A DNA stretch of 64,000 bases, taken from the NCBI RefSeq assembly GCF_001831495.1, contig NZ_CP017689.1:124001-188000 (forward strand), in the 5' to 3' direction. The position numbers and the translations under genes are program-made. The DNA is from Thalassotalea crassostreae. GTDB taxonomy: Bacteria > Pseudomonadota > Gammaproteobacteria > Enterobacterales > Alteromonadaceae. Shown piece after piece: positions 1 through 64,000 of this stretch (the first letter of the stretch is position 1; every line of letters begins with the position of its first letter). Under the pieces are notes generated by a model. The model did no database searches. It saw only the letters and a program-made list of their open reading frames with translations, and was not told where the DNA came from.

Positions 1-2
1 AA

Positions 3-863
3 ATTACTGACGATATCGGTTATATCACCAGTCAATTAATGGGATCAGGACAATTATTTGCTAAATGGCGCGATGAAAATATAACTACCGCTAAAGTCAT
101 TGAGCAATTATCTAATTATCAGCAGTTTTTAATGCGCACAGCGTCATTAATTGAAAAACCAAATTTTTATGATTTACCTGAATTTGAACTAAATTTACCG
201 TTGTTAGGTATAAAAATAAAAGAGTCAACAATGTTACCGATTGTGTTTCTCTTCATTGTCATTTTACTCGCTGGATGTGCATTTTTAGGTTGGCGACTTA
301 TGGTCTTGGTAAATCGCAGTTTTATACATGGTGCAGATCATGCATTGCTTGAAGTAGAGAAAGAGCAGGCAGCAGAATTGGCCATTCAAAATGCCAAGGT
401 TAAACATAGAGAGCAACTCAAGTCGATCATCGATGAGCCGACAAACAAAGAGCTTCGTAGTGAAGAACAGAACAGAATTAAAAATATAGAAGCTGAAACT
501 GATGCCGTTCATTCGCCGAGTTTTTACCAAATAAACAATTTGGTTATGGATCTGGATAAATTTAATCAATACCATGGCTCTGCTGAAATGGCTGTGTTCA
601 TGCTTGATGACTATATGCAACGTAATAAGCAGAACTTTCAAAAGCTTAAAGACGCATTAGCTAATGAGCAACTGGGTAGAGTTGAAGAAATAAATGCTGC
701 GATATTCAAAACTGCTAAGATCCTATCTGCACCTCGCTTGATTAAAGTGTGTGAGCAGCTTGAAGGTGTCTGCGAACAGCAAGATATCCATAAAGCCGTG
801 CCGCTTTTAGCCGAGATGAATGAGGCTATCATCGAAATAAATAAGTTTATAGCCGAAGCGTAA
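3..863 (+). CDS. Membrane protein with C-terminal Hpt-like helical domain (5' partial)
   Basis: The reading frame is open to the left edge, so the start codon lies outside the window; an internal ATG at 39 is probably not the start. What is visible is an extracytoplasmic helical stretch, one membrane segment (around nt 225-315), a charged coiled-coil-like region, and a C-terminal helical domain of about 95 residues. The last domain looks like a degenerate histidine phosphotransfer bundle, but the usual phospho-histidine (HTLKG-type motif) is absent, with AAIFKTAKIL in that place. This may be the end of a sensor or chemoreceptor-like protein. The family was not recognised with certainty. It is convergent with rho. 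Confidence 0.55.
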   Translation: MTDDIGYITSQLMGSGQLFAKWRDENITTAKVIEQLSNYQQFLMRTASLIEKPNFYDLPEFELNLPLLGIKIKESTMLPIVFLFIVILLAGCAFLGWRLMVLVNRSFIHGADHALLEVEKEQAAELAIQNAKVKHREQLKSIIDEPTNKELRSEEQNRIKNIEAETDAVHSPSFYQINNLVMDLDKFNQYHGSAEMAVFMLDDYMQRNKQNFQKLKDALANEQLGRVEEINAAIFKTAKILSAPRLIKVCEQLEGVCEQQDIHKAVPLLAEMNEAIIEINKFIAEA

Positions 864-1018
864 CGTTTAGATTCCAACCTTTAACTAATTGTAAAATCAG
901 TGTTGAAGGAGCGATGTAAAAGCAATTTACTCTAGAGTCATAAAACTTTGGTCAGCCTATTTCAAACTGAAAATTTTTTGTCATCATATTCAGCGCAAAT
1001 AATTTTCATTTAGGCATA

Positions 1019-1046
1019 AAAAAGCTCGGTATTTACCGAGCTTTTT
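1019..1046 (-). terminator. Intrinsic terminator of rho
   Basis: A perfect 12-bp inverted repeat, AAAAAGCTCGGT / ACCGAGCTTTTT, with a 4-nt loop lies 15 nt past the rho stop codon. A-tracts and T-tracts flank both sides, so it can also end transcription of the plus-strand gene that stops at 863. Confidence 0.85.
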
Positions 1047-1061
1047 AGTATTCGTAGTTTA

Positions 1062-2321
1062 CTACTTACGCTTCATAGCGTCGAAGAATTCATCATTCGT
1101 TTTCGTCATTGCTAACTTATCGATAAGGAATTCCATTGCATCAATTTCACCCATCTCATGAACGATTTTACGTAATACCCACTGTCTTTGCAGTTCAGCT
1201 GGTTTAGTAAGAAGTTCTTCACGACGAGTACCACTGCGGTTGAAGTGAATAGCAGGGAATACACGTTTCTCAGCAATTTTGCGTGAAAGGTGTAATTCCA
1301 TATTACCGGTACCTTTAAATTCTTCGTAGATTACTTCGTCCATCTTAGAACCCGTATCTACTAGCGCGGTAGCGATAATTGTTAAGCTACCACCTTCTTC
1401 AATGTTACGAGCAGCACCAAAGAAACGTTTTGGACGATGCAATGCATTGGCATCAACACCACCAGTTAATATTTTACCCGATGAAGGAATCACTGTGTTG
1501 TATGCTCGAGCTAAACGAGTAATCGAGTCGAGTAAGATAACCACGTCTTTTTTATGCTCAGTTAAGCGTTTTGCTTTTTCGATAACCATTTCTGCCACTT
1601 GAACGTGGCGACTTGCTGGTTCATCAAACGTTGAGGCAACCACTTCACCTTTAACAAGGCGTTGCATCTCGGTAACTTCCTCAGGACGTTCATCGATAAG
1701 TAATACCATCAGCTCACAATCAGGGTGATTATGGGCAATACTTTGAGCGATGTTTTGAAGTAATAATGTTTTACCTGCTTTAGGTGGAGCAACGATAAGA
1801 CCTCGTTGACCTTTACCAATTGGAGATGCTAAATCGAGAACTCGAGCAGTAATGTCTTCAGTACTTCCGTTACCACGTTCCATGGTTAAGCGTTCGTTTG
1901 GATGAACAGGAGTTAAGTTTTCGAATAAAATCTTGTTGCGAGAGTTCTCTGGGCGATCAAAGTTAACTTCATTAACCTTTAATAGAGCAAAATAACGTTC
2001 ACCGTCTTTTGGTGGGCGAATCTTACCAAATACCGTATCACCTGTGCGTAAACTAAAGCGTCTAATTTGACTCGGAGAAACATAAATATCATCTGGACCA
2101 GCCAAGAATGAAGAATCTGCGCTTCGTAGGAAACCAAAACCATCTTGAAGTATTTCAAGTACACCACCACCGAAAATATCTTCACCGCCCTTGGCATGGG
2201 CTTTTAATATGGCGAATATTACGTCTTGTTTACGGTTGCGAGCCAAATGGTCAAGCTTCATCGATTCGGCTAGTTTTAACAGTTCACCGATAGATTTATC
2301 TTTGAGTTCGATTAGATTCAT
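1062..2321 (-). CDS. rho: Transcription termination factor Rho
   Basis: Rho is a hexameric RNA-dependent ATPase and translocase that terminates transcription. The 419-residue length equals that of E. coli Rho. The N-terminal helical and cold-shock-like RNA-binding domain (about residues 1-125, with GFGFLRS) is followed by the RecA-like motor. Walker A is PPKAGKT (about residues 179-185), Walker B is VVILLDSI, and the Q-loop contains [15 protein letters not shown]. It stands alone between its terminator and trxA, in the trxA-rho neighbourhood seen in many gammaproteobacteria. About 180 nt lie between the trxA-side terminator and the start, enough for a leader; Rho autoregulates in E. coli through such a leader, but no specific signal was identified here. 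Confidence 0.98.
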
Positions 2322-2500
2322 ATTGAGAGGTCTTGTGCTATTTATATTATTGCTTAGTTATAGTGTCTGATACCGGTATTGTGCCGCAACAGAACGAAAA
2401 GAATTTGAATAAGGTATGTATGATTGTTTAAGTTAGCATTAAAATCGCAAATGGTAAAGTTAGCAGCGAAATTAGATGCTATTACAGGAGTTTTATATGA

Positions 2501-2526
2501 AAAAGGCTAACCAATGTTAGCCTTTT
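2501..2526 (-). terminator. Intrinsic terminator of trxA
   Basis: A perfect 10-bp stem, AAAAGGCTAA / TTAGCCTTTT, with a 6-nt loop lies just past the trxA stop. On the minus strand the stem ends in a T-run. It separates trxA from rho, so rho needs its own promoter or read-through. Confidence 0.8.
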
Positions 2527-2535
2527 CAATAATTA

Positions 2536-2862
<327 letters not shown>

Positions 2863-3044
2863 TTTTTTCTCCGTTAATTGGCATTTTGCCGATAAGTTGC
2901 AATTTTTAATCGATCTACGTTGGTTTTGCAAGTGCGAAATTAGCTATATTTAATAACTTATTTAAATATAAGTAAATTATTCGCAATTATATTTTGGGTT
3001 AAACGAGATAATACTTAATCGATTAGGCATTAGGTGTTATTCTA

Positions 3045-4343
3045 ATGGCTATGAAAAAAACACATTTAACCGAAACAAAATTTTCTGACCTAGGGCTATC
3101 ACCAAAAGTGGTTGCCGGTTTAGAAAACATGGGCTTTCACCATTGTACGTCAATCCAAGCTAAATCATTACCTATTTTATTAGGCGGTAAAGATATTGCT
3201 GGGCAAGCGCAAACCGGTGAAGGCAAAACTATCGCTTTTCTAGCCGCAACATTTGATTTGTTGTTGCGAAAACCAACACCAGAAGGCTCTGAAAAAGAGC
3301 GCAAACAACCAAGAGCTATTATTATGGCGCCGACTCGTGAGTTGGCGATTCAAATCCATAACGATGCGAAAGAAATGGCTGCAAGTACTGGCTTACGTCT
3401 TGGTGTTGTATATGGGGGCGAAGGTTATGAAAGTCAACGCCAAACCCTAGAAAATGGTGTAGATATTTTAATTGGCACCTGTGGCCGTTTAATTGACTAC
3501 CTTAAACAGGGCGTTTACAACCTAAATAATATTGATGCTGTGGTTCTAGATGAAGCCGATCGCATGTTCGATTTAGGTTTTATTAAAGATATTCGTTATA
3601 TGTTCCGTCGCATGCCAGCGGCAAATGAACGTTTAAATATGCTTTATTCAGCAACATTATCATTCCGCGTCAAAGAATTAGCTTTTGAACATATGAATGA
3701 TCCGGTAAGTGTTGAAGTGGCGCCAGAGCAAAAGACTAATGTTCGCATCAGTGAAGAATTGTTTTATCCATCGAATGTGGAAAAAATGAATTTGCTGCAA
3801 ACCATTATTGAAGAAGAATGGCCTGATAAAGCCATTATCTTTGCCAACACCAAACATGTTTGTGAACGTGTTTATGCGCATCTGCAAGCAGATAAACATC
3901 GTGTTGGTTTATTAACCGGCGATGTACCACAAAATAAACGAATCAAAATACTAGATTCATTTACTCAAGGTCATTTAGATTTTTTAGTGGCAACCGATGT
4001 TGCGGCTCGTGGTCTACATATTCCAGCAGTTACTCATGTATTTAACTATGATTTACCTGATGATTGTGAAGATTACGTACATCGTATTGGCCGTACTGGA
4101 CGTGCTGGTGCGTCGGGACATGCTATCAGTTTCGCTTGTGAAGATTACGCGATGAACTTACCGCCTATCGAAGAATATATTGAGCATAGCTTACCAGTGA
4201 GTAAATATGATTCGGACGCGTTGATAACAGATTTCCCTAAGCCGAAACCGAAACCGCGTCGTCATAATTCGAATAATCGTGGTGGCCAAGGTGGTCGTCG
4301 CAACGATAATTACAATAAACAGAGATCACATCACAAACGATAG
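3045..4343 (+). CDS. rhlB: DEAD-box ATP-dependent RNA helicase RhlB
   Basis: RhlB unwinds RNA in the RNA degradosome in enterobacteria. The 432-residue protein begins like E. coli RhlB ([12 protein letters not shown]). It has the Q motif (TSIQAKSLP), motif [19 protein letters not shown] (in [11 protein letters not shown]), SAT, and the C-terminal motif [10 protein letters not shown]. The tail is basic and rich in Arg, Gly and Asn (about residues 395-432), a typical RNA-binding extension. Motif I has Glu where E. coli RhlB has Thr, a tolerated position. The gppA start follows ten bases after the stop, so the two are probably co-transcribed, as in E. coli. Confidence 0.96.
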
Positions 4344-4352
4344 GAATGTTTA

Positions 4353-5864
4353 ATGAGTGCAAGTAAACCTTCTTGCTCGCAACCTTTATACGCAGTCATT
4401 GATTTAGGTTCGAACTCTTTTCACATGTTAATCACTCGCCTGGTCGCTGATAGCGTCCAGGTGGTTGATAAAGTTAAACGCAAAGTACGTTTGGCGTCTG
4501 GCTTAGATAAAGACAACAATCTCGATGACAAGTCGATGGCACGAGGTTGGGAGTGTTTAAGCTTTTTTGCTGAGCGTTTACAAGATATTCCTGCTCAAAA
4601 CATTAAAATCGTTGCCACTGCAACATTACGCCTCGCTCAAAATGCTGATCAATTTATTGGTCGTGCAGAAAAAATTCTCCAACATAAAATTAATTTAATT
4701 TCAGGTATTGAAGAAGCCCACAATATTTATCTCGGTGTTGCTCATACTACCTGTAGCGCAGACAATCGCTTAGTTATTGATATTGGTGGTGCCAGCACAG
4801 AGCTGATCGTCGGCAGTGGTTTTAACGCCAAAGAAGTGTGCTCTTTGGATATGGGGTGTGTGACCTTTAATAGCCAGTTTTTTACTGAGGGTAAATTTAC
4901 CCAAGCTGCATTTGATCGTGCCGTTGCTGCGGCAACGACAATTTTATCGGATAAGGTTGAGTCATATAAAGCTATCGGTTGGGATGTTGCTTTAGGCGTT
5001 TCAGGGACGCTACAAGCCATTGCTGAAGTATTAACAGCGCAAGGCAAGCTGCAAGTTATCGATTTAAAAAGCCTAAAGCTAATCGAGCAGCAAGTCATTG
5101 CTTGTGGAAGTGTCGATAAGCTAGAAAATGTTATTGGTTTAGAAACTGAACGAAGACCTGTTTTTGCTCCGGGTTTAGCAATTTTAACGGCGATTATGGT
5201 TAGTTTTGATGTCGATGAAATTCATCTTGCTGGCGGAGCGATTCGTGAAGGCGTGCTCTATGAGTTGTTGCCTAATATGCGTAACGTAAATATTCGCCAA
5301 AGAACATTAGCGGGTCTAATCGAACGCTATAGCATTGACGAGCGTCAAGCCTACCGAGTCGCCAATCTTGCCGATATTATGGTTCAACAACTTAAGTCTG
5401 ATTGGCAATTAACAGACGACTTAGCAGGTTTATTACAGTCTGCTTGCGCACTGCATGAAATCGGCTTGCTATTAGAATATAAAAATAATAAAAAGCATGC
5501 CGAGTACATCTTAGATAATACCGATTTAGCCGGCTTCTCAAATGTTGAACGAAAATTTTTAATAGCTTTAGTTTCAAACTATAAAACCGAATTTAATTTA
5601 ACCAGCTTAGCTAAACAAACTTACACCGAACGCAAACAAGCGATTCATCTAATTGTAATACTACGTTTAGCTGTAATTCTCTCAAAACGACGCCAAGACG
5701 ATGTCATGTCAGCATTTAAATTAACGGTTTCAGCGACTAATTTAACCTTGTCGCTACCGCCGCTATTCATTAAAATGCATCCGTTAATAACGGCAGAGTT
5801 AAAACAAGAAGTTCAATTTTTGCAAGAGCTTGAAGTTAACCTTCTAATTAGTACGTTAACTTAA
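4353..5864 (+). CDS. gppA: Guanosine pentaphosphatase / exopolyphosphatase
   Basis: This Ppx/GppA-family enzyme hydrolyses pppGpp to ppGpp and can degrade polyphosphate. At 503 residues it is close to E. coli GppA (494). The N-terminal actin-like phosphatase fold has YAVIDLGSNSFH at the phosphate-binding loop and VIDIGGASTELIVG in the second loop. The C-terminal helical HD-type region includes SACALHEIG. The rhlB stop codon overlaps its Shine-Dalgarno AGG. The GppA name is favoured over Ppx by the rhlB linkage. It works on the same nucleotide pool as SpoT, encoded at 18104-20224. Confidence 0.92.
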   Translation: MSASKPSCSQPLYAVIDLGSNSFHMLITRLVADSVQVVDKVKRKVRLASGLDKDNNLDDKSMARGWECLSFFAERLQDIPAQNIKIVATATLRLAQNADQFIGRAEKILQHKINLISGIEEAHNIYLGVAHTTCSADNRLVIDIGGASTELIVGSGFNAKEVCSLDMGCVTFNSQFFTEGKFTQAAFDRAVAAATTILSDKVESYKAIGWDVALGVSGTLQAIAEVLTAQGKLQVIDLKSLKLIEQQVIACGSVDKLENVIGLETERRPVFAPGLAILTAIMVSFDVDEIHLAGGAIREGVLYELLPNMRNVNIRQRTLAGLIERYSIDERQAYRVANLADIMVQQLKSDWQLTDDLAGLLQSACALHEIGLLLEYKNNKKHAEYILDNTDLAGFSNVERKFLIALVSNYKTEFNLTSLAKQTYTERKQAIHLIVILRLAVILSKRRQDDVMSAFKLTVSATNLTLSLPPLFIKMHPLITAELKQEVQFLQELEVNLLISTLT

Positions 5865-5875
5865 CGGATAATAAT

Positions 5876-6721
5876 CTACACCTGCTTTTTGCTTGCCCAA
5901 ACACATGCCACGACGACCAGTAAGGCACCGCTAAATGAGATAGTGGACATCACTTCATTTAATAGTACTGTGGCTGCAAAAACACCGTATACAGGCTCTA
6001 GTAAAAGACTCATGCTTACCACGACCGCTGATATCGTTTTCAATGAATGCAATAACAGTATATGAGCCAATGCGGTAAATACTACTCCGAGTAATGCCAA
6101 GGTAATGAATTGCTCGGTATTTGGTATAATTGCAAGCACTATGACAAATGGCAGTAGCAATATACTTGCGAATAAATTTTGATAAAAAGCGATGGTCAGT
6201 GCTGGCGTACAACAGAGTTGTTTTTTGTTATAAAGCGTTAAGACTGCAAAACTTAATGCGCTTAAAGTACCAATGAAAAAAGCGTTTAAGTTTACATTAG
6301 TCACATCGGGAGAAAGGAAAACTGCGACGCCGATGGTGCAAAGTGTTAATTGCATTAGCGTTGTTCTATCCAACGATGTGCGACCTACAACGGCATCAAT
6401 TATAACTACCCATATTGGGTACGTCGCAAAGGCCAATAGACCGAGAGTTACGGTACTTAACTGAATGCTATAAAAAAAGCTCCACCAATGAAACGCGAGC
6501 AGAGCACCATTGAACAATAGCTTAACTAATAATGGTTTAGCGACTCTTAAAGAATGCTTGATCAATAAGCAAAAAATTAAGATTGATATAACTGCAAAAA
6601 TGGTACGGCCAAAAACAATGATTGTTGCAGGCAAGGACAACCATTTGGCAAATAGGGCGCAAAGGGCAAATAAAACAATTGCCCCGTGCAATGCCAGTAA
6701 ATTAGAGTGTTTTGTTAGCAA
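5876..6721 (-). CDS. EamA-family (drug/metabolite) transporter
   Basis: This 281-residue inner-membrane protein has about ten hydrophobic segments arranged as two similar halves, the EamA/DMT pattern. Conserved features include FAKWLSLPATIIVFGRTIFA near the start of the first half and SMSLLLEPVYGVFAA near the end of the second. The substrate cannot be inferred. The start is a TTG at 6721, six bases after the hemB stop; no good Shine-Dalgarno is visible, so translation may be coupled to hemB. It ends 11 nt from the convergent gppA. Confidence 0.85.
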   Translation of the reverse strand: MLTKHSNLLALHGAIVLFALCALFAKWLSLPATIIVFGRTIFAVISILIFCLLIKHSLRVAKPLLVKLLFNGALLAFHWWSFFYSIQLSTVTLGLLAFATYPIWVVIIDAVVGRTSLDRTTLMQLTLCTIGVAVFLSPDVTNVNLNAFFIGTLSALSFAVLTLYNKKQLCCTPALTIAFYQNLFASILLLPFVIVLAIIPNTEQFITLALLGVVFTALAHILLLHSLKTISAVVVSMSLLLEPVYGVFAATVLLNEVMSTISFSGALLVVVACVWASKKQV

Positions 6722-6727
6722 AGATAG

Positions 6728-8547
<1,820 letters not shown>

Positions 8548-9084
8548 TTATTTTATGCGTTTTACTTTTACTGTGCGATTTTGGTTTTCCACCGATAAAA
8601 TAAAGGAATTAAAAACTCCGCGGCTAATTTTTACTTTCTGACCAACTTTGAACTTCATTCTTTCTGAAGACAGAGTTGTCCATATTTGGCCATTTTCGAA
8701 TTTAATAGTCCACTTACCATGCTTAGATAATTTCGAACTCTTGATGATTAAGTGTGTCTCTTCAATAGTTTTGACTTTTTTCTGTTTTAAACCAAAGTTA
8801 GCTTCTACCTGTTGAACTTGCTCTTCTTCGCTTTTCTCTTTTACTGTCGGTAGTACCGGTTGATTGATTATCTCATCTTCTACTGGCGCAGATGATAAAA
8901 TTAGAGGTTTAACCTCTGAAGTTCTTTCTTTGTTAGTATCAGTTTCAACTATGGCTTTAGCCATGTCGTCATAACAACTTAAGCGTTGTTTATCTTCATC
9001 AATCGCAGCACATTCTTGGATAGTGGTTGCAAAAGCATGAGTTGAAAAAAAGCTAACTAATAATAATGCGATTAATTTATTCAT
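8548..9084 (-). CDS. Small secreted protein of unknown function between tatC and tatD
   Basis: I do not recognise a named family. The ATG at 9084 gives 178 residues with a clear signal peptide ([19 protein letters not shown]). The mature N terminus holds [19 protein letters not shown], a two-cysteine motif common to several small exported proteins. An acidic, Glu-rich middle follows, then a C-terminal basic domain (about residues 110-178) with predicted beta strands ([26 protein letters not shown]). The start lies inside the last codons of tatC (8-nt overlap), indicating translational coupling. E. coli has no gene here. An upstream in-frame start at 9129 would add 15 Lys-rich residues. Confidence 0.7.
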
Positions 9085-9844
9085 TTTCGATGCGCTCTTT
9101 TTCTTCTTTGATTTTCTTTGATTCAGCATTATAAAAAGATGCCAATATTACGCCAAGCTCAAACAGTATCCACATTGGGATCGCAAGTAAGGTTTGAGAA
9201 ATAACATCAGGTGGTGTTAGTAACATACCAATAACGAAGACGCCCACAATAACGTAAGGGCGCTTTTCTTTTAATTTTGCCGGTGTTGTGAATCCAGTCC
9301 AACACATTAAGATGATTGCGATAGGGATCTCAAACGCAATGCCGAAGGCAAAAAATAACTTAAGTACAAAGTCTAAATAGCTCGAAATATCAGTGGCAAT
9401 TGTTACGCCTTCGGGCGCAAATTTACTAAAAAAGTCGAATGCTAATGGAAATACAACGAAATAAGCGAATGCAATTCCACCGTAAAATAATAATGTTGAA
9501 CCAGCCATAAGTGGTGCAACTAAACGTTTTTCGTTTTTATAAAGCCCAGGAGCGATAAAACGCCAAATCTGGAACAAAATAAATGGCATAGCCAAAAAGA
9601 TAGATACTACTAAGGTCAACTTAAATGGAGCAAAAAATGGTGATGCTACATCTGTAGCAATCATATTTGAACCATCAGGCATTACCGCAAGTAGCGGTTT
9701 TGCTAGATATTGGTATATGTCTTGAGCAAAATAAGCCAAGCTGATAAATATCAGTAATACACTCAAGACCATTGATAGTAATCGAGTTCTTAGCTCAAGA
9801 AGGTGTTCAAATAATGAAGAACCGGTAGAGTGATCACTTGTCAT
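9077..9844 (-). CDS. tatC: Sec-independent protein translocase subunit TatC
   Basis: TatC is the polytopic receptor that, with TatB, binds twin-arginine signal peptides. The 255-residue form begins [19 protein letters not shown] and shows six membrane segments. Family motifs seen are [49 protein letters not shown] and [18 protein letters not shown]. The ATG at 9844 has a GGA seven bases upstream; GTG 9859 and ATG 9856 are possible alternatives, adding four or five residues. All choices overlap the end of tatB. Two possible substrates are encoded in this window (37555-38850 and 46430-47092). Confidence 0.96.
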
Positions 9845-10184
9845 GGTTTGATCCATCACTCGTTTCTGAACCTATAGTTGGCTGTTTGTCTTTGGCATAG
9901 GGACGATTAACAGAGTCGGCGGCAGCTTTTAAACTATCAACGGATTTTTGTAGGTCATCAGGCAAATTATCTAAACCTTGTTGCTCTGCTTTTTTCAGAT
10001 TGTTGTGCAATTCATGAATTCGCAACTCTTCTTTAAACTCGGTTTGCACGCTAGCACTAAATTGCTTTATATTGCGAAACCAACCGCCTACAGTTTTAAT
10101 CGCAGTTGGCAATCGCTCTGGACCTAGTACGACTAAACCAAGCACGCTGATTAGCGTTATTTCCCAGAAACCAATATCAAACAT
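9834..10184 (-). CDS. tatB: Sec-independent protein translocase subunit TatB
   Basis: This 116-residue single-span membrane protein belongs to the Tat substrate-binding complex. The N-terminal segment [20 protein letters not shown] is followed by GPERLP and an amphipathic helix. The TatB-type Glu in the membrane helix (FWEI) and the GPERLP hinge set it apart from TatA. The C-terminal tail is polar and poorly conserved. It starts three bases after the tatA stop and overlaps tatC. Confidence 0.95.
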
Positions 10185-10187
10185 CGT

Positions 10188-10424
10188 TTACGCCTGATCT
10201 TTTTCTTTTTCAGTTGAAGCAGACTTTTCAGCAGTTGCTTTGGCGTCTAATTTTTCAGTCTCGTCTGATTTTTTTTCGTCGTTGTTATCTTCACTTACCG
10301 CTTTTTTAAAGCCTTTAATTGCCGAACCTAAATCACCGCCTAGATTGCGTAATTTTTTTGTACCAAAAAGAAGTAGAACAATAACCAATATAATAATTAG
10401 TTGTGCAGGACTGATTCCAAACAT
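10188..10424 (-). CDS. tatA: Sec-independent protein translocase subunit TatA
   Basis: TatA oligomers form the translocation path. The 78-residue protein has a short N-terminal membrane helix ([20 protein letters not shown]), the hinge [13 protein letters not shown], an amphipathic helix with [12 protein letters not shown], and an acidic/lysine-rich tail. An AAGGA lies six bases before the ATG. It is the first gene of tatABC-secreted protein-tatD-hemB. In E. coli ubiB directly precedes tatA in the same direction; here an opposite-strand gene intervenes, so tatA must have its own promoter within 10425-10626. Confidence 0.95.
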
Positions 10425-10626
10425 ATAAATATCCTTAGTAATTTAATGTTTTCCATTATAAGTATAGTGTCACCGTTTTTATAGCAATTTATTACTATCG
10501 AGAAAAGTAAAATTAACATTCTGATGATTTAATCGTAAATTTGGTCGTTTTCTTTATTTAATTAAGGATGACAAGGGGTTAGTTTCCACCTAAAGTTAAA
10601 ATAGTCACCTTAAGATATCTAAGGTT

Positions 10627-11640
10627 ATGATAACTTGTAGTTTTATCGGAGTATTCGCCTTGCGATTCATTCAATGGTTTATTTTTCTAATCATATACAT
10701 AGGTTCTGCCGTTGCTGAAGAGCAGCCAGAAGAAGCCTATATTGAGGATGTAAATGAAACTATTATTATTCACCCAAATCCAGAAGATGATTGGCTTTTC
10801 GGGTTTCATGATGTGATAAGTGATTCTGTATTTGGCACGGCAAAATGGTTTGATAGTTTTTTTGCTACCGAAGATGGTGAAGACCTCAGCCCTGAATCAT
10901 TAGCGAGAATACGTCTTGGTTGGGAGCCCAGAGCAAGAGATCTTGATGTGTTTAGTCAAAAGTTCAGAGTCCGAATTAAGTTGCCTTATTTAGCGGATAG
11001 AGCAGACTTAATGTTTAGTGATGAAGTCGATGACGATAACGTTGAACAACAATTTGATAATGATAAATCACTGACTAATGGTGAAGATGGGGATTCTTTT
11101 ACTGCCGCTATTCGATTTATTAATTTGGACCAAATTGAAGAGTACGTGGATAGCAGGATTGGTATTTCTGGCGGTGATATCTTTTCTAAGGTGAGAGTAA
11201 AACTTACGTCTGACGTCGGAACTAATCATCGAGTTAAATTTTATCCTTCGATATTTTACTACATTGATGATGGCTTTGGCTCTCGCGTACTTTTGGAATA
11301 CGATTACAATTACGCTGCAGATAAACAGTTTAAGACTAATATTAGTTGGCGTAACTCAGAGGCTTATACAGGACAACGCTGGCGCAGTGGCCTTTATCAT
11401 TTGCATCGCCTAGATAGGTTTCGGGCAACGTCTTTAGGGTTGGTGGTACGTGGCGAAAGCAAAGGAGAACGAGGCTTTCTTATCGACAGCTATACCTTAA
11501 GTTTTCGTTATCGAGTTAATGCCTATCGAAATTGGTTATTTTTTGAAGCTGAGCCATTTGTTGAATGGCCGGAAGAAGAAGATTATAAAGCTACGCCAGG
11601 TATTGCGCTGAGAGTCGAAGGCTACTTCCAACGCAATTAA
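10627..11640 (+). CDS. Putative outer-membrane beta-barrel protein
   Basis: This protein of about 337 residues has an N-terminal hydrophobic signal (RFIQWFIFLIIYIGSAVAEE), an acidic segment, and a long C-terminal half of alternating polar and hydrophobic strands rich in Tyr, Arg and Phe (for example FYPSIFYYIDDGFGSRVLLEY), ending near an aromatic residue (VEGYFQRN). This suggests a barrel. No family name is certain. The listed start is the ATG at 10627; a TTG at 10660 has GGAG eight bases upstream and gives a cleaner signal peptide, so it may be the true start. The gene sits between tatA and ubiB on the opposite strand and converges on ubiB with only six bases between stops. Confidence 0.75.
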   Translation: MITCSFIGVFALRFIQWFIFLIIYIGSAVAEEQPEEAYIEDVNETIIIHPNPEDDWLFGFHDVISDSVFGTAKWFDSFFATEDGEDLSPESLARIRLGWEPRARDLDVFSQKFRVRIKLPYLADRADLMFSDEVDDDNVEQQFDNDKSLTNGEDGDSFTAAIRFINLDQIEEYVDSRIGISGGDIFSKVRVKLTSDVGTNHRVKFYPSIFYYIDDGFGSRVLLEYDYNYAADKQFKTNISWRNSEAYTGQRWRSGLYHLHRLDRFRATSLGLVVRGESKGERGFLIDSYTLSFRYRVNAYRNWLFFEAEPFVEWPEEEDYKATPGIALRVEGYFQRN

Positions 11641-11646
11641 AACTTG

Positions 11647-13278
11647 CTAGTTCTTTTTAAGCGCTAAAATAGCGCAGCCGATACTCGCAAAAAAAGCTAC
11701 CAATGATAAGCCTACCTGCTGATCTACAATTAATATTGTAGAGCCGACAAATAGTGCTGAGGCAGCGATGCTATATTTGAGTTTAACTTGTTGAGCGATT
11801 TGTTGCTGCTGCATTGCGACAAGTAGTTTTTGTTGTTCGATTGCAGATTCTTTACCTGTTTTCAGGTAATCGTATATGAGGTCTGGTAGCTCTGGCAATT
11901 TTTCACCCCAAAATGGCAAATTTTCTTTGATTGAATTAAACAAAGCTTTTGGTCCCATTTGCTGTTTAACCCAATCTTCCAAAAATGGCTTAGCAGTTTG
12001 CCATAAATCTAACTGCGGATATAACTGACGACCTAAACCTTCGATGTAAAGCAAGGTTTTTTGCAATAAAACTAACTGCGGTTGAACTTCCATATTAAAA
12101 CGGCGTGCGGTATTAAATAAGTTTACTAACACTTGGCCAAAAGATATTTCAGCCAGTGGTTTAGCAAAAATTGGCTCACAGACAGTGCGAATCGCAAATT
12201 CAAATTCATCAACATTGGTATTGTGCGGTACCCAGCCAGAATCGACATGAAGCTGTGCGACTTTATGATAATCACGGTTAAAAAAAGCGACAAAATTTTC
12301 TGCTAGGTATCGCTTATCTTCTTTGTTCAATGTACCAACAATACCACAATCAATGGCTATCCACGTTGGGTCGTCGGGATTAGTGGCATCAACAAATACA
12401 TTACCTGGATGCATATCGGCATGAAAGAAGCTATCTCTGAATACCTGGGTGAAAAACACTTCTACACCGCGCTCAGCCAGCAACTTCATATTGACGTTTT
12501 TCTGTTCTAAGCTATCTACTTCGCCAACACCAATGCCATAAATACGCTCCATAACCATGACATTTTTATGGCAATACTCGCTATAAACTTCCGGTACATG
12601 CAGTACTTTATCATCGGCAAAGTTACGACCTAGTTGAATTGCGTTAGCGGCTTCGCGAAGCAAATCGAGTTCATCTATAATGGTTTTTCGATATTCATCT
12701 ACTACTTCGATTGGGCGTAATCGTTTGCCTTCACTATAAAAGCGATCGACCAAGCGAGCAAATGCTTGCATAACTTTGATATCGGCTTTAATGGTTTTTT
12801 CGATGTTAGGACGAATTACTTTTACTACCACTTGCTTTGCTTGCTCAGCCTCTTCAACAAGAGTAGCGGCGTGCACCTGAGCGATAGACGCGCTTGCTAG
12901 AGGTTCAACATCAAAATCATCAAAATATTGAGCAAATTTTTCTTCACCAATGGCAGCAATGATCAATGCTTTTGCTTTTTCGCCATCAAAAGGCTCTACA
13001 CGGTCTTGTAAATGCGCGAGTTCATTTGCCATTTCTTTTGGTAAAAGATCTCGACGAGTTGAAAGCATTTGTCCAAATTTAATAAAAACTGGGCCAAGAG
13101 ATTCTATGGCTAGACGAAAACGAAGTTCAACAGGTTTGTCTTTATGCTTGTTCCTAATCCAAAATAGACTATGGCGTGCGAGTTTAGCTGCAAAAGGTGT
13201 TTTTTCTTTTGGCAGTAGCTCGTCTAGTCCATAATTAAGGAATGTTTTTACTATTTGATATAATCGTCTACTGCGCAC
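11647..13278 (-). CDS. ubiB: UbiB, ABC1/ADCK-type atypical kinase for ubiquinone synthesis
   Basis: UbiB is a membrane-anchored ATPase of the UbiB/ADCK family needed for coenzyme Q biosynthesis. The 543-residue protein carries the family signature FIKFGQ (KxGQ, residues 67-70), the [13 protein letters not shown] loop, VVVKVIRP with the ATP-site lysine, and [13 protein letters not shown] followed by AIDCGIVG in the catalytic region. Two C-terminal membrane segments (about residues 500-540) anchor it. It follows ubiJ by 13 bases in a ubiE-ubiJ-ubiB run. Confidence 0.96.
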
Positions 13279-13291
13279 AAATTTCTCTTTG

Positions 13292-13927
13292 TTAACTTAG
13301 TTTAAGTACTAGTTTTTCAACATCTTGCGTTAAAGTATCGACGTCTTGTTCGAGTTGCGCAACTTGTTGATTAAATTTATTAATTTTAGAACCGGTCACC
13401 AATAATTGCTTCTCATGCAAAAGATACTCGCTACTATCTAATTGAATTTGTTCTGTGGCAAACTTAATTTTGTTAGCTATTAGTTTACCTAGTTTACTGA
13501 CTTTAAAAGCCGGCACATCGCCAATTCGCAAAGCGAGTTGTTGCTGCCAATCGATATCGAGTGATTCGGCTACGCTAGCAAATTGTTGTGCAATTTTTAC
13601 ATCACCAACGATATCGAGCTCACCTGATTTTATCAGCGCGGTAATTTGATCACCCTGCTTTAACTTAGGCAACGCTTTCAAACTTGTCTGAATCACGCAG
13701 TCAGTAGAAAGCTTACTGGCGATAATATTTAGTTTGCCGTTATCAGCAAGAATAGTTAATGGAAATTCGAATTCATTGATCAGTAATGTCAGCGATTTTT
13801 GTTCGACACAGGCTAATAGATTCTGGTCTTGGTTAGTCAAACTGGACTGATGTGAGCTCAATGCTTTATTGGCAATGAGCTCAATCAACGCGCAAAACGC
13901 TTGTTTAGGCATTAGCTGTTCAATCAT
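13292..13927 (-). CDS. ubiJ: UbiJ, SCP2-domain ubiquinone biosynthesis accessory protein
   Basis: UbiJ is a lipid-binding scaffold of the cytosolic Ubi complex. The 211-residue protein has an N-terminal SCP2-like fold (through about residue 110, with [25 protein letters not shown]) and a C-terminal coiled coil of about 30 residues ([17 protein letters not shown]), as in E. coli UbiJ. Its place between ubiE and ubiB supports the assignment. It starts three bases after the ubiE stop. Confidence 0.9.
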
Positions 13928-13930
13928 AGA

Positions 13931-14686
13931 TTAAAACTTATAACCCTTATGTAGAGCAACTATTCCACCGGTTAAGTTGTGATATTTGGTTTGCTCAAAG
14001 CCAACATTTTCCATCATTGACTTTAACGTTTCTTGATCAGGGTGCATACGAATTGATTCAGCAAGATATTGGTAACTTTCACCATCTTTAGCAACAAGTT
14101 CGCCCATTTTAGGCAGGATGTTGAACGAATAGAAATCGTAAGCTTTGTTCACTAAGTCGTGTTCTGGCTTGCTAAATTCCAGTACTAATAAGCGTCCGCC
14201 GGGTTTTAATACACGGTAAATTGACGCTAACGCCTTATCTTTATCGGTTACATTGCGTAAACCAAAAGCAATGGTCACAATGTCAAAACTGTTGTCTTCA
14301 AACGGCAGTGCTTCAGCATTGGCTTGTACATAGTCGACGTTGCCAACAATACCTAAATCGCGCAATTTATCACGTCCAACATTTAGCATTGATGAATTGA
14401 TATCAGCTAAAATTACTTTACCAGTTGGACCTGTTAGCTTTGAAAATTTCGCCGTTAAATCGCCTGTACCGCCTGCCAAGTCAAGAATACTATTACCAGG
14501 GCGCACGCCACTTGCGTCTATGGTGAATCGTTTCCATAGGCGGTGAATACCAAAAGACATTAAATCATTCATAACATCATATTGTTTCGCCACAGAATGG
14601 AAAACACTGGCAACCATTGTTTCTTTTTCATCAGTTTTAACGGTTTTAAAGCCAAAATGAGTGGTATCTTTTACATCTTTAGTCAT
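13931..14686 (-). CDS. ubiE: Bifunctional demethylmenaquinone/demethoxy-ubiquinol C-methyltransferase
   Basis: UbiE is a SAM-dependent C-methyltransferase acting in both ubiquinone and menaquinone synthesis. The 251-residue protein has the family markers [29 protein letters not shown], the SAM loop [29 protein letters not shown] and [10 protein letters not shown]. It heads the ubiE-ubiJ-ubiB run. Between it and recG lies a 58-bp palindromic element (14798-14855). Confidence 0.97.
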
Positions 14687-14797
14687 TGCGGTTTAGCCTA
14701 TGCTAATCAATTATTTCAATGGCTCTAGTGTACTTAACTTTGCTGCTATCGGTAAAGTAATTTAGCGATTTATGAATAGTAAAAGCTCGAAGCAAGA

Positions 14798-14855
14798 AAA
14801 ATACTGGTGTCAGAGCCCACTTAATTGAAATAATGGACTATGCCACCAGTATTTT
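14798..14855 (-). repeat. 58-bp palindromic element / probable recG terminator
   Basis: Twelve-base arms, AAAATACTGGTG and CACCAGTATTTT, pair perfectly around a 34-nt centre. On the minus strand the second arm runs into TTTTTCTTG, so it can act as the terminator of recG despite the long loop. The size and the internal GGTGTCAGAGCCCACTT resemble REP-like elements I recall near REP-associated transposases in marine gammaproteobacteria; that resemblance is from memory only. Confidence 0.5.
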
Positions 14856-14859
14856 AGCA

Positions 14860-16962
14860 CTATGCGTTTGAGTATTGCTCTTTATTGGCAAGCCAGCGTT
14901 TTATTAGCGCTTCCGCTTTTTCTGGATGCTCACGCCAAAGCATGCTCGCTTGTTGTTGGATTTCGGGAATAAGTTCGCCGTCTCGTACTAAATCGGCAAT
15001 TTTTAGCTCGGCTAAGCCTGTTTGACGTGTGCCAAGGAGCTCACCAGGGCCTCTAATTTCTAGATCGCGTTGGGCAATTAAAAAGCCATCGTTTGATTCG
15101 CGCAACACACCTAGACGTTTTGTAGCGGTTTTTGAAAGCGGACTTTTATACATGAGTACACAATGTGAGGCGACAGAACCTCTACCGACACGGCCGCGCA
15201 ACTGATGTAATTGCGCTAAACCTAAGCGCTCAGGGTTTTCAATAATCATTAAACTCGCGTTTGGTACATCAACGCCAACTTCGATGACTGTTGTAGCGAC
15301 CAGTAAATGAATATTTCCCGCTTTAAATTCATCCATAACCGCTTGTTTCTCATCGGCTTTCATTCGCCCGTGCACGAGACCAACTTTTAATTCTCCAAGT
15401 TGTTGTTGCAGATACTCAGCAGTATCTTCAGCGGCCTGACATTCAAGCACTTCAGACTCTTCTATTAGCGTACATACCCAATAAGCTTGACGGTTTTCAG
15501 TCATACAATTGAGCTTAACTCGTTCAATGACGTCATCACGCCGTGCATCGCTTATCGCCACTGTAGTGATTGGTGTTCTGCCAGGTGGCAATTCATCGAT
15601 TACTGAAGTATCTAAGTCGGCATAGGCAGTCATCGCCAATGTCCTTGGGATAGGTGTCGCGGTCATAATTAATTGGTGTGGATAGCAATCACCAATTTTA
15701 CCTTTCTCTCGTAATTGCAGCCGTTGATGGACACCGAATCGATGTTGCTCATCAATAATAATCAGGGCCATGTTATGAAATTCTACTTGCTCTTGAAACA
15801 ATGCATGTGTGCCTATCACCATTTGCATGCTGCCATCACTAATCGCATTCAGTGCATGCCTTTTCACCTTCACCGGGCTTTTACTAGCCAGCCAACCAAC
15901 TTGAATACCAAGAGGGGAAAACCAATTGGCAAAATTTATTGCGTGCTGCTCCGCCAATATTTCAGTTGGTGCCATTAAAGCTACTTGATAGCCTTGACCT
16001 ATAGCGGTAAGTGCGGAAAGTGCTGCGACTAAGGTTTTACCAGAGCCAACATCACCTTGTACCAAGCGCATCATAGGTAAATCTTTAGCTAAATCACTAC
16101 GCAGCTCATTGACGACTCGTTGTTGTGCCCCTGTTGGCGAAAATGGTAACGACTTTAAAAATGATTGCTCTAAGTCTTCTTTGATGTGCAGTGGTATCGC
16201 TGGGTGCTTATCACTAGATTGTCTGAGCTTCAGCATGCTCAAGTTGTGAGCCAACAATTCTTCTTTAATCAAACGGAGCTGAGCAGGGTGTCTACCTTGC
16301 TCAATCATTTCAATACTCACTTCTGGCGGTGGGCGATGAATTGTCAGTAATGCGTCGGTAAGTGATATGTTTTCAGCGAAAAATCTATCAGGAAGAAGAT
16401 CTTCGACTTTCCCTCGTTCAAGTCTGAGCAGTGCTTGATCGCAAATATTACGAATACTGATTTGCCTAAGGCCGTCGGTCGCTGGGTAGACCGGTGTTAA
16501 TGTTTCTTCTACTTGAGGTGCATCAGTACTGTCATCTATTTTTTTGTATTCTGGATGAATAATTTCAAAGCCACGCGCGCCACGCTGAATTTCGCCAAAA
16601 CAGCGAATGCGAGTACCACGACTAAGGTTATTTTTTTGGGCAGCACTAAAATGGAAAAAACGTAAGGTAAGCTCACTATAACCGTCACTAATGCGAACCA
16701 GTAACATTCGTCGCCGACCAAGACTAATTTGGCTATCGACGACTTCACCGATGACACTTGTATGAAGGCCTGGCATCAAGTCTCTGATGGCATAGACTCG
16801 AGTGCGGTCTTCGTATCTTAGGGGTAGGTGGAAGACCACATCTTGTAATGTATAAAGGCCGAGTTTTTCTAGCTTTTTGGCAATGCCAGGACCGACGCCT
16901 TTAAGCACAGTTACCGGTGTGCTCGCTAAAGTATGCAGTCCTTCGCGTGATGCCATAGTCAT
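14860..16962 (-). CDS. recG: ATP-dependent DNA helicase RecG
   Basis: RecG remodels stalled replication forks and Holliday junctions. The 700-residue protein has the N-terminal OB-fold wedge domain (about residues 20-230, with LKGVGPGIAKKLEKLGL), then the SF2 motor with Walker A GDVGSGKT, the DEQH box IIDEQHRFG, TATPIPRTLAM, TTVIEVGVDVPNA and QLRGRVGRG, and the C-terminal TRG region with QRDLEIRGPGELLG. It begins one base after the trmH stop, within the conserved spoT-trmH-recG order. Confidence 0.98.
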   Translation of the reverse strand: MTMASREGLHTLASTPVTVLKGVGPGIAKKLEKLGLYTLQDVVFHLPLRYEDRTRVYAIRDLMPGLHTSVIGEVVDSQISLGRRRMLLVRISDGYSELTLRFFHFSAAQKNNLSRGTRIRCFGEIQRGARGFEIIHPEYKKIDDSTDAPQVEETLTPVYPATDGLRQISIRNICDQALLRLERGKVEDLLPDRFFAENISLTDALLTIHRPPPEVSIEMIEQGRHPAQLRLIKEELLAHNLSMLKLRQSSDKHPAIPLHIKEDLEQSFLKSLPFSPTGAQQRVVNELRSDLAKDLPMMRLVQGDVGSGKTLVAALSALTAIGQGYQVALMAPTEILAEQHAINFANWFSPLGIQVGWLASKSPVKVKRHALNAISDGSMQMVIGTHALFQEQVEFHNMALIIIDEQHRFGVHQRLQLREKGKIGDCYPHQLIMTATPIPRTLAMTAYADLDTSVIDELPPGRTPITTVAISDARRDDVIERVKLNCMTENRQAYWVCTLIEESEVLECQAAEDTAEYLQQQLGELKVGLVHGRMKADEKQAVMDEFKAGNIHLLVATTVIEVGVDVPNASLMIIENPERLGLAQLHQLRGRVGRGSVASHCVLMYKSPLSKTATKRLGVLRESNDGFLIAQRDLEIRGPGELLGTRQTGLAELKIADLVRDGELIPEIQQQASMLWREHPEKAEALIKRWLANKEQYSNA

Positions 16963-16963
16963 A

Positions 16964-17674
16964 CTACTCGTCGATGTCTGCCCAAGCTTCTTTGTTCATT
17001 TGCATTTTTTTCCACCAATCGTCATCGGCAACAATTTCGCCATCATCATCGATTTGTGGATAAGGTAGTCCTTTGCGTTGACAGGCTTTTGCAAATATTG
17101 GGTGTCCACCTTCAAATAATACGCGATTACGATGTTCCGCAGTGACTTCAGAAGGACTGTCATACATACCTGCTAACTGACGTTGACGCTGAGCTTCGTA
17201 AAGAGTCACCGCACAGGCTACAGAAACATTTAATGATTGCACCATACCGACCATAGGAATAACGATATCTTGATCGGCCATTGCTAAAGCTTCATCGGAA
17301 GCACCAAATTTTTCTTGGCCAAGAATAATGGCTGTAGGCTTAGTGTAATCAATCTCGCGAAAATCCACGGCAGTATCACTTAAATTGGTGACTAGTACTT
17401 GCATACCTTGTTCTTTCAATCGAGTGATCGCGTCTTTGGTGTTGTCATAACTATGAACGTCAACCCAGTTATGAGAGCCAACAGCGCTGCTTGCACCGAC
17501 ACGCATGCGCTCATTTTTCCAAACTGCGTGAACATCACTAACACCGATGGCATCACAGGTACGAACAACAGCCGCGAGATTATGAGGTTTGTGCACCCCT
17601 TCCATGCAAACGGTTAAATCGACTTGTCTTTTGTTAAGCATTTCGAGAATGCGCTGATGTCTTTCAGGTGTCAT
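16964..17674 (-). CDS. trmH: tRNA (guanosine(18)-2'-O)-methyltransferase
   Basis: TrmH methylates the 2'-OH of G18 in the tRNA D-loop. The 236-residue SPOUT-fold protein has the three motifs: HNLAAVVRTCDAIG (motif 1, with the catalytic Arg), AIILGQEKFG (motif 2) and VGMVQSLNVSVACAVTLYEA (motif 3, trefoil knot). The C-terminal extension (about residues 170-236) matches the longer enterobacterial TrmH. It is placed between ridA and recG with gaps of one base on each side. Confidence 0.96.
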   Translation of the reverse strand: MTPERHQRILEMLNKRQVDLTVCMEGVHKPHNLAAVVRTCDAIGVSDVHAVWKNERMRVGASSAVGSHNWVDVHSYDNTKDAITRLKEQGMQVLVTNLSDTAVDFREIDYTKPTAIILGQEKFGASDEALAMADQDIVIPMVGMVQSLNVSVACAVTLYEAQRQRQLAGMYDSPSEVTAEHRNRVLFEGGHPIFAKACQRKGLPYPQIDDDGEIVADDDWWKKMQMNKEAWADIDE

Positions 17675-17675
17675 A

Positions 17676-18065
17676 TTAATTTACGCTTGGCAGTTCTAAA
17701 ATACCGTCAATTTCAATATCAACGCCTTTCGGTAATTGGCTAACGCCTATTGCTGCACGCGCTGGGTACGGCGTTTCAAAGTAACGACTCATGATTTCAT
17801 TTACGGTGGCGAAATTGGCTAGATCTGTCATAAAGATATTTACTTTCACCATGTCATTAATACTGCCACCAGCGGCTTCACAAACAGCAACCAAATTTTT
17901 GAATACTTGCTCTGCTTGTTCAGCAAAATCAGACGATATCACTTCCATCGTCTCTGGGATCAGAGGTATTTGTCCCGATAAATAAACCGTGGTACCTACT
18001 TTGGTCGCTTGTGAATAAGTGCCGATTGCACTCGGTGCTTTATCTGTGCTGATAACTGTTTTCAT
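17676..18065 (-). CDS. ridA: RidA-family reactive enamine/imine deaminase
   Basis: RidA hydrolyses reactive 2-aminoacrylate and related imines made by PLP enzymes. The 129-residue protein shows [37 protein letters not shown] and [18 protein letters not shown]; the Arg of RAAIGV is the substrate carboxylate ligand in the family. It lies between spoT and trmH, an insertion relative to the E. coli spoT-trmH junction. Within the Rid family the RidA subgroup is most likely. Confidence 0.9.
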
Positions 18066-18103
18066 AATTTCGTCTTAGTTTTCTCTTAAAATTTGGGCCA
18101 ATA

Positions 18104-20224
18104 TTACTTACGCGTTCTCACTACTTTTTGAACGTCTGGCATAATCTTCAATTTACGGATGATGTTGGCAATATGTATCCGGTCGCGACAAGTAAGCTCT
18201 AAACTCACTAAGTATAAATTTGAATCCTTCTCTTCAGAATTCAATGAACGAATATTAGAATCACACTGTGATATTACCGAAGTTAATTTCGCTAATACCC
18301 CTTGATGATTAATAATTTCGACACGCATTGCGGCAACAAATTCTTTATCAATGTCGTTGTCCCATTTTACCGGGAAGAACTTACCAAGTTCTTTTTCACG
18401 ACCACTAATGTTACGACAACCATCTTGGTGAACCATCAGGCCTTTGCCAGAACTAATATAAGCGACAATATCATCCCCAGGAATTGGGTGACAACATTTG
18501 CCATAAGTAACTAACATGCCCTCAGAACCTTTGATTGGCATCTTCGCTTTTCCATAGCTGTTTTGCTCATCATCATCACTGGTAAACTCACCAGTTAATC
18601 GTCTTGCAACACCGATACTCAGCGCATTACCTAAACCTATATTGACTAGTAATTCATCAAGAGATTGATAACCGGTTTCAACCACAACTTCTTGAATACG
18701 TTCGCTGCTAATATCTTCGAGCTTATGTTGGCCAAGCGCATGTACTAATAATCGTTTACCAAGATTAAGTGATTCATTTTCTTCCATTGTGCGCAGATAA
18801 TTACGTATTTGTAATCGAGCTTTCGCTGTAACTGCAAAGTTTAACCAAGTAGCGTTTGGTCTTGCACCTTGTGATGTGATCACTTCGATTGTTTGTCCAG
18901 AAAGCAGAGGTTGTCTTAATGGGTAAGGTTTACGCTCTACTTTCGCACCAACACAGGCATTACCTACGTCGGTATGCACGGCATATGCAAAATCTACAGC
19001 CGTTGCACCAATTGGTAATTCAATGATCTTACCTTCAGGCGTAAATACGTAGATTTCTTCCGGAAATAAATCTGTTTTTACATTTTCGATAAACTCAAAT
19101 GAGCTACCCGCACTTTGTTGTAATTCGATTAGCGATTGCATCCATTTACGCGCACGCACCTGTGCGGTAGAGCCGACTACATCTTCGCCTTTTTGTTTAT
19201 AAACCCAATGAGCGGCAACGCCTTTATCGGCCATTTGGTCCATTTCTTGGGTTCGAATTTGAATTTCAATCGGAATACCATGAGGACCAATAAGAGAAGT
19301 GTGGAGAGATTGATAACCGTTCGATTTTGGAATCGCTATGTAATCTTTAAAACGAGTTTCTATCGGTTTGAATAAGTTATGTACAGCACCTAACGCTCGA
19401 TAACAGGCATCATATTGTTCTTCAACAATAATTCGAAATGCGTAAATATCCATAACTTCGTTAAACATTAATTCTTTGTTTAACATTTTTCGATAAATTG
19501 AATACAGGTGCTTTTCGCGGCCAACAACTATGGCTTTAATACCACTTTCTGCTAGACGAGTTTCTATTTCTTCTTTGATGTTATCGATGATTTCTTTTCG
19601 ATTCCCACGAGCTTGCTTTACTGCTTCACTAAGCGCTCTGTGGCGCATAGGGTATAGGCCTTGGAAACCTAATAACTCAAGTTCATTCTTAATGCCGTGA
19701 ATACCTAGGCGGTTGGCAATTGGAGCGTAAATTTCGAGAGTCTCACGGGCGATACGTCGACGTTTATCAGGCCTTAATGAACCAAGCGTCCGCATATTAT
19801 GAGTACGGTCAGCAAGTTTAATCAATATTACCCGTATATCTTGAACCATCGCCATGATCATTTTACGGAAATTTTCTGCTTGTGCTTCTTGCTTGTTACT
19901 AAAGCTTAATTTATCTAATTTACTGACACCTTCAACTAATTCGGCCACTGTACTACCAAATAGCTCGGCAAGTTCATCGCCTGTAACTTCGGTATCTTCA
20001 ATGACGTCATGTAATAGCGCCGCCATCAACGTTTCATGATCAAGGTGCATATCAGCCAAATTACGGGCAACCGCAACAGGGTGAGTAATATAAGGGTCAC
20101 CACTTGAACGCATTTGTCCATCGTGAGCATCAAAGGCAACTTGATAGGCATGCTTAAGCAAGTCTATGTGCTCTTTCGACAGATAAGTTTCAGCTTGTTT
20201 TTTTAATGGTTCAAAAAGATACAC
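18104..20224 (-). CDS. spoT: Bifunctional (p)ppGpp synthetase/hydrolase SpoT
   Basis: SpoT makes and degrades the alarmone ppGpp. The 706-residue protein (E. coli 702) has an intact HD hydrolase site (LLHDVIEDTEV, His72-Asp73), an apparently intact synthetase domain (YAFRIIV, DYIAIPKSNGYQSLHTS, EIQIRT), a TGS domain (IYVFTPEGKIIELP) and a C-terminal ACT domain (about residues 630-706). Both activities look preserved. It is separated from rpoZ by an intrinsic terminator at 20318-20346, so it has its own promoter in 20225-20317 or relies on read-through. Confidence 0.98.
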   Translation of the reverse strand: MYLFEPLKKQAETYLSKEHIDLLKHAYQVAFDAHDGQMRSSGDPYITHPVAVARNLADMHLDHETLMAALLHDVIEDTEVTGDELAELFGSTVAELVEGVSKLDKLSFSNKQEAQAENFRKMIMAMVQDIRVILIKLADRTHNMRTLGSLRPDKRRRIARETLEIYAPIANRLGIHGIKNELELLGFQGLYPMRHRALSEAVKQARGNRKEIIDNIKEEIETRLAESGIKAIVVGREKHLYSIYRKMLNKELMFNEVMDIYAFRIIVEEQYDACYRALGAVHNLFKPIETRFKDYIAIPKSNGYQSLHTSLIGPHGIPIEIQIRTQEMDQMADKGVAAHWVYKQKGEDVVGSTAQVRARKWMQSLIELQQSAGSSFEFIENVKTDLFPEEIYVFTPEGKIIELPIGATAVDFAYAVHTDVGNACVGAKVERKPYPLRQPLLSGQTIEVITSQGARPNATWLNFAVTAKARLQIRNYLRTMEENESLNLGKRLLVHALGQHKLEDISSERIQEVVVETGYQSLDELLVNIGLGNALSIGVARRLTGEFTSDDDEQNSYGKAKMPIKGSEGMLVTYGKCCHPIPGDDIVAYISSGKGLMVHQDGCRNISGREKELGKFFPVKWDNDIDKEFVAAMRVEIINHQGVLAKLTSVISQCDSNIRSLNSEEKDSNLYLVSLELTCRDRIHIANIIRKLKIMPDVQKVVRTRK

Positions 20225-20317
20225 CTAACGGCTCCAAACTTGATTATTTTAAGGTGAATAACTTTAACACACTGTTATTTTATGTTGCTTAAAGATAAGG
20301 ATACTTTGAAATGAAAA

Positions 20318-20346
20318 GAAAGCCAATGGCAGAACCATTGGCTTTC
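20318..20346 (-). terminator. Intrinsic terminator of rpoZ
   Basis: A perfect 12-bp stem, GAAAGCCAATGG / CCATTGGCTTTC, with a 5-nt loop lies 32 nt past the rpoZ stop. On the minus strand the stem is followed by a T-run. It divides gmk-rpoZ from spoT. Confidence 0.85.
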
Positions 20347-20378
20347 TCTTTTATTCGATAATTTAAGTGATTTAGAAC

Positions 20379-20654
20379 TTAAAGTTGGTTGCCAACAATC
20401 GCAGCAACTGCAGCTAATTCAGCTGAATCTTGTTGAACTTGATGCTGACGTTCTGCATTGTCCATGATTTCTTCAGTGATTAGGTCTTGTTCGATTTCAC
20501 GTAGCGCTAAAACCGTTGGTTTATCATTTTCAATATCAACTAATGCTTCTTTACCACCAGTGGCGATTTGACGTGCACGACGTGATGCAACTAATACTAA
20601 GTCAAAACGATTACCAATTTTTTCAACTGCATCTTCAACAGTAACGCGAGCCAT
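20379..20654 (-). CDS. rpoZ: DNA-directed RNA polymerase omega subunit
   Basis: Omega assists beta' folding and RNA polymerase assembly and contributes to the ppGpp site. The ATG at 20654 gives 91 residues, the same as E. coli RpoZ, beginning [20 protein letters not shown], with [10 protein letters not shown] as the core motif and [10 protein letters not shown] following. A start seven codons upstream was rejected because it does not match the family. Linkage with gmk and spoT is classical. Confidence 0.97.
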
Positions 20655-20822
20655 GTAACTACTCCAATAGAACAATAAATTTATTTTCCAATTCTTTAAG
20701 AATCGGCATCAAGCTGCATAGTTTACTAAATGCGCAAACTTTATGCTAGAAAAAATTTATCTTTCCTAATGCTTACTTGAACGCTTGCCGAGCTTTTCAC
20801 TTAGGTTTCTTGATTTTATTGG

Positions 20823-21455
20823 TTAGTTGTTAACATCAAGTAAATCACTAAACAAGGACTGATGCTTTATTGCCTGTTGCGATTGTTTCAATCGTTGGTT
20901 GCTGACAATAACGTTTAAGTCATTTAACGCGGAGTCAAAATCGTCGTTAACGACAATGTAATCAAACTCTTGATAATGGGAACATTCTGAAACTGCCTCG
21001 TTCATGCGCTGGGCAATCACTTCTTCACTATCTTGACCGCGGCCGACCAAACGTTTTTCCAATTCAGCCTTACTAGGCGGACAAATAAAAATAGTGGTGA
21101 CTTGAGGTTTCTTCAGTCTGACTTGCTGTGCACCTTGCCAGTCGATATCAAGGAAGACATCAATTCCTTGTGCTAATTGATCATCTATTGCGCTTTCAGA
21201 AGTACCGTAATAATTGCCAAATACTTCGGCCCATTCATAAAACGCACCTTGTTTAATTAACTCTTTGAATTTATTCACGCTGACAAAGTGGTAGTGTTCG
21301 CCATCGATTTCACCAGGACGTGGCGCTCGTGTGGTATGTGATACTGAAACTTGTAACCTTCTGTCATTATTTTGCGCTAGCAGGCCTTTGATTAAGCTTG
21401 ATTTACCGGCTCCCGATGGCGCGGCTAAAATAAATAAATTACCAGGAACAATCAC
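20823..21455 (-). CDS. gmk: Guanylate kinase
   Basis: This enzyme phosphorylates GMP to GDP with ATP. The 210-residue protein has the P-loop APSGAGKSS (residues 12-20), the GMP-binding [21 protein letters not shown] segment, and [13 protein letters not shown]. It lies upstream of rpoZ, with a 168-nt gap that could hold a separate rpoZ promoter. Two genes that bear on ppGpp (rpoZ, spoT) follow it. Confidence 0.97.
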
Positions 21456-21596
21456 GTAAACTCCAAATTACAGTTAAAACTCATTTATCTAAGACACAGT
21501 CATTTAAGAGCTAGTCATCTAAGACAATAAAAACGTAATTTTAGCGTAAGTTTAGCTGTTACACTAACAATAATTTTTAACCTCGAGAGGTTTATA

Positions 21597-22352
21597 TCAA
21601 CTTTCTGGTTTTATTCGTTTACTGTATAACGCTTGATAATATTTATCATTTTCATCGGCAAGTGCTTTTTGTTGGTCGGTAAGTTGAATTACCGGCTCTA
21701 TAAATTCGCCAAAACGTTCCGAATTTTCTACATTTTGGTACCAATGACTGCTCCATACGCCATCGCTGTCGCGTCTGCCCTTAGGCCAAGACAGCATACG
21801 TTGTTCAAATGGAATATCCAGTTGTTGGCACAATTGACTTAACACACTTTCTGGATTTTCTAATACATCCTTACTATCGATAATCGGTATGTCAGATTGA
21901 GTAATTTCACACAGTTGTTGATAAAGCTCATATTGACGCACAATGCCAATGTCATCGTTATTAACACTTGGCATTTTCTTGACATAGGAGTTTATGACAT
22001 ACAAAGGGTTTCTAATTAGAAAGCAATGCTTGAGGTGATTAGTCCAATCTAGGTCGATATCTTTCAGCATATGGTGGGTCATATGCTTTTGATAAAACAC
22101 TTCGCGGCCGTTATTTTCTATTTCATGATCGGTTAACAATTGTTCTACGACATCTTGCCAACGATTTGATTGACTTGCGAGGATCTGTTGGTACATAGGA
22201 TGCTTAAGTTTGGTCTGCGCTAGATAATAGGCATAAAAAGGTTCATCAACCACGGCACTATCGGTTCTATTCTCAAAACTTCGCATCATCGCCGTTGAAA
22301 TATTTCGCGGGCCAGACCACATCGCAATTCTTGTTGTCGTTATATCGTTCAT
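21597..22352 (-). CDS. Sulfotransferase-like family protein
   Basis: The 251-residue protein begins with a PAPS-binding-type loop, IAMWSGPRNISTAMMRSFENR, and has a second nucleotide-site element, FLIRNPLYVINSYVKKMP, in the position of the sulfotransferase 3'-phosphate loop. It also contains RFGEFIEPVI near the C terminus. The acceptor is unknown. It begins nine bases after the stop of the class IV aminotransferase gene, with an AAGG before its ATG, so the two are likely one operon. Proteins of this type are often annotated next to, or fused with, branched-chain aminotransferases (from memory). Confidence 0.75.
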   Translation of the reverse strand: MNDITTTRIAMWSGPRNISTAMMRSFENRTDSAVVDEPFYAYYLAQTKLKHPMYQQILASQSNRWQDVVEQLLTDHEIENNGREVFYQKHMTHHMLKDIDLDWTNHLKHCFLIRNPLYVINSYVKKMPSVNNDDIGIVRQYELYQQLCEITQSDIPIIDSKDVLENPESVLSQLCQQLDIPFEQRMLSWPKGRRDSDGVWSSHWYQNVENSERFGEFIEPVIQLTDQQKALADENDKYYQALYSKRIKPES

Positions 22353-22361
22353 GCAAAAACC

Positions 22362-23285
22362 TTAGTCGCATTCTTTTGCAATCAACGATAAATACAATTG
22401 TTGTAAACGCGCAACCATTTCACCTTTACCTTGTCTTTGCGGATAATCACCAATATTGCGGCCATCGATTGACTTGACTGGAGTCACACCGGCAAAGGTG
22501 CCTGTAACGAATGCTTCATCTGCACCATATACCTCTGATAAGGTAAAGTTTTTCTGCCTAACTTTGATGTCATTTTGCTTACACAGCTCAATGACATTAC
22601 CTCGAGTTATCCCTGTTAAGCAGTAATCACCGGTAGATGTCCATACTTCACCGTCTCTAACAATAAAGAAGTGAGTAGAGTTACATGTAGAAACGAAACC
22701 GTGTGGATCAAGCATTAATGCTTCATCAGCACCCGCTTTTGTCGCTTGTATGCAACCGAAAATACAATTTAACTTAGAATGGGTATTCAGTTTTTGGTCT
22801 TGTACGTCCGGCGCACCGCGGCGCACGTAAACTGTATAGAGATCTAAACCTCTATCTGCTGTGTCAGGTGATGGAACTTTATATTCTGGAATTATCACAA
22901 TAGTTGGCGGAGTGATAGTTACGCGAGGATCTTGGTACGGTGTTGACTTTACGCCACGGGTTACCATGAGGCGAATATGGACGTGATCTTCCATATTATT
23001 TGCTTTACAGGTTGCCAAAATCCGGTCGATGAGCTGTTGCGGGCTGATATCGAGATCCATATCCAACGCTTTTGCACCTTCCCATAGTCGGCGCATATGT
23101 TGATTAATAAAGGGTAACTTACCATGGTGTAAGCGTAGGCCCTCCCATACACCATCACCTAGAATAAAACCGGAGTCGAAGACCGATATCTTCGCTTCAT
23201 CACGGTGGAATAGCTCACCATTAATATTAATTTTGATATCACGATTTCGTTCATCATTATTGGTGTGGTGACTGCCTTGGCTCAT
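22362..23285 (-). CDS. Class IV PLP-dependent aminotransferase (branched-chain/D-amino-acid type)
   Basis: The 307-residue protein has the fold-type IV signature: DSGFILGDGVWEGLRLHHGK near the start, a substrate-binding RRLWEGAKAL, the candidate PLP lysine in LNTHSKLNCIFG, then DEALMLDPHGFVST and CLTGITRGNVIELC (cofactor phosphate loop). This fits branched-chain or D-amino-acid transaminases; the exact substrate is open, so no symbol is given. It leads an operon with the sulfotransferase-like gene. A structured leader with an intrinsic terminator (23378-23476) sits about 100 nt upstream of its start. Confidence 0.85.
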   Translation of the reverse strand: MSQGSHHTNNDERNRDIKININGELFHRDEAKISVFDSGFILGDGVWEGLRLHHGKLPFINQHMRRLWEGAKALDMDLDISPQQLIDRILATCKANNMEDHVHIRLMVTRGVKSTPYQDPRVTITPPTIVIIPEYKVPSPDTADRGLDLYTVYVRRGAPDVQDQKLNTHSKLNCIFGCIQATKAGADEALMLDPHGFVSTCNSTHFFIVRDGEVWTSTGDYCLTGITRGNVIELCKQNDIKVRQKNFTLSEVYGADEAFVTGTFAGVTPVKSIDGRNIGDYPQRQGKGEMVARLQQLYLSLIAKECD

Positions 23286-23377
23286 AAATTTTCCAGGTTA
23301 AATTTTTGTTAAATTTAATTTAGCCGTTATTTCTATTGTCAGCAATAAATTTGTAGCGGAGATTTTTTCAGAGCGTT

Positions 23378-23412
23378 AGAAAAAGAAAAGGCCACTTAAT
23401 AGCTAAGTGGCC
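23378..23412 (-). terminator. Intrinsic terminator of the leader/sRNA
   Basis: The stem GGCCACTTA / TAAGTGGCC with a 5-nt loop is followed on the minus strand by TTTTCTTTTT. It stands 93 nt before the aminotransferase start codon and about 235 nt beyond the separate terminator of the aspartate aminotransferase gene, so it does not end that gene. Confidence 0.75.
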
Positions 23413-23476
23413 TAAAGACAGATTTGCTGTATTTGAATACAGCCAATTAAAAGGTTTTGGTTGGGACTTTTAATTG
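23378..23476 (-). promoter_or_regulatory. Three-hairpin leader or small RNA ending in an intrinsic terminator
   Basis: Read on the minus strand, three perfect hairpins follow one another: a 10-bp stem CAATTAAAAG / CTTTTAATTG with a 13-nt loop (23444-23476); a 7-bp stem GCTGTAT / ATACAGC with loop TCAA (23426-23443); and a GC-rich 9-bp stem GGCCACTTA / TAAGTGGCC (23390-23412) followed by TTTTCTTTTT. A 22-codon ORF at 23515-23447 overlaps the first hairpin. It begins MLIYLSRHKVN and has seven Leu/Ile/Val codons, but has no clear ribosome-binding site. Either a transcription attenuator for the aminotransferase gene or an independent sRNA fits. Confidence 0.6.
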
Positions 23477-23648
23477 AAGGGAGTTAACCTTGTGACGGGA
23501 AAGATATATCAACATAATTTCACAAACAATTTATAAGCGCTTAAATATTCCTCAAATTATTATTTAGTAATGATATAATTTTAATAAATACAATGGCTTA
23601 ACGGTTTTTATGAGTTGATAATATTTGTAATTTTTTATTGTAGATATA

Positions 23649-23675
23649 AAAAAACTCAGTAAAACTGAGTTTTTT
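23649..23675 (-). terminator. Intrinsic terminator of the aspartate-type aminotransferase gene
   Basis: A perfect 12-bp stem, AAAAAACTCAGT / ACTGAGTTTTTT, with loop AAA lies 22 nt past the stop at 23698. The minus strand ends in a T-run. Confidence 0.85.
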
Positions 23676-23697
23676 ATGAATTATTTTGCACTCTTTG

Positions 23698-24885
23698 TTA
23701 CAGGACTTTAGCAATACTCTTTGCTAAGTACTCAACATTGCTGTCAGCTATACCAGCAATACTCATGCGTGATGAACCAACCATGTATATACTGTAATCA
23801 TCCATCAGCAGTTGAACCTGTTCAGGGGTAATACCGAGGAAAGAGAACATGCCTTTTTGGGTATTTATAAAACTAAAGTCACGGTTAACACCTTGGGCTT
23901 TTAGGTTGTCGACTAATAATTGACGATTGCCATTAATGCGATTTCGCATTACCGCTAATTCGTCAAACCATTGCTGGCGTAATTCGTCACTTGATAAAAT
24001 TGTTTCAACAATTGCAGCACCATGTGCTGGTGGCATTGAGTAAATACAACGAACCACTTTAAGTAACACTGAATTAGCAATTTCAGTTGTTACCGTATCT
24101 TTGCCAATAATGGTACAAGCTCCAATACGTTCACGATATAAACCGAAGTTTTTAGAACAAGACGAGGCTAGAACCATCTCTTCTACATTGTCGGCCATTA
24201 AACGTACGCCGTACGCATCTTCATCTAAACCGTCACCAAAGCCTTGGTAAGCCATATCGATAAACGGCGTAAACCCATTCTCTTTTGTTAGAGCAACAAC
24301 TTTTTGCCATTGCTCTTGGTTTAAATCCATGCCGCTTGGGTTATGACAACATGCGTGTAGCAATACAATGTCATCTCTACCAACACTCGCAAGTGTAGAC
24401 ATCATTTCTTCGAATTTAAGAGATTTGTTTTCATAATCGTAGTACGGGTATGTTTTAACGATTAATCCGGCAGCTTGAAATAGGCCAGTGTGATTTGCCC
24501 ATGTAGGGTCGCTTACCCAAATAGTAGCACCAGGCTTACAAGACGCTAAAAATTCTGCACCAACGCGCAATGCACCAGTACCACCTGGAGTTGAAACGGT
24601 ACGAGCCCGGTTTTGCTCAAGCACTTTGTGCTCTGAAAAAATAAGCTTGCTCATTTCATCATTGAATAAAGGTGAACCTGTAGGGCCAATATAGACTTTG
24701 GTATCTTCACTATCTAAACGAAATTTCTCAGCAGCTTTTACACAATCAAGAATTGGCGTAACGCCAGATTCATCTTTATAAACACCGACACCTAAATCAA
24801 TTTTGTTAGGGTTCGAGTCTGTTCTATATTTTGCCAACAATCCTAAAATAGGGTCGGCAGGTAGCGCTGATAAATTACCAAACAT
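23698..24885 (-). CDS. Aspartate/aromatic amino acid aminotransferase
   Basis: This class I PLP aminotransferase interconverts aspartate or aromatic amino acids with their 2-oxoacids. The 395-residue protein follows the AspC/TyrB pattern: IDLGVGVYKDESG, YIGPTGSP, TPGGTGALR, SDPTWANH, HNPSGMDL, FIDMAYQGFGDG, and the PLP lysine in SSCSKNFGLYRERIGA. AspC and TyrB cannot be separated by eye. It is a single gene ending at its own terminator. Confidence 0.94.
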   Translation of the reverse strand: MFGNLSALPADPILGLLAKYRTDSNPNKIDLGVGVYKDESGVTPILDCVKAAEKFRLDSEDTKVYIGPTGSPLFNDEMSKLIFSEHKVLEQNRARTVSTPGGTGALRVGAEFLASCKPGATIWVSDPTWANHTGLFQAAGLIVKTYPYYDYENKSLKFEEMMSTLASVGRDDIVLLHACCHNPSGMDLNQEQWQKVVALTKENGFTPFIDMAYQGFGDGLDEDAYGVRLMADNVEEMVLASSCSKNFGLYRERIGACTIIGKDTVTTEIANSVLLKVVRCIYSMPPAHGAAIVETILSSDELRQQWFDELAVMRNRINGNRQLLVDNLKAQGVNRDFSFINTQKGMFSFLGITPEQVQLLMDDYSIYMVGSSRMSIAGIADSNVEYLAKSIAKVL

Positions 24886-25067
24886 GGTGATTTGACCTTC
24901 TAGTTTTTCACAGGTTGAATGTACGGAATCAAGATATTTGATTGTGATTCCAAATTTAAAGCTAGGATAGCTTAGATAGATAGGAAAATTAAGGCTAATT
25001 TGCGCAATTTTTGATCTTTTTTCGAAAAAAACTAAAACAGTATAAATTAACCTGAGAATTTTCTAGC

Positions 25068-25775
25068 TTATACGTTTAAAAATGCAGCCAAAAAGCCGAT
25101 TGCACCACCAAAAACACCTCCCCAAACAACTAACCATCCAAGATGCTTACGGATCATCTGTTGAATTATTTCTTTAACTAGTGCTGGAGTTAGTTCTTCG
25201 AGACGCTTATTGATGATATCGGTGACTTTATCACGCAGACTTTCAACCACGTTTGGCTGTTCTAATTCATTACGCACTAATTCATTAAATTTATCTGACT
25301 CAGTGATATCAACCAATGATGTTTTCATTTTCTCAATAAAAGAACTTTTTAGCGGCATTAATGCCTCACTGCCACCAAACATCGACAGCATAGCAGCGAA
25401 CGAAGACTCTTCTATGGTTTTTACCAGGGAATTGAACGCAGGCTCTAAATCAACCTTTTCGATAATTGGCGTTAAATTAAAATGAGCGGCACCACCACTT
25501 TGTTCAGATAAGAACTTATCAATATTTTCATCGGTAAAAAATTGCTCCATCATTAATTCTCGAATACCACCTTTAAAATCTTCAAAACGAGCAGGGATAA
25601 CACCAGAGCCATAAAGAAACGGTACTTTTTCAAATAACATATGAATAGCTAAGGCATTTGTTATTGCACCTGATAAAGCAAAAACACCAATGGAAAAAAT
25701 AATGTCGTGACTAAAATAGTAACCGCAGCTGGCTATGATAAAAGCAATGACGTTAGTGATAAAACTTTTGTTCAC
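25068..25775 (-). CDS. DUF445 family membrane protein
   Basis: The protein has two N-terminal hydrophobic segments (FITNVIAFIIASCGYYF and IIFSIGVFALSGAITNALAIHMLF), a long amphipathic middle, and a C-terminal membrane hairpin (HLGWLVVWGGVFGGAIGFLAA). The GAITNALAIHMLFEK motif near the second segment is the DUF445 hallmark. The GTG at 25775 was chosen: GGAG lies eight bases upstream and the product (235 residues) starts like its relatives; an extension to 25892 adds 39 unlikely residues. The molecular function of the family is unknown. It is divergent from the PPIase gene. Confidence 0.85.
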   Translation of the reverse strand: MNKSFITNVIAFIIASCGYYFSHDIIFSIGVFALSGAITNALAIHMLFEKVPFLYGSGVIPARFEDFKGGIRELMMEQFFTDENIDKFLSEQSGGAAHFNLTPIIEKVDLEPAFNSLVKTIEESSFAAMLSMFGGSEALMPLKSSFIEKMKTSLVDITESDKFNELVRNELEQPNVVESLRDKVTDIINKRLEELTPALVKEIIQQMIRKHLGWLVVWGGVFGGAIGFLAAFLNV

Positions 25776-25910
25776 TGTACGTGTCTCCGTTAAGTTGAAC
25801 GTTATAGCAGGGTTCTGCAAATAATGAACTCTCAACATAGGTTTATAGAAATTAATTTGTGCTATGTTAGAGCGCAGCAGATTTAAATTCAAGTCACAGA
25901 GATGCCAGTA

Positions 25911-26744
25911 ATGAAAAAATTTATACTACTTATCGCTTTCAGTTTATGCAGTTATAGCGCCGTTGCTAACGAGGATAGTTGGCGATTGGTGGCACCTGAA
26001 AATATGCTATTACTCGAACTTGAATATGGCAACGTTGTGATTGAGCTCAAGCCTGAATTCGCACCCAAAAATATTGCAGAGTTCAAGCGTTTGATAAAAA
26101 CCGAAATGTTTAATGACGCCAAGTTCTACCGAGTTGTCGATGGCTTTGTCGCGCAAGCTGGCCCTAAACCGTCTTATCAACCCAGAGCGATGATACCGCT
26201 TGAAGCGACCAAAAAACTGACAGCTAAAGACAATTACGTCGCTGTAGAAACTAAAGATATGTTTGCTGATGAAACAGGATTTATTGACGGCTTTGCCGTG
26301 GGAGTTGAAGACAAAAGTAATCAAAGTTGGCTGTTACATTGTCCTGGTACCGTTGCAATGGCACGAAGTACAGAGCCCAATACCGCCGCAGGTGATTTTT
26401 ATGCAGTTATTGGTCAAGCACCACGTTATTTAGATCGGAATATGAGCGTGATTGGCAGAGTTGTTTATGGTTTAGAGTATTTGCAAAAGCTAGATCGATT
26501 TGTGATAACTGATGAAAAACAATGGCCAGAAATGGCCGGCACATCTGAGATAAAAGCGATTAACTTAATGGCAGACTTACCTAAGGATAAACAAATTCAG
26601 ATTGAAGTGTGGCGCACAGAATCAAAAGAATTTCAAAGCATGCTCGATTCACGACGTAAACGCAGCCATGATTTCTTCATATTCAAACCAAAACCGGTAC
26701 TCGATGTCTGCCAAGTACCTAATCAAGGCAGACTAGCTGAATAA
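25911..26744 (+). CDS. Secreted cyclophilin-type peptidyl-prolyl isomerase
   Basis: A periplasmic protein of about 277 residues with signal peptide KKFILLIAFSLCSYSAVA. The cyclophilin fold is recognisable from NVVIELKPEFAPKNIAEFKRL, KFYRVVDGFVAQAG, GTVAMARSTEPNTAAGDFYAVIGQAP and NMSVIGRVVYGLEYL. It has large insertions relative to PpiA (for example about residues 95-140), so activity should not be assumed. The ATG at 25911 has AGAG nine bases upstream; ATG 25902 is three codons earlier with AGAG too close. The stop at 26744 touches the stop of the next, convergent gene. Confidence 0.85.
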   Translation: MKKFILLIAFSLCSYSAVANEDSWRLVAPENMLLLELEYGNVVIELKPEFAPKNIAEFKRLIKTEMFNDAKFYRVVDGFVAQAGPKPSYQPRAMIPLEATKKLTAKDNYVAVETKDMFADETGFIDGFAVGVEDKSNQSWLLHCPGTVAMARSTEPNTAAGDFYAVIGQAPRYLDRNMSVIGRVVYGLEYLQKLDRFVITDEKQWPEMAGTSEIKAINLMADLPKDKQIQIEVWRTESKEFQSMLDSRRKRSHDFFIFKPKPVLDVCQVPNQGRLAE

Positions 26745-27209
26745 CTACTTCATGTATGACAGCGTCTGATTATTAACACATTGAGTAAAGCTACGCTTGC
26801 GCTCTTCAATTGGTAGATTGGCTAACGCTTCGTCAACAGCGACTAATTTAGATTTTTGCTGCTCTTCGGTTAACCCTGACATCTGATCAATAAAGCAAGC
26901 CTTTATCCCGTAGTTTAACGCGGCATTAGAAGCGATAGTATCTTCACCCAAACACGCTTGAAGTTTATCTGCAAGCTCTGTTTTATCCATTTCATTGATT
27001 AAAAACTCAATGCTGTAAGAGCCTTGTTTTTTATCAATCATACAGCCATAGAACATATCGGCAACTGCAACCTTTGGCATTAATTCTTGATGAATCTTAG
27101 AAAATTCATTAAGCATTTTGTCGTCGCTAACATTGGTCTGAGCGAAACTAGTTGATAACAGCATGAAAGTGACAAATAAAGTGCAGGCAATAAAGGATAA
27201 TAGGCGCAT
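26745..27209 (-). CDS. Secreted four-cysteine protein of unknown function
   Basis: This 154-residue protein has a signal peptide (MRLLSFIACTLFVTFMLLSTSFA). The mature part is helical and acidic with four cysteines (FYGCMID, LQACLGED, IKACFID, FTQCVNN) that could form two disulfides in the periplasm. No family is recognised. It is convergent with the PPIase gene, the two stop codons being adjacent bases. Confidence 0.7.
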   Translation of the reverse strand: MRLLSFIACTLFVTFMLLSTSFAQTNVSDDKMLNEFSKIHQELMPKVAVADMFYGCMIDKKQGSYSIEFLINEMDKTELADKLQACLGEDTIASNAALNYGIKACFIDQMSGLTEEQQKSKLVAVDEALANLPIEERKRSFTQCVNNQTLSYMK

Positions 27210-27453
27210 AATAGAGTTTTAAAAATTTAAGGTATCCCATATTAACGCAATTGCATTCACTAAAACACTATCGATTTGTAAATGAAAATGGCCATGCTGA
27301 CATGCGTGACTGTAATCAATATCGTTGTAGTTGAGGCAATATTGCCAAATTTATTGCTAATCTAGAAAAATCCGCAATAATTAGTTAATCAGAATAAAAA
27401 ACAAAAACAGCAAGATTATTAAATACTTAAAAAAATAACGAGAATAATTACTT

Positions 27454-28836
27454 ATGTCGAGCGAAGATTTAATTCGCACCTTATCAAAAAGAGAAGTACT
27501 AGTCTTAGCCATCGGTGCAATGATTGGCTGGAGCTGGGTTATTATGACCGGTATTTGGTTAACGTCTGCAGGTACAGTTGGGGCTATACTCGCTTTTATT
27601 GTCGGCGGCTTCGCTATTTTATTAATCAGTTTAACCTACGCTGAACTTGTTTCTGCTATGCCGAAGGTTGGTGGAGAACACGTATATACCGAAAGAGCGT
27701 TTGGACGAACTGGATCATTTATTTGTACTTGGGCGATAATTATGGCCTATATTACCGTACCTGCATTTGAATCTGCCGCACTTCCTACTGCAATAGAATA
27801 TTTATTTCCGCAGTTAAAAGCGGGGTATTTATGGTCGGTCTTTGAGGCAGATGTTTATATCAGTTACGCCATTATTGGGGTTATCGCTTCCATCGCAATT
27901 ACCATCATAAATTACGTTGGCATTAAATTTATGGCGGTTGTGCAAACCACAATAACCGCCGGATTCTTAATTATTGGTTGGATGTTTATGATGGGCATCT
28001 TTACCGACTTTAACCTAACCTATGTGACCCCTTTATTTGTCGATGGCCATAAAGGTTTTTTCGCCGTGTTAGCAATGATACCAGCATTAATGATTGGGTT
28101 TGACGTGATCCCGCAATCAGCAGAGGAAATTAATCTAAAGCCTAAGTCTATTGGCAAGTTATTGGTATTCTCAGTGGCTATTGCTGTTGTTTGGTATTGT
28201 TTAATTACCTTGGGTACTGCATTGGCAATGACTAGTGATGAACTATCTAGCTCTTTTATGGCTACTGCAGATGCTCACGCAAATGTTTGGCAGGGTCAGT
28301 GGGCCGGAAACCTGACTGTATTAGGTGGCATTGCAGGAATTATTACCAGTTGGAATGCTTTTGTTCTTGGTGGCAGTAGAGCAATTTATGCGCTTGCAAA
28401 GTCGGGTCATCTACCATCGGCATTCGCAAAATTGCACCCAAAATATAAAACCCCCTATGTAGCGATTATCTTTATAGGTTGTTTGTGTGTGATATCACCG
28501 TTTTTCGGACGAACTATTTTGGTATGGTTAATAAATTCTGGCAGCTTTGCGGTGGTTATTGGTTATGGCATGGTTGCCTATGCATTCTTAAAGCTGAGAC
28601 AGAAAGAACCTGATATGCCAAGACCATTTAGAGTAAAAAATGGTAAGTTTGTTGGCTATATGGCACTGATCGTTAGCTTGAGCTTAGGTTGGATTTATTT
28701 GCCTTGGGGGCCAAGTGCACTACTTTGGCCTTACGAATGGGCAATGGTTATAGCGTGGTTTTCTCTTGGCTTATTGTTCTTTGTTTGGGCAAAAGTCAGC
28801 CGTGCAAAAGCTAAATCGGATTCACTCGCCAAATAA
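27454..28836 (+). CDS. APC-family amino acid permease
   Basis: This 460-residue inner-membrane transporter has about twelve hydrophobic segments. The N-terminal segment VLVLAIGAMIGWSWVIMTG is the APC substrate/ion-binding first helix, followed by LTYAELVSAMPKVGGEHVY, the conserved region after helix 2. Later markers are FDVIPQSAEEINLKPKSIG and GGSRAIYALAKSGHLPSAF. The substrate, probably an amino acid, cannot be specified. It is a single gene with a 244-nt upstream region, divergent from the four-cysteine protein. Confidence 0.9.
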   Translation: MSSEDLIRTLSKREVLVLAIGAMIGWSWVIMTGIWLTSAGTVGAILAFIVGGFAILLISLTYAELVSAMPKVGGEHVYTERAFGRTGSFICTWAIIMAYITVPAFESAALPTAIEYLFPQLKAGYLWSVFEADVYISYAIIGVIASIAITIINYVGIKFMAVVQTTITAGFLIIGWMFMMGIFTDFNLTYVTPLFVDGHKGFFAVLAMIPALMIGFDVIPQSAEEINLKPKSIGKLLVFSVAIAVVWYCLITLGTALAMTSDELSSSFMATADAHANVWQGQWAGNLTVLGGIAGIITSWNAFVLGGSRAIYALAKSGHLPSAFAKLHPKYKTPYVAIIFIGCLCVISPFFGRTILVWLINSGSFAVVIGYGMVAYAFLKLRQKEPDMPRPFRVKNGKFVGYMALIVSLSLGWIYLPWGPSALLWPYEWAMVIAWFSLGLLFFVWAKVSRAKAKSDSLAK

Positions 28837-28899
28837 ATACACAGTTATTATTTCCAAGTCGTTAGCTAAAAGGTAACGGCTCTAATTAAATGTTCTAAA

Positions 28900-29214
28900 T
28901 TATAGATGGTAGTCTCGCTCTACCTTACAAATGCGGGTGGTGTATGCTTTATACCAATAATCTTTCCCTTGTTGCTGTGCGACCTTATGCTCGCTATTGT
29001 TCTTCCACTGCTTAATCGATTCCAAATCACGCCAAAAAGAAATAGTGATTCCGATATCTTCGCGGGCAGACTCGAATCCCAAAAAACCTGGTTGCTGCTT
29101 TGCCAGGTTTTCCATGGTTACAGCCATTTTTTGATAATTTTGATTGTCACTTTCGTTAAGAATACTACTAAAAATTACCGCGTAGTAGGGCGGTTTTGGA
29201 GTATTAGCGATCAT
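28900..29214 (-). CDS. Antibiotic biosynthesis monooxygenase (ABM) domain protein
   Basis: A 104-residue single-domain protein of the dimeric ferredoxin-like ABM fold: YYAVIFSSI strand, MENLAKQQPGFLGFESAR, ITISFWRDLESIKQWKNN and HKVAQQQGKDYWYKAY. The SxWrdxesixxWk pattern is typical of YqjZ-like stress or monooxygenase proteins. Its first codons overlap the end of the DUF938 methyltransferase gene by 11 bases, so they are co-translated. The substrate is unknown. Confidence 0.85.
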   Translation of the reverse strand: MIANTPKPPYYAVIFSSILNESDNQNYQKMAVTMENLAKQQPGFLGFESAREDIGITISFWRDLESIKQWKNNSEHKVAQQQGKDYWYKAYTTRICKVERDYHL

Positions 29215-29851
29215 GTTGAGTCTTCCAAATTATTAATTGATTATTCGCAGGCATTGAAATATCTTTTTCTAAAACTAAGCCTGCGTTTAATGCCAACTGA
29301 TTTACCGCTTCAAAATCTCTTATGCCACTGTTTTTATCTCTTTCTTGCAACCACTGCTGAAACCCTTCATTACTACTACTTGTATATTTTCCTTGGTATT
29401 TAAATGGACCGTAGACACAAAGTAATGCGTTATTTGTCATTCGGTGAGGTACGTTGGCAAATAGTTGTTTTACATGTTCAAAGGACATAATGTGCAAAGT
29501 GTTTGCGGTAAAGACAATGTCGTATGGCTTGCAAGGCCATGAACTGCTATCACTAACGTCTATTACGATTGGAGATCTTATATTTTTTTGCGGGAAGGAT
29601 AATAAGTTTCTCAAAAGGGCTTTCTGGTGAATTAATTGATCACTCGGTTGCCACTCTAATTGCGGATGTTTAGCTGCAAAATGCAGAGCATGTTGCAATG
29701 AATAACTACCGATTTCTAACACCGAATTTGCTTCGGTAAAATAGGGACTCAAGTGCTCTAATATGACTTCTTTATTGCGCTCACAAGAAGGTGAAAAGTT
29801 ATCAGTATTAAACTCATTATGCATAAAGGTGTTGTTGTCGTTTTTGGTCAT
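29204..29851 (-). CDS. DUF938 SAM-dependent methyltransferase-like protein
   Basis: The region FSPSCERNKEVILEHLSPYF followed by VLEIGSYSLQHALHFA marks the DUF938 family; most members read GSGTGQHA where this has GSYSLQHA, so the SAM loop is altered. Later motifs are IVFTANTLHIMSFEHV and LCVYGPFKYQGKYTSSSN. The ATG at 29851 gives 215 residues; an extension to 29947 adds 32 residues without support, and ATG 29824 is also possible. No strong Shine-Dalgarno precedes either. The function is unknown; it is coupled to the ABM gene. Confidence 0.8.
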   Translation of the reverse strand: MTKNDNNTFMHNEFNTDNFSPSCERNKEVILEHLSPYFTEANSVLEIGSYSLQHALHFAAKHPQLEWQPSDQLIHQKALLRNLLSFPQKNIRSPIVIDVSDSSSWPCKPYDIVFTANTLHIMSFEHVKQLFANVPHRMTNNALLCVYGPFKYQGKYTSSSNEGFQQWLQERDKNSGIRDFEAVNQLALNAGLVLEKDISMPANNQLIIWKTQHDR

Positions 29852-29994
29852 CTGTTTTAGTTTGAATTGACTTGCTCTTATTAGTCTATATAAATACTTA
29901 CTCCATATGAGTAGGCATAAACATAAATGGCCGCTACATGCGACCATTTTAATGTTTAATACTATGGTTTGAAAATACTAAGACTTAAATAGTA

Positions 29995-30864
29995 TTAGGC
30001 TTTATTTTCAACCGGTATCATATGTACATCTCGTTGTGGGAATGGGATGCTGATACCTTCACGATCAAAGGCTAATTTCATTTCTTCATGTATGCCAAAA
30101 TAAACCTGCCAGTAATCATCGCTCTTAACCCACGGGCGTACAAAGAAATTGATCGAACTGTCGCCGTGTTCGGCTAACCATATATCTGCCGCAGGCTTTT
30201 TCAATATTCTTTCATCTGCATCTAAAACGCTTTGAATAACTTCTTTCACTTTCGGAACAGAATCTGAGTAACTAACGCCAAATTTCATATCTACACGGCG
30301 TACTCTTTGACTAAAATCATTAATCAAACAACCATTTGATAATAAACCATTGGGTATAAATACCTTTCGATTGTCATAAGTAATCATAATGGTGTTGAAA
30401 ATTTGAATCTCATGAATAGTGCCTTCAAACCCTTGTGCTTCGATTACATCACCAGCTTTAAATGGTCTGAAGAATAAGATTATGATACCGCCTGCAAAGT
30501 TAGCTAAACTACCTTGTAGGGCTAAACCAATAGCTAAACCTGCAGCACCTAGAAGAGCGATCAGGGAAGCAGTTTCAATGCCTATCATCGATGCAAAGAT
30601 GATAATTGATATTGTTCGCAGAGCAATATTGATAATGCTAAGTAAAAATTTGTGTAAAGTGACTTCCACTTTACGAGCAGTCATCGCCATGTCCATAAGT
30701 TTAACAATGCGTTTTACTATCCAAGTAGTAACCCACAAAACCAACAATGCAACAAACATTTTGGTACCAAAAGTGATCACCAAATCAATAAAGGTATCTA
30801 AATGTTGTTGTATTGATTCGATATCTACGTTTTCGAGAAGATCAGAAGATTCTATTGCATCCAT
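29995..30864 (-). CDS. Small-conductance mechanosensitive channel (MscS family)
   Basis: A 289-residue protein with three N-terminal membrane helices; the third, pore-lining helix is GLAIGLALQGSLANFAGGIII, with the Gly/Ala packing typical of MscS. The cytoplasmic beta domain follows with AGDVIEAQGFEGTIHEIQIF, FIPNGLLSNG and SIPFPQRDVHMI. The size is close to E. coli MscS (286). It would release solutes on hypo-osmotic shock. A second, longer MscS-family gene is at 54552-55703. Confidence 0.95.
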   Translation of the reverse strand: MDAIESSDLLENVDIESIQQHLDTFIDLVITFGTKMFVALLVLWVTTWIVKRIVKLMDMAMTARKVEVTLHKFLLSIINIALRTISIIIFASMIGIETASLIALLGAAGLAIGLALQGSLANFAGGIIILFFRPFKAGDVIEAQGFEGTIHEIQIFNTIMITYDNRKVFIPNGLLSNGCLINDFSQRVRRVDMKFGVSYSDSVPKVKEVIQSVLDADERILKKPAADIWLAEHGDSSINFFVRPWVKSDDYWQVYFGIHEEMKLAFDREGISIPFPQRDVHMIPVENKA

Positions 30865-31043
30865 ATCTTTGCCTTTTATATGTAAATCAAGGAATTATTC
30901 ATTCAATTAAGTATTAATTTAATATAGTAGAAAAATTATAAAATTGATGTTTTTAATTGAAATATTTTGTATTTTTTTGCGTATTGTTGCTTCGCTAAGT
31001 TGTTGATTTGCCATCGACGATGACAAGTTTTTCTATTCAGCAC

Positions 31044-31112
31044 GCTTCTTAGATATTTATAATATGGCATCCAGTACTTTAAGAAGCAAAATTTACTTTA
31101 TTTTGCTTCTTC
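31044..31112. repeat. Overlapping inverted repeats upstream of mscS
   Basis: In the 349-nt stretch between mscS and the next terminator, the segment TAAGAAGCAAAAT (31080-31092) can pair with GCTTCTTA at 31044-31051 or with ATTTTGCTTCTT at 31100-31111 (12 bp, 7-nt loop). The two pairings exclude each other, a switch-like layout, but neither is followed by a convincing T-run. The rest of 30865-31213 is AT-rich without a gene. Confidence 0.4.
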
Positions 31113-31213
31113 GAAATCTCCCCCAAAATAATATTTGTTTTAGTCTTAACAGTAACACTAACTCTGCGGGTTAACGCTGGGACCTTCGAAAAATTAGAAG
31201 TAATTGAAAACAA

Positions 31214-31250
31214 AAAAACAGAAAGTTATGTAAATTAACTTTCTGTTTTT
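31214..31250 (-). terminator. Intrinsic terminator of the acyl-CoA dehydrogenase gene
   Basis: A perfect 15-bp inverted repeat (AAAAACAGAAAGTTA / TAACTTTCTGTTTTT) with a 7-nt loop lies 34 nt past the stop at 31284, with a T-run on the minus strand. Confidence 0.85.
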
Positions 31251-31283
31251 TGCTTTATTGGTACATTGATTTTTCGCACATCA

Positions 31284-33080
31284 TTAGAAAATAAACTCTT
31301 CTTCCGTAATAGCCATCATGCTATCAGCGCCGTTAGTCATACAAGCTAAATGACCTTTTGCTCTCGGCAAAATACGTTCAAAATAGAAGTTAGCAGTCTT
31401 AACCTTGGCTTTATAGAACGCTGTTTCGCTTGACCCTTCTGCTAGTTTTTCGGTCGCTACTTTGGCCATTTTTGCCCAGAAATATGCTAATGTCACATAA
31501 CCAGCATACATCAGGTAATCGACCGATGCGGCTCCCACTTCATCAGGGTTTGCCACCGCTTTGCTTGCAATCATCTGAGTGTGTTCACCTAATTCTTTGA
31601 TATATCCACCTAACGTTTGGCAGTATGTTGTTAATTCTGCTGTTTGTCCGTTTTGCATGCAAAATGTTGAAACTTCGGTAGCAAAGACTTTTAATAGTTC
31701 GCCTTTTGAGCCAAGTATTTTTCGCCCAAGTAAATCGAGAGCTTGTATACCTGTCGTACCTTCATAAAGGCAACTGATTTTAGCATCGCGCATTAGCTGT
31801 TCCATGCCCCATTCTTGCACGTAGCCATGACCACCATAGACTTGGACACCGTGACTGGCACACTCAAGGCCAAGCTCAGTTAAAAACGCTTTCGCAATAG
31901 GAGTTAATAGTGCCAAATTTGCTTCTGCAATGGCGATAGCATTGTCATCTTTACTGACTTGAACAATATCTACTAACTGCGCTAAATAGCCTATTAATGC
32001 TCGACCACCTTCAGCTATCGATTTTTGTGTCAATAACATACGACGAACATCAGGGTGAACTATGATTGGATCAGCGGCGCCATCTGGATTTTTTGGACCC
32101 GTTAATGAACGCATTTGTAATCGGTCTTTAGCGTAGGCTAATGACCCTTGAAATGCTGCATCTGCATGAGCTACTCCCTCATTAGCGACACCTAAACGAG
32201 CTGCATTCATAAAGGTAAACATACAATTTAATCCACGATTAATCTCACCAATTAAGTGACCTTTAGCATTATCAAAATTAATGACACACGTTGCGCTACC
32301 GTTGATTCCCATTTTGTGTTCAATAGAGCCACAAGTAACTCCGTTTTCGTCACTAATGCTACCGTCATCATTAACGTTAAACTTAGGTACGATAAATAAT
32401 GAAATTCCACGTGTTCCTTCAGGTGAGCCTGGAATACGCGCAATAACTACGTGGATGATATTTTCTGATAAGTCATGTTCTCCAGCGGAGATGAATATTT
32501 TACTGCCATTGATACGGTATGTGCCGTCATTGTTTAATTCTGCTTTAGTGCGTAACATCCCTAAATCGGTGCCGCAATGTGCTTCTGTTAAACACATGGT
32601 GCCGGTCCACGTGCCTTCAACAAGCTTAGGCAAGAACATCTGTTTTTGTTGCTCGCTACCATGGGCTTCCAATGTTGCCATGCAGCCGTGGCTTAGACCT
32701 GGATACATTGCAAAAGAATGATTCGCTGCAGAGGTAAACTCGCCAATTGCTGTACTTAATGATGAAGGTAATCCTTGACCACCAAACTCGATTGGTTGAG
32801 AAAGAGTAGGCCAGCCGCCTTCAACGTACTGACTATAAGCTTGTTTAAATCCATCGGGAGTTCTAACTGCACCATCGGCCCATGTACAACCTTGTTGGTC
32901 ACCTACTTGATTGATTGGTGCGATTACCTGCTCATTAAACTTTGCCGCTTCGCTTATAATGGCATCAACCATATCAAGGCTTGCATCTTCAAAGCCTAAT
33001 TTTTGATAGTGTTTGTCGCAATCTAACAGTTCTTGCATCACGAACTTAACGTCGCGAACGGGCGCTTTGTACTCTGGCAT
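31284..33080 (-). CDS. Acyl-CoA dehydrogenase, 600-residue class
   Basis: This FAD enzyme introduces a 2,3 double bond into an acyl-CoA. The 598-residue protein has the N-terminal domain (MPEYKAPVRDVKFVMQELL), the FAD/substrate signature CLTEAHCGTDLG, the second signature QVYGGHGYVQEWGMEQLMRD and CLYEGTTGIQALDLLGRK, and an extra C-terminal helical domain. This long class includes 3-methylmercaptopropionyl-CoA dehydrogenase (DmdC) and medium/long-chain FadE-like enzymes; the substrate cannot be fixed by eye. The ATG at 33080 has AGAAG just upstream; a GTG at 33098 would add six residues. Confidence 0.93.
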   Translation of the reverse strand: MPEYKAPVRDVKFVMQELLDCDKHYQKLGFEDASLDMVDAIISEAAKFNEQVIAPINQVGDQQGCTWADGAVRTPDGFKQAYSQYVEGGWPTLSQPIEFGGQGLPSSLSTAIGEFTSAANHSFAMYPGLSHGCMATLEAHGSEQQKQMFLPKLVEGTWTGTMCLTEAHCGTDLGMLRTKAELNNDGTYRINGSKIFISAGEHDLSENIIHVVIARIPGSPEGTRGISLFIVPKFNVNDDGSISDENGVTCGSIEHKMGINGSATCVINFDNAKGHLIGEINRGLNCMFTFMNAARLGVANEGVAHADAAFQGSLAYAKDRLQMRSLTGPKNPDGAADPIIVHPDVRRMLLTQKSIAEGGRALIGYLAQLVDIVQVSKDDNAIAIAEANLALLTPIAKAFLTELGLECASHGVQVYGGHGYVQEWGMEQLMRDAKISCLYEGTTGIQALDLLGRKILGSKGELLKVFATEVSTFCMQNGQTAELTTYCQTLGGYIKELGEHTQMIASKAVANPDEVGAASVDYLMYAGYVTLAYFWAKMAKVATEKLAEGSSETAFYKAKVKTANFYFERILPRAKGHLACMTNGADSMMAITEEEFIF

Positions 33081-33441
33081 ATTTCTTCTCACTGACACTT
33101 TGAATATGATTTCAATTATTTTTAGTTTTCCTAAAAACTCTTTATTTCGGCGAACAAGTTAAACAAGTCCGACCACTTACTTTTGATTAACAATATAGCG
33201 ATGTCGAAAATAAATCAAGTTATTGAATAATAAGAACGTCAATAGTATAGAAACAGTAATATCAGCTTTCGCTACCTCTGAAAGCAGGTATGTAAGTTAT
33301 ATTTGATTTTGTATTGGACTCTATATGTTGACGTTTTAGTCAATGAATTTGTATATCAGTATTGCTATGATAAGTGTATTTGCAATATTTATATTGTTTT
33401 AATCGTCGCATTTATTAATCGTTAATGGCTAGGGGCTTATC
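33081..33441. other. Divergent intergenic region, 361 nt
   Basis: This AT-rich stretch separates the acyl-CoA dehydrogenase gene (minus) from the lrgA-like gene (plus) and must contain promoters for both. I see no gene, no intrinsic terminator and no recognisable operator. The only local structure is a weak 6-bp hairpin (GCTTTC / GAAAGC, 33265-33285). AGGGG at 33431-33435 is the ribosome-binding site of the lrgA-like gene. Confidence 0.6.
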
Positions 33442-33807
33442 GTGAATTTTATTATTGGTTTTATATGGTTGTTAGCCTATCAATTACTAGGTGAAATAAT
33501 GGTAATTATTTTCGAGTTGTCAGTTTCTGGCCCTGTGATTGGACTTATTTTGTTATTACTAACACTAATTGTTCGGGGGAAAGAAGGAGAGCCGCTAAAG
33601 TCAGCAGCGGATAACCTTTTGAGTCATTTGGCGATGTTATTTGTACCTGCAGGTGTTGGTTTAATGGTTCATTACCAATTATTAGCCAAAGAGTGGTTAG
33701 CTATTAGCGTGGCACTTGTTATAGGAACTGTCATTATGTTGTTTAGCTGCGCCCTAATAATGAAATGGTCGACTAAACTTTTCAGCAAAGAGGTGATTGA
33801 TGAATAG
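33442..33807 (+). CDS. CidA/LrgA-family membrane protein
   Basis: A 121-residue protein with four hydrophobic segments. LAYQLLGEIMVIIFELSVSGPVIGLILLLL and LLSHLAMLFVPAGVGLMVHY are the characteristic CidA/LrgA sequences. In staphylococci the family is holin-like and linked to cell-death control and murein hydrolase export; in gram-negatives it is also tied to small-molecule export. It starts with GTG at 33442, with AGGGG seven bases upstream, and overlaps the lrgB-like gene by eight bases. Confidence 0.9.
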   Translation: MNFIIGFIWLLAYQLLGEIMVIIFELSVSGPVIGLILLLLTLIVRGKEGEPLKSAADNLLSHLAMLFVPAGVGLMVHYQLLAKEWLAISVALVIGTVIMLFSCALIMKWSTKLFSKEVIDE

Positions 33808-34531
33808 TCAGCAAAAATTAGATGCAATATGGCAGTTGATTCAATCTTCACCTTTAACTGGTTTGTTATTGACGTTATCTATATATAGCCTCGCTGCATA
33901 CTTGTATAAAAAATCAAATCATAACCCTATAGTTAATCCGGTCATTATATCGATTGCGACAATTATTATTATATTATTAATTACCGGGATCTCTTATCAG
34001 GACTACTTTGCTGGCGCTAGCTTAGTACACTTTTTACTTGGTCCAGCAGTGGTTGCCCTAGCAGTGCCATTGTTTCAACAATTGCACCGCATAAAAAAAT
34101 TACTTTTACCTATAACTATTACCCTAATTTGTTCGGTATTTATCGGCAGTTTATCTGTCATTTATATTAGTGATTGGTTAGGCGCTAGCTTAGCTACGCA
34201 AATTTCTTTAGCTCCGAAATCTACATCGACACCAGTGGCCATGGGAATTTCTGAAAATATCGGTGGTATTGTTTCTTTGACAGCTGGATTAGCAACTGCT
34301 ACCGGAGTAATTGGAGCGATTTTAGGTACTAAAGTATTTTCTTTAATGAAACTCAAAGATGACAGTGTTAGAGGTATCGCCATGGGGTTAACATCTCATG
34401 GGATAGGTACTGCACGCGCATTTCAGGTTAGTGATCGGATGGGGGCATTTTCTGGTTTAGCAATGGCTATAACAGCATTTACCACAGCGTTCTTATTGCC
34501 ATGGATTTTGACATTCATTGGCTTGATATAG
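33800..34531 (+). CDS. LrgB/CidB-family membrane protein
   Basis: A 243-residue polytopic protein with the LrgB signature SLAPKSTSTPVAMGISENIGG (21 residues, key STP and NIGG) and GIAMGLTSHGIGTARAFQ near the C terminus. It acts together with the LrgA/CidA partner encoded just upstream. The ATG at 33800 lies inside the last codons of that gene and has GAGGTG upstream. Confidence 0.92.
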   Translation: MNSQQKLDAIWQLIQSSPLTGLLLTLSIYSLAAYLYKKSNHNPIVNPVIISIATIIIILLITGISYQDYFAGASLVHFLLGPAVVALAVPLFQQLHRIKKLLLPITITLICSVFIGSLSVIYISDWLGASLATQISLAPKSTSTPVAMGISENIGGIVSLTAGLATATGVIGAILGTKVFSLMKLKDDSVRGIAMGLTSHGIGTARAFQVSDRMGAFSGLAMAITAFTTAFLLPWILTFIGLI

Positions 34532-34635
34532 CAGATATAAGGTGGCGTTTAATATGAAGTTTGTATAGTTGGACTTTATTTGATAACGTTGTCAGTTATG
34601 GTTGGAAATATTAAGTTAATTTGGTAGAGAACCCT

Positions 34636-37545
34636 GTGAACTATTTTAAGCATTTTTTTGTTATATTATTTTCGCTGAGCTGCGTAATTTCTTGTGGTGG
34701 CGAAGGTTCTGCGGATAATTATGATGTTGAACCGTTGCCGATAAAAGAGCCTGTTCCTGAGCCAGAACCAGAACCAGAGCCAGAGCCAGAACCTGAGCCT
34801 GAGCCTGGGCCAGAACCTGAGCCAGAAAAGCCTGGACCAACCGCAGAAGATCTGATTGTTGTCGAAACTCAAGAAAACGGTAATGTGATTTTTCAGGATG
34901 ACATTGTTCTTGGCAGTAAGCCGCAAGGTAATACTGAATTGTTCAACCCAGAAATTTCAAATAATATTATCAACGATCGTTGCGTTGCATGTCATTCACC
35001 AGGGAATGTAGCGCAACGTACCGATTTAGTTTTCAGTAATACTATCGATTACCAATCAGCATTCGACCTGTATGCGGTTAATTCAAGCACTAGATTATTA
35101 AATAAAGTTAGTAAAACAGTTTCACATAATGGTGGTGAAGTTGTTGCGAAAGATTCAAGTGAATACCAATTACTCGTTGATTATATCGCCACCATAGAGT
35201 TAGTTGAGACTTGGTCGGCATTAGACATCGATACAGATGGCGATGGCATTTTTGATGCGCTTGACCCAGATGATGATGGCGATGGTATTAATGACGCAGA
35301 TGATGAATATCCAAAGACTAATTTAACTTTGGAAGTACCTGAAGAACCAGACCACAATGACACACTATATGCATTGATTAATAATGACATTGTATTAAGT
35401 AAATGTGTGGTTTGTCATAATTCATCAGGGCAAGCGGGTGCAACCAATCTTATTTTTAAAGATCAAACTCATGCAGATAATGAAACAGAGAATATAAATT
35501 CATTAATTTCCTTTCTTTCCGATAACAGTAAAGCTGAATTATTATTACAAAAAGTACAAGGGTTGCTTAATCACACTGGTGGAAAATTATTCTCTCCAGG
35601 AAGTGCAGAATATGGTTATTTGGAAGATTTAATTAGCTCATTAGGATTAACTGATAAGTCCAACTCATATCCAACTAATTTCAGCAAAGAACTAAATAGC
35701 AATACTTATCGCCGCGCCTCAATTATCCTTTCTGGTGAAGTTCCGAGTAAAGCCGAGCTAGCAAGGCAAGATAGCTTGTCAGCAGCCGAATTTGAAAATG
35801 AAATTATTAATTTAATGCAAGGCGATGGATTTAAAGAGTTTATTAAAAATGGCGCTAATGATCAGTTATTGGTCCGAGCTATTAATGTAAATGCATTTCA
35901 AAACGTGCATCAAGTGATGCGCCATTGGTATCCAAAATATGGTGAAATGTATGTTAACTCATTAAATAGTGGTGGCAGTAAAGGTGGCTTTAGAAATACG
36001 GTCGCCGAAGAATTAGCTGAAGCTCCTCTTGAGTTGATTAACCATGTGGTGCAGAACAATAAGCCATATAGTGAAATTCTAACAGCTGATTACGTAATGG
36101 TGTCTAAGTTAACTGCGCAGATATTTAAAACCAACCTAACTCCATCCACTGGTCAGTTTTTAGTAGCGAATGCCAACAATGGCCAGCAAATTAAAAATAA
36201 TAACAATAAAAAGCCAGTAGATTGGGATAAAGGAACAATCCTTACCGGATCAAATAAGGATAATGATGATATTTATACACCTACAGGAACCAATGTATCA
36301 TTACCTAATGCTGGTGTTTTAACTAACTACAGTTATCTAAATAAATACTTTTCTACCGCTACAAATCGTAATCGAATGCGTTCACGATGGACCAATTATT
36401 TTTTCTTAGGCTTTGATATTGAAAATTCGTCTCCTCGATTGGTTGATGGTGATTTAGACTTTGATTACCCAACTTTAGAAAACCCGAATTGTGTTGTTTG
36501 CCACGAAGTGATGGACCCAGTTGCTGGTACCTTCCAAAATTTTGGCGATGATGGATTATATCGTGATGGGTATAATGGTGAACATGCTTTGGATAATGGT
36601 TACCGCCTAAATAAAAGTGGTCTATATCAATTTAGAGAAGGCGACCTATGGTATCGAGATATGTTACCAGCGGGCTACGCTGAAGAAGTGGTTTCGACTC
36701 CGGAGACATCTCTTGCTTGGCTTGCTGAAAAAATAACGTCTGATGACAGGTTTGCCTCAGCAGCAGTGCAGTTTTGGTGGCCAGCGATTTTTGGTGAAGA
36801 TGTCTTAAAGCATGATCAAGATGATCGCATTTGGGCACAGCAACAGTTTATAAAGTCAGTCGCTGAAGATTTTTCTGAGCACCAGAATTTAAAACGCATG
36901 TTAGCAAAATTAATTCTCTCTGATTGGTTTAGAGCAAAAAGCCGTAACCAGGGTGTTAATGATCAAGACTTAGTGATTTATCGAGGTGGCAAGCGTTTAT
37001 TAACACCTGAAGAAATGTCAGCGAAAACTAAATCGCTCACTGGTTTTGCTTTAGAATATAACACCACATATCAAGCATTCTATGGCGGTATTGACTCAGA
37101 GCAGGTTACTAAAAGAGTGCGCAGAATAAGCGCCCCGCTATTTCAAGTTGCTAAGTTACAAGCAAACCAATACAGCTGTTTCATTGCAGGTAAAGATTTT
37201 GAAAAAAATAAAGCGAATCGAAGATTATTCAGCGATGTTAATTTGTCCGACACCTCAGAAGGTTTAATTAAAACGCAATTAGTGACCTTATATGAACGTT
37301 TGCTTGGTGAGGAATATAACGTAAATTCAGCGGAAATAAACTCAGCATATCAGCTATTTGATGATGCAAGAAATGCAGTTATCGGTAGTAATGAAACCAA
37401 TATATTAAAATCCTATGAGCGTTGCGATGGCTTTGACGGCAAAATGGTCAACAATAAAACCAATGGCGATCCTCAGCAAACTTTTAGTGCTTGGAAGGTC
37501 GTGTTAACAGCACTACTTTCTGACTATTCATATTTGTATGAATAA
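34636..37545 (+). CDS. Lipoprotein with three CxxCH sites, planctomycete-cytochrome-like
   Basis: The GTG at 34636 gives 969 residues; AGAG lies upstream, and a TTG at 34621 is a weaker choice. The signal ends in a lipobox (VISC, Cys20). An (EP)n linker follows (about residues 38-65), then CVACH (116-120), a calcium-type thrombospondin-3 repeat (DTDGDGIFDALDPDDDGDG, about 199-217), CVVCH (257-261) and, far downstream, CVVCHEVMDPVAG (from 619). The last resembles the DUF1588-type CHxxxDPxG motif of planctomycete-like cytochromes; such proteins are typically encoded next to DUF1501 proteins, as here. I infer an exported, membrane-anchored c-type heme protein. The exact family and substrate are not established. 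Confidence 0.7.
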   Translation: MNYFKHFFVILFSLSCVISCGGEGSADNYDVEPLPIKEPVPEPEPEPEPEPEPEPEPGPEPEPEKPGPTAEDLIVVETQENGNVIFQDDIVLGSKPQGNTELFNPEISNNIINDRCVACHSPGNVAQRTDLVFSNTIDYQSAFDLYAVNSSTRLLNKVSKTVSHNGGEVVAKDSSEYQLLVDYIATIELVETWSALDIDTDGDGIFDALDPDDDGDGINDADDEYPKTNLTLEVPEEPDHNDTLYALINNDIVLSKCVVCHNSSGQAGATNLIFKDQTHADNETENINSLISFLSDNSKAELLLQKVQGLLNHTGGKLFSPGSAEYGYLEDLISSLGLTDKSNSYPTNFSKELNSNTYRRASIILSGEVPSKAELARQDSLSAAEFENEIINLMQGDGFKEFIKNGANDQLLVRAINVNAFQNVHQVMRHWYPKYGEMYVNSLNSGGSKGGFRNTVAEELAEAPLELINHVVQNNKPYSEILTADYVMVSKLTAQIFKTNLTPSTGQFLVANANNGQQIKNNNNKKPVDWDKGTILTGSNKDNDDIYTPTGTNVSLPNAGVLTNYSYLNKYFSTATNRNRMRSRWTNYFFLGFDIENSSPRLVDGDLDFDYPTLENPNCVVCHEVMDPVAGTFQNFGDDGLYRDGYNGEHALDNGYRLNKSGLYQFREGDLWYRDMLPAGYAEEVVSTPETSLAWLAEKITSDDRFASAAVQFWWPAIFGEDVLKHDQDDRIWAQQQFIKSVAEDFSEHQNLKRMLAKLILSDWFRAKSRNQGVNDQDLVIYRGGKRLLTPEEMSAKTKSLTGFALEYNTTYQAFYGGIDSEQVTKRVRRISAPLFQVAKLQANQYSCFIAGKDFEKNKANRRLFSDVNLSDTSEGLIKTQLVTLYERLLGEEYNVNSAEINSAYQLFDDARNAVIGSNETNILKSYERCDGFDGKMVNNKTNGDPQQTFSAWKVVLTALLSDYSYLYE

Positions 37546-37554
37546 GGAATGACT

Positions 37555-38850
37555 ATGAATAGACGAAACTTTTTAAAATACAGTACAGCTGCCTTAGCAA
37601 GCAATTCACTCTTGTCTAATGTGACTTGGGCGGCTGACCCCGGTTATACCGGTGAGTTTGTTTTACAAGTGCAAGTATATGCAGCTTGGGATGTTGCAAG
37701 TTTTTGTGACCCTAAGCAAGATGTTAATATTAATTCGTGGGCAGCGACAGAGTCGATACAAACAGCCGGAAATTTGCAATATGCGCCGTTTGCCAATAAT
37801 AGTCAATTATTTGATAACCATCATGATAAAATGTTGGTGGTCAATGGCGTAAATTCTTTTACCAATTCGCACAGTGCCGGCCGCCTATATTCTTATACTG
37901 GATATAACGGTGGTGGTTATCCTTCATTGTCGGCATTATTTGCCGCTGCCAATAGTGCAAGTGTACCAGTGCCGGTAGTTTATAATGGTGGCGATTTCTT
38001 TACTCAAGGTCTTGTTGCAGCAAGTAAGCTTGGTAATGACCCGAGTACTTTTTTACAAATACTTGAAAATGAAACGCCAACTACCAGTACTAAGCCCTTT
38101 TTAAAACAACAACAGTACTCGTTAATCGACCAATTTAATCAGCGTCGATATAATATTAAAGCGGGAGCTGAACACAGCTTACCAATGGATAAAGTATCCA
38201 TTACTGATTACGGAAAGTCGATTCAACCGTCTGCAGCGTTTGCTAATTTCAAGCCTTTATTAGAGCAAGTGGAGCAATCGGAGTCTTCAGGTGCTTACGA
38301 ACGTGAATACGATTTTAATAATAAGCTTTTAAAACAAGCTAAGTTTTCACTATTATCGTTTGCTTCTGGTTTATCTGTAGCCGCAGATATTGTCGCTAGA
38401 GGTTTTGATAGCCATAGTGACCACGATAACAAACAGGCGGGTGCTTTATCTGATTTGACCTCAACCCTGGACTATATTTGGGTGCTAGCTGAAGAATTAG
38501 GTATAGCAGATAGATTAAATGTTTATGTGGCTTCAGACTTTGGTCGTACGCCTTTTTATAATAATGGTACTCCACCAGGAAAAGACCATTGGGCTGTTGG
38601 TAGTACGCTAATAATGAAAAAGAATGCACCATGGGCGGGAAAAGCAGTTGGTTCAACGGATAATAAGCTTAATGCGCGCAAGGTGAATAGAGCGAAACCA
38701 ACAACAAGTAATGACAATAATGGCGTAATATTGGAGCCTAAACATGTTATGCAAGCAATGCGTAAACAACTAGGTATTGATCAATCTGATGCTGCATTAG
38801 CGTTTCCGCTAAAGGTTGATTTTGGTGATGAAGTAGACTTATTCGCATAA
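37555..38850 (+). CDS. DUF1501 family protein with Tat signal
   Basis: The 431-residue protein begins with a twin-arginine signal (NRRNFLKYSTAALASNSLL, cleavage after TWA), so it should be folded in the cytoplasm and exported by TatABC. The body shows DUF1501 features: VVNGVNSFTNSHSAGRLYSYTG, RGFDSHSDHDNKQ and VYVASDFGRTPFYNNGTPPGKDHW, an alkaline-phosphatase/sulfatase-like fold with His/Asp metal-type residues. The ATG at 37555 has AGGA six bases upstream; ATG 37549 is too near it. The stop of the CxxCH lipoprotein lies nine bases before. The function of the family is unknown. Confidence 0.88.
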   Translation: MNRRNFLKYSTAALASNSLLSNVTWAADPGYTGEFVLQVQVYAAWDVASFCDPKQDVNINSWAATESIQTAGNLQYAPFANNSQLFDNHHDKMLVVNGVNSFTNSHSAGRLYSYTGYNGGGYPSLSALFAAANSASVPVPVVYNGGDFFTQGLVAASKLGNDPSTFLQILENETPTTSTKPFLKQQQYSLIDQFNQRRYNIKAGAEHSLPMDKVSITDYGKSIQPSAAFANFKPLLEQVEQSESSGAYEREYDFNNKLLKQAKFSLLSFASGLSVAADIVARGFDSHSDHDNKQAGALSDLTSTLDYIWVLAEELGIADRLNVYVASDFGRTPFYNNGTPPGKDHWAVGSTLIMKKNAPWAGKAVGSTDNKLNARKVNRAKPTTSNDNNGVILEPKHVMQAMRKQLGIDQSDAALAFPLKVDFGDEVDLFA

Positions 38851-38912
38851 GTTGAATTGCGCTCAATCAGTTAATTAAAATAAAAATTTAAACAGCTTTC
38901 TAGGTTAGAATA

Positions 38913-39140
38913 ATGATAATAAAAAGACCAAATTGTAAAGTATTAACCATCATCTTAATGGTAATGTGCAGCAGTGCTTGTACTACGGTGCAACCGTGGG
39001 AAAGAGGTAATTTAGCCAAAAATGAAATGGCTTTAGACAGTGACCCTATGCAGTCGTCATTTGCCAATCACGTTTATAACTCGAAAGAATCTAGTTCAGG
39101 TTCAAGTAAAGGTGCCGGCGGCGGCTGTGGGTGCAATTAA
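38913..39140 (+). CDS. DUF4266 small lipoprotein with C-terminal CGCN
   Basis: A 75-residue lipoprotein with lipobox SSAC (Cys23), the conserved VQPWERGNLAKNEMALDSDP core, a flexible Ser/Gly-rich stretch, and the terminal GGGCGCN (Cys72 and Cys74). DUF4266 proteins are, to my knowledge, encoded beside DUF3570 proteins. The paired C-terminal cysteines could hold a metal or a redox disulfide; that is inference. The stop overlaps the DUF3570 start by one base (TAATG). Confidence 0.85.
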   Translation: MIIKRPNCKVLTIILMVMCSSACTTVQPWERGNLAKNEMALDSDPMQSSFANHVYNSKESSSGSSKGAGGGCGCN

Positions 39141-40348
39141 TGAAACTCGCAGATTCTAAAAAAGCACTCAGTGCCCTTGCCGCAACCGCAGCAATTTTAC
39201 CTAATATCGCCATTGCAGACTCGCCCTCAGAATCTATTGTTTTTGGCTACAAACATCATAAATATAGTGAAGCTGATGCCAGTAAAAGTGCAACCGGCAC
39301 AAATAGTGTTGGTCGATACGACATCGACGTGAACCAATTTCAATTGCTATTGCCGATTGGTAGTAAATATCAAGTTAACTTTGACTACCAAACCGAAACA
39401 ATGAGTGGCGCATCGCCTTGGTATACCTATAAGAGCAATGATGGCAAAGTTCATCAAGCAATGAGTGGTGCCTCCATTAAGGACACCCGTGATGATATTA
39501 AAGTATCCTTATCTACCTATTCCGATAACTCAACATTAACAGTTGGTATTGCTAATTCAAGTGAGGATGATTATACCGGTAATAGTGTTTCTGCAGCGTA
39601 TAGCCATACTAGTGAAGATAAAATGCAAACTTATGCAATCAGTGCTGACTACTCGGATGATACGGTAGATCCAGTTGATAAAGATGCATTTGAACCTGCA
39701 CGTGTTGAAGAGCAGGATAAGCAATCATTTTCAACGATGTTGTCAATGACACAAACAATTAACCGAAATATGATTTGGCAAATGAGTGGCGGCTTTATTT
39801 ATAAAGAAGGTTATTTGTCTGATCCATATAAATTGGTTGATATCGTAGACCCACTGGATACAACGCAACGTATTTTAATTGGCGATCAACGTCCAGAAGA
39901 CAGAACTGCTTGGTTGTTAACAAGTCGAACAAGAAATTATATTGAAAGTGCGCAAGCAGCCTTGCATATTGATTATCGGTACTATTCAGATAATTGGGAT
40001 TTAAATTCGCATACATTAGAAGCTAAGTGGATTCAAAACATTGCCGAAGATTGGCGCATCATTCCTTCTGTAAGGTATTACACGCAATCTGCAACAGACT
40101 TTTACCAAACCTATTATGAAAGTGAACGCCGACAGAAATACTATTCTACCGATTACCGTTTGTCTTCATATGGCGCAATCACTCTAGGCTTAAAAGTTGA
40201 AACTAAAATTGATAATTGGTTAGTAAACCTTGGCTATGAACAATATCGTTCAGATGGTAGCTATGGCTTGGAAAGTGCCCATCAGGATAACCCCGGATTA
40301 GTCGATTTTGATATTTTGAGTTTTGGTTTCTACTATACTTTTGATTAA
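39140..40348 (+). CDS. DUF3570 outer-membrane protein
   Basis: The ATG at 39140 gives 402 residues with a signal peptide ending about IAIADS. The mature protein is full of alternating beta strands and Tyr/Asp-rich turns (VNQFQLLLPIGSKYQVNFDY) and ends in an aromatic strand (SFGFYYTFD), typical of a barrel. Two MSGAS motifs occur at residues 88-92 (ETMSGASPWY) and 108-112 (HQAMSGASIKD). They resemble the Dxx(S/T)GA(T/S) sequence flavinylated by ApbE, and an ApbE gene is two genes downstream. It overlaps DUF4266 by one base. Confidence 0.88.
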   Translation: MKLADSKKALSALAATAAILPNIAIADSPSESIVFGYKHHKYSEADASKSATGTNSVGRYDIDVNQFQLLLPIGSKYQVNFDYQTETMSGASPWYTYKSNDGKVHQAMSGASIKDTRDDIKVSLSTYSDNSTLTVGIANSSEDDYTGNSVSAAYSHTSEDKMQTYAISADYSDDTVDPVDKDAFEPARVEEQDKQSFSTMLSMTQTINRNMIWQMSGGFIYKEGYLSDPYKLVDIVDPLDTTQRILIGDQRPEDRTAWLLTSRTRNYIESAQAALHIDYRYYSDNWDLNSHTLEAKWIQNIAEDWRIIPSVRYYTQSATDFYQTYYESERRQKYYSTDYRLSSYGAITLGLKVETKIDNWLVNLGYEQYRSDGSYGLESAHQDNPGLVDFDILSFGFYYTFD

Positions 40349-40351
40349 TTT

Positions 40352-40840
40352 ATGAAAAAATATTTGCTCATTGCAGTGCTTCTTATCGTTACGGGTTTTG
40401 TGCTGATAAAACAACAAGATTTGACCACGGTTCCTGAGTTTAACGTTATTGAAGTTATCGATGGTGATACACTTTTAATTAGCGCTAAACCTAAGGATAG
40501 AATTGTTGAGTTAGCTTATATCGATGCGCCGGAGTTAGATCAGCCGTTTGGTTTAGATGCAAAAAATTGGCTGTTAGAGCAGATTGAAGATAATGACTCA
40601 AAAGTAGAACTAAGGTTCGTTCAAAAGAGCGATAAAGCATTAGTTTTGGCTAAAAGCGTCAATTTAAATCGGAGTCTTGTGGTATTAGGATATGTCTGGC
40701 TTGATGTCGACAAGAAAACTACCGACGTTAAATACGCGCAAGATTTTAAACGTGTACAGAAAGCGAAAAAAGGATTATGGTCTTTACCCGACTATAAACG
40801 TATTCCTCCATGGATTTGGCGGGAGGATTCGCTACAGTAG
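40352..40840 (+). CDS. Staphylococcal-nuclease-fold protein lacking catalytic arginines
   Basis: A 162-residue protein with an N-terminal signal anchor (LLIAVLLIVTGFVLI) and a thermonuclease (SNase) fold: VIEVIDGDTLLIS, IVELAYIDAPELDQPFG, SLVVLGYVWLD, KGLWSLPDYKRIPPWIWR. The metal-site acids (Asp37, Asp39, Asp58) and Glu61 are kept, but the two catalytic arginines of the model enzyme (R35, R87) align to Glu53 and Val98. It is therefore probably not an active nuclease of the usual type. It starts three bases after the DUF3570 stop. Confidence 0.82.
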   Translation: MKKYLLIAVLLIVTGFVLIKQQDLTTVPEFNVIEVIDGDTLLISAKPKDRIVELAYIDAPELDQPFGLDAKNWLLEQIEDNDSKVELRFVQKSDKALVLAKSVNLNRSLVVLGYVWLDVDKKTTDVKYAQDFKRVQKAKKGLWSLPDYKRIPPWIWREDSLQ

Positions 40841-40853
40841 TTGAGTACCTCGA

Positions 40854-41750
40854 ATGAACATTATTAGCAAAACATTTCGATTTAAAGCTATGGGCTCTCC
40901 CTGTGAATTTCATCTTTGTAGTACAAGCGAATCAGTGCTGGAAGAAGCTTTTTCAATTGCCAAAAATGAAGTAGAACGGTTAGAAAAAAAATATTCACGT
41001 TATCAAAAAAACAGTTTGTTGAGCCAAATAAATCAACAGGCGGGAAAGAAAAAAATAGCCTTGGATGCCGAAACCATTGCGTTATTTACCTATGCGAAGC
41101 AAGCTTTCGATCTAAGTGAAGGACTATTTGATATTACTTCAGGGGTTATGGCCAATGTTTGGAATATGCACTCTACAGACAACATTGATATAAACCAAGT
41201 TGACTATTGGCTTAATTATGTTGGTTTTGAAAAAGTCGATTTTTCTCAACAATCGATTTATATTCCAGAGCAAAAAATGCAAATAGATTTAGGTGGCATT
41301 GTTAAAGAATACGCCGCAGATAGTATTGTTCGATTGCTATCAAAATTTACATCTTTAACGGGACTGATAAATCTAGGTGGTGATGTTGCTATTTTAACAA
41401 ATCACGAAACACCGAAAGTATGGCAGGTGGGTATTTCCGATCCCACTAACTCTGGCAGTGCAATCGCCAATATTCCGCTTACTTCAGGAGGCGTTGCCAC
41501 ATCCGGTGACTATGAACGCTATATAATGATTGATAATAAGCGATTTTCGCACATTATAAGCCCTAAAACTGGCTACCCTGTTTCTGGGCTATTCAGTGTC
41601 AGTGTGTGGCAATCTAGTTGCGTTTTAGCTGGTACTTTGGCAACTATTGCGATGTTAAAAGAACAACAGGGCTGCACTTGGTTAAAAGAATTAGGCATTC
41701 CTTATTTAGCGATAAATCATGATTATAGTGTGAGTACGAATCAAGTTTAG
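40854..41750 (+). CDS. apbE: FAD:protein FMN transferase (ApbE family)
   Basis: ApbE covalently attaches FMN from FAD to Thr/Ser of target proteins. The 298-residue protein has the family motifs FKAMGSPCEF, SRYQKNSLLSQIN, SEGLFDITSG, QIDLGGIVKEYAAD, GLINLGGDVAIL and HIISPKTGYPVSG. No signal peptide or lipobox is visible, and a stop codon four codons upstream rules out an extension, so this form would be cytoplasmic, unlike the common exported ApbE. No clear Shine-Dalgarno; translation may be coupled. It ends the operon that starts with the CxxCH lipoprotein. Confidence 0.92.
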   Translation: MNIISKTFRFKAMGSPCEFHLCSTSESVLEEAFSIAKNEVERLEKKYSRYQKNSLLSQINQQAGKKKIALDAETIALFTYAKQAFDLSEGLFDITSGVMANVWNMHSTDNIDINQVDYWLNYVGFEKVDFSQQSIYIPEQKMQIDLGGIVKEYAADSIVRLLSKFTSLTGLINLGGDVAILTNHETPKVWQVGISDPTNSGSAIANIPLTSGGVATSGDYERYIMIDNKRFSHIISPKTGYPVSGLFSVSVWQSSCVLAGTLATIAMLKEQQGCTWLKELGIPYLAINHDYSVSTNQV

Positions 41751-41865
41751 CCCGTAAATCTATAGAGCAATTTTTCAGGCTAATCTAACCTTCCCCAAAG
41801 GTCATTTATCGCTGTGCTGTTTCCTATTTTCTATTTCAAATATAAATACACTACTACCCATATTA

Positions 41866-42801
41866 CTATTGGGTAAACTCTAGGCTACCGAAATCGACAT
41901 TGACGTCGGCACACCAAACACTAATGCCGGTTAAATCATCGAGTGTTTTGCCATTAGGCAGTGTCACTTCGAAACTCTCGTTGGTGTATACTTGACCGTT
42001 AAGCATATCGCTCATTCTAAATGCATCATCACCATTATAGTCATGATCAATAGCACCATAGATGTAAACATCTGGACCGCCGCCATCATAATTGAAGTTG
42101 CTGATAGCAATTGTACAATCATCAATAATCACCGCGTCACCAGAAACATCATGAGAAAACGTGCGAAAACTTCCTGAGTAACCAACTTTTTCATGGGTTT
42201 TAGGACAGTTAGTTATTTCATTGCCGTTGATTAAATCGATAGTGGTTTGAAAATGGTAGATCGCCTGATCTTTTGCAATTAAACTTTGATTGATTTCAGT
42301 ATTGGCGGCCAATACGTCATTTACTGCGGCTTCGAAATCTGGTGAGTCAATTAGCGCAGTAAAGCTCTCGAATAATTGATGGCTTTGCTCACTAATTTCA
42401 ATACCATTATCTGGCATGCCGTCTTTATCTAAGCTTTGTAACAAGCGAATCGTATTCACTACCGAAATATCATAAATATCTTCGGTGGAATATAGATCTA
42501 GCGGCGTGATTATTGGTGCGGTACTAACCTCAGGAAAGTCAATTGCGCCAATAGAGAAGGTGATCATTTCACCTTGTTGATAGATAAATTCACCCTCTAC
42601 ATTTGTAACGCCATTTTGACTTGCAGTTTGATAGTTTAGGCCGTGAACTTTTGCATCAAGAAATTGGCCGGTAAAGGTTTCAACCATAGTGTTTGCAGGA
42701 GAAGCGTCATTGCTACCACCAGACCCGCCGCCACAGCCAGATAAAACTATGACAAACGTCGAAATTAATATTGAATTCACATTGTTTGAAATAAGTTTCA
42801 T
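41866..42801 (-). CDS. Lipoprotein with C-terminal DM13 domain
   Basis: The 311-residue protein has a lipobox (VIVLSGCGGGSGG), a middle region with a calcium-type stretch (SLDKDGMPDNGIEIS), and a C-terminal domain with SFRTFSHDVSGDAVIIDD, IAISNFNYDGGGPDVYIYG and GISVWCADVNVDFG. This pattern, including the conserved Trp-Cys, is the DM13 domain, proposed to take part in redox or electron-transfer chemistry at the cell surface. It converges on the ApbE operon, 115 nt away. Confidence 0.8.
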   Translation of the reverse strand: MKLISNNVNSILISTFVIVLSGCGGGSGGSNDASPANTMVETFTGQFLDAKVHGLNYQTASQNGVTNVEGEFIYQQGEMITFSIGAIDFPEVSTAPIITPLDLYSTEDIYDISVVNTIRLLQSLDKDGMPDNGIEISEQSHQLFESFTALIDSPDFEAAVNDVLAANTEINQSLIAKDQAIYHFQTTIDLINGNEITNCPKTHEKVGYSGSFRTFSHDVSGDAVIIDDCTIAISNFNYDGGGPDVYIYGAIDHDYNGDDAFRMSDMLNGQVYTNESFEVTLPNGKTLDDLTGISVWCADVNVDFGSLEFTQ

Positions 42802-42898
42802 AATATTCGCCTTATATAAATAAATGTCTTAATTTAAGTATACCGGCGCATTAGCGAAAAACTTTCACATAAGTATCACATTTTTGTGTCATTTATAC

Positions 42899-43570
42899 TT
42901 ATTTGTTTTCCAGCAGTTGGCTTAATGATTCCACCTGTTCTGTTAAATCGCTCACCTGTCGCTCTAGTGATTCGATTCTCGAAACAACATCCGTTTGATT
43001 TTCCATGGCAGAGTTTCCAGCAGATGAAATTGCTGAATGTGGTTCATCAAAATCTTCGTTATTGTCGCCAAATAGATGTATATAACGGGATTCTCGTTTA
43101 CCGGGTTCGCGGGCTAGTTTTTTCACAAACTGATGATCGTTCAAATCTAACAATTGCTGTATTGTCGCTTCAACTTCATTAACATCAACAAAATCTGCTA
43201 ATCGATTGGTGCGAGTTCTCAATTCCCCTGGGGTTTGCGGCCCTCGTAAAAGTAGCACGCAAATAATCGCTTTTTGCTGCACGGTAAATTGCAAATCACT
43301 AAACTGAGTATTACAAAAACGGTGCACGTATTTATTCACTCGCCCAGAAGCCATTTGGTCGACCATTAATAAGTTTAATTGAATCAACTGATCAACTTCA
43401 TTTTGTACATCAGTTTCTGAAAGTGACATTACCGGTTCACGGTTACTCTTTTGATTACAACCGTTAGTAAGAGCGTTTAATGACAAAGGGTATTGTTCAG
43501 GCGTGGTGATTTCTTTTTCTAACATTACGCCAATAACACGACATTGTTGGCTTGATAAAGTGACTGCCAT
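42899..43570 (-). CDS. yceH: YceH family protein (DUF480)
   Basis: A 223-residue protein with two winged-helix repeats: [25 protein letters not shown] with QKSNREPVM (first), and [18 protein letters not shown] (second). A C-terminal coiled coil ([19 protein letters not shown]) is present, as in E. coli YceH. The function is unknown; the fold suggests nucleic-acid binding. The ATG at 43570 has AAGGA upstream and matches the family N terminus ([14 protein letters not shown]); a 12-residue extension was rejected. Confidence 0.92.
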
Positions 43571-43645
43571 AGTAAGTATCCTTAACTCGATAATATTGAT
43601 TAGCAAGTGAATTGGTATTGCATAGATTTAGTTTAGCGCAATTAA

Positions 43646-43669
43646 AAAGCCATACAAATGTATGGCTTT
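43646..43669 (-). terminator. Intrinsic terminator of yicC
   Basis: A 9-bp stem, AAAGCCATA / TATGGCTTT, with a 6-nt loop lies just past the yicC stop and runs into TTTTTAATT on the minus strand. Confidence 0.75.
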
Positions 43670-43696
43670 AATGAGTAATAGTTTTGAGCGTAACTG

Positions 43697-44560
43697 TTAT
43701 TCTATATTCTGAATTTGCTCGCGCATTTGCTCGATTAACACTTTTAATTCCACTGCAGCTGCGGTGATGTCGGTGTTAATTGACTTTGAACCCAATGTAT
43801 TTGCTTCACGGTTAAACTCTTGCATCATAAAGTCTAAGCGGCGGCCTTGAGCGCCACCTTTTTTGAGGATTTTTTGAGTTTCCTTAACGTGGCTATGAAG
43901 ACGGTCAATTTCCTCGTCAACATCCATTTTTTGTGCAAGTAAAACCAGTTCTTGTTCTAAACGTGTTGAGTCTGGGTCGATTCCAGCATCTTTGAACTTT
44001 TCGATAATACGGTCACGCTGCCATTGAATAATTTCTGGCATGTGTGCTTTAACGGTTTCAGCTTGCTGGGTAATGCCGTCTAATCGCTGATTGATAAGCT
44101 CAGCCATATTAGTGCCTTCGCTTGCACGAGCGCTAATAAAGTCTTTCAGCGCTTGATCAAAACCTGCTAAAAGCTCGGCTGAAATTGCGTTCATATCGGC
44201 TTCTTCCGCTTCCATAACGCCAGGCCATTTCATGATATCAACTGGATTAAGTTTACCATCACCAGCGGTATTGACGATCCAATTTGCACTTTCGATTAAT
44301 TGTTCGGCAAGTTTGGTGTTGATTGATAAATCGCTTTTGGCTGCAGGATTAATGTTAAAGCGCAGGTTACATTCAACCTTACCGCGGGCTAACTTTTTGC
44401 GAAATCTTTCGCGTAATACCGGCTCTAAGCCACGGAATTGTTCTGGCATACGAAAGTAAGTTTCTAAAAAACGTTGGTTAACAGAGCGGATTTCCCACAC
44501 TGCATTACCCCAATCGCCTTTCACTTCGTTACGGGCAAACGCTGTCATGCTATGGATCAT
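43697..44560 (-). CDS. yicC: YicC family endoribonuclease
   Basis: A 288-residue protein (E. coli YicC 287) with the family start MIHSMTAFARNEVKGDWG, WEIRSVNQRFLETYFRMPE and the C-terminal DUF1732 region with DVDEEIDRLHSHVKE and GRRLDFMMQEFNREANTLGSKS. E. coli YicC has been reported as an endoribonuclease. The ATG at 44560 has AAGG upstream; a 16-residue extension was rejected. In E. coli yicC is adjacent to rph-pyrE and divergent; here about 3.3 kb carrying the GMC operon lies between them. Confidence 0.94.
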   Translation of the reverse strand: MIHSMTAFARNEVKGDWGNAVWEIRSVNQRFLETYFRMPEQFRGLEPVLRERFRKKLARGKVECNLRFNINPAAKSDLSINTKLAEQLIESANWIVNTAGDGKLNPVDIMKWPGVMEAEEADMNAISAELLAGFDQALKDFISARASEGTNMAELINQRLDGITQQAETVKAHMPEIIQWQRDRIIEKFKDAGIDPDSTRLEQELVLLAQKMDVDEEIDRLHSHVKETQKILKKGGAQGRRLDFMMQEFNREANTLGSKSINTDITAAAVELKVLIEQMREQIQNIE

Positions 44561-44638
44561 AAATTCATACCTTGTGATTAAACTGGTTATAGTTAGAAAA
44601 TTTAGCAATCAGCACTGTTAAATTGTTAAGTGCTAAAA

Positions 44639-44657
44639 GGTGCATAGATTATGCACC
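44639..44657 (-). terminator. Terminator after the GMC oxidoreductase operon
   Basis: A perfect 8-bp stem, GGTGCATA / TATGCACC, with loop GAT lies 70 nt beyond the GMC stop. On the minus strand TTTT follows. It would isolate the operon from yicC. Confidence 0.6.
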
Positions 44658-44726
44658 ACAGATCAGCATCGAGCAAATTGATATTTGTGAGTAGGCCTAC
44701 TGATCTTACTAAAGGTATGAATTAAA

Positions 44727-46430
44727 TTAACTATATCCCATGCGCTTTTTGATCTGCTCGGCGACTCTAAAGGAATTTGCGTAGATGGTATAGGTATATG
44801 GAACACTGCCGCCGGTAGGCATAAAAGATGCGTCAGTCACGTAGAGATTATCAACATCATGGGCTTTGCAGTTTTTATCTAGCACAGAAGTTTTAGGGTC
44901 ATTACCAAAACGACAGCCGCCGGCTTGCAGGTTCGCCGCTGGATAGGACGAAATTGATGAACTGACGTTCGTCGCGCCCATCGCATTTAACAAACCTTCA
45001 GCTTTTTCTGCTAAATATTCACCAACCTTTAAATCATGTTGATGGGCACCTATTCGGATTTTAGCAACACGATCGCCCCATTTGTCGGTGTTTTCTTCGT
45101 CTAATGACACAAAACAATCATCGTTAGGTAGCCAATCATTGAACACTTCAAAACGTAATGTTTTACCGTAGTTAAAGGCATACTTTAGATTTTCTTTTAA
45201 TTGCTCACCCCAAACCAAATTATCATCATTGCCCCATTTTTCTGAGCTTGCTCTCGAAATTGGGTTCTGATGGAATAGAAAATCAATGGTTCCGCCTTTT
45301 GCGGGCTTGCCAAATGCTTTGTCATCAATCTTGTACCAATCTTGTAGGGCGCGATTAATAAAAGGACCAACAACTCTAAGTTGTTGTTCTTGCTCATCAC
45401 TAATTTGATCGAATAGGAAGTCTCCTTGACCAGTACCGCCGGCAGAAAAGATTAAGTTCTTGCCTACTTGACCGTTATTGTTGGCCAGTCCATTTGGGTG
45501 TTTAACGCCGTTAGATGCAAGTAATAGTCGTGATGTTTCAATAGCTTGGCAAGCGACAACAAATGTTTTTGCGCTCACACTATGTTTGCGTTCAAATTTA
45601 TCGTAATACCAGGCTTTACTGACGTTGCCGTGCTCATCGGATTCCAACTTAAACACCTTTGCATGGGGCTTAATTGTGCAGTTTCCTGTTGCAACAGCAT
45701 GATTCAATAACGCTGCTCTTGCTGAGCCTTTAGCCCCAGAAGAGCAACCATAACTCGAACAATATCCTGAGTATTCACAGCTGCGTCGACCCATGGCTGG
45801 CTGCGACAGCACCGCTCTTGGTACCGGGAAGCTATGATAACCAATATCTTTTGCAGCCTTATCTATCCAACTCGAAATCGGATGTTCAGCAGTTGGTGGA
45901 AAAGGGTAATCGCTGGTGTGCGGCTCAAGGTACGGGTGATCGACCACCTTTCCAGATACGCCCACTTGTTTGTCGACTAAATCATAATAAGGTTCGAGTT
46001 CTTTATAACTGATGGGCCAATCAACAACGTTGGCGTTTTCTATATCGCCAAATTCAGATTTTAAGCGAAAGTCCATCGGTTTTAAGCGATGAAAATAACC
46101 ACTCATCAAGTTCGATGAGCCGCCGACCATGTTGCCATTCCAAAAATCCCAACCAGACTCACTTGTTGCTTCGCCTTGCCAATAGCTCTGATCGTCATCA
46201 TCGACGTACTCTTCTTCAATAACATGTTGTTCGTCTTCGAGTCTCGGTGAATACGTTGTGCGTCGGCAGCAGGCCAATTCGTCTTTAGAAAAATCTTCTT
46301 CATTCAGCCAAGGCCCTTTTTCTAATACCAATACCTTGGCGCCAGCTTTAGCTAAAGTTAACGCGACAGGAGAAGCTCCGGCGCCACTGCCGATAACGCA
46401 AATATCGAATTCTGGTTTGTTATTTGCCAT
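44727..46430 (-). CDS. GMC-family FAD oxidoreductase
   Basis: A flavoprotein dehydrogenase of 567 residues with the FAD loop DICVIGSGAGASPVALTLAKAG (key GSGAGAS), WNGNMVGGSSNLMSGYFHR, CEYSGYCSSYGCSSGAKGSA, a cysteine-rich stretch, FVVACQAIETSRLLL, and the C-terminal NLYVTDASFMPTGGSVPYTYTIYA. This resembles the large subunit of gluconate/sorbitol-type membrane dehydrogenases. It has no signal of its own, and its start overlaps the stop of the Tat-signal-bearing subunit gene by one base (TAATG), so co-export with that subunit is likely. The substrate is unknown. Confidence 0.9.
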   Translation of the reverse strand: MANNKPEFDICVIGSGAGASPVALTLAKAGAKVLVLEKGPWLNEEDFSKDELACCRRTTYSPRLEDEQHVIEEEYVDDDDQSYWQGEATSESGWDFWNGNMVGGSSNLMSGYFHRLKPMDFRLKSEFGDIENANVVDWPISYKELEPYYDLVDKQVGVSGKVVDHPYLEPHTSDYPFPPTAEHPISSWIDKAAKDIGYHSFPVPRAVLSQPAMGRRSCEYSGYCSSYGCSSGAKGSARAALLNHAVATGNCTIKPHAKVFKLESDEHGNVSKAWYYDKFERKHSVSAKTFVVACQAIETSRLLLASNGVKHPNGLANNNGQVGKNLIFSAGGTGQGDFLFDQISDEQEQQLRVVGPFINRALQDWYKIDDKAFGKPAKGGTIDFLFHQNPISRASSEKWGNDDNLVWGEQLKENLKYAFNYGKTLRFEVFNDWLPNDDCFVSLDEENTDKWGDRVAKIRIGAHQHDLKVGEYLAEKAEGLLNAMGATNVSSSISSYPAANLQAGGCRFGNDPKTSVLDKNCKAHDVDNLYVTDASFMPTGGSVPYTYTIYANSFRVAEQIKKRMGYS

Positions 46431-47092
46431 TAAACAGCTTTCCCTTTGTTCTTGTGGTTCACTTGACTGGTTAGAGAATCATCGACTGCTTTTACATCTA
46501 TGCGGGCGTAGGCCGGAAGTTCGTAATAGCGTTTTCCTTCTTTCGGTAAAGGAAATCCAGGTTTATGGTTGAGCCATTTCCAACCAATACCTTCGGGATT
46601 TCCACCATAAGAGGGCGGTGAAAGCATTGCTTCAAATATGTAGCTGAGCAAGGTACTTAGCCAGTTTTCGCCAGCGCGGGACTTACTGATGGCGCGCAGT
46701 GCCGATTCTTTTTGTTTTGTGTCTAAATCGACAAAGCTTTTATCTGAGTTAGATTTGGTATAGCCATTTAACCAACCGACGCCGTTTAAAATAAATTGCT
46801 TTTCATCTTCTTCAGTCGGTTGTTGATGCATTACGTTGTATAAGTAATTGATTGCTTTGATCTCTTTTGCACCTGGTCCGGAAGCGGAACTTGGTAAAAG
46901 ATGTTCAAGCACCAGTTGCAGCGTGAGATAAGGATCTGTATTTAATTGCGCTGCTGGAACTTTTGCATAAAGCGCAGGAGAAACAACGGAAAGGGCGCTG
47001 GTAGCAGCGGCAGATTTCAAGAATTGACGGCGAGATACTCGGCTACGTAGACTTGCAGGTAGAGTAAAACCATTATCGAAAAAAGAGTTCAT
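46430..47092 (-). CDS. Gluconate 2-dehydrogenase subunit 3 family protein, Tat signal
   Basis: A 220-residue small subunit with a twin-arginine signal (SRRQFLKSAAATSALSVV) and the family region LTLQLVLEHLLPSS, GWLNGYTKS and YGGNPEGIGWKWLNHKPG. Such subunits carry the GMC flavoprotein across the membrane and link it to an electron acceptor. The ATG at 47092 has AAGGA six bases upstream; ATG 47113 would add seven residues. No cytochrome c subunit gene is present next to it. Confidence 0.88.
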   Translation of the reverse strand: MNSFFDNGFTLPASLRSRVSRRQFLKSAAATSALSVVSPALYAKVPAAQLNTDPYLTLQLVLEHLLPSSASGPGAKEIKAINYLYNVMHQQPTEEDEKQFILNGVGWLNGYTKSNSDKSFVDLDTKQKESALRAISKSRAGENWLSTLLSYIFEAMLSPPSYGGNPEGIGWKWLNHKPGFPLPKEGKRYYELPAYARIDVKAVDDSLTSQVNHKNKGKAV

Positions 47093-47109
47093 TACAATCC
47101 TTTTGTGCT

Positions 47110-47676
47110 TCATGGGTTTTTAGCGGTGTTATTTTCAGCGCTTGTTTTAGTGCCGGCTTTACTGAGGTTTAGTTGGTTGTTTTCAGCTTTAAACTGGTCA
47201 ATAAATTGCAACCACGCTTCGCGCGAATATTCGCCTGAGCGCAAAAACTCTGCAGTATCTTTAGATAAAATCATCTTGCCTTTACCGGTAGAGACATACA
47301 TATGTGGGTAACCAAGCACCGGCGGCAGACCTGCCATAAATTTTTCATTTTCATTGCTATCGCTGACATTGATTTTTAACAGCACGAAATTCTCGTGTAA
47401 GGCATTATAGATATCCGGATTATCAGCAAGAAATGCATCGATTTTGTGACACCAAGTACACCAGTTTCCACCAATTTCGATTAACACATTACGATTAGAT
47501 TGGTTGGCAAGTTGGATTGCTGCTTTCGCATCTTTAAAGGGGTCACGTTGTTCATCATACACTTTACTATACAATGGTAATTGCGCGGCGACAGCCAAGG
47601 TACTGAATAACCATGCATTAAATAACAAAGTAGTCATTAAAGTTTGTCGAGCAAATTTGAGGGTACGTTTAATCAT
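47110..47676 (-). CDS. Exported thioredoxin-like protein (WCTWC)
   Basis: A 188-residue protein with an N-terminal signal (TLMTTLLFNAWLFSTLAVAA) and a thioredoxin fold with active site NWCTWCHKID. The cis-proline equivalent is in GYPHMYVS. The WCxWC form resembles thioredoxin-like and DUF255-type proteins. It starts the operon with the Tat subunit and GMC oxidoreductase (the next gene follows within 20 bases), so it could maintain or reduce disulfides of the exported enzyme, which is rich in cysteine around its CEYSGYCSSYGC region. Confidence 0.85.
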   Translation of the reverse strand: MIKRTLKFARQTLMTTLLFNAWLFSTLAVAAQLPLYSKVYDEQRDPFKDAKAAIQLANQSNRNVLIEIGGNWCTWCHKIDAFLADNPDIYNALHENFVLLKINVSDSNENEKFMAGLPPVLGYPHMYVSTGKGKMILSKDTAEFLRSGEYSREAWLQFIDQFKAENNQLNLSKAGTKTSAENNTAKNP

Positions 47677-47904
47677 AGTAATTTTATCTATACTTTTATC
47701 GACATGTTTTCTAAAACATTATTCTGGATGAAGTTATCTATCTTTCAAGAACATACTAATGAGACCTAGTTACTACTAACTATATTTCAACATCTTTATT
47801 ATTGATAGTTAGATAACAGATTTAATCGCCGTTTTTACTATAAAAAACAGAGATAATTCTTTATAATGCGCGCCAAACAATCATTTACGATTTAAGGAAA
47901 TTTT

Positions 47905-48618
47905 ATGCGTCCAAGTGGCAGAACAGCTGGTCAAATTAGACCTGTTACGATTACTCGTCAATTTACCGTACATGCGGAAGGCTCGGTACTTATTGAGTTT
48001 GGCGATACTAAGGTTATCTGTACAGCTACTGCTGAAGAGGGCGTACCACGTTTTCTTAAAGGCCAAGGTAAAGGCTGGATAACTGCGGAATATGGCATGT
48101 TACCGCGCTCTACTCATACTCGCATGCGCAGAGAAGCTGCTAGTGGCAAGCAAAGTGGCCGTACTTTAGAAATTTCACGTCTAATTGCTCGTGCATTGCG
48201 CGCGGCGGTAGATTTAAAAGCGTTAGGTGAGAATACAATTACAGTTGATTGTGATGTTATTCAAGCAGATGGTGGCACCCGCACTGCATCAATTACTGGA
48301 GCTTGCGTTGCGCTAGTAGATGCACTTGATCACTTACGTGCTAAAGGGGTATTAAAAACCAACCCGCTTAAACACATGATCGCTGCTGTGTCTGTAGGTA
48401 TCTATGAAGGTACACCGGTTGCCGATTTGGATTATCCAGAAGACTCTGTTGCTGAAACCGATATGAACGTTGTGATGACGGATACTGGTAAATTAATTGA
48501 AGTTCAAGGTACTGCCGAAGAAGCGCCGTTTAGTTTCGAAGAAATGCAAGAAATGATGGTCCTTGCCAAAGATGGTATTAGTGAATTATTTGACGCTCAA
48601 AAAGCAGCGTTAAGCTAA
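47905..48618 (+). CDS. rph: Ribonuclease PH
   Basis: A phosphorolytic 3'-5' exoribonuclease that trims tRNA 3' ends. The 237-residue protein starts [15 protein letters not shown] and has [72 protein letters not shown] and [17 protein letters not shown] precedes the ATG. Unlike the frameshifted K-12 copy of E. coli, it is full length here. It is followed by pyrE with a 40-nt gap. Confidence 0.98.
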
Positions 48619-48658
48619 TCGTCGTAAATAGACACAAAGATTTAGAACAGGAAAAACA

Positions 48659-49300
48659 ATGAAAGATTATCAACGCGAATTTATTGAGTTTGCCCTTGCT
48701 AAGCAAGTACTAAGATTTGGCGAGTTTACTTTAAAGTCTGGCCGTACAAGTCCTTATTTTTTCAATGCTGGCTTGTTCAATACTGGTGGCGACTTAGCGC
48801 GTCTTGGTCGTTTTTATGCTGCAGCGCTGGCAGACTCGGGTATTGATTTTGATTTACTATTTGGCCCTGCTTACAAAGGTATTCCAATCGCGACGACTAC
48901 GGCAGTTGCCTTAGCCGATCATCATAATATGGATATGCCATATTGTTTTAACCGTAAAGAAGCAAAAACTCACGGTGAAGGCGGCTCTTTAGTGGGCTCT
49001 GAATTGGCTGGCAAGGTAATGTTGGTTGATGACGTTATTACTGCTGGCACAGCGATTCGTGAATCAATGGAAATTATAAAAGCCCATGGCGCTGATCTTT
49101 CAGGTGTATTGATTGCCTTAGATCGTCAAGAAAAAGGTCAAGGTGAATTGTCAGCGATTCAAGAAGTTGAACGCGACTTTGGTACGACGGTTATTTCCAT
49201 TGTAAGCTTAAGCGATGTAATTACTTACTTATCTGATAAACCAGAAATGCAAGAGCATTTAGAAAATGCTAAAGCATACCGCGCTCAATATGGTATTTAG
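48659..49300 (+). CDS. pyrE: Orotate phosphoribosyltransferase
   Basis: It makes orotidine 5'-phosphate from orotate and PRPP in pyrimidine synthesis. The 213-residue protein (E. coli 213) has [42 protein letters not shown] and the PRPP loop [17 protein letters not shown]. An AGGA is six bases from the ATG. Its terminator was probably the hairpin whose arms (49335-49346, 50782-50794) are now separated by the IS element. Confidence 0.98.
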
Positions 49301-49396
49301 ATAATAGCTAAAAATTTAATCAGTAGAGTGATTTAAAAAGCCGCATTTTGAAGTGACCCCCAATAGTTGGACTATCCAATTACTGGGGGTCTTTTT

Positions 49397-49903
49397 ATGT
49401 CCAAGCATAAAAGAATATTTAAAATAGAAACGGCCATCAAGGCTGAAGAAACAAGCTCAATTGAACTAAGCCGAAAGATTGGTGTTAGCTGTCGACAAAT
49501 TAGGTACTGGGGAGCAGTTTATCGTATCCATGGAAGCAACGCCTTTCAACATCCTGGCCTCCCATATTCCAAACAATTTAAACTTCATGTCATTAAAACA
49601 ATGGCAGAAGAAAACTGGTCATTAAGCTATACAAGCGCCTATTTCGATTTATCTTCATCAGGAATATTATCAGCGTGGTTAAAACGTTATAATCAGTCAG
49701 GCTCTGATAATTTAACACCAAAAAAGATAGGTAGACCAAAGATGGCTAAAACTCCAAACTCTCACAGAGGTAAATCTCCTGAAAGCATGTCTGAAGAAGA
49801 AATGAAGGAAGAGTTAGAGTACCTCAGAGCTGAGAATGCTGTATTAAAAAAGTTAGAAGCCTTAGCTCAAGAAAAAAGAAAGCGAACCAAGAAAAAACGA
49901 TAG
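49397..49903 (+). CDS. IS3-family transposase OrfA (HTH protein)
   Basis: A 168-residue protein with two helix-turn-helix segments (SSIELSRKIGVSCRQIRYW and LSYTSAYFDLSSSGILSAWL), then a C-terminal coiled coil with a leucine-zipper spacing (LEYLRAENAVLKKLEALAQ) and a lysine tail. It binds the terminal repeats. The ATG at 49397 has GGGGGT upstream within the terminal repeat region; an upstream in-frame start at 49367 lies in the left repeat. The stop TAG overlaps the orfB GTG. Confidence 0.9.
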   Translation: MSKHKRIFKIETAIKAEETSSIELSRKIGVSCRQIRYWGAVYRIHGSNAFQHPGLPYSKQFKLHVIKTMAEENWSLSYTSAYFDLSSSGILSAWLKRYNQSGSDNLTPKKIGRPKMAKTPNSHRGKSPESMSEEEMKEELEYLRAENAVLKKLEALAQEKRKRTKKKR

Positions 49904-50745
49904 TGGTTCAAGAGCTTAAGGCAAAGTATAAACTCGTACATTTATTGGAAGCTACTGGTCTAGCCCGCAGTGTCTATTACTATCAATGTAAAGCCCTGCG
50001 TAAGCCAGATAACTACGCGGACGTGAAGGTATTAATTAAGAGCCTGTTCCATGAACACAAGGGACGGTATGGTTATCGAAGAGTTGCCAGTGCGCTACGT
50101 AGCGCTGGAACCTTGATTAACCATAAGGCAGTGCAGCGCTTGATGGTTGAATTAAACCTTAAATCAAAAGTCAGACCAAAGCGCTACAAGTCATATCGAG
50201 GTGAAGTCGGTACAACAGCACCTAACTTATTGGAGCGAAACTTCAAGGTAAGCAAACCTAACCATAAGTGGGTAACTGATGTGACGGAATTCAAAGTCAA
50301 AGGACAAAAAGTGTACTTGTCGCCAATTCTTGATTTGTTTAATCAAGAGGTTATCAGCTATGAAGTAAGGAAATCGGCACACCTTCCACTGGTGACAGAC
50401 ATGATAAACAATGCATTAAAAACGTTAAAGGATCATGAAAAGCCAGTGATTCATTCAGACCAAGGCTGGCAATATCGAATGAAAACGACGCAAAACATAA
50501 TAAGAAAAGCAGGGTTAAAACAAAGTATGTCGAGAAAAGGTAACTGCTTAGATAATGCTGTAGCAGAAAATTTCTTTGGAATTCTGAAAACAGAAATGTA
50601 TCATCGTGAGGAGTTCAAAGATGCGGACGAGTTAATCGACTGCATCAAAGAATATATTCATTACTACAACAACAAACGCATTAAGTTGAAATTAAAAGGC
50701 TTGAGTCCGATAGAGTATCGAAATCAAGCCTTATTAGCCGCTTAA
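49903..50745 (+). CDS. IS3-family transposase OrfB (DDE integrase)
   Basis: A 280-residue catalytic protein with an N-terminal HTH_21-like region (GRYGYRRVASALR), and the DDE triad in NHKWVTDVTEF, VIHSDQGWQY and NCLDNAVAENFFGILKTE. Its frame is -1 relative to orfA. AAAAAAC just before the orfA stop could allow programmed frameshifting to an OrfAB fusion, and the TAGTG overlap could allow coupling. No frameshift damage was seen. Confidence 0.92.
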   Translation: MVQELKAKYKLVHLLEATGLARSVYYYQCKALRKPDNYADVKVLIKSLFHEHKGRYGYRRVASALRSAGTLINHKAVQRLMVELNLKSKVRPKRYKSYRGEVGTTAPNLLERNFKVSKPNHKWVTDVTEFKVKGQKVYLSPILDLFNQEVISYEVRKSAHLPLVTDMINNALKTLKDHEKPVIHSDQGWQYRMKTTQNIIRKAGLKQSMSRKGNCLDNAVAENFFGILKTEMYHREEFKDADELIDCIKEYIHYYNNKRIKLKLKGLSPIEYRNQALLAA

Positions 50746-50795
50746 TAAAGTGTCCAACTTTCTGGGGTCACTTCATTTTTGATGCGGCTTTTTTG

Positions 50796-51191
50796 TTATT
50801 TAACGATAACAAGATTTTGGTTATAACGCTTGCTCTGTTGGCCCATATAAATTGATACCATGGTAAATACTCCAACGCCAGCAAGGTTGGCAATCATGTC
50901 ATATAAACTGAAGGTGCGAGTACTAAAAAGTAACTGGCTAAACTCTTCAAAGGTGGTAAATGCGATGACCACAACGGCACCGTATTGGTTAAATTTATTA
51001 TTGGCAAAATAGCGAAACTTAAAGGCGTAGTTGGCAAACAATGTCATCATTCCATACACAAGGAAATGACCAATCTTATCACCGTAAGGTACGGCCTGTT
51101 TTACCTCGAATAACACGTTTTCTTGGCCAGTGTTAGCCATGAATAATATCAAACAGATGAAGCTGAAAAAAAGCAAAGCAATAAATTTCAT
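50796..51191 (-). CDS. VanZ-like family membrane protein
   Basis: A 131-residue protein with four hydrophobic segments and the VanZ-like motif YGDKIGHFLVYGMMTLF; FTTFEEFSQLLFSTRTFSLYDMIANLAGV includes the second conserved element (E-Q-F/D-N-G). Its function is not known. The stop lies one base from the remaining arm of the split terminator, so the gene lost its own terminator when the IS element inserted. Confidence 0.85.
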   Translation of the reverse strand: MKFIALLFFSFICLILFMANTGQENVLFEVKQAVPYGDKIGHFLVYGMMTLFANYAFKFRYFANNKFNQYGAVVVIAFTTFEEFSQLLFSTRTFSLYDMIANLAGVGVFTMVSIYMGQQSKRYNQNLVIVK

Positions 51192-51306
51192 CGTAGTCCA
51201 GTAGGCAGTTAATTATGCTGGCCATAATAACTATATTTATATCAAAGTGTTGTGACAAATTGTTATAAATTTGTTAACGGACTTAGGTTCTTTAATTCTG
51301 TTTAGA

Positions 51307-54201
51307 CTAAATCAAATCTGAACTTTCAAGCAGCTCTAACGCACGACTAAAGTCATATTCTTCTAGGCGTTTTTGCATAACTTGTAATGTATTTTGAACA
51401 TTAGGATCTGAAAATAAAGGGGTTAATTGTTCTAATATATCAACAGCTTGAGTATCAAAATTATGTAGAGCTTCGGTTAACTCTCTTAATAACAGTTTTG
51501 TATTTTCATCATTGACTTTTCTACTGACTGACTTAGCTTCGACTTGATCCATCTTATGAGCGTGTAAATAGGATTTTATATCACTTAACACTTTATCTAA
51601 CTCTATCACCACTTGCTCAAATAAACTTCCTATATTGTCCCCTGCGATTAAGCATTGCTCTAGATTATTAGCAATTTGGTACAAAGAAGTTGCGCCAATA
51701 TTGCCCGCTACGCCTTTTAAAGTATGGGCCAATTGCACTTTTCCACCATCCCCTGTTACATCTTGTGTTGCTTCAAATGTATCAGCGAACTGCTGGTAGC
51801 TGTTAAAAAATCGATTTAGTAGCTTGTGATATAAAGGACTATTTTGCTGGGTTGTAGCCATACCTTCTTTTACATTTAATACAGATAATAATGAAAAATT
51901 GAACGTTTCTGTTTGTCCTTCATCACCTGTCGAAAGAACCTTGGTTTTAGCTAGCTTAGGTGAGATCCACTTGGCCATGGTATTAAACATTGTATCGACG
52001 TTTATTGGCTTAGCAATATGATCATTCATACCTGAATTTATGGCTTTTTCACGGTCACCAGCCATTGCATTTGCGGTCATAGCAATAATTGGCAGCGATA
52101 AAAAGCGCTCTTGCTTGCGGATTAATTTAGTGGCGCTGTAACCGTCTAACACTGGCATTTGACAGTCCATTAGAACACCGTCAAAACTTTCTTGCTCAAG
52201 GCAATCAATAGCTTGTTGTCCATCCTCAGCCAGAGTAACTTCTAGTCCATTTGACGTTAAAAGTGCGATAGCAAGTTCTTGGTTTAAGTCATTATCTTCA
52301 ACTAACAATATCTTAGCGCCTTGCAAATTCTCGATACTTTCAGAAAATACTTGTTTTCGACGTTGGCCAGATGACGGTTTTTCACTTTGTTCTCTATGTA
52401 CTTGCAAAATTGATTCAAGCAAGTGCGATGGCGTAATTGGCTTTGTGAGTATTTTATCAATTCTCAAATCATTAACTGCTTGCGCTGCGTCTTCTTTATT
52501 GTACCCAGTTATCATTATAACCTTCGTTGAAGGATTATAATGTGGTATTGATACTAGTTTTTGTATAGTTTCAATACCATCCATTTCAGGCATTTGCCAG
52601 TCGACTAATATAAATTCGAATGGTTTTGAATTAATTGATTTATTGATCAGTTTTAGTGCCTCTTTACCGGAACTAGCTACAGTGACATCAAAGTTAAAAC
52701 TAGTTAATATTTGTTTTAAAATATTTCGGCAAGAGTCATTATCATCAACCACTAGCACTTTCAAACCACTCAAGTTAACTAATTTATTCTTGCGTATTGT
52801 CGGCGCAGACTTTTGCAAGGCGCATCTAATTGTAAAGAAAAATTCTGAGCCAAGATTTTCTTCGCTTTTGACACCTATATTTCCGTCCATTGCATGCGCT
52901 AAATATTTACTTATGGCTAGCCCAAGTCCAGTACCGCCGTACTTTCTGGTTGTGGAGGAATCCGCTTGAGAAAACGATTTGAATAGATTTGCCATTTGTT
53001 CATCAGTCATACCTATACCAGCATCAATAACTGAAAATTTTAAGGTGATCTGATCATCGATGAGATCTAGCTTCTCAGCCTTTATTAAAATTTCGCTATT
53101 TTCCTTACTAAATTTAACGGCATTGTTTCCGAGGTTTATTAAAATTTGACCTAATCGCAACGGATCACCAATTAAGTTTTTAGGTAACTCGGTATCGATA
53201 TCAAAAATTAGCTCAATTTCTTTCTCTGCAACTTTCAGTTGTAAAAGATTAGCTAAATTATCGAGAACATCTTCTAAGTGAAATTCAATATGCTCTATTT
53301 CTAATTTTCCGGCCTCAATTTTTGAAAAATCAAGAATGTCATTGATAATACCGAGCAATGATTCTGCGCTTGTATGTGCTTTACTAATATAATTGTATTG
53401 AGTTTCATTCAAATCAGTCGCCAAGGCCAGATGACTCATTCCAATAATTGCATTCATCGGTGTTCGAATTTCATGGGACATGTTGGCTAGAAAGTCACTT
53501 TTAGCTTGATTAGCAATATTAGCTTTTTCAACGGCTTTATCTCTATCGGTTAATAATTTCTTCAACATTAGAGACTGCTCGTAATCTCTTCGAGATGATA
53601 ATTCAATTAGATAACTTGGAATAAAACACATTAAAAACGTAGAGAAAATTATATTAAACTGCGCTAATAAAGCATTTGTCTCAATATAGTCATTGGTTAC
53701 AAAAATTAAAATGTAGGACAACAGAATGATCGAAGCAATCCATAATCCACTGATAAACCTTAGACCGGTAATTAAAAAGACCCAAAACAGCAACAAGCTT
53801 GTGCCAAGTGGCGCATAATGTGCTGATACATCGCCAAAATTAACGGCTTTATATAGCTGACCAGAACTCACTGCAATGGCACAAACTATTACTAGCAAAA
53901 CAAGCCGTTTCTTGAAGAATGAAAAGAATGAACAGGAAAAGGTAACAATAAAAATTGAGAAACATATGATATGCAAAACCAAAGAGTCTAAAGCAAATTT
54001 TGGCTCGACCATATAATCAACAATGAACCAAGAAGAATACAGCAGTGAACCTACAATTATTGCTACGCGCATTTGCAGCAATTTATTATAATAAGTTTGT
54101 TTTTTGTAATCTATTTCTTTATGTTCTTCGCCAAAGCTCAAGGTCCAAATATTTTGGTTTTCTTGCCACCAGCGCACATAAGTTGGTTTATTTTTGGGCA
54201 T
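51307..54201 (-). CDS. Hybrid sensor histidine kinase (BarA-like architecture)
   Basis: A 964-residue protein with about six N-terminal membrane segments (residues 45-205), a HisKA domain with the phospho-histidine in [16 protein letters not shown] (His243), HATPase_c (with [12 protein letters not shown]), two receiver domains ([12 protein letters not shown] with [26 protein letters not shown] with [13 protein letters not shown]) and a C-terminal Hpt domain ([16 protein letters not shown]). All phosphorelay residues look intact. No dedicated response regulator gene is adjacent. It starts 12 bases after the small protein at 54214, in the bioH-to-kinase run. Confidence 0.92.
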
Positions 54202-54213
54202 TTGATTTATATT

Positions 54214-54549
54214 CTAACTCTCTTGTTTTATCGTTCGCACCATTTCTATCGCCGCCAAAATATTTTCAGTTTGAATTTTGCTGCTGCAGCAATTACCTAC
54301 AATACTGGCATGGTGTTGAATCAATTCAACTATATTGTCTAAGCTAGCCTCGACTAAATAATTACTATGTTCAATATCTTGTTGCAACTCTTTTAACGGA
54401 AATACTTTACCTGTAGCATCTATTAGAACATCTCGCTCACTGAATATATACAACAGCATTTCCTCGTCTTCGAGCCAGTGTTTTTTAGAGTGAATGTAAA
54501 TTAATTCATCTTCACCATCGTGTTTTATTATAGCGGGCCACTGGATCAT
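54214..54549 (-). CDS. Small protein, probably DUF4144
   Basis: A 111-residue protein without a signal peptide, beginning MIQWPAIIKHDGEDELIYIH, which I recall as typical of DUF4144 in marine gammaproteobacteria. It contains VFPLKELQQDIEHSNYLVEAS and a two-cysteine GNCCSSK. The function is unknown. It sits between the MscS-type channel and the hybrid kinase with gaps of 2 and 12 bases, and could be an accessory of either. Confidence 0.65.
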   Translation of the reverse strand: MIQWPAIIKHDGEDELIYIHSKKHWLEDEEMLLYIFSERDVLIDATGKVFPLKELQQDIEHSNYLVEASLDNIVELIQHHASIVGNCCSSKIQTENILAAIEMVRTIKQES

Positions 54550-54551
54550 AA

Positions 54552-55703
54552 CTATGACGACTCTTTCGGCATTGTTTTTTCAGACTCGAGGTTAGCTTCA
54601 ATTGGCTTTGATTGGCTACTTTTATCGGTAGGAACTCCCGGAAACTCTTTAATATAAACGTCTTGTTTTGCATAAGGGATCTCAATATTATTCTCAGCAA
54701 AGGCTTTATATATGGCGCTATTTACATGGTGTAATATACGACCTCTATTGGCCGGTTCGGTGATCCAGCCCATCAATTCAAAATCTAAACTCGAAGCGCC
54801 AAACATACGAAAGCGAACAACTGGCTCTGGATAGCTACACAACTCTTTTTCTTCTTTAGCAATTTTTAGCAAGATTTGCTCGATTAAATCGATATCACTG
54901 CCATAAGCTGCGCCAACTTGTGCGCGAATACGATACTTGGTGCTTGGTCCGCCAGATTCGTTAATAACCTTAGTATTGCCCATTACCGAGTTTGGTACAG
55001 TCACCTCAATATTATCTCGAGTTAAAATACGAGTACTACGCAAGCCTATATTGGTTACAGCGCCACGCTCACCGGTCTCAAGCACAATGTAGTCTTTAAT
55101 CTTATAAGGCGCATCCGCCATAATAAATACACCACTAAATAAATTAGCCAGCGTATCTTTAGCCGCAAAACCAACCGCAATACCAACGATACCTGCCGAT
55201 GCCAGCCACGCTGACATGTCGATATCCCAAGAAGAAAATATATAGTAAACCGACAGCGCGATTATTAGGATTAGGGCAAGGTTTTCAAATAGAGGTAATG
55301 TTTGCGCGTGCAGTATATGAAAATGCTGTTGATTACCAGCCATGCGTTGCAGCACCATCTTCGTTACCTTCAAGGCAAACATGGTCCACATCACCAACAA
55401 AATAGTGTAGAAAATTGGGAAGATCACATCGCCAATTTCGGCCGGAAACTTGATAATGCTAGCGGCGACAGAAATACCAAACACTAAAATCGAATAAAAC
55501 AAGGGCTTGTGTAATAACTCAACAAATTGATCGTCAAACTCGGCTTCGGTTTTTCCGGTCATACGTTTGACCCAAGCGATAACCACTTTGTCTAATATCC
55601 AAGCAAGAACTAAAGAAGCAAGAATAATCACAAAAGCATGCATAATTGGATTGTCACCAATGTAGCTTAGGTATTCAGTAAGTCGTTGTTTCCATTCGGC
55701 CAT
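54552..55703 (-). CDS. Mechanosensitive ion channel family protein (MscS superfamily)
   Basis: A 383-residue channel with five predicted membrane segments, longer than MscS. The pore-lining helix ASAGIVGIAVGFAAKDTLANLFSGVFIM has the family Gly/Ala spacing; the beta domain follows with KIKDYIVLETGERGAVTNIG, STRILTRDNIEVTVPNSVMG and the C-terminal EIPYAKQDVYIKEF. The last 25 residues are polar and variable. It is in the bioH-to-kinase run, 12 bases downstream of the oxidoreductase gene. Confidence 0.92.
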   Translation of the reverse strand: MAEWKQRLTEYLSYIGDNPIMHAFVIILASLVLAWILDKVVIAWVKRMTGKTEAEFDDQFVELLHKPLFYSILVFGISVAASIIKFPAEIGDVIFPIFYTILLVMWTMFALKVTKMVLQRMAGNQQHFHILHAQTLPLFENLALILIIALSVYYIFSSWDIDMSAWLASAGIVGIAVGFAAKDTLANLFSGVFIMADAPYKIKDYIVLETGERGAVTNIGLRSTRILTRDNIEVTVPNSVMGNTKVINESGGPSTKYRIRAQVGAAYGSDIDLIEQILLKIAKEEKELCSYPEPVVRFRMFGASSLDFELMGWITEPANRGRILHHVNSAIYKAFAENNIEIPYAKQDVYIKEFPGVPTDKSSQSKPIEANLESEKTMPKESS

Positions 55704-55715
55704 TAATTATTACTC

Positions 55716-57011
55716 TTAGTTTTTGCTAAATAAGGATTTGTTTTGAGCTTTATTACGCTTTAAGTTTAGTCGTGTATCGTTAAGCATATGTTTGGCAAAG
55801 CAAGGGAATACCGTAAGCGTTTTATCAACTGTTTGATTATTAGCAAGTCGAATTATTTGTTGATAATAAAAGCTTACTTGGCCAACATTATTTATCGCTT
55901 TAACCAAAGATAATGAACTGTTATTACCCCAAATACCACTGCCCAATACTAAATTTTGTTCAAAATCATCGACTTTGTCGATTTCTTGATTGATCAGTTG
56001 TTGACTAACATCAGGTTGTGTACATAACGGCCTTGCTAAACCAACGACATCGATTTCACCTTCGTTAATCACACTCTCCATTACGTCGCGAGAACGAAAG
56101 CCGCCGGTTATCATCAGTGGCACATTAGCTGCTTGTTTAATCGCTTCAGCGTATTCAATAAAATAGGCTTCACGGCGGCGAGTACTCTCTCGTACTTCGG
56201 TTGCCTCAACACCCATTAAACTTAATTGCTCGTACGTACCGCCAGAAATCTCTAATAAATCAATGCTGTCTTCACTAAGCCATTTAGCAACTTGCATACA
56301 ATCTTCTAGTGAAAAGCCACCTTTTTGGAAATCGGCAGAGTTAAGTTTTACTGCAATAGGAAAATCATCACCTACTGCTTTTCGCACGGCTTGAACAATA
56401 CTGCGTGCTAGGCGAGCTCGATTTTCTAAACTTCCGCCCCATTGATCTTGTCGTTGATTAATTTTTGGAGATAAGAACTGGCTAATCAAATAACCATGAG
56501 CACAATGTATTTGCACGCCAGTAAAGCCTGCTTCTTTAGCAAGCGATGCGGTAGTAGCGAAGCGTTGAATAATATCTTCAATTTCTGCTTGCGTTAAAGC
56601 TCGTGGTTTTGAAAACGAACCAAGCATTTTTAATTGCACCTCTGAAGGCGCTAAAGGTTCGCTATTGACTAAACTCGGGCATTGACGTCCTGGATGTGAA
56701 ATTTGCATCCATAAATGATTGCCTGCAACCGTTCCTGCTTGCGCCCAAGATTTAAAAATTTCCAGTGCCGAATCATCTTCAAGTACAACGTTACCAGCAC
56801 GCTCTAGGTATCGTTTGTCGACCATAACATTGCCGGTGATCAATAAACCCGTGCCGCCTTCAGACCATGTTCTGTAGAGTTGTTCGTGTTGCTTAGTGGG
56901 TCTGTCGAGGCTATCGGCAAGCCCTTCCGTCATTGCACTTTTGCCAATACGGTTAATCAGTGATTGGCCGCAAGGAAGGGATAAAGATTGTGCTAATGGT
57001 GATGTTGTCAT
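55716..57011 (-). CDS. NADH:flavin oxidoreductase, Old Yellow Enzyme family
   Basis: A 431-residue FMN-dependent ene-reductase-like protein of TIM-barrel fold: NRIGKSAMTEGLAD, GTGLLITGNVMVD, LWMQISHPGRQCPS, FTGVQIHCAHGYLISQFLSPKINQR (active-site His-Cys-His region), DDFPIAVKLNS and DVVGLARPLCTQP. The C-terminal 80 residues are an extension beyond the barrel without recognised domains. The substrate is unknown. It follows bioH by 27 bases. Confidence 0.92.
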   Translation of the reverse strand: MTTSPLAQSLSLPCGQSLINRIGKSAMTEGLADSLDRPTKQHEQLYRTWSEGGTGLLITGNVMVDKRYLERAGNVVLEDDSALEIFKSWAQAGTVAGNHLWMQISHPGRQCPSLVNSEPLAPSEVQLKMLGSFSKPRALTQAEIEDIIQRFATTASLAKEAGFTGVQIHCAHGYLISQFLSPKINQRQDQWGGSLENRARLARSIVQAVRKAVGDDFPIAVKLNSADFQKGGFSLEDCMQVAKWLSEDSIDLLEISGGTYEQLSLMGVEATEVRESTRRREAYFIEYAEAIKQAANVPLMITGGFRSRDVMESVINEGEIDVVGLARPLCTQPDVSQQLINQEIDKVDDFEQNLVLGSGIWGNNSSLSLVKAINNVGQVSFYYQQIIRLANNQTVDKTLTVFPCFAKHMLNDTRLNLKRNKAQNKSLFSKN

Positions 57012-57038
57012 TTGATTATTTTACAAAAATTATTAAAT

Positions 57039-57824
57039 CTATTTTTCAATATTACCAGTTAACCAATCCGATAACACGATAAAAAATTCATCGGCGTGGG
57101 AAATAAATGGTGCATGGGAAGCACGGTGAAATGTATAGCTATCACTGTCAGGTAACAGTTTGTCGACTTGCTCAATCACCGCTTTGGGTACTAGCGAATC
57201 AAGGCGACCATACATTCTTAATACCGGCATTTTTAACGCCCTTATTTTACTTCTCAAGTCGACGTTTTCTAATAAGGAAAGAGAACTATCTAAGGTGTCA
57301 GTTGTTGCCTGGGGGTATTGTTTTATCAGCTGTTTTATTTGTTTTATATCATTGCGAACGTGCTCAGAACCCATGGCTTGAATTTTCAAAAAACCTTCAA
57401 TGGTTTTGTTACTATCGATACTCAATTGTTGGTGGAAAGATTGCAGTAATTCAGCCTTAATACCGGGCCAATTTTCTTGTTCGACAAAAAACGGACTACT
57501 GGTAATGGTGACCAATCCATCCACGTGCACTGGATAGTGTAAGGCTATATTGGTTGCAATAAGACCACCAAGTGACCAGCCAATAATGATACTAGGTTGC
57601 TCGATAACGTCGGCAACCATGGCACTAATTGTTTCTAAGTCATAGTTTGAGATTTCAACGTCACTATTGCGGCCAAAACCGGGTAAATCGATAGTAGTGA
57701 TAAGAAAATGCTTACTTAGGCGTTCGGCAATTGGTTCAAAAATAGCGCTGTTGAGTCCCCAGCCATGCAAAAATACTAATGATTTACCGTCACCTATAGT
57801 GTTAAATTTTAAAGTATCTGCCAT
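57039..57824 (-). CDS. bioH: Pimeloyl-ACP methyl ester carboxylesterase BioH
   Basis: It hydrolyses pimeloyl-ACP methyl ester to release pimeloyl-ACP for biotin synthesis. The 261-residue alpha/beta hydrolase has LHGWGLNSAIF, LPGFGRN, the nucleophile elbow IIIGWSLGGLIA (Ser84), the aspartate in YGRLDSLVP and the histidine in ASHAPFISHADEF, all as in E. coli BioH. It is divergent from comF, as in the bioH-comF(gntX)-nfuA neighbourhood of enterobacteria. Confidence 0.94.
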   Translation of the reverse strand: MADTLKFNTIGDGKSLVFLHGWGLNSAIFEPIAERLSKHFLITTIDLPGFGRNSDVEISNYDLETISAMVADVIEQPSIIIGWSLGGLIATNIALHYPVHVDGLVTITSSPFFVEQENWPGIKAELLQSFHQQLSIDSNKTIEGFLKIQAMGSEHVRNDIKQIKQLIKQYPQATTDTLDSSLSLLENVDLRSKIRALKMPVLRMYGRLDSLVPKAVIEQVDKLLPDSDSYTFHRASHAPFISHADEFFIVLSDWLTGNIEK

Positions 57825-57937
57825 GCTTATATCTTTATGCTCCAGTTTGTCGATGCACTGCTTTTTATGTGAAATGACAAAACAGTGTTGAGAAAATTTA
57901 AAGGGAATATATTCATTTTAAGCAAAGGAAGGCTGAT

Positions 57938-58684
57938 ATGGAAATTAACCAGAAAAATAAATTTTGTTTTAGACGTTTATATCGAGCGGTAAAATATTGT
58001 GTTCAGCAAAACATACGAGAGTTACTCTCACGTTGCGACATGTGCCAGCAACCATGTCAACGCTACACTATGCTATGCAACACTTGCCATGCAGATTTGA
58101 ATACCCTGCAATTAAAACAATATCAAAGTAATTTACTTAATCACCCGTTAATACGCAGAAATCTACCACAAATTCACTTCGATAAACTGGTCTCGCTGGC
58201 GCCTTATGCGCCACCATTTAGTTTGTGGATAGGGCAATTGAAATATCAAGGTCGTTTTGAAGTATCTACTTTGCTCGCCGATGTTTTTAGTGACCATTTA
58301 AAGCAACAGTTATCTATCGAGGATATGCCAGAACTGTTGCTACCTGTACCTATCCATTCAAGGCGATTACGTTCACGTTTGTATAATCAATCGGCCTTGT
58401 TCGGTAAGCGATTGGCAAAGCGTTTGACCATTGAATATCGCGATAATGTGCTCAATAAACGGGTTAATAACAAACAGCAAGTAGGTCAAACGGGAGCACA
58501 AAGACGACGAAACTTAAAATCAACATTTTCAGTGGACACCAAGTGTGCTTTACCTAAGCATGTTGGCTTGATTGATGATGTAGTAACGACTGGGGCAACT
58601 GCGTCAGAATTAGCTCGAGAATTAAAAAAGCACGGCGTACAAACAGTGACCGTGCTTAGTATATGTTTAACTATGCCGAGCTAA
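57938..58684 (+). CDS. comF: ComF family phosphoribosyltransferase-like protein
   Basis: A 248-residue protein with an N-terminal cysteine cluster (CDMCQQPC and CNTCHADL, probable zinc site) and a PRTase domain with LPVPIHSRRLRSRLYNQ, QVGQTGAQRRRNLKSTF and the PRPP loop VGLIDDVVTTGATASE. ComF takes part in DNA uptake in transformable species; the E. coli relative is GntX/YhgH. It lies next to bioH, and nfuA is separated from it by the M14 peptidase gene. Confidence 0.93.
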   Translation: MEINQKNKFCFRRLYRAVKYCVQQNIRELLSRCDMCQQPCQRYTMLCNTCHADLNTLQLKQYQSNLLNHPLIRRNLPQIHFDKLVSLAPYAPPFSLWIGQLKYQGRFEVSTLLADVFSDHLKQQLSIEDMPELLLPVPIHSRRLRSRLYNQSALFGKRLAKRLTIEYRDNVLNKRVNNKQQVGQTGAQRRRNLKSTFSVDTKCALPKHVGLIDDVVTTGATASELARELKKHGVQTVTVLSICLTMPS

Positions 58685-58719
58685 TATTCGCTAACTAGCA
58701 TCGTTGTATTGGAGTATTG

Positions 58720-61278
58720 TTATTCACTACTTGCACTAAAAACTTTAGAAAAGAACAAAGCATTAGCGACAATTTTTGCACTGCCATGCCAATAGCCCCT
58801 AAACACAAGGTTTTCACTGCTTAAGATAACTCGTCCTTTACCAACGTTGTGAGCGATTATCGCTGCATTATCACTGACTCTATCCGCAATTTGCATTGAA
58901 GCGTAACCACTTAGCAGTGCTTCAGGTTTGAATTGAGATACTGTGATAAATGGCGTAGATGGTTGTTCCATAATCAAGGTAGAGTTTTTAAACAGAGGTA
59001 AATCACTATCGGTATAACCATAACTTAACGGGTGAGAAGTATCTAATTTACTCGCAAAAATGGCGCCAGAAAGTCTTTTCTTTGCGGCAAGTTCTTGTTT
59101 ATCTTGATAGCTTAAATTTCTTACACCAAATAATCGATCAATCCCTTTTTTACTGACAAACTCAGTGTTAACGATATTTTTATCCGACAATAGACGAGCG
59201 CCACGTTTTTGCGCATAGATAGTACCGCCATTTTTAAGCCAGCTTTCGATTTTCTTGATGTTGCTATCAGTCATTGTTCGGTATTGACCATCAACCATAA
59301 TAATATGACTGTAATTGTTTAAGTCGACATTGCCGATACGGTCGACTTCAACCACAGTGACAGGGATATCTTGCATATTGTCTAGATAATACAGCATATC
59401 GCCTGCTTCATATGGAGACACACCAACCCCTGCTAGCATTAATACCTTAATTGGTTGCACAACACGTAACGAAGGGCTACCAAGGTCAACGCCATTTTGG
59501 TTATGACCCGTCGACAGAGCATGTAGCTCGATTGAGTATTTAGCAGCAACATCGGTTAACACCTTAAACCAATCTGGATTTTCTTGTTCACCTTTGTTGA
59601 TCACGATAGAGCCAGTGCTAAATGTTTCTATTTTTTCTCCAATTTTCGCAGTAAATTCCTTAGTCGCTACTTTGGCATTAATGTTGGCACTGAGTAATTG
59701 ATTTAGTGCTGCTGGCGCATTGAAATCCTGCCAATGAAAGGCGTAGGCGTAAGACTGTTGAGTTGGAATGCTTAGGTTTTTTGCCTTTGGCTGCCAAGGA
59801 CTTTTTGAAAAGCGAATACTTTTACTGGTTTCAATGCGCACCGAATGGATATTATAGGCGAGTGGCAATGTCCAACCTGATACGTCATAAAAAGTTTCAT
59901 CTTTAAATTTAGTTACTTGCTCAAATATGGTTTTAATTAAACGATATTGATTTTGTTTAAGCGGAATAAAATAACTTGATTGTGGTAAGTAATCTTCATA
60001 GTCACCTTGATAGGCTTGCGTTAAAGGGTAAGCGCTAATTTCATGGCGATTTAACAGCATTAGAAAATTACTTAATCGAGTTTTATCGAATTGCTCTTGA
60101 ATAATATAACCATCAAAGTCATCGTCATCTGCTAAATCATCGATTTTTTGATAAAACTCATTGCGATAGGCATGTAATTTCTGCTTATTATCTTTCGCGG
60201 CGTTTAACGTGGAAAAAGACGTAATGACTTGATTTTTAACTGAATATGAAAAACTACGCACACCATTACTGGTTTCAATCGCTGAACCTTCGCTACTTGA
60301 TTGTTCAAATAAAATTCCGAAACCACCATTAATGTCTGGGTAGGTTGAGCCTTTGCCATAATAAAAATCATCGAAGTTTTCTTCACTATAATACAGTCTG
60401 TTTTGGCTATCTAAGGCACTGCGATGATAATTGGCAAAAGTATTAGTAAGCTCGGTTACTTTGGCTGGCGTTAATGGGTTCGTGCGATCAGGTACGCCCG
60501 GTTGAAAGAAATAGCTTGAGTCTTTGCCCATCTCATGAAAATCGGCTAACACATTCGGCTTATAATAATGGAATTGAGCGACACGATTGCGACTTTCAAT
60601 TTGTGTTAGTGGCAACCAGTCTCTATTTAAGTCAAACATATAGTGATTAGTTCTGCCATTCGGCCAAGGCTCGTAATGCTCTCTATGTTCAGGATCAGTG
60701 TTGAGTGTTTTTGTACGGTTACCGTTGATCCAAGTACTGTAACGATCCATGCCATCTGGATTCATACTTGGTTCAATAACGATGATTAAGTTGGCGAGTA
60801 AATCGCTGACTTCCTTTGAATTACTCGCTGCCAAATGATATGCAACCAACAATGACGCATTCGAGCCAGATATCTCGTTACCATGGATACTGTAGCCAAG
60901 CCAAACTACTGCAGGCGCATCTTTATCTTGTTTTCCTGTGGCGCGGCGATTAGCCAATATTTGGTCTAAGTTTTGTAGATTTTGTTTGCTCGAAATGGTT
61001 GCTAATACTTGGCTGCGATACTCATTTGTTTGACCTATTTTTGATAATACTACCTGGTCGCTTTTGGCTGCTAATTCAGTAAAGTAGTTTATCAATTGAT
61101 CATGACGAACATGTCGGTCACCGACATTAAACCCTAAGACAGATTCGGGAGTTGGGATGTCTTTATTATAGTTTTCGTTGTTTTCAAAATAGTAATTGAT
61201 CGGTTCTGCTTGTACTTTAGCAAGAAATAATAGCGATGCTATTGCCATCAATTTCACTAAATTTATTAGTTTATTCAA
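58720..61278 (-). CDS. Secreted M14-family zinc carboxypeptidase
   Basis: An 852-residue exported protein with signal peptide (LMAIASLLFLAKVQA) and a peptidase M14 domain (about residues 50-350): zinc ligands in IHGNEISG (His132, Glu135) and VLADFHEMG, NPDGMDRYS and MFDLNRDWLPLTQIE, and a catalytic Glu candidate in GILFEQSSSEG. The C-terminal half (about 500-850) has a class I glutamine amidotransferase-like or beta-rich region (IIMVDGQYRTM, NGGTIYAQKRGARLL, GKGRVILSSENLVFRG), seen in many large M14 proteins. It lies between comF and nfuA on the opposite strand. Confidence 0.88.
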   Translation of the reverse strand: MNKLINLVKLMAIASLLFLAKVQAEPINYYFENNENYNKDIPTPESVLGFNVGDRHVRHDQLINYFTELAAKSDQVVLSKIGQTNEYRSQVLATISSKQNLQNLDQILANRRATGKQDKDAPAVVWLGYSIHGNEISGSNASLLVAYHLAASNSKEVSDLLANLIIVIEPSMNPDGMDRYSTWINGNRTKTLNTDPEHREHYEPWPNGRTNHYMFDLNRDWLPLTQIESRNRVAQFHYYKPNVLADFHEMGKDSSYFFQPGVPDRTNPLTPAKVTELTNTFANYHRSALDSQNRLYYSEENFDDFYYGKGSTYPDINGGFGILFEQSSSEGSAIETSNGVRSFSYSVKNQVITSFSTLNAAKDNKQKLHAYRNEFYQKIDDLADDDDFDGYIIQEQFDKTRLSNFLMLLNRHEISAYPLTQAYQGDYEDYLPQSSYFIPLKQNQYRLIKTIFEQVTKFKDETFYDVSGWTLPLAYNIHSVRIETSKSIRFSKSPWQPKAKNLSIPTQQSYAYAFHWQDFNAPAALNQLLSANINAKVATKEFTAKIGEKIETFSTGSIVINKGEQENPDWFKVLTDVAAKYSIELHALSTGHNQNGVDLGSPSLRVVQPIKVLMLAGVGVSPYEAGDMLYYLDNMQDIPVTVVEVDRIGNVDLNNYSHIIMVDGQYRTMTDSNIKKIESWLKNGGTIYAQKRGARLLSDKNIVNTEFVSKKGIDRLFGVRNLSYQDKQELAAKKRLSGAIFASKLDTSHPLSYGYTDSDLPLFKNSTLIMEQPSTPFITVSQFKPEALLSGYASMQIADRVSDNAAIIAHNVGKGRVILSSENLVFRGYWHGSAKIVANALFFSKVFSASSE

Positions 61279-61566
61279 AATAACGATTCCTACAGCTTTG
61301 GTTTAATGTTTAAAAGTATAATCTTTTTAATAGCTTACCAAATTATAAACGGTAAAACGAAAATATCATGGTAATTGCAAATTATAATTACTGATCATGC
61401 AAATAATAAGTTATAAATAAGAAGATAAAATCGGCGATATATCTAGCGCTTACTGACAGACAATAGTATTATAGCGCCATACTTGAGTAAAATAGTCGGG
61501 TATCGATAACGCAGCACAAAATAGCGCTTTATCTCCGACTCTGTCGTTAGCATGAGTGAGACAACA

Positions 61567-62145
61567 ATGATTAAAATTTCTGATACAGCACAAGAGCATT
61601 TCGTAAAGCTTTTATCACAACAGGCCGAAGGTACTTGTATTAGAGTATTTGTAGTAAATCCTGGTACTGCACAAGCTGAATGTGGCGTATCTTACTGCCC
61701 AGCGGAAGCAATTGAAGCAGATGATATTCGCATCGAATATAACGGTTTCGCGGCATTAGTTGATAAAGATAGTGAAAACTATTTAGTCGATGCGGAAGTA
61801 GACTTTGTTACTGACCAAATGGGCTCGCAGCTTACGTTAAAAGCACCGAATGCAAAATTACGAAAAGTTGCAGACGATGCTCCATTGTTCGAACGCGTTA
61901 ACTACTTCATTCAAACTGAAGTAAACCCGCAGCTTGCTGGCCATGGTGGTGAATGTCAGTTAATGGAAATTACTGATGATGGTTATGCCGTTCTACAATT
62001 TGGTGGTGGTTGTAATGGTTGTAGCCAAATTGACTTAACGGTAAAAGACGGTGTTGAAAAACAACTAGTTCAGTTAATGGGTGATGAAATCAAAGGCGTT
62101 AAAGATGCTACTGAGCATGAACGCGGCGAACACTCATACTACTAA
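61567..62145 (+). CDS. nfuA: Fe/S biogenesis protein NfuA
   Basis: NfuA carries [4Fe-4S] clusters to target proteins under stress. The ATG at 61567 gives 192 residues (E. coli 191) with the degenerate A-type N-terminal domain ([20 protein letters not shown]) and the Nfu domain with GGGCNGCSQ (Cys149, Cys152), ending [10 protein letters not shown] like E. coli. A start at 61552 would add five residues. It lies in the bioH-comF-nfuA neighbourhood. Confidence 0.97.
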
Positions 62146-62183
62146 TTATTATCACACCTATATTAGTCCATTATTAATGAATA

Positions 62184-62219
62184 AAAAAAGCCGGATCAAG
62201 TTACTTGATTCGGTTTTTC
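62184..62219. terminator. Bidirectional terminator between nfuA and the MFS gene
   Basis: The stem CCGGATCAA / TTGATTCGG (one G-T pair) sits between an A-run and a T-run. It lies 38 nt past nfuA on the plus strand. Its right arm lies inside the last codons of the MFS gene (stop at 62201), so the lysine codons of that tail form part of the terminator. Confidence 0.75.
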
Positions 62220-63454
62220 TTTTTGTATTTGAAAAAGTAAATACTCACCAAAAACATAATAGCGATAAACGGCATACTGATATAAATTAGACTATTCCAA
62301 CCGTATCTAAACAACAGCCAACCCGACATCAATGATGCAAATGCTTGGGTAAAAAATACTAGGAAATCGTTAAGTGCCTGTATTTTAAATCGTTCTTCGT
62401 GTCGATAACTTTGCGGTAATAGCACAGTACCGGTAAGAAATAGAAAGTTCCAAGCAATGCCAAGTAATACTAAAGCCCACCAGTAATGCATTAGTTGCTG
62501 ACCAAGCAGGGCGATAACTGCGGTAATCGCAAAGGTAATGATACCAACTAGCAATATCTTCTCTAAACCAAAACGCAGTACCAAAAAGCCAGTAACCAAT
62601 GAAGGTAAAAACATTGCTGCGATATGAGATTGAATCACCCATTTAGTATCATCAAGGGTATGGCCATTCATTTCATGCATGCTCAATGGTGTCGCTGTCA
62701 TCAAAAAGCTCATTAAACCATAGCCAATTGCACCACTTAAAATAGCAATGATAAATATCGGCTGACGCATAATTTCAGTTAACGGTCTTGTCGGAGTTTG
62801 TGTATCAGGCTGTTGTTCAATTTCCGGACTTTCAAATAGTTGAAAAATGATCAAGCCTAGAGCTGCCAGACAAGAAAACGCGAGAAATGAACCGGCGTAA
62901 CCAAAAGGCGAGTCTATCCAGTCTTTGGCAATAACGGCAATTTCTGGACCAATAAATGCGGCAAAAATACCGGAAATCATTAAGGTTGATACGACTTTTG
63001 CGGTACTGTCGCTATCAACACTTTCAATGCCTGCAAAGCGCATTTGTTGGGCGAAAGCGACACTAGCACCAAGACATAAACTTGCGACGAGCAATAAATT
63101 AAAGTTGCCTATTCGTGCTGCTTGCATGGCAATTAAGCCGCCAATAATTGCCAGAATAAAGCCGAACATTGTTGCTTTTTTACGACCTAATCGTTGCGCT
63201 AACTTTGCCGCAACGAAGGTGCTGCAAGCAACGCCGGTGATCATAAAAGTAAGTGGCAGTGTGGCTAAATCCTCACTCGGTGCAATATGTTTCGCCAATA
63301 AGCCGGCGATCAGAGTGATAATAGGGGAAATAGCCAATAACAATGGGTAGGTAACAAACAGTACCCAGATATTGCGCGGGAAACGATAAACTTTACTGAT
63401 TATCACTGCTGCACCTAACATTAAGGCGACGACAATAACGAGGTTCAACAGCAC
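62201..63454 (-). CDS. MFS transporter
   Basis: A 417-residue inner-membrane transporter with about twelve hydrophobic segments. The loop between the second and third helices is AKLAQRLGRKKATMFG, the MFS signature, and the middle loop (SPEIEQQPDTQTPTRPLTEI) separates two six-helix halves. The C terminus is a basic KYKKKNRIK. The substrate is unknown. The closest known group by eye is the broad drug/multi-substrate efflux type. Confidence 0.88.
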   Translation of the reverse strand: MLLNLVIVVALMLGAAVIISKVYRFPRNIWVLFVTYPLLLAISPIITLIAGLLAKHIAPSEDLATLPLTFMITGVACSTFVAAKLAQRLGRKKATMFGFILAIIGGLIAMQAARIGNFNLLLVASLCLGASVAFAQQMRFAGIESVDSDSTAKVVSTLMISGIFAAFIGPEIAVIAKDWIDSPFGYAGSFLAFSCLAALGLIIFQLFESPEIEQQPDTQTPTRPLTEIMRQPIFIIAILSGAIGYGLMSFLMTATPLSMHEMNGHTLDDTKWVIQSHIAAMFLPSLVTGFLVLRFGLEKILLVGIITFAITAVIALLGQQLMHYWWALVLLGIAWNFLFLTGTVLLPQSYRHEERFKIQALNDFLVFFTQAFASLMSGWLLFRYGWNSLIYISMPFIAIMFLVSIYFFKYKKKNRIK

Positions 63455-63534
63455 AGTAATTCCTATAAATTATTTAAATAAAGTGAAACATTTAGGCCTA
63501 CTATAGGAAATTTAAACCTAGATAGCGATATTAT

Positions 63535-64000
63535 TTATTGGTCGACAACATCACTGTGTAGATTATTGGCGTTCTTGTAATAATGTAAAGCGAGTGTAAC
63601 GCCGCGAGAAATCATAAATAAACAAAATGCCGCCCATAAGCCATGATTGCCGAATGATTGAAATAAAAACCATGCCGGAAAGAATACAAAAAATGTCGAT
63701 ACAATCATGCTGTTGCGCATTACATCGGCCTTGGTTAAGCCAATATAAATGCCATCAAATAAGTAGCACCAGCAACTCAATACCGGTAAGGCAACTATCC
63801 AAGGTAAAAATTGTAAGGCGTAATTATTAACGCTTTCGATGTCGGATAATAAATGGATAATGGCATTGCCTAATAACAAGAAAAACAATGAATACAGAAC
63901 AGCAAATAGCAGATTGTATTTGAGCGCGGTGCTAACGGCTAATTGCATTGCTTTATTATCGTTTGCACCTTTTGCTCGGCCAACTCGAGCTTCTGCGCCA
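63535..64000 (-). CDS. MATE-family transporter, DinF-like (5' partial)
   Basis: The frame is open to the right edge; the codons just inside it read EARVGRAKGANDNKAM, the MATE segment after helix 6, so the gene begins outside the window. The ATG at 63948 is internal. The visible C-terminal part has about five membrane segments with WCYLFDGIYIGLTKADVMRNSM, typical of DinF-type MATE proteins. It likely exports drugs or metabolites in exchange for cations. Confidence 0.85.
   Translation of the reverse strand, partial: GAEARVGRAKGANDNKAMQLAVSTALKYNLLFAVLYSLFFLLLGNAIIHLLSDIESVNNYALQFLPWIVALPVLSCWCYLFDGIYIGLTKADVMRNSMIVSTFFVFFPAWFLFQSFGNHGLWAAFCLFMISRGVTLALHYYKNANNLHSDVVDQ

Follow-up and report, generated by a model that had tools for sequence, protein, structure and literature searches.

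Described flavin and cytochrome systems

DUF3570 proteins have been described as substrates of the flavin transferase ApbE, with DUF4266 and a thioredoxin as their usual partners and DsbD as a further member of some clusters (Meheust et al. 2021, PMC8238504), and the function of the electron transfer based on them was termed uncertain by their discoverers. The main text of that source, as distinct from its supplements, names neither DUF1501 nor DUF1588. Planctomycete-type cytochromes (PSCyt) have been studied in Verrucomicrobia, where PSCyt/PSD genes usually adjoin two unknown gene families, some with carbohydrate-binding modules, and where the PSCyt proteins are predicted to be periplasmic or cytoplasmic, not extracellular (He et al. 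2017, PMC5615132). According to the same source, nothing is known of the functions of the PSCyt genes and the neighbouring families; the sections consulted mention no flavin partner for PSCyt, and DUF1501 occurs three times in a whole-file count but not in the main text. MtrCAB-type porin-cytochrome conduits are comparable to our locus in how they work, because they combine an outer-membrane barrel with a cytochrome. So is flavocytochrome c sulfide dehydrogenase (FCSD), in which electrons flow from flavin to c hemes; it is absent from our locus, where a barrel is predicted to carry the flavin, as covalently bound FMN.

The locus lies in a window of 64,000 nt of Thalassotalea crassostreae (NZ_CP017689.1, 124,001 to 188,000, forward strand), and all coordinates are positions in this window (Table 1). 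It resembles the clusters presented in the main text of PMC8238504 in its DUF3570 with two flavinylation motifs ([S/T]GA[S/T]), the terminal CxC of DUF4266, and the adjacent ApbE. It differs from them in having no adjacent thioredoxin or DsbD and in being joined to a cytochrome lipoprotein (LIPO), a DUF1501 protein, and a degenerate SNase. The second half of the block (DUF4266, DUF3570, and ApbE) is thus already published as a flavinylation system in that source, and the statement of an earlier note on this DNA that no function was described for the combination holds for the cytochrome-DUF1501 link only. What is new is the coupling of the DUF3570 cassette to DUF1501 and to LIPO, which differs from the verrucomicrobial PSCyt as a divergent gammaproteobacterial branch under the Pfam cut-off.

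Table 1. Positions in the window and supporting evidence for the genes and motifs of the block.
Feature	Position	Strand	Evidence
LIPO, cytochrome lipoprotein	34636..37545	+	divergent DUF1588/DUF1592 (planctomycete-type cytochrome, PSCyt) family; Pro-Glu stalk; three CxxCH
LIPO CxxCH 1	34981..34995	+	also in L138
LIPO CxxCH 2	35404..35418	+	family-wide
LIPO CxxCH 3	36490..36504	+	family-wide
DUF1501 protein	37549..38850	+	Pfam 48.7 bits, over cut-off; twin-arginine-type signal MNRRNFLK
DUF4266 small lipoprotein	38913..39140	+	Pfam 80.8 bits, over cut-off; lipobox SSAC
DUF4266 C-terminus GCGCN (CxC)	39123..39137	+	identical in 97/97 DUF4266 proteins examined
DUF3570, predicted 16-strand outer-membrane beta-barrel, predicted ApbE substrate	39140..40348	+	Pfam 231.7 bits, cut-off 25
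DUF3570 flavinylation motif 1, SGAS, residues 89-92	39404..39415	+	
DUF3570 flavinylation motif 2, SGAS, residues 109-112	39464..39475	+	
Membrane-anchored SNase-like protein, catalytic arginines absent	40352..40840	+	Pfam SNase 31.6 bits, cut-off 21
ApbE, subfamily without visible signal peptide	40854..41750	+	Pfam 217.3 bits, over cut-off

A six-gene block conserved as a unit

Six plus-strand ORFs (LIPO, DUF1501, DUF4266, DUF3570, SNase-like, and ApbE) follow one another with junctions of 3 nt, 62 nt, a 1-nt overlap, 3 nt, and 13 nt, which bears out the tight arrangement claimed in the earlier note. Its descriptions of a three-CxxCH lipoprotein, a twin-arginine-signal DUF1501 protein, a DUF4266 mini-lipoprotein with two terminal cysteines, and an outer-membrane-type DUF3570 barrel were likewise recovered. 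The block is flanked by LrgAB on one side and a DM13 protein on the other. A sister species (G406) has the same six genes in identical order, so the arrangement is not due to chance, and there they sit between methionine-synthase-like and RecX/AlaS-like ORFs (sequences read by eye). The six genes are conserved as a unit that the sister species keeps between different neighbours. Identities between the two species are 71% for LIPO, 79% for DUF1501, 72% for DUF4266, 79% for DUF3570, 57% for SNase, and 72% for ApbE; across the six genes pN is 0.12-0.28 and pS, near saturation, 0.71-0.76.

The joint between the cytochrome and flavin halves holds the widest gap, the 62 nt before DUF4266, and either half is also found without the other, as would be expected of two unrelated abutting operons (34.6-38.9 and 38.9-41.8 kb). 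We find this hardly credible for three reasons. First, a scan for terminator-like hairpins found none in any junction of the block, the 62-nt gap included; 10 were observed across the region (5.9 expected), the nearest one before the gap lying inside DUF1501. Second, the halves adjoin in the window and in L138, L045, L155, L156, L163, and L170, and the order of the genes varies among these loci. Third, the DUF3570s adjoining LIPO-type cytochromes, 8 of the 96 compared, group together in a single clade. Promoter-like sites were at shuffle level (25 observed, 25.4 in shuffles).

The SNase-like gene is optional, because it is found in four of these seven cassette-linked LIPO loci (window, L138, L045, and L156). 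Its product has Glu at the position of Arg35 and an alignment gap at that of Arg87, the catalytic arginines of staphylococcal-type nuclease; L138 and L045 likewise have an acidic residue where Arg35 would stand. The window protein is thus degenerate, in agreement with the earlier reading.

The LIPO-DUF1501 pair and its probable flavin partners

LIPO could start at a TTG (34621-37545) or at the GTG at 34636, and the GTG start yields the lipobox. Its Pfam matches are sub-threshold (DUF1588/PSCyt3 25.7, cut-off 27; DUF1592 19.1, cut-off 23.3), and DUF1588 is above its cut-off in the relatives L155 (28.9) and L163 (39.4). The lipobox pattern occurs in 6 of 13 LIPOs, with four others lacking the N-terminus and three showing none. 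The structure model of LIPO is moderate (pLDDT 71.8) and matched no known fold; we infer that the protein is exposed at the cell surface. Relatives carry large extracellular-type domains (FG-GAP, PA14, and CBM60) as well as carbohydrate-binding and cellulase domains.

The DUF1501 gene, whose match to the Pfam TAT_signal profile is under threshold (17.4, cut-off 22.7), lies directly downstream of LIPO in all 17 LIPO loci, and the two are a fixed pair. Among the 15 loci with readable downstream DNA, the pair adjoins a DUF3570 cassette in seven, FCSD in three, and neither in five (L154, L158, L162, L171, and L174). The di-heme subunit of FCSD is fused into LIPO in 3 of the 17 LIPOs, only those that adjoin FCSD, where the enzyme takes the place of the cassette. 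Because the pair adjoins either flavin module, with the FCSD heme subunit fused only in the latter case, it seems to take exchangeable flavoprotein partners. Scattered occurrence had been named in the earlier note as counting against its reading: LIPO is indeed rare, in 3 of 394 genomes of the order and 5 of 369 of the class (at most two candidates scored per genome), but where present it stands repeatedly beside a flavin module.

In one DUF3570 locus, L105, a DUF364/DUF4213 'heavy-metal chelation' gene sits between DUF3570 and ApbE. This would suit a role in metal handling, in which the flavin barrel, together with the Cys-Gly-Cys tail of DUF4266, reduces and binds a metal (such as iron or copper) for uptake and the cytochrome pair is part of a metal reductase. 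Such a role is improbable in our view, because the swap for FCSD indicates sulfur chemistry and no metal transporter was recognised in the seven cassette-linked LIPO loci, where a minority of the flanking genes was scanned.

The barrel, its flavin transferase, and the missing thioredoxin

Three features of the flavin half were absent from the earlier note: the two SGAS motifs, the missing thioredoxin, and an ApbE without visible signal peptide. Two flavinylation motifs occur in 9 of the 96 compared DUF3570s, including all 8 of the cytochrome-linked clade, and the barrel is likely to be the ApbE target, rather than the Tat protein or the lipoprotein. In the structure model the two motifs lie on either side of the loop that joins strand 3 to strand 4, on the long-loop side, which in outer-membrane barrels is usually taken as extracellular. 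The motif loop is predicted to be extracellular, and this leaves the access of periplasmic thiols to it unexplained.

The identification of the last gene as a flavin transferase stands for the domain and for the retained Ser217 and His233, but not for the whole triad, since Gly260 replaces the Asp (Asp285 in V. cholerae and Asp301 in FmnB according to the text consulted of PMC12052999). Glycine occupies this position in 120 of the 120 homologues listed, the window's own included, and Cys17 and Cys256 are conserved. The N-terminus, read by eye, has an MGSPC motif at residues 13-17 with no preceding hydrophobic stretch; the genome's second ApbE has a lipoprotein-type N-terminus. With a catalytic Asp replaced and no signal peptide visible, it cannot be taken for granted that this ApbE would act on a barrel that is exported. 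The locus also raises the puzzle of an outer-membrane protein served by a dedicated ApbE without a visible export signal.

The block is also incomplete as a flavinylation system: the thioredoxin-like gene that is a usual cassette member is missing from it. This gene, of the Redoxin/TlpA kind, is part of the cassette in L045, L155, L156, L163, and L170. When nine Redoxin loci and the window were compared, the closest cassette-like thioredoxin of the genome was G000:C1:673959-674423 (189 bits, the next 80), unlinked at ~0.5 Mb from the block, and homologues also occur in the five genus members without DUF4266. There is no DsbD in the block, and the single DsbD_TM match genome-wide is G000:C1:295981-296634.

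CcmG-type thioredoxins keep CxxCH cysteines reduced for heme attachment, and the thiol components might do the same for LIPO, serving its maturation instead of a conduit; the placement of the cassette thioredoxin between DUF1501 and DUF4266 in L155 and L163 would fit this. We judge it very unlikely. The flavinylated barrel would be superfluous, the thioredoxin is missing from the window block, and 52 of 96 DUF3570 cassettes occur without LIPO or an HZS_alpha lipoprotein, with a neighbour carrying at least two CxxCH (either strand, within 7.5 kb) in just one of these 52 (L083).

A possible thiol-to-surface electron conduit

We give about an even chance to the proposal that the block is an outer-membrane electron conduit, in which a barrel that bears flavin would work with a cytochrome lipoprotein to carry electrons from envelope thiols towards the outside. 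The envelope electron-transfer path of the earlier note is still the best reading and is independently supported by comparative genomics, although half of it was already published (PMC8238504, main text). ApbE would attach FMN to DUF3570 at the serines of both motifs. A relay of dithiols in the periplasm could run from DsbD through a TlpA-like thioredoxin encoded at another locus to the Cys-Gly-Cys tail of DUF4266, presumably flexible on its lipid-anchored protein, and from there to the FMNs, which would hand single electrons to the LIPO hemes at the cell surface. LIPO with DUF1501 would then act on an extracellular substrate. A polysaccharide-linked redox step is a guess, made because relatives bear carbohydrate-binding and cellulase domains, and would be the weakest step; the SNase-like protein may be a non-catalytic accessory. 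Several observations weigh against the conduit: the block's lack of a thioredoxin and of DsbD, the five LIPO loci with no flavin module alongside, the altered ApbE with no visible signal peptide, and the predicted outside position of the motif loop. Surface exposure of LIPO in particular is weakened by the patchy lipobox and by the location predicted for the verrucomicrobial PSCyt proteins, and the moderate LIPO model and its sub-threshold Pfam matches add further reserve.

Only tentatively do we suggest a more specific thiol-to-heme wire across the outer membrane, where the signal-less, Gly260-type ApbE would charge the barrel with two FMNs while it is still a cytosolic precursor awaiting export. 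The free DUF4266 tail would enter the 16-strand lumen and reduce these FMNs, feeding the planctomycete-type surface cytochrome and DUF1501. The current might also run in reverse, with LIPO and DUF1501 oxidising an extracellular substrate and electrons passing inward via heme and FMN until they reach either the thiol pool or some acceptor in the periplasm. The genome evidence supplies the parts and is silent on direction, and FG-GAP, PA14, and CBM60 on relatives hint at contact with an outside substrate. Yet inward flow is unlikely, as the alternative partner FCSD runs from flavin to heme, and DsbD, found in some of the DUF3570 clusters in the main text of PMC8238504, sends electrons outward.

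PSCyt-type cytochromes are numerous in some bacteria, and one branch of them now has concrete redox partners, a flavinylated barrel or FCSD, so that the function of this branch becomes testable. For DUF3570-based electron transfer, the outward conduit in turn offers a likely output.

Organisation and conservation of the six-gene block

The six tightly packed plus-strand genes described in the earlier note were borne out, with ORFs, junctions (3, 62, -1, 3 and 13 nt in succession) and Pfam domains as described. DUF1501, DUF4266, DUF3570, SNase and ApbE score above the Pfam cut-offs, and the first gene, LIPO, a cytochrome lipoprotein of the planctomycete (PSCyt) type with three CxxCH, matches DUF1588/DUF1592 below threshold. 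The host genome (one contig, 3.86 Mb) has a single match each for DUF4266, DUF3570 and DsbD_TM, four for DUF1501 above the family cut-off, counting the window copy, and two ApbE genes, of which the one outside the block has a lipoprotein-type N-terminus. The gene that converges with the block's ApbE encodes a DM13 ("electron transfer") lipoprotein.

Within the genus, DUF4266 occurs in 10 of 15 genomes and the window-type DUF1501 in two. The second of these, from the sister species, carries the six genes in identical order (locus L138), flanked by neighbours other than those of the window block. The proteins of the two blocks are 57 to 79% identical, and pN is far under pS for every gene, pS being near saturation, hence no ratios. 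Because the block has moved as one and was kept under purifying selection, it is hard to ascribe to chance.

None of the six genes encodes a thioredoxin, the usual companion of the DUF4266/DUF3570/ApbE cassette. When the cassette thioredoxin profile was compared with the window ORFs and nine Redoxin loci from the same genome, the best match (189 bits; the next, 80) lay about 0.5 Mb off, and it has homologues in 15/15 genus genomes, with or without DUF4266. A thioredoxin adjoins DUF4266 in only one of 11 genus loci (L141; L140 is interrupted by the contig end); a thioredoxin placed apart from DUF4266 is therefore usual in the genus and no peculiarity of this block. Elsewhere, a 105-aa ORF with a lipoprotein-like start precedes a cassette-like thioredoxin (L124), and ORFs of 108-109 aa adjoin the same kind of thioredoxin in L148, L150 and L151. 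The DUF4266 C-terminus is exactly GCGCN in all 97 proteins from 97 loci; given this invariance, the terminal Asn and the free C-terminus may matter alongside the CxC.

Coordinates of features (L-numbers, compared loci)
Feature	Location	Strand
LIPO C-terminus	window 37528-37545	
DUF4266 GCGCN end	window 39123-39137	
ApbE	window 40854-41750	plus
DM13 lipoprotein	window 41866-42801	minus
Interrupted LIPO gene	L170:1738-4050	
105-aa ORF and thioredoxin	L124:9097-9927	
Cytochrome-GH5 protein	L051:1-4901	minus
DUF364/DUF4213 gene	L105:7662-8453	

DUF3570 loci and their ApbE

The earlier note knew of no described function for this combination. It is not wholly undescribed, since the DUF3570 half has been published: the DUF3570 protein of Chlorobium luteolum was flavinylated in E. 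coli with its ApbE present, at two [S/T]GA[S/T] sites, and DUF3570 was reported to cluster with DUF4266, a thioredoxin-like protein and, in some cases, DsbD, the function of the system being called uncertain (PMC8238504). Neither DUF1501 nor DUF1588 is mentioned in that paper's main text, and we found no other open-licence paper naming DUF3570 or DUF4266, nor any open-licence title linking PSCyt, DUF1501, DUF1592 or DUF1588 with ApbE, the DUF3570 cassette or flavocytochrome c sulfide dehydrogenase (FCSD). As far as these searches reach, the coupling of the cassette to a planctomycete-type cytochrome pair is new.

DUF4266 occurs in 100 of the 394 genomes of the order. The 96 DUF3570s compared are a sample, no census, drawn from 80 stretches around these matches, the genus loci, and L155, L156 and L163 (found via DUF1501). 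First, 52 loci (group A) have neither LIPO nor an HZS_alpha lipoprotein; their neighbours include thioredoxin (42/52), ApbE (44/52) and DsbD (6/52), and the flavinylation motif is single in 50 and nowhere intact in two. Only one of them, L083, has a ten-CxxCH gene nearby, an ORF of 655 aa two genes ahead of the thioredoxin. Second, 35 loci (group B) carry beside DUF3570 a lipoprotein like that of L087, with HZS_alpha and PD40 domains and two CxxCH; a thioredoxin is found in 35/35, ApbE in 0/35 (same strand, within 7.5 kb), and 24 have a changed first motif (SSAS in 19, SAAS in five). They form a second cytochrome-linked DUF3570 clade (L032, L038-L040, L042, L043, L047, L087, L095 and others); in L087, the only one whose other neighbours were scanned, two further neighbours have sub-threshold outer-membrane-barrel matches. 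Third, the window's DUF3570, with two SGAS motifs, belongs to a clade of eight (group C; SH-aLRT 98), in a quick tree whose fine branching is unsure given the long end branches of L073, L155, L163 and L090. All eight have two motifs and an adjoining planctomycete-type cytochrome: LIPO-DUF1501 in six (window, L138, L045, L155, L156, L163), a DUF1592/DUF1588 cytochrome with DUF1552 in L090, and in L051 a head-to-head DUF1592/DUF1588 protein with an internal GH5 cellulase domain. This last protein also has cytochrome c, DUF1587 and DUF1595 domains and faces a thioredoxin-DUF4266-DUF3570-ApbE cassette. A ninth two-motif DUF3570, that of L073, falls outside the clade. In L105, a DUF364/DUF4213 "heavy-metal chelation" gene sits between DUF3570 and ApbE.

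The cassette ApbEs are themselves unusual. By protein search, the window's has a 72% homologue in Thalassomonas sp. M1454. Two residues of the published triad, Ser and His, are retained, but the position of its Asp (Asp285 in the Vibrio cholerae ApbE; PMC12052999) is Gly in 19/19 aligned cassette ApbEs and in all of the best 120 of 7347 homologues, the window's own among them; in alignments with FmnB and TM1553, Gly stands opposite the Asp too. Among the same best 120, Cys17 is present in 120 and Cys256 in 113. This subfamily would either be active without the triad Asp or modify its target differently. No signal peptide was seen by eye in the 19 aligned proteins, the window's included, and the hydrophobic N-terminus is missing in 119 of the best 120. 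Signal-less ApbEs that serve cytosolic targets have been described (PMC12052999); with an outer-membrane barrel as the predicted substrate, FMN loading would precede export.

The cytochrome pair and its putative flavoprotein partners

Scanning genome contigs with a DUF1501 alignment gave at least 13 loci; among the matches listed, LIPO lies directly upstream in 10/10 with E up to 4e-50, and three weak loci lack it there. A LIPO profile search hit 5/369 class genomes (window's, G422, G448, G552, G644) and 3/394 order genomes (window's, G292, G379). DUF1501 follows LIPO in 17/17 distinct loci, two of which (L157, L161) end shortly past it, leaving 15 for downstream comparison. The DUF3570 cassette adjoins seven (window, L138, L045, L155, L156, L163, L170), a Tat-type FCSD flavoprotein three (L159, L160, L172), and neither is found in five (L154, L158, L162, L171, L174). 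In L170 (genome G644), a stop codon interrupts the LIPO gene; downstream of it come DUF1501, thioredoxin, DUF4266 and DUF3570, and the contig breaks off after the start of ApbE.

The L159 flavoprotein, which matches 1fcd_A (E 1e-154), shares 80% identity with that of L160 and 59% with that of L172. Cysteines 42, 161 and 337 of 1fcd, which we take to be flavin-linking and redox-active, are aligned in all three. The di-heme subunit of FCSD lies inside the LIPO of these three loci, alone among 17 LIPOs: that of L159 matches 3vrd_A (E 2e-40), and phmmer detected those of L160 and L172 against it, three other LIPOs reaching only 12-14 bits.

In the window LIPO, a lipobox is accompanied by a Pro-Glu stalk. 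The lipobox pattern was seen in six of 13 LIPOs; the N-terminus is cut in four, and none was seen in three. FG-GAP, PA14, fibronectin or CBM60 domains of relatives suggest a location outside, yet Verrucomicrobia PSCyt proteins were predicted to be periplasmic or cytoplasmic (PMC5615132), and we therefore give surface exposure of LIPO an even chance. The LIPO C-terminus is of a type common to relatives, (F/Y)-x-(Y/H/M)-E, with Glu last in 16/16.

The envelope redox path proposed in the earlier note is partly supported. Mainly because LIPO occurs in three loci as a natural fusion to a flavoprotein-fed heme domain, and the cassette takes the same place elsewhere, the window block may be read as a flavin-to-heme path with putative heme, flavin, direction and end acceptor. 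FCSD takes its electrons from sulfide; the cassette would draw them from the dithiols of thioredoxin and DUF4266, and both partner systems of the cytochrome pair would then be sulfur-fed.
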